Below are positions 1 to 64,000 of a DNA stretch of 64,000 nucleotides, piece by piece (position 1 is the first letter of the stretch; each line of letters starts with the position of its first letter). Position numbers and translations under genes: made by a program. A model generated the notes under the pieces. The model was given only the letters and a program-made list of their open reading frames with translations. It was not told where the DNA came from and did no database searches. Source of the stretch: Phoenix dactylifera (Eukaryota; Streptophyta; Magnoliopsida; Arecales; Arecaceae). The stretch spans positions 5,879,775 to 5,943,774 of the forward strand of contig NC_052409.1 in the NCBI RefSeq assembly GCF_009389715.1, read 5' to 3'.

Positions 1-1
1 C

Positions 2-784
2 GGGGATGAGTCCTCCGCTGCCGCCGCCGCCGCCTCCGCAGGGCTGGAGTTGATGGATCCCCCCGGCGGGTCCTCGGCCGCGGGGCCGGGCGATGTCGTC
101 GCCCGGCGCCCCCGCGGCCGACCCCCGGGGTCGAAGAACAAGCCAAAGCCCCCCGTTATCATCACCCGGGAGAGTGCCAACACCCTTCAGGCCCACATCC
201 TCGAGGTTGGCAGCGGCTGCGACGTCTTCGACTGCGTCGCGACGTACGCGCGCCGCCGCCAGCGCGGCGTCTGCATCCTCAGCGGCAGCGGCTCCGTCAC
301 CAACGTCAGCCTCCGCCAGCCGGCTTCCGCGGGCTCCGTCGTCACCCTCCATGGCCGCTTCGAGATCCTCTCCCTCTCCGGCTCCTTCCTCCCGCCCCCA
401 GCCCCGCCGGGGGCCACCAGCCTCACCATCTTCCTAGCTGGCGGGCAGGGGCAGGTCGTAGGAGGGAGCGTAGTGGGCGCGCTCATCGCTGCCGGCCCGG
501 TCATCGTGATCGCCGCGTCGTTCACCAACGTCGCGTACGAGCGGCTTCCTCTTGAAGATGAGGAGCCGCCACCGCTCCAGATGCAGCCACCTGTTTCGCA
601 GGGCCCGGGAAGTGGCGGCGGAGGTGGTGGCGGGACTAACGGTGGCGGTGGTGGTGGAGGTGGGAATCCGTTCCCGGACCCTTCGAGCTTGCCGTTCTTT
701 AATCTGCCGCTCAACATGCCACAGTTGCCAATGGACGGACACGCCGGGTGGCCTGGGAGTGCTGCAGGCCGGCCACCCTACTGA
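2..784 (+). CDS. AT-hook motif nuclear-localized (AHL) protein, 5' partial
   Basis: DNA-binding, chromatin-associated protein of the plant AHL family. The frame is open to the left edge of the window, so the true start lies upstream; 260 residues and the TGA stop at 782-784 are present. The first in-window ATG in this frame is at 53, but the residues before it (acidic, then Ala-rich) look like ordinary AHL N-terminus. Near 110-170 is one type-I AT-hook, [14 protein letters not shown], which binds the AT-rich minor groove. The PPC/DUF296 domain follows, from about [15 protein letters not shown] to [13 protein letters not shown], and contains the family core GRFEIL. The C-terminus has two long Gly runs and ends in RPPY. 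The type-I hook and the lack of introns fit clade A AHLs, which act as multimers repressing growth and development genes. The gene is very GC-rich. Family assignment is certain; the exact orthologue is not. Confidence 0.95.
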
Positions 785-3700
785 TCACAGGTGAAACTTG
801 GTCGTATTTAACCGTCGATCCATCGACTGAGATAATCATGAGAAGATGGCGGAGCAAATTCATGGCAGAGGCAAAGGTTAGACATTAATTTATGAGGATG
901 TCGATGAACGATCTCTCTCTCTCTCTCTCGTTTTGATCTTTTGATCATTTGAGTTCTCTTGTTCATTTCCTTCTGATAATCTTCTTGTTTGCTGTCCAAT
1001 ATGGAAACCAAAGTCTTTTTGCATAAAACAATGGGTTTGAGACTACTACATGCCCTAGCACTTGGATTTAACTCTATCTCTACTTGTAGTACTCTCTGAC
1101 CTTCTACGTATAGATATCTTTCTGAAATTAGTTTGCAATTTTTTTTTGCTGATATTTTAGGCTTCTCTGTGAAAGAAAGAATAATATAACAAATTAAGCA
1201 TATGATACACGAAGAAGCTGGTTTTTTTTTATTTATTTCTGAGAGTTGTTTTGGATATTATTACATGATTTTGTATCCAAATTCTTACAAGGATAAAAGC
1301 AACCTGCTAAATGACTGGTGCTTTCTTATATTATTTCTATTATCACATTCTATATTTATATTTTTTTGATAATCGGTGCGGCTTCTACTTTTGCGATGAA
1401 GAAAACAATATATATATATATAGCAAAGATTAAGATATACGGAAGATTGGGGTTTATTATATATTAAGGATGGTTTAGAGATTAGTGAGAAGGGGGATGT
1501 GCGAGACAGGAGGAGGACATGGGAAGTGAGTTTTTAACTGAATGCACGTGTGCATATCTTCGTTATAAGTCCTTCTTGCTTTTGGCCTCTCCAAGCCAAC
1601 ACCTTGGAAATTAATCTTCTCCCTCGATCTATATTTGCTCTTCTAAAATCTAAAATCTTTGGAACATGAAACACTTGGATTCTTTTGAGTTGAATTGAAT
1701 GGCAATGATACCAAAAGAAGCAAATCTTGGCTCTTATATCAATGATAATGTTTTGTCCTTTTGACTCATATCGGTCATTCCAAAGCCAAGGTTTCCTCAT
1801 GTCTCTTTGTTTCTTTTTCCTTTAGGAGATCAAAAAATCTTAGACAGCACTTTCACCACTTTTTGATAATTTTTGGGGTGCATTATTTATTTTTGCAAGT
1901 GATTTTGTTAATTTTGTTATCACTCAAACACTTAATATTGTTAGGACTGAAGGGTCAAGTATAATATATTGCACATAAACCTATTTGATATTCTCTTCCC
2001 TTAATGATATGCTGCTCCTTAGAGTTCCTGGTGGCTCCATTAATCCATCATGTGGCCACAGCTAAAAACACAGTGCAAGGTCGTGTAGGGAGTAGTGTTC
2101 TTGTTTTATGTCCTTCGTTCTTGTAAAATCTGGTTTGGCAGTGTATTTGTTTGGCGTTTGAGTTTGGTAAAATCATAAAATCTGGCTATATGAGGTAGAG
2201 GTAAAAGGTTACAAGGCTTTTTGGGTGCTTGGTCCTATTATCACCTTGATTGATCTTGAGAAAAAGCATTAAGATCTACCAATTCATGGTTTGCTAGAGA
2301 GTCCTTCTGCTACAGTGCTTTTGTCGCATGATCATGTTATCTTTTGGGTGCATCACTTAGTTCTTGATTTCTCTTAGTCCTCTAACCCCAAGTTTACACA
2401 CACCACCTTCTTAGAACAATTTGCATTTCAATGATTGTCTGCTTGATATTATGCATAATTAACAACTCTTCATGACCGTTATTGACTCCACCATGTTGAT
2501 CTGTACAACTTTTGATGAATACCTAAAATAAAAATAGCTGAAGGAGGGAAAATGCATGATTGCCATTCCTACTGGGCTAATCACATATCTCTTCGCATCG
2601 CAATCAAGATACACAAGGTAAGTAAATTTATATAGACACCAAATTAAGTCTGCACTTAAAAGCCTATATACAGAAACTCTTTAACATGAAGTGGTTCCTT
2701 TAATTTCTTTTTAATTAAGAATATTTTTTTCTTTATTTCTATTTGTCTTTCCTGGCCAAAAACCAAAAGATTAGAATATGGAACTCATGACATTTAACCT
2801 TATGCTTGAACCATATGAGAATTCCTGAGATTGTTTTCTCCTGTGGATTGAAGTTGATATTAGAAGTGAGTTAAGCCTATGCTAATGTTTGTGCTTGTTC
2901 ACTCTCTTCTTCCATCTATAGTATGGGCAAATGTTTTCTTTCTAACATGAGAAGTAGAGAAATATGAACACAAGAACAGACGACATCTTCAAATTTGCTT
3001 CATTCAGAGGAAGATTTAATTCTGATAGTCACTTTGCTAGATTATTTCTAATCAGGTTTCTTCTGCCAACCATTTAATAATTCTCATTCTAACTAAAGCG
3101 TCATGCTTACTTGGAGTAATAAGTTTGTGTATTTTTAACATGCTCTCTTTGTTTTTACATTGACTACTAAAAGTTCATAGGAACACATACACAGTAATAT
3201 GCTTTGTCCCGTTACACAATTCATTTTGGCATTTCCCTTTGTTAGGCTTTTGGATCAGATTAGTTCTAAATTGCATCAGATAACTTGTGATCTAACAACA
3301 TCACTGTTTCTTCTCTACCTTGAGTGCATGACAAAAATGAACCCCAACTAGGAAAAGGGTAGCACACCCATGTTCATATGCCGCAATATTGTCCAGCTGG
3401 AAACGGTACATTTTTAATCAACTCTTGAGGATTACATGTACATGTACGCTCAAATCTTTTCGTTTGCTTCTTTTTTTGTAAGATTCTTTTCAGGTCTAGG
3501 AGAGTTTGGGAGGTTTCATTTTGTTTGCTGTAATTTTAGAATGCCTTAGAACTGAGGTAGTGATTAGCCTTCAGATTTCATGCTTGAGCCTCTTTCAAGA
3601 CGATTTCTCTAATTATTTGTCAAGATTATTTGCAAACTAAGGAACAATTTGAATTGAAGAAACTTTGGGAAACTTCTTAAAGGTTTTGATCTCATGCCAT

Positions 3701-6700
3701 TTGGCTAAATAAATTAATTTCTGTATTACCTTCGGATTCTTGACAAATGTTACATATATCAAAGTTCCTATACAATAATTTACAAAGACGTACTGCGTCT
3801 TTCTTCTACTCTCCTTGATGTGGTTCCTCGTCATCTTAGTCTAGAGGCTTAGATATCAATATCTCCTGCTTTTTCCCATAAGTTTTAAAATCTGGTTTTG
3901 AAAACAAAGTGGCCTTCATTTTGACTTTGCATTTTTTTTGCCTCAGATATCCATCATATGACCTGATGATCCATATATAGATTCCTCACCATCTAGGCGT
4001 CCATCTACAAGCCTTTCGTTACATAATTGCATGTAGATTGGGTAAGGGGTCTGGTCTAAGTCATTTTTGAAGTTGCAAGAGTAAGTCCATAGCCCATTGC
4101 ATTCTTTTGTACCTCTAATGAACTTGGATAAAACTTGACAGCCATCCCTGCTTAATGAAGGAGAAAATGTATAAATTGTATATAAGGTTTTACTTCAACT
4201 TACAAACCAATCATAAAGTAAAGGTATATAGCTTTCTTGTTGGAGCGCTCTTCATGGGAACTTACCTTGGATTATTATTGGGAGATTTCAGCATTTTGCT
4301 AATTATGTATATTGAGTTATGAAATAGCAACAGTAGCTTCATTGTATTTTTTTGCTTCTTACAAGGTAGCAATATTCCTACTGCAGCTAACCCGAAAAAA
4401 GAAAAAGAAAACAAAGCTTTAGAATGGAATCGTACAGACATGACTAAAGAGTTGAGTGCAATTTTCATCAAAAAAAAAAAAAGAGTTGAGTGCAATCGAA
4501 ACAAAAGAAGATAAAGCTTGCTTTAAGCATATTTGGCGACATGGTTGGTGGGATTTGTAGAGTATGGTTCACAACTTTTTAATACAACCAAGATCTTCTA
4601 TGGTGCGGGCCATGCATCATAAAGTACTGTGCAATCTTGAATGGCAGCCATCAAACAACACATGCATGGTACATACTTGTGGACTGCCTTGTTTCATGGT
4701 CATCCATCTTTTAATAGCGGCCACCCACGACTGCACGACACTCTATGGTGCCATGCGTGCACTGCAGAGGACCCGTGCTCCTTTAGTAATTTGTACTCAT
4801 GTAGTACCACCCTCTATGGGTGGTTCTCTATGTTTGGGAGAACAATGTCTTTTTCACACCACAAGAGGCATGCATGTGAAAGATGGGGGTTGCGTCTTTT
4901 GCACAAAAGAAGGATTAACCTTCCTTTGTGCAAATCTACTATTGGATCGCGCAGTAGTCACTTTCAGATATGTACATATAGATGAATGAAGGAGTTCAGA
5001 GTACTTTGAGATCTATGCAGGGCGCAATGCAATGGTCAATGTTGCAAAAAAAGGATCAATCATTCTTTCGCATAAAAACTACACCCAAACGAAAGAGTGT
5101 TTTTTTTCTAATTATGTTGTCCTGTGCTATCAATTAGCAAGTGAAACTAAATCATTTGATTCCGTTCCTGCATAGAAATTGGATTGAGACCATATTTCCA
5201 TCAACTTAGCAGAGATGCGTGTTTCATGCAATGATAAGATATATAAATTTACAAAGGTTTAATGCATTTCATTTTTACAAAGAAGTAATTATTCCTATAC
5301 TACTGAATTAAATTTGCCAATCCAAGCAGTGTGATAGCAAGGTCCAACTCAAATTACTCTGCCCCTTTCTCCAAAAAATTAAGAAAGAGTTCTTCCTCAT
5401 TATTTAAAAATATGCACATTTCATGTTTCTCTAGAAAATGTACACATTTTTTGAGCCTAGGAGGAACGAAAGATTACCTATTACTTCAAGCACAAGATAC
5501 AAGGTAGTTGTTTTGAAGTAGAAATGTGGTTTGTGATGGCTTTAACACATACCGCTTATGCTGATATATATTCTTTCCTCCATTCCAATTCCAGCATCAA
5601 AAGGATCAAACCATATTGGAACTAGGCAGAAATAAAAATTGCACAATTTTAGATAAAAATGAACCACAATAGAAATGATTTTCTCATGCCTAACACATGC
5701 ATGTGAATGGTCCAAAGATTTTGATAGATTCTAGTATAAATGTTAGTTCAGATACTCCGCACTGCAAATTAAGGGCTTTACAACATTGGATAGCTACCAC
5801 GTCAGCCATCTTAAAAAAACGAGCAGCTTTCGTTCAATACAAGACATGATGCATTGCAGAGATGAAGGAGAGCTATCCATCTCCAAGATAGATGACATGA
5901 TGGCTATTCAAGGTTGTACAGCTCTCTACAGTGCAAAACATGCACCATAGAGGATCTCAACTCAATGTGGGAACCCTTAACCAGTAAACAAGACCTCCTC
6001 CATAGACTTGTGAGAAATAATCAATAGACTTCTTACACTAGTTTCTTCCACTAAACCCGTTGAATATACTCATAGTGAGTTGGTTAAAATAGTCGGTGGT
6101 GAAGCCTACCCTCTCATTTGTAATCAACGAGTTAAAGCGATGGAGCTTGCTGTCTTGAAGTGTGAGTAGGAGTCCTTCCCTCACCAGTTCAACAACCATA
6201 TAACCATCTAAAATCCTACACCTTTTGTATGCCTGTTCGGTCCACTAGGATGAAAGTTGCCGTCTTAATATTGACCCTAAGCATTATGATCCTCAACGAA
6301 TGCTACTCTTGAAGCACAAAAAACTTGAGTGAAGTGATCATCCAAACATAGCACTGTACAAAACGAGGAGCATATGCATCTATGGTCGTGCCAAGCACTG
6401 TCATAAATCCTTCTCACCCCTGCAGATAGGGCAGAGGAGAAATGAGAGCATTGGTTTCTTAGCAGGTATTTAAGATATTGAAGTTCAGAACTTGTTGATG
6501 GTTATCCAACAGTCCTTATCCACATCTCTCTAAATAAAAAGTGATTCCTAGATGCCCTACAAGATATAAAGCACCAGGCCATTACAATATCAGATGGCGT
6601 TCATCTCTGCAACAACGTAGTGAACTTACATTTTATGAAGAGGATCAAAAGAGAGCCCCGTGCATGTCATTGCAATTCGAACATGGAGGAGGAGAACATG

Positions 6701-7841
6701 ACATCCTAAGATGTTCCTTGGAATAAAGAGAAAGCATGTTAATTTTCCAACGAAATGATGATTAGAAGTTTTATCGATAACAAAGAGTCGCTGCAGAGTG
6801 AATACGGTAAAAGGAACTTGTCTTGAAATCTTTTGTTGATCTGACAATATGATCAGGGTTTTTTATGCATGTTGTTAAGTTGGTTGGAATGACCAAACAT
6901 GTAAGAGAGATGCGAGGATTTGAAATTCGCCATGCTCTTTCACTAAATTTTATAATAGTAATTTATAAATTCAAGAAATTACTGCTTACAAATGGCGAAT
7001 GCTGCGAGTTATCCAAGAGAACTTGATTTAATAGCTGAAATTTGAATTTTGTTAAAAATCAACTGATTAAATTGGGCAGATCAGATTATTCAATTGAGCT
7101 GGAGGAGTCGGGTTGATTGGCAGCATATTTGATAAACTTAGTTAGGTTGGATGGATTCAAGGAATCATCAAAGGTTAAAGCCATGAGATCCACAGTGGTG
7201 CCTGGGGCTAAATGGGGAAGGGGTGGGGCGTGATGGTAATGCGATGGGTCATGGATTTACGCATAAGCAGATAAAAATTAAGGTTTCTTTGGCTTGTTCA
7301 GGGCTATGAAACTATGTTAGGGGACCAGTTAGACCAAGGATACCTCCCATTGTTGTCGACAATCATGATATTTTATCATCTATATCCCAGTTAGACCAGT
7401 TAGACCACTAATACAAGACTAGTTTGGCGTGGCATTGGAAATTAGGTAGTTATAGTTTGTTTAAGTTAGGACTATAGAAAATAATAGCCAGCTTTGCCGT
7501 GTTCAATTCAATAATCTGTACATCAACTTGAAGTAAAACCTCATAAGCAAAAGCCAAAATAAACAACCTGCCATCCAGCATTTACAAAACATTATACTGA
7601 TCTTGCACCACAAGGAATCAGACAACAGCACACATACAGACTGTTTGCTATAAAGAGAGAAAAAAAATGGAGGCGAAGCAAAGGAGCACAAGGGGCGGCT
7701 CCTCATCTAAAGGCTGTTTTGCAGGCACAGGAATGCATGATCATGAAGTAATAAAGTATCCTGATATCAACATTGTTCAGTTGGAGAGCTGGGGAGCCGC
7801 CTAAACAGTTCCGTCGATGTGCATGAAAGCAGTCACAGATT
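785..7841. other. Intergenic region between the AHL gene and AP2M
   Basis: I see no convincing gene here. The AHL 3' untranslated region probably ends within the first few hundred bases. A (CT)n run lies at 911-929 and a short (TA)n run near 1410-1424. A segment near 4918-5030 shares similarity with 24230-24310 and is partly self-inverted (see findings). The longest open frames (for example 4564-4989) overlap one another, lack any recognisable domain and look like chance. The rest is AT-rich sequence without features I can name. Confidence 0.6.
911..929. repeat. (CT)n microsatellite
   Basis: About nine CT units, roughly 130 bp after the AHL stop codon and probably in its 3' untranslated region. 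Confidence 0.8.
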
Positions 7842-10800
7842 CTAACATCTTATCTCATATGACCCGGCTTTTGTGATATAACGAACCCACTCTACGGTGT
7901 TGTATCCACTCTTCTCCCAAACCTGCAGAGATTTTGGAGAAATGAGGACTTAATTTTAGTCAGGTCCTAAAGCCACAGAAGGCACCTGAAGCTGCATTAG
8001 TTCCAAACAAACCTTGAGAAATCGGACTCGTAATCCTGATGCAGTGAACATAGGAACCTACAAAACCAAAAAGATTTCAAACATTAGTTTTAAAATGTGC
8101 TAAGAAAGCATGCAGAGACTCCAGACAGATAAAAAACACAAGTGAATCTAGGCTCCAAAGTTAGTCCAGGCAAATAAAACAGAATTATTTTGTACATTAA
8201 GCAACCTATTATGTTGGTATCAGCATAGAAAATGTTGCAATATGTTGCTGACTCATGATGGCGGAATAGTATAAGGCAACACTCAGTGATTCCAGAAACT
8301 AATAGCAGACTAAATAGTTCCACTTGGGCAGAGCAAGAGTTATGAATTTATATTGCAACTCCATACAACGGTCTCATTTTTGCACAGAGCATGTACAGTT
8401 CACTTGGTTATGGTGATTGGCCAAAGAATGAGAAAAAAAGAAAACAAGAAAATGGCAAAAAAAGAAAAAGTTTCAAGAAAAGAAATATCTAACAGCTAAG
8501 GCAACTCCACAAAAAAAGTTCCTAAATATATAGACGCATCTTATATATAGACTTTCCATGCCTGATTCAGGCTTCAAAGCAGGAACTCTCTCTAAATGGC
8601 CATACCAGTTCAAGTTAAAACTCCCTTTTACGAATAATTAACACTGTTTTTATAATTATAATGGTGAAAATTCCAACAGGAAACCTGGATTTGTTTCGTG
8701 AAGCTCCACCATGGGGTGATCTAGAAAATTTTACATTTCCTTTTTTTAGTGGAAAAAATCTACAGTTTCATGCCACAGTACTACCTAACTTGCAATGGAA
8801 TATGAAAACTGAAGGTCCGTTTGTTGAATTGAACATGCCCCGCTTATGATACAGTACGGGAAACAGTGTGAAAACAAGCTATTGATTTTAATCTATTGTG
8901 ATGTGTGTATGATCTATTTAACTCAGGAAACAAGAACAGGAAAAGTGTTTCCTCGAGTAAAGCATGCAAAGCAATTTGCATTTTTATCAAAAGAACTTGC
9001 AGTCAAGATTTTAGTCAAACCTGAAATTCCATTTGAATTGGAGGTCGAGTCCATGGCTTCTTTTCTGCCATTGTAGAAATCAACTCAACTTCTGCACTCA
9101 TAGTTGTTTCAGTTTGCCCTGGAAATTTTCTTATCCTGCATGTTGAATATTTAAAGTGTAAAGCAATTAACAAATTCAAATCAACACAATGTTTCTCTAG
9201 ATAGTGCCTACTAAAGTCTACTGTTATAGCTCAAATAGCACTTAATAACTTCATTCTCTTTAATATATCAACTTTGAAAAAAGCCAACACCAAACATGAA
9301 TTTCAACATGTCCTAAAGAACTTACGAGGGTAAAGTGGGGATAAGTAATTTAAATGTTTAGTGGTAAACAAGTTTAAAATAAAGGGTCCCTGCCGATAAC
9401 ACCCCTACAGAAGCATCTAAGAGCATTCATCATTAGATTCTCAAAGAAGACAGCTCAGATTCTGCTCTACATCAAGAAAAGCCACTATTTGGTTATATCC
9501 AAAAACTGAATCAGCTAAATGCACTGCTCCTAGGAAGACTTTAACACCTTGTATTCATAATTAAGAAAAGCAAAAGAATACCTTAAAGGAAACTTAACAA
9601 GCAAAAAGCTTAAAACTCTAATGGCCATCTTCAGTACTGATCACATCATACAAACAATGCTCCAATCAACATTGTGGATATAAAATTTTTAAATTCAAAG
9701 GGAACTGAAAAATGATGCTAATTTCCTCAATAAATAGGGCCTCACTATCAAAAAAGAAGAAAAGGTCTTCCCCTCCAAAGTTCTCATGAAATCACTTCAT
9801 GGATAAACTCCTAATTGTTTTGCCACAATGCGAAGCTTGCAGTGCGACTAAATAGCATTTCCTTGATTAAGCAAGAAAACAACCCACAAACTCCATAATT
9901 TAAGTTCAATACACCACCAAGGTTGCAAGTAATGCTGATTAACTTGAACTTCAGATCAAATGTTTCTTTTTGCAAAGGTACACAAATAGTCGTGGCGCAC
10001 ACATAAAATGTAAGGCGGATCACGAGGACAGAAATAAGCTCGGCATTTTGACTAACTAATTGGAGAAATTGAGGCATTAACATTCAAAAATTATACCGTG
10101 TGACAAAATGTTGAGCACTTACTTCCAAACCAAGCAATCAATTGAAGCATTATATTTGGCTCGACCCGATGTCACTTGGAAGCTTGCCTTGGCAGTTTGC
10201 TTTGGTACTGGAACCTTAACCACAACTCCAAGTGCAAACATTTTTGCACCAAAGACACTCTTCACCTGCAGAATAAAGGAAACGAGGTAAATATGAGCAT
10301 AAGAAATATGCATCTATCATAACATTGATGACAAACCTTGACATTAACTTCCATGCGTGTCCTCCCCAATTCTTTGATTGTTGGCAACACTCGGAATGGA
10401 AGATTTACACCCTCAGTAATACGGTACCTAAGAATACAGAATATTATCATTGGAACAAGAAAGAGGAAGCAATCATTCTTCATGTATTTTGGCTATGGCA
10501 CTTCTTTAACATTGTTAGGTTATATAAATGCATGAAAATGCGAAGTCGTGAATGAGGAATCTGATTAAGATAAAGACAAGGCATATAATCCCTTCTAGTG
10601 TACCATATGTTGTTTAGTTTAGACATAGGGGAAAAGGCATTTCTACATATGAGACACAATAACGCTAGAAGTTGTATTTAAACAAAATAACGAGTGAATA
10701 AAGTGAATTGAATTTTTAAAAATATAGAAGTATGAATTCAAGGTAGTTATATGTGACATGTTGACTAAGCCAAAGAAGTTGGAGTATGAGGTAAGAACAG

Positions 10801-13800
10801 GGTCAAACTAAGATCGGTGTGCAGCAATTCTATAAAATCAAGTTTAGGCAAAAGGTGCTTAATTTAGCTTTTGATTTGATAAAACAAACTATATTACTGT
10901 CATAAGCGGCTCTGCCAACCAAGATAGATAGTTTCCTTCAGGCAAGCAAACCCCACATAAAACTCTTCTTGAACAAATGCCAGTACAATTCTATAAACAT
11001 TTTTTGTTATGTGTCAGGAATTCTAGGCATTTTTTCTTTAATTAAATCCAAAATCAATATCCTGAAATAAGTGTTTAAATAGTTTGAATATGAAACAGAA
11101 TAACTAACTTTGACCACAAAGGAAAGCAACATCACAGATATTAAAAAACAACACAAGGCATATGCACAAATATGGCAAAAAGCAAATGGCTTTGACAGGC
11201 TTCATAGCAAGAACAGAACATGGCAATATATTTCATGACTTAGAAGAAAGGTGGCATAAGGAAAATGTAGTACGATTACTTCATCAATTCAAATTCACCA
11301 TCAGGAGGCACGAAGCTGACTGTCTTTTCTGAGTTGAACCTCGTCAGGTTTACACACTGATGAAAAGTAACATCATCAAGTTCGATGGTCTTTCCACTGA
11401 GTAAGGAGGGAAAAAAAAGATGCCAAAAGTTATCAATGATGCTAGAAGGGTCCATGTGGCAAATACTTCAACAACAATTTCAATAAACTAAAAATAAGTC
11501 ATATTTGAGATTCACTTATGATTCAATGTAGGAGAAACTTTTTGTAGATTATTGAAAGACTACAAGAACAATGCAAATTGCTAAGGCAAGAGCATATTTC
11601 ATATTAGAAATTTCATAAAACGGACAGCCTTTTAGTTCCACAAATCATTTTATGACTTGGCCTGACAAACAAATAAATTTACTATATGAACATTAGACTC
11701 CGGGGTGGAGAGAAAAATTTGTGTGGAAAGAATCCTAAATATTTGAGACCATACTTACTAAACCTTCTTAAGCACTGTATCACTGCTCATTGGCATAAAT
11801 TTAGGTATTTAAAACTACTCTTTCCAAACCCCATACAGAAATACAAAACACTCCCTTTAGTAGCATCTGCTCAGAATTTCACTGTGGATGCCCATACTGT
11901 CATGGCAACATCTAGCAGACAAAAAGTTGAAAGCTGGTTAAAAAAGAAAAAAAAAACTTCCCAGAACTATTATCTGAGCAAATAAATCCATATGATACAA
12001 ACAATTTGAACCAAGGAAATCATAGAATGTATATAAAGTTTTTTCTTCAGAAGGACATGAAAGGGCTATTTAGTTGTCTGTGAGGTCCATTAAAACAATA
12101 ATCATAAAACCTGATTTTTTGTAAAATGGTACAAAAACAAGGGTAGACCTGAAAAGTCTCTTTTTTTTAATTTTGACAAGCCAATATTTACAAAATCATT
12201 TATATGGAAAATAACCAAATGAGTGTTTTTTTTATAAAATTCATTCAGTTTAGGTTTTGTATAAAAATATTTTAGTAAAAATTTGACAACCAGACAGCCC
12301 TACAACTTTCATGAGCTTACCTTTTTGCTGGCCTGGACTTGAGTTGTGATTCTTTTTCAAGCCCAATTTTGTCATTTAAGCCTAGTTTTAGATCAGGCAT
12401 CCCAGAGAGGAAGCATTTCATGAGAATCTTTCCAGTCACATCACAACGTAGAACACTCCCTAAATAACCAGCAAATTCACCAAAGAGGGATAAGTTTATT
12501 AATAAAAAATATATTGCTGTATAACAACATAAATCAGGAGCTAATGCTTTTCACTGGTCACCTTTAGAAGACATAAGAAGATTAACACTTTCCACAATGT
12601 CCAAGAAAACCTGAACCATACTAGCTTGAGAAAATGTGCATTTGTTATACAGAACTCACAGCAGGAAGGTATAAAATAAGAGTCACCTCGTTCTTCTTAT
12701 ATACAAGACCCTCACGTCTCCAACCAACAGCACCTGTAACTTGTAGTGTTGCATTTGGGACTGGCTTTTCTGATGGCTATAAACATAGAAAGACAGGGAA
12801 ATTATAATAAATGATACCTTCAAAATCATATAAAATCAATAAAGCACACTATCTACATACGCTAAGAGATCAATTCAACCACATAAATTGAAGTTTGACA
12901 TCTGACCTTGGATGAGAATGAAGAACGAACCCCTTCTTGAGTGATGTAAAGCTTCAAAATTTCAGGTGAAAGATTTTGGGGATAACCAAAATCCATAATT
13001 TCTGCAGATTAAGTTGGGGCATAAAATATGCAAGTACTTAGTATTACTAACATCAACTGATAACAATAGTAAGAGTTCCAGCATTTTCTCTTGAAGCATG
13101 ATAAAATGACATGATGGTGACATTAAGCTCAGCATACTTCCAGAAAACTCATGAGTCATGAGCACATTGACTAATCAGTAAGACCAGTTTCAGCACCTTT
13201 ATTTACTTTAAAAAAGAATCATCCTAGCGTTTTAAGTAACCATAACATGTGCTAAAGATTGCTGATAGTTCTACATCTTTTGACGGAATTGGGCACCTAC
13301 ATAACTAGTGGCCTTAAGCAGAAGGAATTGGACCTAATTAATTGTAACAGACCCCTGAGTTGCCGACAAACACTCAAGGGATTGGGCTCCTATCCACTTA
13401 ACCAATAACATTATGATAAGGGGGAGATGCACAGCCTGATGGAACAAACCGTGCATCTCCTCTCTCACCTTGTTTCCTTTCTTCTTCCATCTCCTGTTAC
13501 TCTCTTCCTTTTACATTCCCTCAATTCTTTCATCTAGAGATCCTTTCTTATAGTTCCCATTATCAGAGGTCATAAGCCACAAATTAAAACAGCATGGGCT
13601 GAAACTACATGCCAGTGTTTGAGACCTTAAGGCGAAACAAGATACCAAAACCCAATCTAGTCTATCTACCACATACTTTCTTCTTAATGCATGATTTTCA
13701 TGTTCTCCACTTTTCTGTATTTAGATTATTAGATAACATTTGTTAATTAATCACAAGAACTTGGAATCTCATTCCAAAAAATTGCAACAGCCTCTGGTTT

Positions 13801-16800
13801 CATAATGTGAGAACAGGTAGAATCATGTTCCCTGTGGCTCAGAAGTCCGTGTGCACACCCATACACACTTAAAATCAGCAAGCAAATGTTGATGTTGCTG
13901 TGTCTTTGTTCACATAAGCAGTTGTTTATTGAGATTCTAGTACCCAGAAGACATATGTTGCACATAAACTCTAGGGTTGATCAAATCACATCATGTTAAT
14001 TAGTCTCAGATAATATAAATGATAAAGCTCTAAAACCAAGCTTCTTTCTAGATCAATGTGGGAGAAACCTCTTATTACTTGAAAACTTGCCACACTTTGT
14101 TGTCCCAGATGGTATTGGGTCATTCAGTTGTGGGAAGCAATCTAGCAGTTTACTTGTGTAATTCGCAAAGTCAAACAGCAAACTTTGTTGCATTATTTAA
14201 TAAGGGAGTTAATGGCAGGTTACTTCTTTATAGACTAAGCATATCAAAATTATCTTCAATGGGCTAGATCTCCTTAACCATGAAGCAAGTACAAGTATAC
14301 AATGGAGTTGATATTACCAACTTTTTAATAGGTAGTTGCAGAATGTACCCAACCAAATGACCACATAATGATCATAGAAAACAGATGCCTGGGTGGATGA
14401 TAGTTAAAGTAAAAGACCAAAAGTAGAAAGGAACAAAGAAATAAAGGAAAAAGTTATTCAGCAAACAATTTCCATTTGCTTGAACCTTATTAATGTAATA
14501 TTACATGTTAATTAGTAAAATTACAAATTTCCCTGAAAGTTATGCAATGTATTAATTAAACATTCATAAAGCATGCTCAATGTCTCATGCGATTAAATGC
14601 AACAACTCTACCAAATAATAAATAATATATTCAAAGATCAAGAATTAGTGGAACTTGCCACCAAGTAAGGTGTTTGGGCACTACTGCAAAAGAAATAGGT
14701 TTATGATCCAGTGGTCTAATACCCTCGTCTGCCCCAAAATAAGTCCAAACCTGACCTCAGGCATTGGCTGATTGCCTAGGTACCCAATAGGTGGCCAGCA
14801 AATAAAGGTTGTCTGATAGGTTCGGCCCTTTAAGAGGGATGGCTAGGTAACAGTCCAAGGCTAGGCAGACCAAGCAACCACTTTCTATGATGGTGCATAT
14901 CACAATGAAAGTAAAAATGTTGAATGCAATCAAAGCAAACTACCAAGTCATGCCGCTGCATTGGAGTTTGGAACAATATGGACCCCTCAACTGCGATAAC
15001 ATCATGTTCTATGGGGGCAGCCAAAGAAGTATCAAGAGCCTTCGGCTACATGCACTCTTAAAATTTGATGTATTTTTCGTTTACAGTGTTTCAGTTAATC
15101 TCAACTCATTATAAACAACTTTGGTCAAATATAATTTCCTTAATATGCCATTTAAAAACATAAAACATCCAAAAGCAGGATGAGTTATGATGAGAACAGA
15201 CCTGATTTAGCATTGTTTTGGATAAGTCTTCAGATCAGACCACAAAAGTTTTGGATATTCTCGATCCAGTGACATTCCTAGGGTTGAGGCTTGTTGACAA
15301 ATATTTACAGGGGCGTTTGGTAACCCCAACAGGATCACCACGGTGATCTAAGATCCTCGGTGATTCGAATGCTGGGGTGATTTGATCCCCAGTGATTTAA
15401 GATCAATATGTTTGGTAGGCCATGATCCAGTGATTAAAAATCCCCGAGTATCCATGAGTAACTTGTTTGGTATAGTACGGGGATCCAAGATCATCGACCA
15501 CATAATACTACAAATAATCATGATATATCTTAGATGGATTTTTTTATGTGTTTTTAATTCTCATGAATCAAAAATATAAGTCAATATGCTAATTCCTATA
15601 ATAGCTCCATAATTTTGTCACATATTCTACTTTAAGTAGCCCTTATCATATATTTATTAATCATATAAAATATATTATAATAAAATATTAATATATTTAT
15701 CAATATATTAATTATTAATATATTCTATAAAAATATATTTATTACTCCTATAAATTATTAACCTTATAAAAATATGTTATTTTTCATTATAGAATTAATA
15801 TTTTTATTTATACTTATAATAGATTTTTTAATAGTAATAATTATTTTGCTTAGGAAAATAAGGTAAATAGGAGTAATATATTAAATATTTTCATTATATA
15901 AATATAAAATATAATAATAGATTTCTTCTATAATTTAAAATTATCCTTCAATAATAATAGGATAATAATATGATTAGTAGTATATTATAATATAATATAT
16001 ATCATTAATATAATATATAATATCAACATAATATTATATATATATATAACATTGATATAATATATTGATGGTATATTGATATATCAATTTTTCTGCTAAA
16101 TTAAGAGGTATTTTTGTCTTTAATTTTTAATCCAGGATCACTGCCCTGGGGTGATCTTGCATTTCCGACCTCAATGATGGGTATCCCATCACCGAGTTGG
16201 GCGGTGATTTGAGGAGTGGAGGTAATTTAGGGATCACCACTACATAGGATCACTGTGGTGCAACCAAACGCGGTGATCTCATCACCTCCACCCACATCAT
16301 CCTTGATCCTGGGACGATCACTCCATACCAAACGCCCCCACAGTTTTATCGACACTTACAGTCTTGTCCCAATATCAACCTCTAGAACCCTTAGTTTACT
16401 AATCACTAAGCTGGTCACCACTACCCTGGATCAACTCTACGTTTCCTGACCTCTTCTTTCCTTAACCACTCACAACCACCGTCATGAACCTATATACTAC
16501 AACCATCTGATACCACATGTGACCATTCTCTGGCTACTATAGCTGCAGGCACTGACCACTACCACCCAATACTTTCATTGTTGGTTGTCAATACCACCCC
16601 CCATCGATTGTCATATTACCTTCTAAAACAAATGCAACCAATAACACAACTTTAGTCTTACCTCACGACGGTTGTCTCTTCATTCCTTAATCAGTCAATG
16701 CCACCAAGGTCTGAGATCTTAATTGTTGAGAGAACCAACAGCCATCACCACTGGAACCAGAACTCGCAGACTGTGATCTGCCACAAATTACTCCAATTTC

Positions 16801-19800
16801 CATAAATTACTACAAGTAAATAGCGATCATCAATAATCAACTACTGAACACACCGCCCATTATAGCTTATTGCAACTGCTCTCATAACTATCACCAACTA
16901 ATATGCCTAAGGGATCCACCATTACCATGGTAGCCTCCTCAGCCATTCACAGATGAAGTCTGTCCTCAAGTCCCAGAGACCATTAATTAGGACCACAATA
17001 ACCACAAACTCAATTTGACTGCAGTAGCAAAAGCAGCACTCAACCATGCCTGCTTAAAGAATATTATATATTATTCTCTGGGAGTCATTTTTTTTATGCT
17101 GAGACAACCTAAACTTAAGATACAGACCTTAGAGAAGGAATGCAGTTTTTCTGAAAAACTGTAAATGTTATACAAAGTGCTGATGGTAATAAATTATAAT
17201 CCTACCAACACCTAACAAACATGCAAATGCCAGTCCCAAGCCAGGATGGAAAAGGTGGAACATTGACATCAAGTTGACAGCTAGTCGGAGTCCTCCTTAA
17301 ACATAGTAACATGTTCAGCAGCAATATAGTTATTTCCATGCATTTAAGAAGACTGCGTCACACAAAGATCATAAACTCATGAAATCTTTTTAGCAACAAA
17401 CGGATAAGGACACATAAGGATGAAGATATGTGTTTGATCACACAGACGGTGCAAGATATTAAAGCATTACATGGACCCTTATCAAATCATAACGCATTTC
17501 ATAAAATGATGATGACAACATGTTAACACACTGATCTACTATGTGGATCAATAAACGACAGTAGTTAGCTGTCAATTAGGAAGCCCAATTACCTGACTGG
17601 CACAGGAAATACATGCAGAAAAACTATAGTCACCTAATGTGCATCACAGTTGTGACAAAAAAGTGTTAATACATCTTCTCTTTCACATGGAATCATGAGT
17701 TCAACCCAAAAAAATGACAAGAAGTTCTCCCCTAATAATTGGTTAAATCATACATTTATCTTCAACTAGATCGCCTAAAATTCAATAACATATAACAGTA
17801 TAGCTAACAGAAGATAAGAGGATGAAACCATGACAGCATAGAGAATAACATGATTCGGATGCATACCATCAAGAAGCTCATAGATCAGAACAAAATTATT
17901 CCTGATGGCATCTTCATCAAATGCCCCACCAAAATAAGACTTAAACAATGCAACAGCCTGTCATAAGTCAAAAAAGCTTATTGCTAATGAAACAATATTA
18001 TTAGGAAACTAACATAAGCAAATTTTTGCCCAATTCTGTTCGCAGCTGCATATGTAGTATAGTTCAACAGCTCATAACTGTTTCAAGCCATGCTATCATG
18101 CCACATAAAGGAATTATTAAGATCATGGTTTCCACTAGGTTCTCTTTTCACTGAAAGAACAGATTTTTCCCTCAATTCTTCTAAAATAGGAAACAAAACA
18201 GTTTTACGATAAGTTATGAGCTGATCAAATCAAGAATGCATAAATACTTGTCTTCCAATATATATTTGTAGAATTTCTTACTTGTTGCATCTACGTACAT
18301 TTGTACATGCAAATGTAGCAGTAGTAAGAACTTTTAGGATCCTACTTCTCTAGTAGTAGAATGAAGTAACAACAAACAGACAATCATGTTATGGTCATAA
18401 GCAAAAAATTCCAATTATTCAGGAAGTATTGTTAAGCATATTCAGATAAATTTAAGTGGCATGATATTCACTGTTTCTTGAACGTGGTAAGTAGAATGTT
18501 GACTGATAATGGATAAATAACAATACATGCAAAGAAGACTGAGGCAATATAGACCAAGAATTTCAACGCGGGTATACCAATCTTTATCACATGGTGTGCA
18601 CCACCCCAACCAGGTACAAGCAGGATACAAGGGACTGCAAAATTGTCTTGTGTAGAAAGGATTGAAATATCAGACTATACTGGTCCATACCAGGTATATT
18701 CATGCTGTACAGGTAGAAACTGGTACTACCCTTCCCTACGGAGTGTCATATCAAGGGATGTGTCATACTGACACTCAATAAAGGGTGTACTGGTTGCATA
18801 CGAATATGAGTACTAAAACCTATACTTGAAACTTTGCTATGTATACCAATATTTAACCATGTTGGTAAATGCCATCTGGCACATTCCAAAATGAATCAAT
18901 GTGGCCTAACACAAAGCCCTTTTACATTGTCATGAGCCTAGACAACTAGCTGGGCACATGGTAAGCATGACATGGCATGTTCCCATACCATGGTATCTCA
19001 TAACTAACATGAGTGGGCCACATAGTATTCCATTCACACATATTATAGACCACACAGTACTCAATCATTGACATAGATTATAGGCCAATTCAGACGCAAC
19101 CATTCTCATCCGCTCCTAACAATACATTAGCATATCATGACACTAGTCAATTTGCAACTTACAACACCCTCTTATAAAATGCAACTTCCTTTGTAAAAAT
19201 AAAATGCCAGTTTCCATGGTGTGACACCCTAAAAAGCCTACTTGATGGTGTTTGTGGGATCCCCCTTCTATCACTCTGTTAAGTATGATTGCACATACAA
19301 GAAAAGTCTTAACTTCCGCAGCATTAACCCTTGTTCCCCACAAGCTTCGAAGCATTCATATAACTTGCTCAGTCTAAAGGAGGTACTTCATTGTAGAAGA
19401 TGCTAGAACTCCAACCAAGATTCCAAAACATGATAGCTTTTATACCATTGATGAAGAAAACTAAAAATGCGTCCTTTGTGTGAGTGCTTTAAAATCTTCA
19501 AGATTTTCCTATGATGCAAAAGAAGGGCCTATTGGCACCACATTTCTTGCACACAACAGACAAATGATGGGATAAAATTTTCTTGAGATTTCTCATTGCA
19601 TATAGTTGACAAATATATCATATAATATTGTGATATTCTCATATTAGGAAACCATCCAAAGTCTTCGAAACTTTTCCACTAGAGTTGTCTCGCAGGCCTT
19701 GATTGATCCAACAGAAAAACACCTCTGGGTCAGGCAATTCCTTCCTTTTGTACATTCCCTCCCATTAATTCCTTTTCATATTTCAACTGATAAGCATCCA

Positions 19801-21888
19801 TTGCAAATACTCCCTATTCTGACTTAATTTTCTAAAGCCATGTAAAAGAATAGGTAATTCCTTCCCTTCACCCCAACGCATCCAATCCTGTACTCCCTTA
19901 ATCATCTTTGATTTCTTTCTGATCTTAAACAAACATGTTATTTATTAATATTCTAGAAGTCGCATCTAAGTATTAGCTGTCCCAACCTTACTGCCTGCGA
20001 TCCATGTGAAGTTTATAACAAGAATTGAAACGTTTTAAATTCATTATCAAAAGGAAAAGATTGTAAAATTCTTTCACACAGATAAACATGATCCATGGCA
20101 ACTCTCTCTCATCCAGAACACTTGCCGTGATGCTCCAGAGAACTCTCTGTCCTTATCCTTGAAAAAACACACTGGTAAAAGTTAACCATAAGGAGAGCAA
20201 CACATAAAAAGCTGGTCACTAATATAATGGTCTTGCAAGTAGAAATTTGAATGGAACTTACTATGTAAAATCTAAGCATGCTAATGCCATCAAATATAAT
20301 ATGTGTATCTGTCTGTGAGTTTGTGTGCCTGAGTCTACGTTTCTTTCTTTTTTATTTTTTTGCGGCGCGCGCGGGCTGGGGGTGGAGGGGTGCGGGGAAG
20401 GGGGTTTGATTAATTTAAGATAGCAAAAGTTAGAAATTTAAAGTGATACCCCTTTAGCTACACTTGCTAATGGCACTACATTGGGGCAAGCACGCATGCA
20501 TGCGACTAATCATATAAACAGATAGAGGAGGACAGGAGTAGCAGCAGTTTGAAATTGAAAACAGATACTAGATAACGCATACCTCAACGACGAACTTGAA
20601 AGCGCAAGCAACATTGGCATTGCCGCTAACAACAATCACAATGTACACGTTGCTGATTCTCATGTAAAGGAAAGAACAACCTCCAATTTGCCGGACAGGA
20701 CAAGTACCAAGTTCTTTTGTCTGCATTATATGCATTCGGAATGCATCCACCATATTGCCACTGGATATGCCACAATTTTAGAGAAAGCATGCATGTCATT
20801 ACAAGAAAACAAGCAGCCTGGGTGACTGTGATACATTATGATACAGTTTTTTTGGATCTCCACCGGCAAGAAATGATGGAAGAAGAATACAGATGATTGT
20901 TAATGCAGGTCTTTAAGATATATACTGCATGTACAAATGATAGACCAAAGTGCATAAAATGAACTAAGTCGGAGGAGTCAAATTGTTTGCAAATTAAACT
21001 CAAAAATTTAAGAACATTAATGATAGAACAGAAATCGAGGAATGTGGCAAATTCAAGGCATCCTATCTCTATACTCCTACCACTGTCATGATTCATTATC
21101 TTGGAGTATAGATTTACAAGAAGTAAACCAAAGTCCATTCTCCTATTGCTTCCTCATTATCAAATCTTGAAACAAATGCAAGTTGGATTAGGTGGACAAA
21201 GAGACACCTCTTCAGTCCCTCTACACAAAGGCTTCTTTGCAAGAGACACCATACCAAATTCAACTTCCGACCAAAGTCTTAACTGAAATTATAAAATTAG
21301 GAGATGAATAAATTATTTCCATTAATGCTAATGAAAATTCAAGAGCATCATTCTATAAATTCAAGACATGGTAAAAACAACATGCAGTGTACATCAACTA
21401 ATCAGATTTTTTTATTGTGCGAATATGATCACAATGACGAGCCAGTAATATGTGGTAATTTAATTATAAAAGGATATCATGTGAAGAGATCAGCTATTCT
21501 TTGTGTATTTATAATAAACAGAAAAGGCACTATTCCCTCCCCGCACCCCCCCACCCACCACCCCCACCCTCCCCTTTCAATTGTAGTTCATCAAAAGCAA
21601 AGTGTGGCTTAGAACCAACAAATTTGATATTTAAAAATTCTCATTCGTGGCACAAGTAATTCAGCAGATCACTCAGCATTCTTGCAAAAGAAAAACATGA
21701 TTTGAATGTAGAAAACATATCGTAACGCCCAAATTTCGTTATTACATCGAGAAATCAAACAAAACTTAGATTCCGTAAACTCTATTCCGTAGGAAGTGTT
21801 CTCACCCGACGTCATCGCGGTAGAGGCGGTTGATGAGAACATCCCCACGAAGATTGAGGAAGTATATGGCAGACGCCGCCACAGGCAT
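7842..21888 (-). CDS. AP2M: AP-2 complex subunit mu (13 exons, 438 aa)
   Basis: Medium subunit of the AP-2 clathrin adaptor, which selects cargo with YxxPhi signals at the plasma membrane for endocytosis. Coding exons in transcript order: 21888-21806, 20760-20583, 17957-17867, 13001-12907, 12776-12687, 12610-12562, 12459-12321, 11396-11280, 10427-10337, 10265-10123, 9135-9021, 8057-8013, 7922-7842. All junctions are GT-AG and in phase, giving 438 residues, the usual plant length. The start [16 protein letters not shown] and end [12 protein letters not shown] are diagnostic. Residues 1-140 form the longin-like domain and about 168-437 the mu-homology domain. Asp183 (EVFLDIVES) and Trp424 (VEWVRYI) match the residues that bind the tyrosine signal in animal mu2. 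Thr163 (QVTG) matches the AAK1 phosphorylation site. The gene looks intact. Introns 2 (2.6 kb) and 3 (4.9 kb) carry repeats. The leader from 21889 to about 22220 contains no upstream ATG. Confidence 0.97.
15310..16338. mobile_element. Non-autonomous TIR element, copy 1 (AP2M intron 3)
   Basis: About 1.03 kb bounded by a 13-bp perfect terminal inverted repeat, GGGGCGTTTGGTA at 15310 and its complement at 16326-16338. Both ends are rich in TGATC/GATCA motifs, and the core (15500-16080) is almost pure A/T. No coding capacity is visible. The flanks (ttaca on the left, cacag on the right) give no clear target duplication, so the superfamily is left open. A diverged relative sits at 35097-35950. 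Confidence 0.75.
16339..17866. other. Rest of AP2M intron 3, ACC-rich stretch
   Basis: From about 16340 to 16990 the plus strand is rich in ACC/CCA triplets (low complexity). Nothing recognisable follows up to exon 3. Confidence 0.5.
20364..20406 (+). repeat. G-rich tract downstream of AP2M exon 2
   Basis: The plus strand starts with GCGGCGCGCGCGGG and then has five runs of three or more G, including GGGGTGCGGGG. It lies in AP2M intron 2, so it is C-rich in the AP2M transcript. It can pair with the complementary tract at 21533-21576 on the other side of exon 2. Confidence 0.7.
21533..21576 (-). repeat. G-quadruplex-type tract in AP2M intron 1
   Basis: On the AP2M sense (minus) strand this tract carries seven or more runs of G separated by one or two bases, which satisfies the usual G-quadruplex pattern. 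It shares the string GGGGTGCGGGG with the plus strand at 20364-20406. Confidence 0.7.
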
Positions 21889-22288
21889 CTCTTCCTAGGC
21901 CAAATTAACCCCAGATCACGGCGAGTAGATAGCCCTACCTCCAAAGAGAGGGGGGGGGGAGCAAAGGGATGGCAGTCTTCCCCTTCTCTGGTTACGAGAA
22001 AACGAGATCTCGGATCTAGGGTTTCAAAGATTGAGCTAGCGTTTTTGCGACGCGAGCTGGAGAGAGAAGGATTGAGTCTTGTGGCGTTGGGGGAGGCGGG
22101 AGGTCGGTCGGAGCGCTGGAAGTCGGTCGGAGCGCGGAAGTCTTCTTCCGGCGTTCCCCTCGCTAGCCTTTCTTTTTTTCACGCACGAAATTTCCAATTG
22201 CCACAATATGAAGGTAAGAAGCACATGGTTCCTCCAGGGAAACGCCAGTTTGATCCACCCAACATGGGTCAAAAGTCAAAATAAATGA

Positions 22289-24512
22289 TTTATTTTTAGC
22301 CCTTATTAAAAAAAAAAAATTCTTGAACCACTTTCATGCTTATGGCACATCGAAATACTGCAAGAAAAAAAAATCCAACTTATTGTTATCGGTTAGTTAA
22401 CATGTTGATTAACCGTATTATAAAATATAGAATATACAATATAATTCAATATGCGGCTCTGACATTAATGTTTCAACAAACATGAAAATTGTAAAGCGTG
22501 TCATAAATTTCATTCTTTCTTGTTAAAAGAAGAAAAAATGAATTTAGTTAACGTAAAGGCAAAATATATTTTTTAAAAATAAAACTTGATGGAGGTAAGA
22601 AAATAGGAGACTCCTGCCTTATTTCTCAATAATTATTATGTTAAGCTTGTTATAACAATTATCCATAATTCTTATGCCTCTGCGGTTATAAAAGCATGGA
22701 GTTTTTGAATTTTGGCTTCCTTATTGTTTTTCAAGTAGCTCTTCTACCAAGCGATATCGGCAAAAGAGTGAGCTTTGTGTTAGATACTTGGTTGAGTTGC
22801 TTGAAACTATTTATAATTTTGAGTTTTATTCTTTTCCAACAAATTAATTGACTTCCTTATGGAGGAATCTTAATTACACTTTGAATTCAGTTGGTCATTA
22901 ATTTGAAAAACTTATACAATAATATTTTCTTTCCAAAAAAAGTTAGAGATTAAAAATTAAAAACTGAAAGTAAAGTATGGAATAATCTAACAAAGTGATC
23001 AAGAAAATCGGACCATCTTGGTCTAAGGTCTATGTAGAAAAAGCGCACATAAGAATATGGTAAAAAGTAGTGATAATATAACAAAATTAGAAACTAGCTA
23101 ATGTCAACTATCTTCTCAATAACACTTATCCCATACCAGCATAACCATGGTATTTTCATGTTATACCTATCTCACCCATAGTTGATTAATTTCAAAATGA
23201 TAAAAAATCCTCCTCCAACATTACCGAGGGGACCAAAGAATATATTTAGCTTTTTAACAAATATATAAAACTTATCTAATAATTGAAGCATCAAAAACAA
23301 ACTTTGCTTTATTCTATTTTATCTTTGAAATAACTAAGGTTCATGGTTCAGCTCATAAAAACTATACTTGGTAACTACATTTATGCGAGAAACGTACCAA
23401 GCATTGATTTCTTATCAGTATGAGTCAATATGCTTAGTGTTGTTGGGTACTACAAACTATCAAAATAAGCATCGCATCAGAGAATATAAAAGAATAGAAA
23501 AAATAAGTCCAAATATTTTATCTAGTCTCCAAACTTCAAATTTAGCATTATCAAGGTTACTATTCTTTACCTCCCTTTCAACCACATATAATTAGCAATG
23601 CACGTGATTATTCAACTAATAAGATTATTCAACTGATAATATCTATAGTTACCTGTCAAACTTGACACATTATCAAATCATGACATAAAAAAAGGAAAAA
23701 ATTATGCAATATGATTTGGTGTATTGCCCTCCTATTCTCTCTCCCTCTCTTTTTTAAAAAAAGCTATGAAATTAATAAAAGATGGATACAACTATAGAAG
23801 ATACCCATCAAGCAACCATAGCTAAACACTCTCCTGGCAAATCGCTCCTTAGTGATTAGGGCACTTTCTTTTAAAAACTTTGACAAGGCTTTAAAGATTG
23901 GCATCATCCTCTTCCTCTTCAGATTAACCGTAACTAAATATACAAATCTAACGACAAGCATTACTCGTGTCGGAGTGCCGGATTCCGTAAGATATTTATT
24001 GGTATAATATTGATATGTGTGGTATAAGGGTCGACTTGGCATGTTGTACCAAAATCTTGGTTCACTGCTGGTATGATACGTTACGCGCTTTGGCGATCCG
24101 TGGAAGCAATCAAGCAACCGCCACGTGGATCTCCAAGAATTTGGTATTCACAACCAAAGGGGCAATTCAGGAATGTATCGCTGTTGGATCCTTTGCGCGC
24201 CTTCCTCGCTTTGAGAGCTGTGCCGGTGGATGAATGATAAGAGTTCGGAGCGCTTGGAGATCTATGCAGTGACTGATCCAACGGTGGATCGGCGCGAAGG
24301 AAGGTGAATTTTTTCGCCCGAAGCATACGACCGCGATCCTTCAGAAATTCCGATCTACACGTCTGTTTTTTATGAAAAAAACTACAGTCTCTTTTACCTT
24401 CTTCCATCGCGGTTAAAACCCCAAGATAAAAAGCCCCACCCACCACCCCTCTCGGACCCCCCCACCCCTTCCCAAACCATAAATCTCCTCGTCGAGTGGT
24501 TCTTGATCGAGA
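22289..24512. other. Intergenic region between divergent AP2M and the 161-aa gene
   Basis: This is AT-rich sequence from 22300 to 23990 with no gene I can support. From 24230 to 24310 it holds a segment similar to 4985-5060. The last 100 bases before the ATG at 24513 are C-rich, with a weak TATA-like GATAAAAAG near 24424. That stretch is likely the promoter and leader of the 161-aa gene. Confidence 0.5.
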
Positions 24513-27500
24513 ATGGGGTTCTTCCGGAGGATCGCCGGTTTTCTTGGCCTCGCGAGGGACGAAGCAAACGGGGCCGCCGCCGCCGCCGCCGTTGCCGCCG
24601 GCGGCGACGGCGGCGAGGAGGAGGAGGAGAATAAGCGGACGGGGAAGAGCTTGCCGCGCGGCCGAGCCAAAGGGTTCAGGGTCCAGGTCCCCCTCACAGT
24701 CGAGAGGCCTAGCATAGGGCCCGTCCTCATTCCTTGCGGTCCCGGCGAAGGCGGAGTCCAGGTGCTTGCCCCTTCCCAACCTTTCTTTCTTTTGATTCAT
24801 GAGTTCTGGGTTTCTTGATGAATTCGGTGATGGGTTTATCAAGAATCGCGGTCTAATGGGTTTTGTTTTATATGATGTAAAGTTGGTTTTTTTTTGGATT
24901 TGTTCGGGCCTTTGAATTTGTATAGTTTAACCATAGTTTTTGTTAGTGGTTAGCAAGAAGAACGTGATGAATGGGTGATAAAAGGAGGCTAGATGTATGA
25001 TTTGGGGGCAGGTAAGCTTGTAACACGTGGAAGTGGTAAAGGAGACAGGACTGAACTTTTCCTAGGAATGATGTGTTTATATGAGTGAACTGGAATCTCC
25101 AGTATGTCAAAGCCTTGCAAAGATAAATTGCCAAGCGAACACATATCATAATGCTTATCTTTAACCTTCTGGATTGCAACAAGTGAACCAAGAATTGCAT
25201 GTAGGGATTGTGTTAAAACACCATCTTAATTGAATTCATTCTTTTTTTCCAAAGAATTTAAGATGAGAGGTTGAGGGTTATCCGAGACATGAGACAGGGG
25301 CTTGAATATATGGGCTCGATAATGTTACTGAGGTCTTCCAACACTATTTAATTCACAGCATTACTGTAAACTCTTTTACTAACTATTGTTGATTTAAACA
25401 TCAACAGGTTTGCCCTTAATTTTTTTGTGGATATTAGGAAGTGATGTTGCATGAGGAGTGAAGAGCTATTGGATCGCCAGGAATTACACTTTGGAGATTA
25501 TACATATAAATTGAAGGAAAACTGGATTGAAGAACCCTTCGTTTCATGAAGGAAGTTCTCTCCAAGAATTTCTTTTATTAATATGTCAAAAGCTACCATC
25601 ATACAATGTAGTAGAAGCATATATAGGACATGACCCTTAATCCTAATTTGGGACTTCAACCTAGTACAAAACTATACTAGAAATAGGACTTAGTAATAAG
25701 AAAATATGCTAGAATTATTCAACTACAAATATAAAAATCTAGCTAAAATTTGACTCCTTCTGTAATTGAAAATTTATAAGAGGCTCGGTCACAAACTTTT
25801 AGCTCGTGCAAAATCTTCGCCTATGAATCTGTTGCTCCTGAGAAGTTTGGTATGATCTAGCTGATCAAAGTACTTGTTGGTTGCACCTTGTGCTGCATCA
25901 AATTGTCTTCCTTATGAGAGTTGTATGTTCTTTTATTCTTAGGAACTGTATGTAAAGCAATTCAAATATTACAAAAGGTGGTGACAAATGGTTTTATTGC
26001 TTAGGCAATAAAATGGGATTATAGCTAAGACTCTAGATGCAATGTAAGGACTAGATGAATGTCAGGAACTCTAGAAGATAGTAACATTTATATTTATGGA
26101 ACAATATATTGCCATTTATGCAAAATAGTGGAGAATTTGAGATATCATGTTAGCAAATAATAGATTGGAAATGGTAACATGATGAGAGTTGTGATTGTTG
26201 ACTTTGTGGTGGTGCATTAGTGAATTTGATGACACTAAAAGTGGTTCCAACTTATCATAAATAGGTAATTTTTGTTACAACAAGGAGTAACATAATACAG
26301 TCATACAATGAGATATTTGTTGACATGATAACTAGTGCAGTTGTCTATAATATGTTAAGTCCCAAGAAATGAGACAAAAGGATTCCAAAGAACATAGACC
26401 TTGGAGTGAGAAAGTTGCATCATTCAACGGTAAGTTGTTGGAGAGAATCCACAATTATAACCATCAACTCTTGTCCCGACAATTTGACGTCAGTTTTGTT
26501 TATCCTTATTTGCCAATCAGCGTATCAACTAAAACCTCTGACACAACCTCAAACTTTCTGAATTATTTCTTGTAAATCCCTTCCCTGTTAAAGTTGGTGT
26601 TTACACATATCTTTCCAGGTCCTTTGACATAATTTAAGGACCTCTTAAGATTATTCTAATATATATTATGTGGGATTATTAATCACAAGTTTTTATAAAA
26701 AAATGTTCAGGGACTTAGGCCCTGTTTGGGAGAGCTTTTGGAGGGCCAGAAAGCACTTTCTGGCCCTCCAAAAGTACTTTTAGATAAAAAACTGTGTTTG
26801 GTAAATTTTGCAAAAAGCTGTTTCAGCTTTTGCAGGAAGCTGAAAACAGCTTTTGGGAGGAAGCTCCAATTTGGAGCTTTTGGGAGGAAGCTGTTTCAGC
26901 TTTTTCGGAAAGCTGTATTTTTGACAAAAATGCCCATATTAAAATAACATAAATACATAGTTTGTCCCTTTATAAACCTAAAAATCTACTGGAGCCAAGA
27001 ACCCTAGCCGTCAGACTTCCTTCCGTAAGAAAAGGTATTTTTCTTTTCAATTTTTGTATGCATCTCTTGAACCACATTTTAGAAGAAAAAAATTTTAATC
27101 TTTTTCCATACCTTCCAAAATCAATCTATTGTTTTTTTTTTTATCATCAACCTCGCGGCCCACGCTGAGGTCCTCCTCGAGCGTGGACTACGAAGAAGAG
27201 CCCCTGGACCGCGGAAAATTATTTTATGAAAAATTATAAAAAATTATTATGGAAAATTATTTTATACTAATAATTATAATATTTTATATCTTTATTTTTA
27301 TATTATACTATAAATATAATATCATATTATATTATATCATAATACATTAATATGTTATGTTAAATAATTTAATATTATGTTATATTATGAAAAATTAATT
27401 TATAATAATAATTATAATATTTTATACCTTTATTATTATATTATACTATAAATATTGTATTATATTACATTACATTATAATACATTAATATGTTATTTTA

Positions 27501-28809
27501 AATAATTTAATATTATGTTATATTATGGAAAATTAATTTATAATAATAATTATAATATTTTATACCTTTATTATTGTATTATATTATAAATATTGTATTA
27601 TATTACATTACATTATAATACATTAATATGTTATTTTAAATAATTTAATATTATGTTATATTATAAGAAATTAATTTACTAATAATTATAATATTTTATA
27701 CTTTTATTGTTGTATTATACTATAAATATAATATATATTACATTATATCATAATACATTAATATGTTATGTTAAATAATTTAATATTATGCTATATTACC
27801 AAATATTAATTTACTCTAATAATTATATTACTATTATGCTATATTAACATAATATTATTTTATATTACAGTAATATTATACTATATCGTATATTTATATA
27901 TTAATTTATGTTATGTTTTATTATGTTCTGTTGTATAATACTATGCAATGTCCTTTATGGTAATTTTGTCATACAAAAGTACTTTCTCAGTTTGTTTACC
28001 AAACACAAAACAAAGTACCACAGCACTTTACGAATGTAGTTACCAAACAGCAAACAACTTTTTTATAACAGCTCTACTTCAGACAGCTCTACTTCCAACA
28101 GCTCTACTTCCAACAGCTCTACCGCCAACAGCTCCCCCAAACAGGGCCTTAAGCCAAGCTGCACACTTATAAAACAGATGCTATAAAAGATTGTGAATGC
28201 TATTAACTGATGTCATCCATGCAGCTTTAAGAGGTACACTTTGGTTAAGGTTAGAATTTTCTTTTTTTTTAAAAGGCAGTCATTGGGAGACTGGGGAGAG
28301 GAGGGGAGGACGAGGGGAAGCACTATATATTACTATGAGGTAAGGATGATATAATTTTGGTGAAATATGACAAGTAAAGGTCATGTGCAGGACTTTCTTA
28401 GCCAGGAGTTGGAGCCTAATTGTAGCAGACCTAGAGTAGTTCTGAAATCCGATCAAGAAAGCACTTTGACAGTAAAGATTAACGAAATGCTGTTAGTATC
28501 ATTGCAGAATATTATAGATTGTTGATATTTTGTTAATGCCATAGAGCTGCTGAGCAATAAGAAATGAAGAGACAAAAACATGAACATATGCCAAGAAGGG
28601 TAGTTAAAATGAAGAAGCAAATTTATGTAATGTTTGTTTTCATCAAATATCATGCTTTCCCTTTTCTAACAGAAACTTTAAAAAGAACAGAAAAGTTTGC
28701 ATACATACTTTATGGAAGGTTTGCTGTACATGAGGAGATTTTATGCCAAAAATTCATAATAGAAAAGAAACCTGGAAGAAATGTCATGTGAGAGTATGTT
28801 GTGGAGACT

Positions 28810-28884
<75 letters not shown>

Positions 28885-30139
28885 TGCAGTCTGGGCTCTG
28901 GATATATTCTGCAGTTGATAAAGACATGTAGAGTGGAAGATTATGTGCCAGTATATCGACTAACTGAAACATAATTGAGGAAAAGAACAATGCTTGTATC
29001 TAATCACTGGCTATACCGGGAGAATATGTAACTTTGCATGAGGAATGTATCTAGAGAACTTCTTTCACACACAAACACAAAACAGTACGAGTGTACAAGT
29101 TTTGCTTAATTTAGTTGCCATGAAGTTCTTTCTTATTAAAAAGCTTAAGGAATAGTTGCCATGTGGTTATTGTGGGAATCATCAGATGAGACCTAAATCA
29201 AAAACTGCAGTCTTTGATGTTTGGGATGAACAGGCAACTGTTAATCTGTTATCTGTTGTTTCATTAATTGGTCTGGTAGGAAACAAAAAGTTAATTAAAA
29301 GAGAATAACAATTTCTTATTAGTCCTTGTAGAGAGCCTTTTGTCCTCTCCACAATCCCCTATTGGGTTGTCAAAGTTTCAGCATTAATGGAGGACAAGTT
29401 TTAAAAATTCTTTTTTTTTGGGTGAGATCAAAGGATGATATTGACTGGCCATTCTTTGGTTTGGAAAATCCCCTGGCAGAGCCTCTCAAGGTAAATGCCT
29501 CCACTGATGAACATGCGATGCTTGATCGAGCGATTTTCTACAGAGATAATTTAGTTGCTCAGGCTAGTGCTAATCCTCAGGCGAACTTGCTATCCAACTG
29601 CAGTTTTTGTTTCTGATCTTTCTTGCACTCATGAACTCCTCACTGCTACATCTCTATCTCTTAACTATAACCACAGCCAACAAGTGCAAATCAAATCTTA
29701 ACCCAGCTTTGCGAACCTTTCTATACTGGTTATTCTTAACGACAACTGAATATCTTCTTGCTTAACTTTGTCATATCTACTCTACAGGCTTGTATATTGT
29801 GTATTAAAGACTATCTAGTGCCTTGTCGATGTTTAGTGGCCTTTTCTGAGGGTTACCAGATGCAACTCATTCGTTTCGACCTGGTCTTTTTTCGTGGTAC
29901 AGGGATTCAGGTGGTACACAAGGAGACTAAGGATTGATGAGGATGGAGATGTGGCAGACGAATTCCTGCATGAGATCGTGCCTCAGGCTTCCAGCACTGA
30001 TAAACAGATGGCACGGCCGAAGTTTCAGGTGAAGTACAATAACTGGCCCACTGCCATGGCTATGAGAAAACAAGTTATCGCTGTTGATGGGAACGTCAAG
30101 CTGTGCCTGGAGCACCAGGGGAAATTGCAGTGGGTTTGA
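24513..30139 (+). CDS. Conserved plant protein of unknown function, 161 aa, two exons
   Basis: Exon 1 is 24513-24761 (83 codons) and exon 2 is 29903-30139 (78 codons plus stop). They are joined in phase 0 by a GT-AG intron of 5141 bp, reading GGVQ then GFRWYTRRL. The N-terminus MGFFRRIAGFLGL looks like a short basic amphipathic helix that could touch a membrane (inference). Next come an Ala/Gly/Glu low-complexity stretch (about 19-40) and a likely compact domain with VPLTVERPSIGPVLIP, RWYTRRLRIDEDGDVADEFL, KFQVKYNNWP and a C-terminal HQGKLQWV. I see no catalytic motif, transmembrane segment or signal peptide. The pattern fits a small plant-specific protein whose role I do not know. The join is my inference: two conserved-looking halves, correct phase, good splice sites. 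I saw no intermediate exon, but a small one cannot be excluded. The intron holds a Tourist-like element and a long (TA)n(GA)n repeat. Confidence 0.8.
26718..28148. mobile_element. Tourist-like (PIF/Harbinger) non-autonomous element
   Basis: A 1431-bp element in the intron of the 161-aa gene. Its ends are inverted copies of GGCCCTGTTTGGG followed by R and GAGCT. The flanks show TTA at 26715-26717 and at 28149-28151, the 3-bp target duplication typical of PIF/Harbinger. The left subterminal part repeats AGCTG/CAGCT motifs. The right subterminal part (about 28069-28130) has four tandem copies of a 15-bp unit containing ACAGCTCTACTTCC. The centre is an AT-rich tandem array. No transposase frame is seen. 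Confidence 0.9.
27251..27835. repeat. 138-bp AT-rich tandem array inside the Tourist-like element
   Basis: Units begin near 27251, 27389, 27527, 27665 and 27799. The spacing is 138, 138, 138 and about 134 bp. Each unit runs through AATTATAATATTTTATA, a CATTAATATGTTAT block and TAATTTAATATTATG. The middle units are near-identical, the outer ones more diverged. Confidence 0.9.
28815..28882. repeat. (TA)n(GA)n compound microsatellite
   Basis: About 17 TA units pass directly into about 17 GA units, in the intron of the 161-aa gene. Likely length-polymorphic. Confidence 0.95.
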
Positions 30140-32878
30140 AAGGGAATTCCACAGGCTTTTGTAATGATGCCACTGTTTTGCATCCCCGATGGTCTCTGGT
30201 AATTGGCATCACGCATCAGAGCGCTCTGGAGCCTAGCCTGCATCTGTCATCAACTCCAAGTCATGCTGGGTGGTGGAATTCGTGTTGCTGTTACACAAAA
30301 CTAACCAATCATTTGTGCTGATATGTGATTGCATCTAGTCTGATCCATTCTTCAAACTGCATTGCGATTTTCTCCACCCAGTGTGAAAATTGCTTTAGCC
30401 ACGATTCTTAGAGTTTTAAAGAAGTGAGGATTCTTGTTTTCTTTTTAATGCTTTCGATGTTACAATCAAACATCTTGTTCATATTAGAATGTACACTTGA
30501 GAAAAATTCTGTCATTTTGCCTTAACTCACCTTTCCCACCACACCTTTCCTTCAACTTCTCCATGGCTGCCTGCATTTTCTTGCCTTTTTAACCTCTGAC
30601 TTTTTCTTTTTGCTATTGTTTGATTTAATGAAGCAAATCCAATTCCAAGATTGGAGTTTGTCTTGTGCTTTACATATGTTCGGATTCCATAAGGAGTGGG
30701 GCATGCCATGTGGCCTGCCACGTGGAGTGCACTTGAAAGTTATCTCTACTGCTTTGGCTACCACAATGACAACTAGATAGATGTGTAGTTTGCTAGGCTA
30801 ACCAGTATCAGCAGATCTCGACCGTGTGATTGCTGACGCTTAGCTCAGGGCAGATCTCTGGAATTCAGGAAAAAAATGAGGATCCTTTGCTAATGCTTGA
30901 AAAAAAAAAATCCAGTACATGAAAGTAAATAATACTTGGTGAAAACAACAAGAGATTAAGGTTATCAATATATGTGTATTTCTATAATTATGTAAATGTG
31001 AAGATTAGAGGGGCTAGAACAGCTAATATAAGTGGAAAACACCTCTATCTAACAACAATAGATGGGATGATAAATTTCCAATACATGAGCACATCCTGAA
31101 TAGGATACTTGGACTTTGCAAAAATAATAGGAAGAATCATATAAGGGAGAAAAAGATAAGTTACTCAAGGTTTTTAAAAATTCGCAGAACATTTACCGTG
31201 CTATTTTAGTATCGATGCTGCAGATCGCTATCTGAACCTTGTACTTCCTTGGGATCATCATCATAAGCATGGCCTCGTCCGCTTAGATGCGTAAATGGTG
31301 GGAAATTAGGAATTTATAGTAATCTAAACAGGTCAGGAGCGGGTTACATGATAGCTAATCTTATAAAAATGGAGATCCGATCATTGATGAGCAAAATGGC
31401 CCTGATGTTGCTCGAGGATGGTCACCTCTCTGAGAATTTCATTATGGTATATCTCTTAACAAACATAATAGCTAACATTAGTCGCTTTCTGTTATTGATA
31501 TCTACATTACTTTTTATATGTACGAGTAAAAATAGACATCTAACTTTTCTTGGGGTTACATAGAAAACGGATCATGCATTAGCATAGGAACTTTTATGGG
31601 ACATGAGAGTGGGCAGTCGAGCGAAGAGAGCGAAGCACTTGATGTTAAGGAGTTGGGATTGGGCAATTAAGTGAAGAGAGGGATCCGAGCATTTAAATTA
31701 TCTAGTGAAGCATCTAAAGTGTTGAACAAAGATAAGGTCACATGAGAGCCACCTGAGAAAGTACACAAAACGTTAATTAACGAGCCCTAGCTAATTTTGT
31801 TATCTAGACTGTAGATAAAAGATTAAGAATAGGGTGGTATTTTTGCATGGGTTGAGCAGTATTTTTTCTGGCATACTCAATTAAATGATCTAGATAGTAT
31901 TAAGCTATCATCTGAGCATTTCTTAGGATAAGTTTGATATCATCCTACCTAGTAACTCTGTTACGCCATGTTGTGTTAGCTCCTCTGCTGCTCTGCCAAC
32001 CAATTAGAGGTCATTTGATGGGAGTTTTAATACAACAAAGACATGAGCGTGTGAGCAAGTTGGTTTATCTTTTTATCAGGCATGGATACTTTTGGACATA
32101 CTCAGTATCGGAAACACGTACATACACTTGAAGATAATTTATGATTTCTTCACAATTATGATGATACATCTACTTTTCTTGTTGGGATCACTTGGTAAGT
32201 GCTTGCCATCAACAATACCGGCAGGTACTTTGCTTTCATAGATTTAAGCCAATTTTAGATTAAAAATTGTCATGGACCAGGACGACACAGTCACATTTTA
32301 AAGCCATATTCAAGAAACATGGTAGGTTCCTCATGAACCAAGAGCTTGATTTAGACCTAACGACCATCTCGCCGATCCCTGATGATGACTAACAATTGGA
32401 ACACCCCTAAATTTTAAACCAAAGGGAGAGACCAATTTTCTTGCTATGCAACAGTCTCATCAGGTCCTTACCATGCAATTCTCAAGTCAGACTGCATTAC
32501 ATAATAAAAAGTATACCACTAGAATTGTTGGGTTTTCCCACGGGTAATTAACACTTTCCATCCATACATTATTACTTCATTTCAATGGAAGTTTCAAGCA
32601 AAAAAGTCATCAACTCCACAATTCATCATTCCATAATAATAAGCGGTAAACAACAACTAAAACGTAAGCATTTCCTCATACAGCTTTGCCTACTCTTTGA
32701 CAACTTAACACAGACAGACCAGAAAAAGAGAAACTACTCAGCATAAAGATTAATTACATGGCTGCCTGTAGGTTAAAAATAGATAGACATTTTAAACAGT
32801 ATAAAAATTTCTTTGCATGTATGGAAATCTCTATCATCAAGATCACTTCAATATTTTGGTTGGTGCATTGTGTTTGCT
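30140..32878. other. Intergenic region between the convergent 161-aa gene and GMPP
   Basis: The 3' untranslated region of the 161-aa gene probably covers the first few hundred bases. The stretch 31200-31700 has the look of old repeat sequence but shows no terminal repeats or coding frame that I can name. The last 200 bases probably hold the 3' end of the GMPP transcript. No gene is supported. Confidence 0.5.
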
Positions 32879-34558
32879 TTACATTACAATCTCAGGCTTC
32901 ACAAAATGTGATTTGATCTCTTTGTGAGGCAGGACAACTGCTCCATTAAGGAACACAGTCTCCCCGACATGGACATCCTCTCCGAGCACCGCCATGCTGC
33001 TAACTTGAGCTGACTCCCCAACTGTTGAATACCATCCAATGATGCTGCCCGACACATGAGCTGATCTCTTCACCTGCACCCCCTTCATCAGGGTGCATGA
33101 TGATAACCTCACCCCCGGCTCGATCACACAATTGGGACCAATCACCACATCAGGCCCAATTAAGCACCCTTCACCAATCTTTGCACTCTCATCGATCAAC
33201 ACATTCCCAATGATGTTGCGTCCGACAGCAAGCTCCAATGCTGATTTCCTCCTCAGATAGTCTAAATAAAATCCAAGGCCTGTGAGGTAATCCTTGGGCT
33301 GTCCAACATCCATCCAGAATCCATCATAGACCATGGCATATAGGCATCCCTCCTTGGCAATGGAAGGGAAAACTTGCTGTTCTAATGATGAGGGACCAAG
33401 TGGAATTCGATTGAGAACAGAGGTGTTCAATAGGTATATGCCTGCATTAATTTTGTTACCTACAAATACTGCAGGTTTCTCAACGAATTTCTTGACCCTA
33501 CCTGAATTCTCATCCAAAACTACAACTCCATATTTTGATGGCTCAGCCACCTAGACACATTAAAGCATATATATATATAAGTATTAGCATCCACTTCCTC
33601 ACCATGGAAACATAAATCAACGAGAGCAAGGCACGCCATTTTAGTATTGGGTCCCATATCGGTGACACACTGTCACTATGTCAGTACAGTACGGTACGGG
33701 ACCGGTTCAGCATACTGAGTATCGGTACACCCCCTGTACCGTATACTAATACCAATCCGGTGCAGTACATTCTGTACCGATCCGCTGCAGTATGTCCCGT
33801 ACCGATCCGCTGCGGTATGGGACAACGAACCTTGAACAAAAGCATAAAATTCATCAAGAATGTTTGGTTATCTAACTCTCTTTCTTCTATCTTTGATTGT
33901 ACCCACATCATGAACCGATCTTAGAGAATTCGGGGTGAAAATGAACTCTACCTTGGTTACCATGATTGATGCTTCACCTCCATGAGCATTATGAAATTCA
34001 AGCATCTCTTTTAATGGGTATTCACATGTGATATCGCTGTTGAGCACGAAGAATGGCTTGTCAGCCTCCTGAAGCAATTTCTCCTTTGCAAGGGCCAAAG
34101 GGCCGGCAGTGCCCATTGGCTCATTTTCTTGAGAGCAGGTGATCTCGATCCCAAGCCTTGATTCAAACTCTTCGAGAAAGCTCAGCATGACCTGTGAAAG
34201 AGTAACTATGAAATCGATGAAACAAAATAAACTTGTAGATAGATAAGTGTTTTGCTCACTTGTGGCTGGTAATTGATGGCTAAGATGACTTCAGTTACTC
34301 CAGTAGCTTTAAGGGCTTCAATCTGATCAATTTCATGTGGCAATTAAACTTCATATATGAAAAGGTGGAAAAATGACAAATCAACAATGGCTTAAGAATG
34401 TAAAGTATAACCTAGTTCTAGAGAGCTATAGTTTGGTTTCAACTAACCTGATGCAAAATCATTGGCTTGTTGGCAAAGTCAACAAGTGGCTTTGGCATGC
34501 TGATTGTCAAGGGCCTCAGTTGAGTCCCAAATCCACCTACAAGGATGAGTGCCTTCAT
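32879..34558 (-). CDS. GMPP: Mannose-1-phosphate guanylyltransferase (GDP-mannose pyrophosphorylase), 361 aa
   Basis: Makes GDP-mannose from GTP and mannose-1-phosphate in the cytosol, feeding ascorbate synthesis, cell-wall mannans, N-glycans and GPI anchors (VTC1/CYT1 in Arabidopsis). Coding exons: 34558-34448, 34322-34260, 34191-33952, 33550-32879. All are in phase, and 361 aa is the usual length. The N-terminal nucleotidyltransferase domain shows [13 protein letters not shown] (8-18), [16 protein letters not shown] (85-93), NSD with Asp111, FVEKP (160-164), [10 protein letters not shown] and WMDVGQ with Asp219; the two Asp residues bind the metal. The C-terminal left-handed beta-helix (about 245-361) has hexapeptide repeats such as [19 protein letters not shown] and ends in KPEIVM. 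Oddity: residue 13 is Gln (codon CAA), where the family signature GxGTRLxPLT has an Arg that contacts phosphates. Everything else is intact, so this could be a weak or non-catalytic paralogue, or a sequence error. Confidence 0.96.
33650..33840. repeat. GTAC/CGGTAC-rich palindromic repeat in GMPP intron 3
   Basis: About 150 bp (33676-33826) hold eight GTAC tetramers, many within CGGTAC or GTACCG. The copy lies between GMPP exons 3 and 4. It resembles the denser tract at 60899-61113, and both have AAGGTYCG at one edge when oriented alike (here on the minus strand near 33834). Confidence 0.75.
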
Positions 34559-35096
34559 GGTGATTTAGTTGCTAATACTCCTTTATCTGGATTACTCTAT
34601 AATCAGAGTTACCACTTCACAGCTGAACTTCCAACCTTATGACGTGGTCTAAAAAGACAAGCTGGCTTGAAAAACTATGTTCGCTCGAATGAATTTTCTG
34701 TATCAAAAATACAACAGATAAAAAATATTCTTAATGCTAAATTGGGATACATATTAAGAATAATTACTTTAAAAATGTAAAAGTATTACTTAAAATTTAT
34801 GGATCTGTCAGATAACTTTTGAGTTCTTAAACATTCATCAGATGCTGCAGCACAGTCACTAGTCTTAGATAGGATAGCTCAGGTGTACGAAAAAATAGTG
34901 ACAACCCATAAAGGATTTACAAATTGCAGGTCATAAATAATGTGCTTCTTTAAAGATATAATGGTCTGTCACTTACTCCCTGTCATGACAAGGAAATGAA
35001 ACCAATGCATTCAGACATGTAGACATAGTACAAATTCGCAAACTCCATGTGGATTCCCATATTCTTAAAGTAAATATTTTCCTAACTACCAATAAG

Positions 35097-35950
35097 GTGG
35101 CATTTGGTGACCCAAATGGAATCACCAAGATGATCTTAGATCACTGGTGCCCTTATTTCGGGATAATCTGATCTCCGATGATCTAAAATCACTGTATTTG
35201 GTAGGCTATGTTTCAGTGATTAAAGATGCCTAAATATCTGCGAATAATCTATTTGCTATTCCATGGGATCCAAAATCACTGATCTTATAAGACCAAAACT
35301 ACCACAGATATAAAATATATTATAATAAATTATCAATACACTTATTAATATATTAATTATTAATATATTTCATAAAATCATATTTGTTAATCCTAAAATT
35401 ATTAATCCTATAAAAACATATGAATTATTATTATACAACTAATATTTTTATTTATACTTATAATATATTATTATTCTAATACCAATATTTATTTTTATTA
35501 AAAAATAAGGCAAATAGAAGTAATATATTAAATAATTTCATAATATAAATATAAAGTACAATAATATATTTATATTATAATTTAGAATTATAACTAAATA
35601 ATGATATGATTAATAATATATTATAATATATATATATATATCATAAATACAATATATATAATATGAATATTAATATAATATAATAGGAATATTGATATAT
35701 TATTTTTTTGCTAGACTGAGAGATATTTTTGCCTCCAAATTTCAACCCATGATCATTGCCATAGGGTGATCTTGGATACCCGACCTCAAGGAAGAATTTT
35801 CATCACTTGATTGGACGATGATTTGAGAAGTGGGGTTATTTAGAATCACTGCCATGTAGGAACACTATGGTGTAACCAAATGCGGTGATCTCATCACCTT
35901 CATCCACGTCACCCTTAATCTTAGGATGATCACCCCATACCAAATGTAGG
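35097..35950. mobile_element. Non-autonomous TIR element, copy 2 (GMPP leader intron)
   Basis: About 854 bp, homologous to 15310-16338. The left end GTGGCATTTGGTGACCC aligns with GGGGCGTTTGGTAACCC, and the right end is TACCAAATGTAGG. The same TGATC-rich arms flank an AT-only core (35290-35700). More decayed than copy 1. No coding capacity. Confidence 0.7.
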
Positions 35951-36150
35951 GGTGCAATCAAGCTAAGCCAAGTAGTTAGAGGTTTGAGCTCGACTTGAAT
36001 TAAAATACTCGAGATCGAAATTCGACTCAAGATCAATCGAGCCTTGATGTCCAAACTTGAACTCGACTCAATAAAAAAAAAGTAATATTCGAGATTGACT
36101 CGATTCGAATATCAACCAAGCTATATTCGAGTTCGAACGTAAATTCAAGC
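35951..36150. repeat. CTCGA/TCGAGT-rich dispersed repeat, copy 1
   Basis: Begins GGTGCAATCAAGC directly after the TIR element and is dense in CTCGA, TCGAG and TTCGA motifs. This is a common plant repeat style, and a second copy lies at 57013-57440. Superfamily unknown. Confidence 0.6.
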
Positions 36151-36765
36151 CTTGATCATAATTAAAAATATGATTAAAACAAAGATAACTCAAAGATAAC
36201 AGAGTCCAGCTCAATAATTTCATGATTCCAAAGTCTACCAGAGAAGGGTAGAACGGCAACTATTTGCAAATTCATCACTCCACATAGTTCCAAGCATACC
36301 CTAATGATAGAGGAACCCCACCAAATTTAGAATACAAAAGTGGACTTCTAGCTTGAGTCGCTTACCAACTCACTCAAAGAGAGGCCATGCCATCGGATGT
36401 GCATCCTGGTTTAATTTTCGTTTCTCATGCTTGATCGCCCTATTAGATCACCTATCATTTTTAAATATACTAATAACACTTACATTAAGAAAAAATTATA
36501 TCTATAAACAAAAAGGTTTTGCTCACATCAATTCCAGCTCCCAACTCTAATATAACATAGAACAAGTTGACGAAGAAGCAAGGCAGTGCAACTCAAAAGA
36601 ATAAATAGAACATCATACTACAGTAGAAACCACGAATTAAACCAAACTTATCACCCATTATACCACAACAAAAAAAAAAACAAATTTCTGATTCTAATGG
36701 CAAACTTTCCATCAAAAGAAACTAGAAAAAAACCCATCAAAATCTTGTATTTAGCTCTCCAACAG

Positions 36766-36766
<1 letters not shown>

Positions 36767-36819
<53 letters not shown>

Positions 36820-36837
36820 AAAAAAAAAAAAAAAAAA
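36767..36837. repeat. Homopolymer junction C43 followed by A28
   Basis: The plus strand reads 43 C then 28 A without interruption. In the GMPP leader intron, the sense strand is therefore T28 then G43. Such a long C/G run is exceptional for plant nuclear DNA and could be real or an assembly artefact. Confidence 0.95.
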
Positions 36838-37230
36838 CCACCGACATTAAAAAAAAAGTACCAAAAATAGAATTTTTCCCATCTACTTTCCTGCTTTCTT
36901 TCAACACGATACTAGCAACTGTTACATCCGAAGAACTCCCATACATACATACCGATCACAAACCAAAAACTACTAGAAAAGATACATTCCCTCTTTAAAA
37001 ACAATCAATCGAAAAACCTCCAGTTTTCTCCTATCCCGGAACAAGCTCAGAGATCGAACGCCAAACTGAGACCAAGGCCCAAGAATTCCTCACCTTCAAA
37101 GATCGAAGAAGAAACAAGCGAGCCGATTATCTCAGTCGAAGCCGAAAAGCCCCTAACCCTTACCCTAATTTCGAAGACGAGAAATTCTAAACCCTTGGGA
37201 GAGAGAGCCGAGTGAGGGCGGAGAGCATCG

Positions 37231-40200
37231 AGGCACAGGAGAAGAATTAAATAATAATAACAATAATATAAACAAAAGCCATCGTTTGAAGGTTTTGAAG
37301 CGGGTCCATGGCTTCCAGCCGTACACGTGTAAGATTAGTATGAGAAATGACTCAATTGCCTTCGACAGTTTAAAACTCCGGGCTCGCTCCATTGGCGCCT
37401 CTACCGGCGGTTGGGTGATGGGGCCCGATGCGATCATGGCCGTTGGTTCGGTGGTTCACTTTTTCTCCAGATCTACGAAACTTGATAAAGCCGATGTGGA
37501 CCCTTTTTCTCGTTTCCCCGATCAGTTCTTTAGTCAAGATGGGATCCGTGGGAAACCGTTTCTGAAAATTGGAAATTTCTTTGGCAGTGCTGTAGGTACT
37601 GTCGCATTCTTTCATGGCACCATATGAACAGAGAATTTGGAAGATATTAGTTTTCTATGTACATCTAACAATATAAGAAATGAGAGGTTCGTATGTCAGT
37701 TTCAAGGATGGGTCATCAGATTTCAATGGCTTGTGTACCTATCTTCTCATTAAAAATGATAAAATTATGGTTTCCTTCCATAATAATCTTATGGATTGTG
37801 AGAAATTGAGGCTATGTCCATCATCCATGCATCCCATTGTTGGAAGTTTTTTTTTGAACGTGTGCCTTAATGCAACGGTAATTATGTTTTATTGTGACCT
37901 CGAGATAATGAGTTCAAAATAAGTGCAGATAAAGTTGGGTATATCCGACCATTTCTTAAATTTTATAACCAGAGGAGTCTTATACCCTTGGCTGCCCAAA
38001 TTGTTGGAAATTTTATTTGATATCCTTGAAGCAACTATTCTTTCTATGAATGTTTCCACGTACTGTTATCATTGCTATAGGTTGATGATGCAAATTGTGA
38101 TGCATTTAGTTGAGCCGATAGGATGAGTGGTTTTTGATGCATTCAAGTATTGTGCATGATAGGTGTCATTGCAAAAAAAGCTTTCATAAATTTGCTGGCG
38201 TTACTTTGTCTCTTAGTCGCAATATATACAAACGCATGGTTAAAGAGATGGATTAGGATTTATCAATCCTTTGGCTTGTTATAGGGCCAGCTATCTAGAT
38301 TGGAGGCTATTATTATTTGATTATATTGGCAAGTCTCCATCTGAGTGCTTTTTGACCTACCTTTAATCGCAACATGGATACATCTCCATCCACTCATGCA
38401 TGATATCCAAACTGGAATGGGCACTCTCTACTTAGGCCACTCGTTCAACGAACTGTATGAGTGGATAGCATTATCAATCTCTATTTGTTTGTTATTTCTC
38501 AATGCTCACCTCCCTCATCCCATAGGAGTTATGAAGTCTCAGCCGGTTAGAAATGGGTTCCAAGTATAAGGTGAAGCAATTAGGTCCATGAGTTATCGTG
38601 GGATTGGGACTGACATATTCAAATTAAGACTCAAAAAAGCACTCCTTGATAATATTCTTAGATTAACAATGAGGTGCCGAAGAATGATGATAATATAATA
38701 CTAGGATGGCCATCTGAATCAACGAGGGAGGGCTCAAAATTGGATATTGCTCAGGATGTTTAGAAATGCTCTTGTTACTACATCAATGCCATCCCATTCA
38801 TTTTATATCATGTCAAATTACACAACTTGGACCTATGTATGGTCCTTTTGAAAGAATCCTATGCATTTCTTGTCAACACTCTCCTTTGCAACCTCAAGGA
38901 GGTCCACCTCCTGCACATATAAACCTTATCTCTTAATGTGAATTACTTAAGAATTAATATGGTTCCTTTGGCTGTGAACTTGTTTCCACCTTATTTGGCT
39001 GGAAACAAAAGGGTCCACCATGTGACAATACACCATTTCTTTTTGGATGGCTGAATTTCCTTTGGTACATGGTCACCATCCCTTGATTGTGAAACTTCAA
39101 TAAATGACCATTGACCTTTTGATTGTGTCCAACTCACTGGTCCCATGAGATATTAACTGCATGGTTCCTTCCCTTCTTTTTTTTTGGCTTTTTTTGGGTG
39201 CATGATTAGCCTAAGGACACCCTATTATTTTGATGTATCAGGTCTAAGCGACCTAATTTGTCTAACTTGTAATAACTTTTATGTGAGGTGGTTTTGTATG
39301 AGCCTACCAAAGTAGACATTATAACGTGATGGCTCTAGAAAGTTTTGAACATCTCTAATGATATATAGGTGGTGGAAATGCATTAGGGCACAAGCACAGT
39401 GGGGTTTGACATGATTCAAATTGGAAAAATGCAGTGGGGTGCAACAATAAATATGGCCCCCATAGAGACCTGGCCTAATTTGGTGGTTGAGGTGCTTGTG
39501 GGAGCATATGTTATTGATGAGGATGCCCATCTCAGACTTACAAAGAAATCTCAGCCAAAACAAAGAAAATATTTACATCAAGTAAGCTTCTTGCAGACTC
39601 TATATACAATTTTGTTCTAGGATAGCTATGAGTCATGACCAGAATGACCTTTGATAATGGATTATTCTGCTGCTCGATGGATCATAAGGAGGCTAAATGC
39701 CTTGAATGTTAATTTAAGATTCTTGTTGGTCATATGATGGAAATGAATCTATTCGCTTTGGCCCATCCTTCTTCCCATTTCTCATATTTTGCTCAAATTA
39801 TGAGAAAATTCTACCTATATGTTGTAATAATCTTTAGCTTAACCAAAATTGATTACTACCATCCCTAGGGTGGGGTATTTTTGAACCTAGGAAGAGCCGA
39901 CACCATACCAAGCGCAACAGACATGCCAAGGCCAATAAATGAAGTAGGTTGCTCGACTCCATCACCCCATAGTTTACCTATGTACAGTCGATGATTAGAG
40001 TTAGACCTAGAACTCTGACTAATCTTAGGTTTTGTTTTGGAATCTCTCTAAGTTTCTATAACACAATTGCATTAAAACTTGTATTTTGACAATTTGGACC
40101 GTAAGCAGGTTGCACTCATCATTATATAATCTTTTTTCTAGATCATGCAGGAACCGTAGAGGTCTAGTCTTGCAATTACAACCATCTATGCATCACGCCG

Positions 40201-41724
40201 CAGCCTAGCCTACAAACTCACATTGGTCATGCCACCTCTCTCCAGTTCAACCACCAACTAGAGAGGATATGAGCCCTAGACCAACAAAAATCAGCTTTAA
40301 GATTTTCCGACAGAGAGATGTCTTGGACAATGTTGAAAAATCAGGATCAGTACTTTAGATGGTGGATCCATGTAAAAGAAAAAGTTTTGGGAGTGCTACC
40401 CTTGGATTGTTCAGTGGGGTGACTTCTTTGGTCATTCCTTCACAATCCAATCACATAAAAAGCATCACGCATCATAGGGTGGATTTGTAATTGTAACAAA
40501 GGATATTCCAATATATGATGAATTTTGATGATTATATCATGCGGTGAAATGGGGGATAAGGATTCATGTAGCCAACACTAACTAGTTAGAGATTAAGCCT
40601 TACTTGAGTTGAGTTGAGTCGAGTCGAGGTCGTGCAACGAAATACATAGAAGGCAGCAAGATATTGAAAAGTGTGATGAATTCATTGAAAAATGGGCTGC
40701 TTGTTTGAGATGCAAAAATATTGTGGCAGACCACCTGCTCCATAGCTGATATGCTCAATGTATCATTGCGCTCAGTTTGGTTGAGGTGATCTTTCTTCAT
40801 GGTCGTGGTCCTTCCACATATGACTTCTTTCCCTCCTCTTTTTTCGCCCTCCCTTCAACTTTATTTTCACTTATCAACCACCTCTTTTGTGCAGGATGTT
40901 TCAGTATATGAATTTGACTCTGACATGAAATGTCAAAACCTCATTATCTGGTATGAGAGGCGAAAATAGGCTAAATCTTAGCTAGGACTATGTCACTATA
41001 AGGGAGGAAGAGTCTACCGGCGAAAGGACAAGATATAAGAAAACCTTGATAGATGTTGTGGGAGAAGATTCAAGGATGCTGGTGACCGAGAAGTAGTTCA
41101 ATAAAAAGATTGAGAATAAGAAAAATACAAGCATCAATCTCTGAATCGAAGTTAATATGTTCAGTTTCGCTTAGGTTTCTCTGTCTTCTTGAGAAAAGCC
41201 ATCTATGTTGAAATATATTATTCATTATCCATATGACAAGGATAATTGAGATTTTTTAATAAAAAAGAAAGGTGAAAACAAAGGGGGTTTAAGCAGGACA
41301 ATTCAGCTAATTGAGAACCCAAATTCTGAAAATATATGCATAACCCTGATTGGATACATAACTCAGAATCTGAAACTAATACTCGATACAACGAAACAAA
41401 AGATTTAAACATATACAGTGCTTTATAAAGCACACTCAGACAATCATCCCAAATTAAATGGCAGTATCTTGAACATCCAAGTCTAACATGAATATTGTTC
41501 CTACAATGATCTACACACCTCAAGCATACCAAAACTGTTTATTGTAGGGGCTAATAGAGAAATAGAATTCATTAAAGGGAAAATCTCCACACATCTTGGG
41601 TGAAGAGGAGATAGAGATGTAGCAGTCTTCATTCGTAGTACATGCATTACTGCCTCAGTTACCGAAAGATTAGCGGATGAAGTTTTGGATGTCAGAGATT
41701 TCCATCATTACCATATCCATAGTT
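37231..41724. other. Intergenic region between GMPP and LOL1
   Basis: About 4.5 kb with no gene I can support. Open frames here (37286-37627, 37680-37922, 39279-39563) show no domain, no splice context and ordinary AT-rich composition. I did not find clear terminal repeats. Confidence 0.5.
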
Positions 41725-44700
41725 TCAGTTATTAGGCTTGTGCTCAGTGCTTGGTGAAGCCTGTTAAAGAGAGTGCAAAAGAAAACATTAAGATTTGCAG
41801 TCCTTTGTTAACTTCCTCAAATACATAATTATGTGAAAGCATCAAATATGAGACATGGCAAATGGCAGTTTTGATAACTTGAACAGTCCAAGATTGAAAT
41901 AGAAAAAGGCACACCAACAGACACAATGGAATAATGCAAGAGAATAATCAGGAATTCTAATGGGTGCTGTTTATAAAACAAAAAGCTATTTCAAGGAGGA
42001 CTAACCCCAACTGATGTCACAAAATTGCAGACAGCGCACTTCACGGATCCTGCTCCATATTGGTACATGAGCAGCATTTGGCAGTTCCCACAATTGACAT
42101 GTGCTACCTGATTTGCTGCCGCCAATTATTTGAAGTTCATTCAATATATATGTAGGAATCCCACATTCATCATTAGCTTATTTCCATATTTGAACACAGT
42201 AAGAACATCAGCAAAGCCTAACATTTTCATATCATATATTGAAATTCTTATTTTTACTATGTGCTTGCCGATCAGAAAATTCTATATATGTTTCCTGTTT
42301 TCTGAATCTTTTGCTTACATTTAAACAGTACTAAGAAGATAAGTAGGTACCAGCCATACAAAATACCTCGAAGCTTTGTGGGAAGCTTGTCTAGCCTTTT
42401 ACTAAAAGTTACCCTTGTCTGTTGCATAAAATTTCAGGAGGTCTGCTTCGACGGGATCCAGTCTACTGTTTCCTGTTCATGTGGGTTTTGCTCTCTAAAT
42501 GGGTCTTCAAGCAGGCCATAAGTTCTGAGTTTGTTGGATGCTTTAACATTGTAATTTTTGAAATCAATATGGCTTGTCGATGTAATTGATGCAGCAGTAA
42601 TTGATGAGGATATACGATACCAGTTAAGCACACTGACCATTAACTTGCGTTTTGTGGTTGCACAATCACTCTGGCATGCCTCGTGTAGTATTTTAATAAG
42701 TTAAAAGCACATAGAGATCCATGAATCAGAGTATGTTTCCTTGTTTGGAAAAAATAATTATTATGCATATGTAGAGACTGCCAACATTTCATAACCAAAC
42801 ATAACACTCATAATTGAAGGAAATATTCCAAGATTACTACCCCATTCATGAACAGGAGTACTATCTAAAACATTTGTACTATGCAAAGATCATGTTTCTT
42901 TATGATATAGAAAGGTTTTAAGGTCTCTAACTTCTACCGGGAAAAACTGGGTACCACATATAGTGGCTGTAGCACCATTGCTGTCAAAAATTGTTCAAAT
43001 TTCAAGACCATTTCTTGTTCATCAAAATGAGTCTGCGCCTATCCATGTCCATTGTTGGCTACATGAACATATTCTATCATGAAATAAGAGTTGCATCTTT
43101 CTAAATAGCATGGCCAATTCTTAACTAGATAAAAGAAACAAGCTTCTAGCTGTACTTCTATACCTCCTCTCTAGTAAGTTAGATTAGCCCCGAATATTGG
43201 AGTCAGCACAATTTCCTTACCTTCTAAAGCCAGGTTGATGGTGTGACAACAAGAGCATTGCACACTAGTTGCTCCACGTATGTACATCAGAAGAGTGTGA
43301 CATCCTCCGCAGACTAACCGAGCCATCTCTGTTCCTGTTGCAAACTCAAAAAGTGGTGACAATTATGTCTGAGAACTGACATCAAAAAATGTTGAGACCA
43401 GAGAGTCAGAGGCCATTCTCAAAAACTGTTTTTAAGTTGATTGCTATTATGGATTTGCCCACCTAATGATGTAATCCTGTTTGAATCCAATGGCACACAT
43501 ATAGTCTGTTTTAGATGCCACAAGGGGCATGTGCCATATTAATTCATAAAACATTTCTTATGCTAGTATCAATTATTGAAATTGGGGTTAGAATCATCAT
43601 ATAAATGCATATATTGTCAACACTAGAATTGGAAGGGTTTCATGACCATTCTTATCAGCTCAATACAAACCAGAAATCATTTTTTAACACCACTTCCAGT
43701 CATTGAATGAATATTTTCTTCTTTCCCTAAATATTATTCAAGGAAAATGAAATAGGTAAATAAGTGCCTATGTCTTATTGGCAATAGACAAAATTTGACT
43801 GGTGCCAAAGGGATTACAATGTACAATGCAAGTATATATACTGAAATTATATATCTGCAATCTGCATTAACTAGGTTATGTCCTCCAAATAAATAACTTG
43901 GTAGCCGCACACAATGCAAATCACACAATAACATAATTAGAAGTAAGAGAAACTTTGAAGGGATTTGAAAAAGTCACATCATCTCTAATGGAAAAATGAG
44001 GAATATAACTGGTGAATTAAGAAAATAATACCAGGTGGAGGTGCGGCTGTCACTGCATTGCAAATGGCGCAGCATATGGATGTTGCCCCTAGCGGATAGA
44101 GAAGGAGATTTCGACAACCAGAACAAACAAGTTGGTTTTGTCCACCTGAGAATCAAATAGAGTATCATTGACGATATACCCAAAGTTGGTGATGTAGCAC
44201 TGGTAGAAAAGAGGAGATTAAATATATGGACAACCCTTATGTGAATACAATCAATCCATGCATTCAGCATTATTGGCATGTGAATCGACACGCCATTTAG
44301 CTATCGAGTTTACAGTAACATGTTGTTGCTATGTGAATAAGAGAAGGAAACCAGCTCGTGCCTCTGATAAGAATAAAAGAATCAGATAAGGATTCATGAA
44401 GCTGAATGCAAAATGACTAGGATAATGCTTTCTGACTATGCCCATCATTGTGTTAAAAGCAAAATGATCCACAAGCTTATGTGTCACCAACTTAACTCCT
44501 TCTAAAAGGAGATGCACACACTGCAACAAAGACTTCCTTAAAAAAAAGGTGGGTACGAGAAAGAAAAGACTACAACAAAGTTCACAGAGTTTATAACTAT
44601 ACCGGCAAAGTTAGAGCAGCACATCGATTAGCTTTTTGGCTGTTTAACTACATTACAATGTCATTTTCAGGAGTGCAGGTCATTAGATTCAAAATAAATT

Positions 44701-45022
44701 AATTGTTTTCTCATGCCTCCATAAAACTTATCTGCTCAGGCTACAAGGTAGCGCCTCGAACCGTTCCAATTCCGATAACTTAGTGTCATATATTTCCAAA
44801 TCCCATATGAGATGCCATCTGATCTATCAGGATATTATATATGGCAGTAACACATCTATTTGCAAAAGATAATACCCATCTACAACATATAGCTTTTCTT
44901 ATAATTGAACAAAGAAATATAATCTCAATATACTTCAAAATTAGAATTTCAGGGCGGGAAATACCATTTGGTGGTGTAAATGGTACTGAAGAATTTGGAT
45001 ATGGGGCAAGAGGAACTGGCAT
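41725..45022 (-). CDS. LOL1: LOL1-type LSD1-like zinc finger protein, 143 aa
   Basis: Small zinc-finger regulator of the LSD1/LOL family, whose members tune programmed cell death and reactive-oxygen responses, probably in the nucleus. Coding exons: 45022-44965, 44145-44032, 43334-43221, 42115-42006, 41760-41725, all GT-AG and in phase. The start MPVPLAPYP is the typical LOL1 N-terminus, and the short C-tail is STEHKPNN. Three LSD1 zinc fingers of the CxxC...CxxC kind are visible: C27/C30/C45/C48, C66/C69/C84/C87 and C104/C107/C122/C125. In each, the middle reads like LLMYxxGATSVxC. Each of exons 2-4 carries one finger, with phase-1 boundaries at the exon 1-2, 2-3 and 3-4 junctions, as expected from finger duplication. 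In the presumed leader upstream of the ATG, two out-of-frame ATGs occur (45107 and about 45058). Fingers and termini leave little doubt about the family. Confidence 0.95.
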
Positions 45023-45068
45023 TGCCGGTTTAACGTTGATAGCTTTAGTCCAAAAATCATACAAAGCC

Positions 45069-45107
45069 TCAAGACCAAGATGGGGATAGGACTCTCTTCT
45101 CTTCCAT
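45069..45107 (-). promoter_or_regulatory. Upstream ORF in the LOL1 leader
   Basis: Thirteen codons including the stop (MEEKRVLSPSWS), starting 85 nt before the LOL1 ATG and just after a possible acceptor, ACATAG. A second ATG near 45058 opens a frame that overlaps the main start. If the leader includes this stretch, translation of LOL1 could be damped. This depends on the unproven leader structure. Confidence 0.4.
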
Positions 45108-45908
45108 TCCTACCTATGTCAATAAATAAAGAAGGAGATCAGCAAACTGTAGAATCCAGAACCAGTATGTGCATATGCAGAGCAAACTAATTGAAATTAA
45201 TTGAAACATGGAGCAAATTGATGCAGTTGGAAACCAAAGCACAGCAATATCACTGTATATTGGAGCTGAATTGAATCCAACAGACTAGTAATTCCACCAT
45301 CACTCAAGCTTCCATTTAGATGCATCAATTTGGAAACCAGAAAGACCCAATAAAAACTTCAAACAAGTCATCACATCTTGCAGCTAAATTCCACATCCCC
45401 ATACACCCAAAGCGCACATACATTAAAATATATATATTAAGACCAGTGCCCGTTCCAAAATCTTCAGTAATAACCCCGACTGGAAGCTAACTCGCAGCAT
45501 TCGGAACCAAACTCAGAAAAACTTGAAAAATTGCAGCACAGTCTTTTTTTTTTTAAAAAAAAAAAAATCTCATGCTGCATCGAAATAAATAAATCAACAA
45601 ATAAATAAAAATTAGAACAGAAAACATTACACATACCAACAATTCCAACAGGCACTCCTGAACTTCAACTACCCAAAGCATTAATTTCAAAATTAAAAAT
45701 AAAATAAACTAACAACTGAAGCTAAAGAAGGAATCTATTATCATCAAGCGTATAACAGGAAAAAAAAAACAATTAAAGAACCTTTGAAAATTGTTATATT
45801 TATACTGTGCGTTCAGAACAGTGAATTCCTTCAGAATGCCATCAAGTTGGCCTTACTCTTCTCTCCTTTATCTTCTTTTTTCTTCTTCCCTATCTTATAA
45901 TTGATCTT

Positions 45909-45909
<1 letters not shown>

Positions 45910-45942
<33 letters not shown>
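45910..45942. repeat. (GA)n microsatellite
   Basis: About 16 GA units upstream of LOL1, possibly in its promoter or leader, followed by a TA-rich stretch to 45980. Confidence 0.9.
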
Positions 45943-45948
<6 letters not shown>

Positions 45949-46322
45949 TATAAGTATATATATATTTATATACTGCGAGTTTACAGGGGTGGTGGGATCT
46001 AAAAATAATGCCTTTGCACGCACGCGTTTCCTTCACCATTCCCCGTCTCTGAAGCCTCTCCAGCAACCCATGGCATCCCTGTGAGGTCCAGGCCCTCGAG
46101 AACTGGCTGCTGAGCTGCAGCCACGTGTCCTCTAACAAGAGGATCATAGCGGTACAAACGGCAGTGCTGTAACGCTGGGCCCACCAGTCTAGTTTCCCAA
46201 CTTCAGACTGTCGAAACTTGGCTCCAATGGGAGCTCTTTGGTTAGCCGTTACTCATTGTATGGTTAATAATTACTAAGCAGAACTGTTTTGTTACCTGTA
46301 ACTCATTGTATAGTAACTATAT

Positions 46323-46730
46323 AGGGCTTGTTTGGTTCGCGAGAAGCATTTTTTTTTACTAAGAATATGATTTCTAGGAAGCAGATTTTTAGAAAGAGAA
46401 TGTCTAGAAAAGTACTTTTGGCATGTTTAGTTGATCATGAAAAAGTGACAGATTTTTAGAATGCTTATGTTTAGTTGACTATCCACTTTTCTGAGAAAAT
46501 TATATATAATTCCTATAATACCCTTAATAAAAATTAGGTTTTTAATGCCTCTTTAATGCTGAAGGGCCTTTTTGGAAAAAAATAAAAATAGAGTGATTTT
46601 CGCCTTAGGGAAAAATAACTTTTCCATATTTTTCATGGGAAAGACTTTTCCATGAAATGTGGAAATCATATTCCTATGAGAATACAACTTTTTCATCTCT
46701 CTCCTTTGAAAACTCCAATCAAATAAGAGA
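46323..46730. mobile_element. Possible decayed Tourist-like MITE
   Basis: The left end GGGCTTGTTTGGTTCG is a typical Tourist-style terminus. A weak inverted match (TCCAATCAAATAAGAGAC) lies near 46711-46728. About 400 bp, no coding capacity and no clear target duplication. Confidence 0.35.
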
Positions 46731-48954
46731 CATCTCATATTGTGTAACTAGAGTTAGAGTTTATTCCTTTGTAATTTATTGTATAAAAGCATAAATTACT
46801 TTAACTCTTTAATAACCAGATATACATGCATGCTACTTATATGTTTGTTTAGCTATATTTATGCTACTTATGTGACCGGACTCTCAATTCACTTTTCAAT
46901 TGCAACAATTTATTTAGTAAATGTATTGCATCAAAAAAGATTGTTGCTGCAAAGTTTGACATCAACAAGACAATGGAGAGCTGAGTTATGTCAGAGTATT
47001 ATATGCGACAAATTCCTATACTCGTGGCGGCATGTAATTCAGTAATTCTAACAAGGAAGGCTATTCAAGCAAGTTCTTTTAATTGGCTGAAAGTTGATGG
47101 AAATCATGTATATGAACTTATTGAAACCTCCTAATTTTACTGATGTTAGCTGGCTGTGACAATGCAAGAACCGAGGTTACAACAATTGATTTGTATCTTT
47201 TTATGAGTCACTAATAGCACAATTTTATATACTTAAATTGAGTGTTAAATCACAATTCTCTTTTACATGCGCAAAATTAATTTAAGATGGTGAAACTTCT
47301 ACCTTGGTGGAACATGTTGACATTGTGAATGAATGCCAAAAATATGTAAGGGTAATTTCTATTACACATTTTTGCTAAGGTAATTGTGAGCCCTCCTTGT
47401 TTTCTCAAAAAGAATTGTCATCCCTCCTAAATCTTTTCAGATTTTTTTTTTTAGTTTCTTAAATTCCGGAGGAAACCTACTAGAGATGGTAAGCAAATGG
47501 GAAATGGAAATGATATTTTGATGGCGACAAGTGAGAGACAAAGAAATGGGTGGTAGTCAATGGTCAAGTCACTTCTCCATGGATGCCCAGGATCTTGAAT
47601 ACTGGCAGAAGATCATTGCTTTATTTTTGCACCACCACACACATCCTTATCCCCTCCTGGATTTTGTTGGCAAGGGCATAAGCTAGATTTCATAGCCTAT
47701 GAAGCTTGGATAGCTGTAGAACTTGCGAAGAACGCTACGTACGCCTGAAAAGTGAACCCCAAAGGAAGTAGCTTGCAGAAAAGCATGCAGAAAGGCATCA
47801 CGAAGGCAAGAATGGTGCAGTCCAAGAACGAGAGATAACAGTGGCACTTGATGTTTGCTCAGGTTACTGTTGGTTTGATTTGCAAAGAGAGGAAAAACAA
47901 GGGTTTGTGAACATAATCCCTCAATAAATAGTAATAGCTACAAACATGGAGGATCAGGCCTTGTTAGTGTAGAATAACTTTCCTGCCCATAGGCAATGCA
48001 TGGTGTGGATAAGGCAGCCATGGATTCCCAATTCTAATTTAGCACCTACAGCAATGAGGGCAATCTTGAAATGGAGAGAAAAGTGCAGTTCTAACTACTT
48101 CCATTCAGTGAGTGATATCTTCTGTTGATAAAGCAAATAATGTTGGAAAGAGACATCCTTGTTGCTTTTTAAGCACTAGTTCCAACTTAGGTCCTTCTCA
48201 GTGCAAGTCAAGTTTATTGGCGCATCCTAAGAAAAATTCATGTTGGAGATCATGATTAGATTTTATACCGTTCCCTATCTTATTCTTATCTTGATTATAT
48301 GGCTTAAGATTCTCAAAAATATAGCAGATGATTTGGCAAACTTAAAAGTGTTCATTTAAAAGCAAGATAAAGTATAGTAATTCCTTCGATGAAAAACCGA
48401 GATGAGGTGTACACGACGTCTTGGTTGCGTCATACGCCAAGATATACATGAAATCATCCTCCGCATTCATCATTCCTTTTAAGAATTCAATCTTCATATA
48501 GAAAAGTGCAAAAATAATCAAGTTATGAAAAAGATGGCAAGAGAATTTGAAGGCAACCCTTCTTCCACATCTCCTCACACACACAATTTTGGGAGTCACT
48601 CAGCTGCCTCATCCTTTTTAATGGAACAGCCGCCTCGTCTAAAATAGAATACAATTTTCTAAGCTGTATAAATCATATATCTTCAATTAGCTTACAATAT
48701 AATTACATCCACATGAGAACTAGTTTCATTCCTTGAAATCTCCTTAGGTTGTTGCCTATCCGACATTACTTGTGCACCACAGCTATTTGTCTTGTTAGAA
48801 CTCGGATTATTAGCTCATGATATTGTATATTATCTTACACAAGAAGTGCAAGTTGGCAAGTAGAACTTTGACTAAAGCCGTATGTGAGATATTTACTTTT
48901 TTATTTTCAATTTAAGTTGTTTTTCTTATGTCCATGGCTGCAAAGTAATACGAG
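46731..48954. other. Intergenic AT-rich region
   Basis: No gene, terminal repeat or RNA gene that I can recognise. Confidence 0.5.
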
Positions 48955-50474
48955 TTATTTTTGCATGTATACCCTTCTAAATATATGAAATTAAATGAAT
49001 GCTCTTCTAAAGTTGTTATTTACATGTACATCCTTATAAAATACTTGTTTTGCATATATATCTTTTTTTTTTCTTTTTTTTCTTTTACATAAATGGCCAT
49101 ATGATCTAATGTAGTTAAAAAAATAAATGGTTTAAAACTAAAATACCCTTATGGATAGGCATGCAAAAAAAAAATATATTAGAGTATACATGCAAATAGC
49201 AACTTTGTGAGGGTATGCATATAATTTCGCATAGTTAGAAGGGTATAAACTCAATTCACATTGTCAATTATTTTTGTTTAAGATCTTAACTCAATCAAGT
49301 TGGAATATTATGTGATCATTTTAGTAATGCTATTCTTCATTTAGTTTTGATATAATTATTACTATTAAGTTAATGATATATATATTTATTATTTTTAAAA
49401 TTAAAATATATTAAATTTAAAATAATTATGGATGCTTAGATCGGTAAAATATTTTCAGTAATTTATAAATATTGAGTTATTGTTTGTTTGTTGAGGTTAG
49501 AATTTTATAAATGCATCATGATTTATTCTATAAAAACTAATATTAACATAGATTCATGCGACATGATAATGTTGATCTTTTTTTTTCACTCTCTTCAATT
49601 AAGAATAGCTAAATTATCTTCACTAGAATTAAACTTCTTTCACTTGACCATGTACTCCAAATTAAATATAATTCAATCACAAGCTTTGGTGTATATGCTC
49701 AAATGACATAAGCTAATTCTAATGAAAATAATTCAGTCATTTTTAATTAAGAAGGATGACAAAAAAATAAATATTATCATGCCGAATAATCCCATGGTAA
49801 TATTAATTCTTATGGAAGAAATCAGATGCCTTTGTGAAATTCTCGTCTCAACAAATGAACAACTCACCACTTATAAATCACTAAAAACCATTTCACTGAT
49901 CTAAATATCCATAATTAATTTAAATTCAATATACTTTAATATCCTAAAAATAATAAGAAATGTATAGATGTCATAGACTGAACAATGACAATTATATCGA
50001 AATCAAATGAAAGAATAGAATTACTAAAATGGTTATCCGTTATTCTAACTTGACCAAGTTAAGATCTTAAATAGAGAAAAAATGACTATATTATTTGTGT
50101 TTTGGTTTGTCGAGTCAACTGAATCATGAACAATATGGCAAGTCTCAGCCAAGTTTTCATCATTTTTTAATATATTTTTTTGAGTATATAGCATCTAAAT
50201 ATATGAAATTACATTAATACCCTTGCAACTTTGTTATTTGTATATATACGCTTATAATTTTTTTTGCATGTCTATCTATAAAAATATTTTAGTTATTTTA
50301 ATTTTATACCATTTATTTTTTAATAGCATTAGATGATATAGATACATATGCCAAAAAAAAAAAGAAAAGAATAGTATACATGCAAAATAAATATTTCATA
50401 AAGATATATGTGTAAATAGCAGCTTTATAAGGTGTTCATGTAATTTTGTGTATTTAAAAAGATACTCATACAAA
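48955..50474. repeat. Giant imperfect palindrome (foldback), about 1.5 kb
   Basis: The left arm 48955-49658 and the right arm 49688-50474 are inverted copies around a loop of about 29 nt (49659-49687). Matching blocks, left versus reverse complement of right: CACTTGACCATGTAC / CATTTGAGCATATAC next to the loop, TTTAAGATCTTAACT near 49278-49292 / 50060-50075, and AAATATATGAAATTA / AAATACACAAAATTA at the outer ends. The right arm has an extra segment of about 100 bp (near 50080-50165). The outer ~310 bp of each arm (48955-49262 and 50163-50474) is itself a foldback with ~100-bp arms. By eye the arms are roughly three-quarters identical. No transposase is seen. Confidence 0.85.
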
Positions 50475-50723
50475 CAAATCTAATATTATGGCAAGCCAAT
50501 TTATGACAATATCCAAAATGAGTGGCCTATGTTAGATGCCAAAGGCGGACAGAGTACATTCACAGTAATATCTAAAGCTATCTTCATCCAAATAAATAAC
50601 ATATATTCTCCTATAACCAGACAATCACATTGAAAAACATTTTGATGGCTAATTCTTAATCTATAATCAAAACGTTTATTCTATAAACGTTTTGTGAAGT
50701 CTCTAATCACAACGAGTGTTGCG

Positions 50724-50765
50724 CACGCGCGCGCGCGTGTGAGAGTGATGAAGGGCACACGTGTG
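50724..50765. repeat. Alternating purine-pyrimidine tract and ACACGTGT palindrome
   Basis: A run of alternating CG/CA/TG steps (GCGCACGCGCGCGCGCGTGT) could adopt Z-DNA. An ACACGTGT palindrome with the G-box core CACGTG follows at about 50758-50765. No nearby gene start is recognised. Confidence 0.6.
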
Positions 50766-51462
50766 AAGAGGACAGAGGGAAAGTATGATCCAAAAGGGCC
50801 GCAAGTGGGGAGCGGGAGATAAGCACGCAGATCCCTAGCGGATATTCCGAAGGTCTACGTATCTTCAAACATCACCACACATTTGTTGTCCGAAGTCCGA
50901 CAGGGGACATGACAAACTTTTTTTCCCCAAACGGCCTCCGTTATCCGCTGCTGGATCAACCACCTTTTTTGTTTTTTTTTTTTGTTTTTTTGTTTTTTTT
51001 GGTACAATAATGGCTCACGCTACTCTGACCTAGGTGCAACCAGTATAATTAACAAGATCAACTACTTTTAAACCTACCGGACAATGCTCAAATGGTTAAC
51101 CTCTAATCTCTTGCCGGATGGAGTGCCAATGGATTGGGCTCACCTACCTATATCCTAAATTCCACTCAAAATTTTAGAGTGAGTCTTACCACGACGGTAA
51201 AATTGCTCCAATAAAAAAAAGTCTCTCTGTATATAGAGATAAAGCTTTCTATATCTAACCCTTCATTGATGGCTCTTTGTTGTTTCTTAATTCAACTCAA
51301 ATTTTGCCGAGCTTATGCTTGAGATGGATGTGCAATTTGATTTTAGTTCAGGCCAGTATTGTTAGCATTAAATCCCATTTATTTGGTTGAATAGTTCATA
51401 ACAATTAATTGGCTTGTAGAGAAAACCATATTCAAGTTATATTGATTTGTTTGTTGAATTGA

Positions 51463-52325
51463 TTTGTCGAGCAGATTCTAAACTTAAGTTGGGCTTTATA
51501 GCCAATTTGACATACCAAGGATGGCAGCAATTACCTGAAGTAGAGACTTGTAGATTGAGGCGCAACAAGAGGGCCAATCTTTAGCATAATTTGGAGCCGC
51601 CAAGCTGAACAAAGTTTGGGTTGAACTTGCACCATATAGGTTACTAGCTGAATTTGTGTTTAAGCACTTTGTAAGTTCTTTATTTCGAACAAACCGGTGA
51701 AATAAATTTCACCCTTGTAATAGGCCACTAAGTGAGCTGATCAAATATCTCACAACACCATCCAATCCACATGGATGGGATCAGCCACTAAATTTTACTT
51801 CAGCCTTATCCATTGAGGTGAGATTCCTGAAAACCCAAAGCCCAACAACTTGACTCACAACTTGCACCGACAGCACTACATCTAGCCTCGAAGATGCCTG
51901 TAAAACATGCCTCGATCATGGTACAAACCATACCCATCATGCCAGCTGCAGCACAAAGTTGTTCAATAAATTTCAAGAACCACCTAAAGGAAAGCCTAGC
52001 ATCTGCCTTCCAAGGGGCAGACATGGAGATACCAAACCAACTCGGAAGTTGCGGGCCAAACACGTCATTCAGAACTTATGGAAAAGAAATGTGTTCTTTG
52101 TTCATATTAAGCACGTATTTAGAGAAATCAATAAAGCTGTGAACTGGGTGGCTACTTATGTGGCCAACTATGCCAGTAGCACTATATGGATGGAGGATGG
52201 AAAGCTGTCTCGTAAGCTGCATGATATTCTGTTTTCTGATTTTATTAGATGTATTCGTGCACGTGTTGTATGAATTATCTATTTTAGCCAAAAAAAAAGA
52301 AAAAAAAAAACGTTTTGTCGAGCAG
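51463..52325 (+). mobile_element. 5'-truncated LINE insertion with poly(A) and 12-bp target duplication
   Basis: The 12-bp string TTTGTCGAGCAG occurs at 51463-51474 and again at 52314-52325. The second copy follows an A-rich tail at 52290-52310. Between them, the frame ending at 52273 encodes HVFREINKAVNWVATYVAN and then RKLHDILFSDFIRCIRARVV before the stop. That is the C-terminal part of the RNase H-like domain found at the 3' end of plant LINEs. Residues before about 52060 are not recognisable. The insertion is about 0.84 kb and non-functional. Confidence 0.75.
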
Positions 52326-52749
52326 TACTGAGACATCTAATTCAGGCTCCACCTTGCCAGCTTTTCTTGATGGAAGGTAAGGTGGGGGCCATCTTGTGAG
52401 TTTTTGTCAACCCAAATTAGTGGTAGTGCATGCCATTGTCTCCAGAGGAGAGATTTTCTTGGAAGAGATCTACATCAATCTGTTCCTTGGAAAGTTTTGG
52501 ATATGAAAACAAAGTTAGGCAAAAGAATCCTTTATCAACAATGGAAGGTCCGTTCCCCAATTCTTTGAAAGAAGTAGCTCCATACACAACTTTGAGATAA
52601 TTTTTTTCCTTTACACGACTTGACATTGCTCATCCCATGGCTATAATCGTATGAAAAACAAAATAAGTAATTCAAAGCTCCATACATGCATGGAGGATGA
52701 TCAACTCCGTAAGCACAGTACCAAGTTTGAACATTGGAGAATGATTCAA

Positions 52750-52806
52750 CTAGGGGTAAGCACTCACAATACTAGGGGTAAGTACTCACAATGCAGGGGG
52801 GGGGGG
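52750..52806. repeat. 22-bp tandem duplication followed by G11
   Basis: Two copies of a 22-bp unit beginning ACTAGGGGTAAG and ending ACTCACAAT are directly followed by a run of 11 G. An (AC)n run and GCATGCATGCATG lie near 52870-52900. Confidence 0.8.
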
Positions 52807-53149
52807 ACAATACACAGAATGCAACAAATTTTAAGAATAATTTACAAAATAGAGAAATATGACAAATCACACACACACACACAGAAGTGCATGCATGCAT
52901 GTATACACATGAATGCAAACACAAATAGCAGCAGTTAGTATCAATAATTTGCAAACCATGAGCATTCCCTACATAACTTATGAATAGTACATGAATAGAT
53001 TATAAAAATCATAATTAGATCATAATTATTAACTAATTCAATTACAAGAGAATTAGTTCAGCCAATAAGAAACATCACAAATAATGCAAGAAACTTTCAA
53101 TGATTAGAAATCCTTCGGCAAAGCCGTTGCCCTGCGTGGAGGCCGTACG

Positions 53150-53330
53150 CTAGCGCCAAAACCGGGCAAGACCGGTTTAGGCTTGGGATGGAAGATGAGC
53201 GGGTCAACCCCAACCCAACCCAAAATCAGACCGGGCTTGAGTGGGTTTAGGCACAACCCTGGTTGTGTTTGGGTTGAATATACCAACCCAACTCAAATTT
53301 AGGTTGCGCCCAACCCTAAGTCCTAACTCA
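53150..53330. repeat. GGGTTGGGTT-like dispersed repeat
   Basis: The minus strand is dense in GGGTTGGG, TTGGGTTT and ACCGGTT-like strings, a familiar low-complexity plant repeat. A related stretch may run to about 53690, where the similar strings CCCAATGGCCCAACTCG occur. Confidence 0.5.
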
Positions 53331-54499
53331 AATCCACATATATACAATATATATAACACATACATATATCCACATAATCAGACCGATTCATTTTTGAAGA
53401 TCTTACTAGTATTTATTTAATTATATGAAATTGTGATGCACATTATACTGACATGTTGCTATACGTAGCTCATATTGTTTTGCTTTTAGATACTATTAAT
53501 ATGGCATAGGAGCATTTACAAGTTACATGGCAATCTAATCTACCTGGCATGACCCAAGCTTGAGAATTTGAGACTAAGTTTGGTTTAGGTTGAGGAGCTC
53601 AGGTTATAGAAAATTTTTCTAGGCTCCCAAAAGAACATTATCTAAGGTTGAATCGAAGATTAGCCTGAAGCCCAATGGCCCAACTCGAGTTTAAGCTTAA
53701 TAGACAAAAGGGAAGGAAAAGTGCTGTCTCCATATTCGGCGCGCGCGAGAGAGGTGTGTGTGTGGAGGCAGAGGGGTTTGGGTTGTATCATCCACATGAA
53801 AGAATGATTGATGTTCTTTCACAACATCGACCGTTATATCTCATTTCATACAAATCTCAAAGTACTTTGAACTTTTTATTCACCATCTATATAGATATGG
53901 AAGTAGCGATTGCGTGATCTAATGGTAGATTCGCTCGAGAAAAGGTGAATCTTGTTTTACATGAAAGTTACAACCTCTGTGCGGGGAAAAGGGAGAGAGA
54001 GGGAAATATAAGGGAAAAGGAGAGCACAACAGGGGGTAAAGAGGAGAGGAGAGAGAATAGGTGGACGGGCTCAAGCTTTGGGCCAAATATATTAAGCCCA
54101 AGCTGATCCGGACTTTCTCCCATTGGAACTAAAGCCTGGCCTGACAGACCTTGGGCCAGCCTGGGTCCATTCCAGTCCTATCGCATGCTGAATAATTTCC
54201 CTCACATGCCCATGGTTGACAATAATAACATTAACATTCTGATGTGGGGGGTGTATGTAAATTTTTATGTTAAGCATAGACATGTTGCAGTAAATAATTT
54301 ACCAATATCACAAGTCATTTATGCTGAAGAACTTGCCGTAATTGAAGGTCTTCTAGTTACATGCAATATTTACATACTATAGAGGTTAATATAATGGTTG
54401 CTAGCATTAGTTCAATAGCATCAACCATCTAGGAATTTTCACACACATGAGGTGTTATATATACAAATATCAATTATCATGTGAACCAAGAATCAATTT

Positions 54500-54815
54500 C
54501 ACTTCTCAGGTTGTTTATTTATATACTAAGGAATGAGATTGTAGCCAATAAATACACAATAGCCACTAGTAGGTCAGAAGCATTAGGAGAATTAGGAGAA
54601 CCAGCCCAATGAGTACCAAAATAAGCTGTCAAATGAATGAGCCCTAAATAATAACATGGCTTATAGTTATATGTCATTTCAAATAATGCAAGATGCATTT
54701 AACTTCTTCCTAATGAGCCAAAATATGTTTACACATGAATTGAAAGAGCTGAAGTAACAACAGAGATATCCGCATTGTTCAAGTTGAGGTATAAGAGTGC
54801 ACCTACAACACCATT
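54500..54815 (-). pseudogene. Decayed Ty1/Copia reverse transcriptase-RNase H fragment
   Basis: One minus-strand frame, broken by several stops, keeps Copia landmarks in the right order: VVGALLYLNLNNADIS (compare the family VGALQYLTLTRPDIS), LTAYFGTHWAGSPNS (compare YSDADWAG) and VYLLATISFL (compare the VYLGxNLISW block). It is clearly inactive. No LTRs were found around it. Confidence 0.7.
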
Positions 54816-54939
54816 TTAAGCAATTATACCATGAAATGGTTCATTATAGAATTTGGAGAATTTAACCCGACAAAAAACCAGAAATTTAGAGGCTTTGCGT
54901 CGTCCATCCAAACTCTTTGTAAAGGATATATCAAGGATT

Positions 54940-55975
54940 AAGAAATATTAACACAACTAAATTCTCCGATTATCTTTCTGTATTGGCTACATCTATAGTA
55001 GCTAATAAAATGACATATATATTAATAACTCTTTCTTTTTCATAACCATTACGTATTATTGTGTATTTCGCGCGTTCTTAACTATCTGTCAAACATTATA
55101 TGCGAGGTAGCAATGCAAATATTAGCACAATCGGATTCTTTGACCATCTTTTTGTGCTAGTATTAGATTAACAACTCAACTCTTTTTGGAACAACTGTTA
55201 TACACCAGAGTGAATCTCATGAGGTCTTAACTGACTATAGTGTGTTTTATGCTGTGGCAGCACAAATGTTAACACAGACAAGATATCTTTCTACTTGTTT
55301 TTTGCTACTAGCCTCGAACATGGTAAAGGTTAACAACTCAACTCTTTTTTGCATAACTATTACGCACCAACCAAATATCAAGTGCTACGAAGCAAAACAG
55401 ATGTTAACATAATCAAATTCTATGACCATTTTTTTGTACTAACCTCGTTCATAGTAACTAATGAAGCAACAAATAGGTTTATCAGCTTTCATTCAGAAAA
55501 AGACAAATACGTTAATGAATTACTTTTTTTTTTGTACAACTCTTATACACCGGTATATATGTATCTCATGAAGGCTCATCTTGCATACTTTGCGTACGAG
55601 GTAGTAATACAAATATTAACATAGCCAAGTTCTTAGACCATCCCTTTGTGCATGCCTCATGCATAGTAACTAATGAAATAACAAATAGGTTAGCAACTCT
55701 ACTCTTTCTTTTCGCAACTGTCATGCACTAGTGTGCATCTTGTAAAGCTCAATTGCAAATCAAATATTCTAATACTATATAGCAATGCAAATATTAATAC
55801 AATCAAGTTCTTATACCTTTTTCTTTTATATTAGACTCATCCATTGTAACTAGTGAAACGACAAAGAAGTTAGCAAATCAACTTTTTTATTTTGGCGCAC
55901 GGTGCTATGCACCAATGTGCCACTTGGGAAATCTTAATTGTTTGTCAAACATTTTATGCGAACTATCATATGTAG
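54940..55975. repeat. Degenerate tandem array, about six units of 130-215 bp
   Basis: A landmark like GCAAATATTAACACA recurs near 54943, 55115, 55261, 55396, 55608 and 55787. Each copy is followed in the same order by TCAAGTTCTTTGACCAT, TAGTAACTAATGAAACAAC, AGCAACTCAACTCTTTTT and a GCACCAGTGTGCATCTC-like block. Units vary in length and are heavily diverged. The array begins close to the Copia fragment. Confidence 0.8.
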
Positions 55976-56657
55976 ACATGAACATGTCAATGTTTATAGA
56001 CCATCAGTTGCTTTATATACTAGACTTTCTTACCTAAACCCCATCTGCTCTTCTCCAAACCATCCTTCTCCTATGCTCCATCCTTCTTCTCGAAGCACCA
56101 TCCTCTTCTACCACCCTCCTTTCGTGCCAACTCTATCTCCAGCTATCTTTCTTATTTTACCACCTTCACATAAGACTACAACCGACCATCCCAGCCACCA
56201 CCATCTGATATCACCATCTCCCCATCATAACTTTCTTGCATCATTATATCCACATCACCTCTTCTAGTAAGTTTACTAACATAGACAAAATCTTCTTCCA
56301 TCACCTTTCTCTATGATCACTATTAGTCATATTTGCCACCTTTATCTTACTGCTATTTCTTGCAATCACAACATCCCATCCTTATTGCGACCATGCGGTG
56401 CCACCGCTACTATTGTTGCCGCAACCATTGCCATAACCTAATTCATTTTATTATCCTTCAAATCAATTCCTCCGACAATGGACCCAATAGACTAGGCCCA
56501 AACTCTCCCATACTTCATATATCCAACTAACCCAGACTCCCCCTTTACCATCTGCATCGCCCACTTCCCAGCCAAATCAACCCATTCAACCTTTGGGCCC
56601 CTCCCTCATTGTCCCAGCTCCACCACCTCCACTTGGGTCTCTACGAGGCCTCCCTAA

Positions 56658-57012
56658 TGTCATAGTCTTACATTAACTAATAAAAGAGATAACATATTAG
56701 TTTATTAGCTTGAGCCGATCCTCCTCCCAGCAGCTTAAGCTTTTGGATCGTGAACCCATAACAAATGGTATTAGAGCAAGGTTTATTATGCGCCACAACT
56801 TCTCTAAGTTATTTAGACCTATCCTTAAGAGATACTAAGATTGGTGAGCACATGGTAGGGCCAAATAGAACCTGAGGTATGAGTGAGCCCCCCTTTCTTG
56901 AATAGAAGTCAAATCGTGACAAAGAGTGTCACAAGATTAGATGGAGGAGATTATTATCATCTACATGGACTAATAATAAAAAGGCACCATATGAATTTAC
57001 CTTCTCCCTAAG
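56658..57012 (+). mobile_element. Miniature LTR (TRIM-like) retroelement, 3' truncated
   Basis: A 106-bp LTR-like segment (56658-56763) starts TGTCATAGTCTTACATTAAC and ends ACCCATAACA, so TG...CA. Two bases later comes the primer-binding site TGGTATTAGAGC (56766-56777), one mismatch from the initiator tRNA-Met complement. A short interior without coding frame leads to a polypurine stretch GATGGAGGAGA (about 56940-56950). Sequence from 56951 resembles the LTR start (CTACATGGACTAATAATAAAA against TTACATTAACTAATAAAAG). It is cut by a CTCGA-rich repeat near 57013. The total of about 0.36 kb fits a TRIM. Confidence 0.75.
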
Positions 57013-57440
57013 GTTGCAAATGAGTTGAGCAACTCGCGAGTTGCTTGAGCTCGACTTGATTTGTCTATTATTGAGCTTAAGTGGCAAAATACTTCACTCG
57101 AAAACTCATAAGCCTAATTAAGTATATATATTTTAATAATATTATATTTATTTACAATATATATTATTAATTTAATATTTTAAATATAATATTTTGTTAT
57201 ATTTTGTTTTAATTATATATATTTTTTGATTGTGACCAAAGCTTGAATACGTGCTCGAACTTAAGTTTGTATATGACTTGGTTAAAATTTGAGCTGAGTT
57301 CAATTGATCTTCAATATTATTTTTTTATTTTATTTAATTGAATTAAAGTTAGAGCTTAAAAATTAAAGCTCCGTAGGTTTTGAATCAAATTTCGAGCCTA
57401 AATATTCTAAAATCGAACTAAAGCCTCTTGCCACTCAGAC
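57013..57440. repeat. CTCGA-rich dispersed repeat, copy 2
   Basis: Begins AAGGTTGCAAATGAGTTGAG with GCAACTCGCGAGTTGC, then GAGCTCGACTTG and an AT-rich middle. It ends among CTCGGCTCGGTTC just before the RING gene leader. Same style as 35951-36150. Confidence 0.6.
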
Positions 57441-57677
57441 TCGGCTCGGTTCAAGCGCACCCGCTCTCCTCCCAATCGCTTAGCTTTTGAACGCCCCTCC
57501 GCCTCCTCTTCCCCGCCGCGACGCTCCGCCTGTCCCGTCCGCTTGCTTTTCCCGCCTCTTTGCTCTCAACCCCTCCCGACTCTCCCTCCGAACCCGAAAG
57601 CCAACCCCCTCCCTCTCCCCCACCTACCCCCTTCCCCCGCCCCCCCGGAGCCGCCGCCGCCGCTGCCGCCGACTCCA

Positions 57678-60600
57678 ATGGGCAGCAACGCGAAGGACCG
57701 ATCCGCCCGCAGCGGCCGGAAGGCCTGCCACGCCGGCAAGCACCAGCCCTCATCCTCCAGGAGCCCCCCGCCGGCGTCCTCTTCCTCCTCCTACCCCTCC
57801 CCTTCTCCCGCCCTTGCCGAAGGCGATCCGCACATTGGGCACCCGATCTCTAACCCTAACGCTCACCCTAGCGGTGCGTACGACGACAACGGGTGGGGCT
57901 ACTGCACGGAGGAGCAACTCGAGGAGCTTCTCCTCAAAAATCTTGACCTTATCTACCGAGAGGCGCTCAACCGGCTGCTCACGCTCGGGTACGACGAGGC
58001 GGCGGCGCTCCGGGCGGTGCTCTGCAGCGGGCACTGCTATGGATCCATGGATGTGCTCTCGAACATCCTCCACAACGCCATGTCGCACATCAACTGGGCG
58101 CCGGCGGCGGCCGGGCATTGCGACGCCGGAGGTGGCGTCCCGGCGAATGGGTTCACCGACCTCTGCCACCTCCAGGAGTACTCCCTCGCCGAGATGATGC
58201 GCCTTCTTCAACAAGTTCGCCCCCGTCTCACCCGGGGGGACGCCATGTGGTGCCTTCTGATGAGCGACCTCCACGTGGGTCGCGCGAGTACCATCGATAT
58301 CCCCACTCCCCCCTACCCCGCCCCCACCGCCGTCCCCGCTCCCCTCACCGCCGGCGGCTGCAGCTCTGCATGCGGCGCCGAATATGCGCGGCCAACGACC
58401 GGCCTCTGCAAATTCCATGCGGCGGAGGGAGGCGGCGGGAGCACCGATCTTCCTCCCTCCGTGTGGTCTGCCATGAGGCGGAATGCCAATGCCTCGGTAC
58501 GGCAGAGGGCGGAGGTCGGCTTGGGGTCGTCGTCCTCGGAGCAGCCGCAGGTGGATAGATCTGCCGCTGCTGTTGAGGCGGGGGATGACGCCCGAGGGGA
58601 TCTTGTGGACTCTGTGCTGAAGGGATTGGAAGCGATGAGCCTTGATGAGGAGGGGAAGTCACCGGATGGGGCTGAGGACCATAAAAAGGAGGTGATTTTG
58701 GATCTTGTTCGCCAGATTAGGGAACTTGAGGGTCAGGTGAAGGAGCGCAAGGAGTGGGCTCAGAAGACGGGGCTGCAGGCCGCTCGGAAGCTGAGCAATG
58801 ACCTAATTGAGCTGAGGACATTAAGGATGGAGCGGGAGGAGAACCAGCGCCTGAAGAAGGGGAAGCAGGTGCTGGAGGATGCGACGTTGAAGCGGCTGAC
58901 TGAGATGGAGAATGCGCTGAAGAAGGCGACTGGGCAAGTGGATCTTGCGAATGCTGCTGTCTGTAGTCTCGAGACTGAGAATGCAGAGATACAGGCTGAG
59001 GTAGAGGCGTCAGAGCTGAGTGCATCAGAGTCTGCAAGGATGTGCCTCGATGTGGCGAGGAAGGAGAAGAAATTGCTGAAGAAGGTACAGGCATGGGAGA
59101 AGCAGAGAGAAAAGATTCAGCAGGAGATTGATAAGGAGAAGAGGAAGATTGCAGAAACCGAGCAGAAATTGGCTGAAGTCAAGGTGGCAACAAAAGAAAC
59201 TGAGGTAAGCAGAACTAAAACTCTGGATGAATTTTCTTCTATTTCTATATAGCTCATAACTTCGATTTCTTTCGTAATATACTATGCGATGAATAGTGCT
59301 GTTGCTGCTCTCTTCTTGTATCCATTCTTCTATTTTTCTGCACTGGTTAGTATATCGTCTTGTTTGTAATACTTCATAGCTGGCTGAATTTATGCAAACA
59401 AGAATTGTAGGACAGATCAAAATGCCCTGTGAAAATGGTAAAATATGACAAGCAGGGATCTGTATGTTCTTGGAGTGTTCACTGTGTTATATACAGATTT
59501 ATCACATGACTAGAAGGGGGCATAAGTATAGCTACATAGATGGACTTTAAGGATTCTATAAGACTTCAAATTGAACCTTTGAATGTTGGAGGTGATATTA
59601 ATAATTTATCTAATCCACTTCTCTGTTGAAACAAAGGTGGGAGCATTATACTTGGCGCAAATGATAAGTTATCTTCCTTTGTGAGGGAGCATGAATAATG
59701 TTTTCTTTTTTAATTTGGTGAATCATTTATTTTCCTGGCTCAGTTTCAGGTGATCCTGCTCTGTGCAGAATGATAGGTTTATACTTTGTAGTGATAGGAG
59801 GCTTATTTCACCTCGTCATGCCCAGCTTGTCTATTTCAGCCTCCATCAGGTTATTTCTTTTTCAAACATTTAATAGCTATTCTTAATTTGGAATTGCATG
59901 AAAGTAGATTAAGGAATATGTAGCTCAGACATGTAGGTCTTAGAATTTTGCATAAGAATGCTTTTTCCATATGGTCTCAGATAGAAGTTGGAGGGTTAAC
60001 TCTAGGAGCATCATTGCAAAGGTTACAGATTGTGATTCGTATGGTAAATCATGCAACTAGATTGGGTTATATGAGTGATTAATATGAAGGAAGATGGAAG
60101 AATGCATTTGGAGATGTAGAGAAAGGGACTAGAGTTAGAAAGAAACATCATGCATTGGGTTTCAAGATCTTAAGAGCGAGCTGGAGATTGGAAGAATAAG
60201 GACTTCTCCTTTTGGATGAAGGTGAAAAGCCTACTGCTCAATGTATTTCTCTCTTTATCCTTTTTCTTCTGTTGATCGTTAATAAAAACATATTTTAGGT
60301 ACTTCATTCTATCCATAGGACCTATCTCTATGAAGGTTTAGACCCAACACCTATTACCTTTAAGTGTAGAGAATTGGCTGACAAAAAATTTAATAGAAAC
60401 TTTAATTAAGTTTATAAAATACCCAAATCTGCACTCATCTTTCATCTCACAAGTTCATCAGCATGCAGTTCCTTTGAATTAGAATGGCATTGCTAGCGTG
60501 AGATTCATTAGGATAGTTATTCTTTTTGTTTGTGAGTGCATCTAGATTTGTAATTGAATTTGCTCGATCTAGGAAAGGCCATGAAAACGTTGATTGGACG

Positions 60601-61183
60601 ATGAGCTCTGTAGGCAGATGGTTGGGTTGGATTTTTGGTATGTCTTTTCAGAAGTGCTCAAGGAGTAAGGTGTTTCATTCTCTATAATCTACAATACGCT
60701 TTCTGGACTCTTGTTGAAGTGCGCATAGGATCTCTATTTGGAGGTTTTACCATTTCTAAAGATCTTGGGTATATGAGTTTTTGATACATAAATGATATCC
60801 TGATGCATTATGGTGCTTGAAGTAATTGTAGCAAAAAGGTTCTTTTGTGTTCATTTAAGTGGTTCATACATTTTTACGTGGTTCCAAATCAAGGTCCGCC
60901 GTACCGGTACCGGTCGGTGTACCGGTGGCGGCCCGGACCGGTACAAAACCGGTCCCGTACCGGTCTGTACCGGGGGCATACCGGTCCAAACCGGTTCCGT
61001 ATCGGTTCCGTACCGGTTCTTCTACAATAAACTACCGGTACCGGATTCCACGCTGATCCGGTACCGGTCCCAGACCGGATCGGTACGTACCGGCCGGTAC
61101 GGACTGGTACGGCAGACCATGTTCCAAATAGTTAAATGGAATGGAGATTCACCTTGCTTGGCTTGTGCAAGATCATGATACTC

Positions 61184-61232
<49 letters not shown>

Positions 61233-63692
61233 GTTAAACAAACAAAGAAATAAATAGAACTATTGACTTTTCTTGGCACTGTTATTTCTTGAACAATTTA
61301 GGCCCAGAGTGTACAATCAACATGTGTAGATGAAACTCAAGTTGAATCAGGACCGTACCAAGATACTGTTATATGCCCATTCACATTCTCTGTGCCAACT
61401 GGTATGCATCAGCATGGACGCATGTTGCAATATGCTCTAGTTACCAAGCAAGAGTATAGCTCCTAGTTTGGATATCTCAAACATCAAAGCCATCTTTATT
61501 CCTTTGTGGTTGGACCTTGTTATAAAAGTAGCCAACTTGACACACATGCTAAAAGGTGGGGATTACCCCCTCCTAATCTCCAAAAAAAAGAAAAAGAAAA
61601 AGAAAAAACTTTACATGGGTACTTTTTGTGTGTCTTGTCTTCAGTAGATATTCATAGCATGTCCTATTCTGATGAGAGTTCGCAACTATCATAAATATCC
61701 ATTAGAATCAGATTGCTTCTTAAAACAAGTCTAGATTTATTAGTTCTCCATCCAGTACTCCTGGAATTCTGTGTTTCTGCATGCTGTAGTTATTCCATGC
61801 TTGGCAAGTGATCGCTGGTAAGATGAAAATGAACATGCTGTAGAATTGCTTTTGCTTTATCATTGTCGAGATGGTACTTTTAATCATGTTGTGATATTCT
61901 TTTTCAAAGGATGGTAGAGATTGATATTAGATAGGATGTCAAAATTAGATTTATGGACTTTTAAAAGGCATGTGTTAATGGAAGCAATCCCACCATTAGA
62001 CTTTTTTTACAGTATTAGAACAACCTTTTTGGAATAAGATTGAATAGTTGATGAGTAGTGGCGGATGTTTACATGGCTCTTGAAAGGATGGAAGCTCATG
62101 ATGGTAGATGATGTTTAGTAGCATTGGCACATAACTGGCCTTAATTCTTTAAATAGTGGGGAAGTAGATGTTTGAACCTTATGAAATTCAATGGGCATCA
62201 AGTTCAATTAATCTAGCTTCTAGTTGAGTTGGCTGGGTTTGATCCAACTTTTGACGTTGGCCTGGGGGTCTATCTGAAATTATAGAATTTCAATATTCTG
62301 GTCATAGGCCTACAGTGTTATAGTCAGTTGGACTGAAATTTTCACATAATGCTTTTTTTTGTATGGATTTCAAATGCTGACAATTTATCAAATAAGATTG
62401 AGGGATGGTAAATGAAAAAGGACATGTTTGTACTGTTTGTTGGTTGCTAGCAATCCTGCTTGATGCCAATTATAATGTTGCTCTTGGTTTTTCTTTTCTT
62501 TTTTTTTTTTCAGGATTGCAGCTATTAATAGCACTTGCTTTTGTTGATTTTATACAGGAAAAGGGAACTGCGCTAAGTTTCTGTTGTGTTGCTGAGACAA
62601 ACATCATATTAATAGGGATCTTTCATCATTATAGTGGATTAGACTCATTATGGATTGTGCTAGATGCTTTCTAATAATTGTACCTTTTTATTTAAAAAAT
62701 TGTAGCACCCATTCTAGTTTAAAGCACCATTAGAAAATTCTGCTATTGCTGAGGTCAGAGCATACATATGAGGCTTATTTTGCAGTGAACTAGTAACTAG
62801 CAAACCTTATTCAATCATCTGTATTTGATATTAGGGATCTAAATTTTTCTGTTTCCTTCCCATCTTTGGTAATATCTATTTACACTGTCTGTTCAATTCT
62901 TTCCTCCCAAATTCTCATTTATGCAGTCTCGGTACAAACTAGCATAAAATTATTCCTGTTTCTGAAAAGGGCCATCTCTGGCCTCATCCGGAACCTAAAC
63001 GATTCATGCATTCTTAGATATGAAGACTTGGTTTATGGAATTTGCATCCTTAGGTACAAAGACTAGGGGCATGGAATTTACTCCTGTTTCTAAGGGTGAT
63101 CAGTTATGTGAACTTAAAACTCCAGCCTTTTGGGGATGCTGAAACTTCCATCTGTCAAATTGTTTGTGACTTGCAGGCAAAATGGAAACGTGAAGTAAAG
63201 CTTAGAGAACTAGGGACCGCACAAGCTGAGGAGGCCCGTAGAGCCAGAGAAGCTGCTGAGATTAACGCCAAGAGAAGACAAGAGGCACTGCAGCGGAAGA
63301 TCGAATTAGATTTTCAGTGCCACAAGGATGACATTCAAAGGCTCGAAGAAGAACTTTCCCGTCTCCACGCAACTGCAGCTTCAACCCAGCTGAATAATCT
63401 ATCCTTTAATGCTCTGAACTCAGGAGATGCTGATGCAATGAAGGCATTGAAAGAAGGCAATGAAGAGATGCATACTGGATTCAATAAACCACAGGAGTCA
63501 TCTCGAAAGCTGAACCATGACAGGGTTTGTGTGATCTGCTTGAAGGATGATGTGTCTGTGCTTTTCCTGCCATGTGCTCATCAGGTCGTATGTGTCAACT
63601 GCAACAAGGACCATGAGAAGAGTAAAGGGAGCTGCCCATGCTGCAACACGAAGATTGATGAAAGGATACGTGTTTATGGTGTAAGCTCTTAG
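57678..63692 (+). CDS. RING-type E3 ubiquitin ligase, MIP1/RF4/RF298-like, 680 aa
   Basis: Probable E3 ligase. Exon 1 is 57678-59204 (509 codons) and exon 2 is 63177-63692 (171 codons plus stop), joined in phase 0 across a 3972-bp GT-AG intron. The start is the first ATG in frame (MGSNAKDRS); the open frame further upstream has no ATG. Residues 1-70 are Ser/Pro-rich. Residues 72-200 carry the family N-terminal region (GWGYCTEEQLEELLLKNLD, then LTLGYDEAAALRAVL), which looks UBA-like. About 360-580 is a long charged coiled coil, probably for dimerisation. The C-terminal C3HC4 RING has C627, C630, C642, H644, C648, C651, C662 and C665, then RIRVYGVSS. Domain order and the conserved C-terminus match MND1-interacting protein 1 and RF4/RF298 of Arabidopsis; their substrates are poorly known. 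Exon 1 is very GC-rich, exon 2 is not. The leader is a long CT-rich stretch. Confidence 0.95.
60899..61113. repeat. GTACCGGT-dense palindromic tract in the RING gene intron
   Basis: About 215 bp with 13 GTAC tetramers, mostly in CCGGTACCGG or ACCGGT contexts, all self-complementary. It begins AAGGTCCGCC and ends CAGACCATG. Much more GC-rich than the surrounding intron. Similar to 33650-33840. Confidence 0.85.
61188..61229. repeat. (CT)n microsatellite
   Basis: About 21 CT units in the RING gene intron, 75 bp after the GTACCGGT-dense tract. Confidence 0.95.
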
Positions 63693-63883
63693 ATCAAGTT
63701 GATTGGTTGCTAGGGTGCCATACGATCCAGCAAGGTGCAAGTTGAACTTTTTGTCTCAGCAATATTTCATCTGAACTTTGGTGTAAGTTCTACTGGCATA
63801 AACTTCTGGTTGCCCTCATATCAGCATATGAACAGTCCATATTTACTTTTGCTTTATGTAAGTTATCATGTCTTTACATGTTG

Positions 63884-63988
63884 AATAAACATGTGCTGCT
63901 GTAAATGAAACTTGAACAAAGGATAATGTAGCATTTTGGGTGGTATTTTGCATTTACATATGTTCTGGTGCTTTTAGATGCAAATAAA
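63884..63988 (+). terminator. Candidate polyadenylation signals of the RING gene
   Basis: AATAAA occurs at 63884-63889 and again at 63983-63988, about 190 and 290 nt after the stop codon, in an AT-rich tail. Position fits plant near-upstream elements; use is not proven. Confidence 0.45.
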
Positions 63989-64000
63989 TGGTGTTCTATA

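What the first reader, a model, noticed from the sequence alone, without database searches (positions are those of the whole stretch)
48955..50474. 1.5-kb imperfect palindrome with a loop of only about 29 nt
Almost the whole block is two inverted arms of 704 and about 787 nt, with the outer parts themselves foldback repeats (a hairpin within a hairpin). If transcribed, it would give one long dsRNA hairpin, a natural source of small interfering RNAs or a young MIRNA-like locus. The arms have diverged to roughly 75% by eye, so the inversion is old, yet the fold is kept along its length. No transposase and no clear target duplication were seen, so it is not an obvious known transposon class.
Basis: seen in the sequence. 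Interest (0 to 1): 0.7.

Follow-up and report, generated by a model that had tools for sequence, protein, structure and literature searches.

The report
Old foldback jumping gene, date palm
The 1.5-kb hairpin-like stretch is a worn copy of a high-copy "foldback" DNA transposon, almost certainly in date palm, for which no protein-coding content was seen; it belongs to a known kind of element, and no sign was found that its hairpin shape is kept by selection.

Summary
In detail: 48954-50480 is a near-complete inverted repeat (arms 720 and 803 nt, 78.5% identity over 697 aligned columns plus 129 gap columns), far beyond chance (fold z about -46). It is one copy of a dispersed repeat family in a 773-Mb genome whose contig sizes match date palm BC4. 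Copies have the order F-S-I-I'-S'-F', or shorter, and 9-bp target site duplications: 17 of 25 testable copies match at 8 or 9 of 9, against 4.3% of 600 mismatched pairs, the excess peaking at 9 bp. F, the "hairpin within a hairpin", is a two-way array of a motif spaced by ~30 nt. This fits a non-autonomous Mutator-type foldback transposon; "not an obvious transposon class" is not upheld. Eight of ten dimers have one arm in each of two clades, so the arms had begun to differ before the copies spread. Arms of one element are not clearly more alike than arms of different elements, so the lasting fold needs no selection to explain it. Small-RNA output could not be tested. No transposase-bearing relative was found in partial lists. 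New family, known kind.

The parts
48954..50480 (.). Whole element: non-autonomous Mutator-type foldback transposon (F - I - I' - S' - F'; left S missing); the right edge is uncertain by about a base
48945..48953 (.). Left candidate target site duplication, degraded
   Evidence: 6 of 9 with the right flank, not significant alone
50480..50488 (.). Right candidate target site duplication, degraded
48954..49251 (+). F: outer ~300-nt TIR block, itself a foldback, with a ~30-nt-spaced motif in both directions
49252..49674 (+). I: inner left arm, directly after F because the left S is missing in this copy
49661..49685 (.). Centre: innermost predicted pair, 23-nt loop
49678..50090 (-). I': inner right arm
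50091..50179 (-). S': ~90-nt spacer; a left partner is present in L009 and other copies
50180..50480 (-). F': outer right TIR block, foldback

Best explanation
The block is an old, decayed copy of a non-autonomous DNA transposon family of the Mutator superfamily with foldback architecture. Shown: (1) it belongs to a dispersed repeat family; (2) copies carry 9-bp target site duplications at the outer ends of F; (3) this copy is almost wholly two long terminal inverted repeats, F-S-I, meeting at a short loop; (4) F carries a ~30-nt-spaced motif array pointing both ways; (5) the two arms form separate lineages in 8 of 10 dimers; (6) 23 of the 40 loci examined are a shorter form, F-S-I-F', 21 of them with the same breakpoint in I. 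Inferred: a Mutator-type transposase supplied in trans bound the F motifs and moved the element by cut and paste; the palindrome arose by loss of the middle of a longer element or by inverted duplication and was then copied as a unit; the short form is a deletion derivative that amplified in its own right. The hairpin is then a by-product of two TIRs abutting. A transcript of it could be diced into small RNAs, but nothing here shows transcription or upkeep for that purpose.
For: 203 matches from 40 scored of 2,405 candidate places. Architecture of 40 loci (39 fetched plus the window): 10 dimers, 23 short forms (21 leave I at position 379-380), 1 other deletion, 6 lacking one end. 9-bp TSD at 8/9 or better in 17 of 25 testable copies against 4.3% of 600 mismatched pairs, excess greatest at 9; earlier test on 12 of 21 copies: 6 of 12 against 3.8% of 132. 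At the inner edge of F the same test is not clearly above control: 3 of 20 against 5.0%, or 3 of 17 distinct flanks against 7.0%, mean z 0.4. A 27-nt terminus with up to 3 mismatches: 1,987 places against 0 for the reversed pattern. Motif array in F. Arm tree. At least 150 PF10551 domains in the genome. Precedents: PMC4486113, PMC3169594, PMC4079207 (passages) and PMC3310237 (abstract and passages).
Against: No element with these ends and a transposase inside was found: none of 54 element places and none of 100 listed terminus places is within 15 kb of the 150 listed PF10551 matches; the lists are partial (150 of 452 candidates scored, 100 of 1,987 places listed), and some PF10551 matches may be domesticated FAR1-type genes (recalled). 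[quoted passage not shown] The window copy's own TSD is only 6 of 9, and 8 of 25 copies fall below 8 of 9. L014 and L015 lie outside the two arm clades, and 16 of 28 inner branches of the tree are unresolved. Flanks are 75% A+T, so several TSDs are low-complexity; the mismatched-pair control allows for this on average.
Confidence: 0.9

Rival explanations
1. A selected hairpin-RNA or MIRNA-like locus: the inverted repeat is transcribed and diced, and the pairing is maintained because the small RNAs are useful.
For: Strong predicted fold with helices of up to 24 uninterrupted pairs. In maize 62.82% of annotated Mutator elements carry miRNA-like hairpins, biased to the TIRs (PMC10760457, passages).
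Against: It is one of a dispersed family. No clear excess of own-arm identity: 0.765 against 0.760, 8.3% of 5,040 re-pairings as good. No Rfam gathering hit.
Confidence: 0.05
2. A host segment duplicated in inverted orientation at this place by local rearrangement, not transposition.
For: At this locus alone the TSD is weak.
Against: The same inverted join with different flanks in other copies, shared ends and 9-bp TSDs.
Confidence: 0.01
3. A composite origin, compatible with the main reading: two F-type MITEs came to flank a once unrelated S-I-I'-S' segment and now move it, like the two ends of a composite transposon.
For: F's inner end is an inverted copy of its outer end. F-like foldbacks without detectable S or I exist (L069-L073).
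Against: All 20 F places fetched (of 40 scored; 17 with distinct flanks) had I or S-I beside them. TSDs of the solo forms do not beat control: 8, 8, 8 and 9 of 9 against 5 of 12 mismatched pairs at 8 or more.
Confidence: 0.2

Closest known systems
MuTAnT, Medicago truncatula (PMC4486113, passages read)
   Same: Mutator-like; TIRs built of modules forming a foldback; four similar segments in the self dot-plot; mostly non-autonomous copies
   Different: 90% of MuTAnTs are 200-300 bp and they target TA microsatellites; here about 1.0-1.7 kb. MuTAnT has a putative autonomous relative, none found here
FARE, Arabidopsis (paper not held; known here only as cited in PMC4486113 and PMC3169594)
   Same: Long palindromic repeats at both ends, now classed with MULEs
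   Different: Sequences not compared; FARE is said to contain a MULE-type transposase
MULEs with multiple long TIRs in plants (PMC3310237, abstract and passages read)
   Same: Repeated TIR sequence at each end, 9-11-bp TSD, similar size (a minor maximum at 1.3-1.4 kb in tomato)
   Different: Those are mostly tandem TIRs around an internal region; here F is a two-way motif array and the arms meet with almost no middle
Tetris and DAIBAM, Drosophila virilis group (PMC4079207, passages read)
   Same: Non-autonomous foldback, 8-10-bp TSDs, ends shared with a small MITE
   Different: Animal element with few structurally complete copies, linked to satellite DNA
Tm1, root-knot nematodes (PMC3169594, passages read)
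   Same: Mutator/foldback family, composite TIRs with short internal repeats, mostly 9-bp TSDs, MITE-like members
   Different: Has one transposase-encoding member; TIRs of one element average 93% identity, far younger than here

Membership tests
Mutator superfamily (MULE), non-autonomous | 9-11-bp target site duplication | tested here: met
   17 of 25 copies at 8/9 or better against 4.3% of 600 control pairs, excess greatest at 9 bp; criterion from PMC3310237 passages
Mutator superfamily (MULE), non-autonomous | Long TIRs with shared ends | tested here: met
   In the dimers the TIR is the whole arm; terminus G(G/A)TTTTTTTGCATG
Mutator superfamily (MULE), non-autonomous | Related autonomous element with a MULE transposase | tested here: inconclusive
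   At least 150 PF10551 matches in the genome, none within 15 kb of the listed copies; lists partial
Foldback element | Very long TIRs made of short repeated motifs, little or no middle | tested here: met
   Arms 720 and 803 nt, 23-nt predicted loop; ~30-nt-spaced motif at about 9, 39, 68, 98, 130 forward and 200, 230, 260 reverse in the better-kept of 10 F copies looked at, fewer in others
MIRNA or hairpin-siRNA locus | Precise or phased 21-24-nt small RNAs from the arms | not testable with these tools
   No read data available
MIRNA or hairpin-siRNA locus | Pairing conserved beyond common descent | tested here: not met
   Own arms not clearly more alike than arms of different elements; a weak effect is not excluded

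The most novel reading that the evidence does not exclude
Transcribed dimer copies (F-S-I-I'-S'-F') act in trans as natural inverted-repeat silencers of the shorter form and its relatives, as Mu killer does for Mutator in maize (mechanism recalled; a 2003 title seen in the reference list of PMC10760457). The palindromic form would then be a regulator of its own family.
Probability: 0.07. Interest if true: 0.55.

Novelty: new member of a known kind. Interest (0 to 1): 0.2.

Why it matters
It explains a striking hairpin as transposon anatomy and gives date palm a foldback family with clear modules, ends and target duplications. Comparing an element's own arms with arms of other elements is a simple general test of whether a repeat hairpin is maintained or merely inherited.

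Tried and rejected
Rfam and tRNA scans: nothing. Coding content: only frames of 76 and 65 aa inside the block at a 55-aa threshold; these two were not searched against protein families. Transposase-bearing partner: not found in partial lists. Opposite-strand S-I matches kilobases apart: none seen by eye among 54 matches from 40 scored of 310 candidates. F as a separate MITE: 20 F places fetched of 40 scored, all with I or S-I beside them. The TSD test at F's inner edge gives 3 of 20 at 8/9 or better against 5.0%, or 3 of 17 distinct flanks against 7.0%; at 10 bp 2 of 17 against 1.1%, mean z 1.2, so not clearly above control but not a perfect zero. F-like foldbacks without S or I exist (5 fetched), their TSDs do not beat control. 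Loops of the longer-loop dimers L014 and L015 share only a 29-nt match. Literature: the listings (titles and abstract starts) showed no paper on this family in date palm; a 207-genome MITE paper, PMC12550479, does not name Phoenix in its main text; the date palm genome paper, PMC6794320, was seen in passages only and does not use the word Mutator.

Rows dropped: the TSD test used 25 of 40 loci; 15 lack an outer end (L012, L016, L017, L019, L020, L022, L023, L025, L026, L029, L041, L042, L043, L045, L047). L015 and L044, whose F starts late, were kept and score 3 and 5 of 9. One search used 12 of 21 copies. The matched arm test used 7 dimers; L014 and L015 (unresolved in the tree) and L017 (near-copy of L016) were left out, and left and right were assigned from the tree. 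One search left out L070 (right end unclear).

Full report
What is there. The block is real. Self-BLASTN aligns 49247-50102 with its own reverse complement (74.5%, E 6e-156) and the outer blocks 48946-49254 and 50488-50180 with each other (about 73.7%). Family boundaries put the element at 48954-50480, with arms of 720 and 803 nt, 78.5% identity over 697 aligned columns, 129 gap columns and a 23-nt predicted loop. The predicted fold lies about 46 standard deviations below 15 dinucleotide shuffles.

Where it lies. The window is G000:C18:5879775-5943774 in a genome of 773,078,369 bases and 2,391 contigs. Contigs C1 (40.81 Mb) and C18 (9.81 Mb) agree with linkage groups 1 (40.8 Mb) and 18 (9.8 Mb) of the 772.3-Mb date palm BC4 assembly (PMC6794320, passages), so the source is very probably Phoenix dactylifera LG18. 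That is an inference. Frames with LSD1 zinc fingers lie at 43174-43362 and 43988-44152 on the minus strand, about 5 kb away.

A repeat family. A search with the block gave 203 matches from 40 scored of 2,405 candidate places. F alone had 2,664 candidates (40 scored), S-I 310 (40 scored). A 27-nt terminus with up to 3 mismatches occurs at 1,987 places, against none for the reversed pattern. With two ends per element this suggests several hundred to about a thousand elements; that is an inference, and the terminus is shared with related F-like foldbacks.

Anatomy. Profiles of three modules (F about 300 nt, S about 90, I about 420), laid on 40 loci (39 fetched plus the window), give 10 dimers F-S-I-I'-S'-F' (window, L009-L017; some with pieces missing), 23 short forms F-S-I-F' of which 21 leave I at position 379-380, one other deletion (L028) and six loci lacking one end. 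The 40 were picked by likeness to the window copy, so the proportions are not genome-wide. The window copy lacks the left S; L013 has a different deletion on the right. Ten F copies were scanned for the motif TGCATGTATACCCT with up to 4 mismatches: the better-kept ones have it at about 9, 39, 68, 98 and 130 in one direction and 200, 230 and 260 in the other, while others, including L011 and the window's two, keep fewer. That is the "hairpin within a hairpin".

Transposition. Alignment of 30 ends shows a sharp boundary at G(G/A)TTTTTTTGCATGTATACCC. Of 25 copies with both ends, 17 have 9-bp flanking repeats matching at 8 or 9 positions, against 4.3% of 600 mismatched flank pairs; the excess is greatest at 9 bp and falls on either side. 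Clear cases are TTCATCCTT (L009), TATATTATA (L028), AATAATCAT (L040) and TTGTTTTTA (L034). The window copy scores 6 of 9, which fits its age but is no evidence alone. At the inner edge of F the test is not clearly above control. A 9-11-bp duplication and long TIRs are the marks of Mutator-like elements (PMC3310237, passages). Most foldbacks have been placed in that superfamily, with exceptions such as Galileo (PMC4079207, passages).

Is the fold maintained? In a tree of 31 inner arms, eight of ten dimers have one arm in each of two supported clades (98/96 and 95/95); L014 and L015 are outside both, L016 and L017 are near-copies, and 16 of 28 inner branches are unresolved. So a slightly diverged palindrome existed before these copies spread, and most divergence came later (median end branch 0.11 changes per site). 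Arms of one element are 77.0% identical on average (10 pairs), arms of different dimers 77.4% (180 pairs). In the matched left-right test on 7 dimers the values are 0.765 (own) and 0.760 (other, 42 pairs), and 8.3% of the 5,040 pairings, the true one included, do as well. Selection on pairing, or conversion between arms, should raise the own value; a weak effect cannot be excluded. Six of the 11 non-dimer rows form one supported clade inside one arm's clade, as expected of a deletion derivative; the other five lie elsewhere, and most of those are incomplete loci.

Partner. The genome has at least 150 PF10551 matches (150 of 452 candidates scored), so a source in trans is possible. None lies within 15 kb of 54 element places or of the 100 listed terminus places. 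The partner is inferred, not found.

Verdict. An old copy of a non-autonomous Mutator-type foldback transposon family that I did not find described in the listings of eight literature searches. The kind is known and the interest modest. The small-RNA idea remains open, as for any transposon with long inverted repeats, but nothing here singles out this locus.

Noticed in passing
G000 C134:495745-631845, C5:15478331-15528111, C876:44154-70957: F copies recur on one strand at 24-52 kb steps on C134, 24-25 kb on C5 and 26.5 kb on C876, as if carried in a large tandem segmental duplication.
   Followed up: no
G000, PF10551 matches: Many matches share the same score and a 394-aa open frame, which suggests a recently amplified MULE in this genome.
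   Followed up: no
L070:636-2056: A tandem repeat of about 365 bp, 90-95% alike between copies, begins where an F-like foldback ends.
   Followed up: no
L069-L073: F-like foldbacks of about 270-450 bp without detectable S or I, with variant ends; related MITE-like families.
   Followed up: partly
window 27245-27827: Tandem array of a 138-bp AT-rich unit, 4.2 copies, 91% matches.
   Followed up: no
window 43174-44152 (-): Frames of a plant LSD1-type zinc-finger gene about 5 kb from the element.
   Followed up: no
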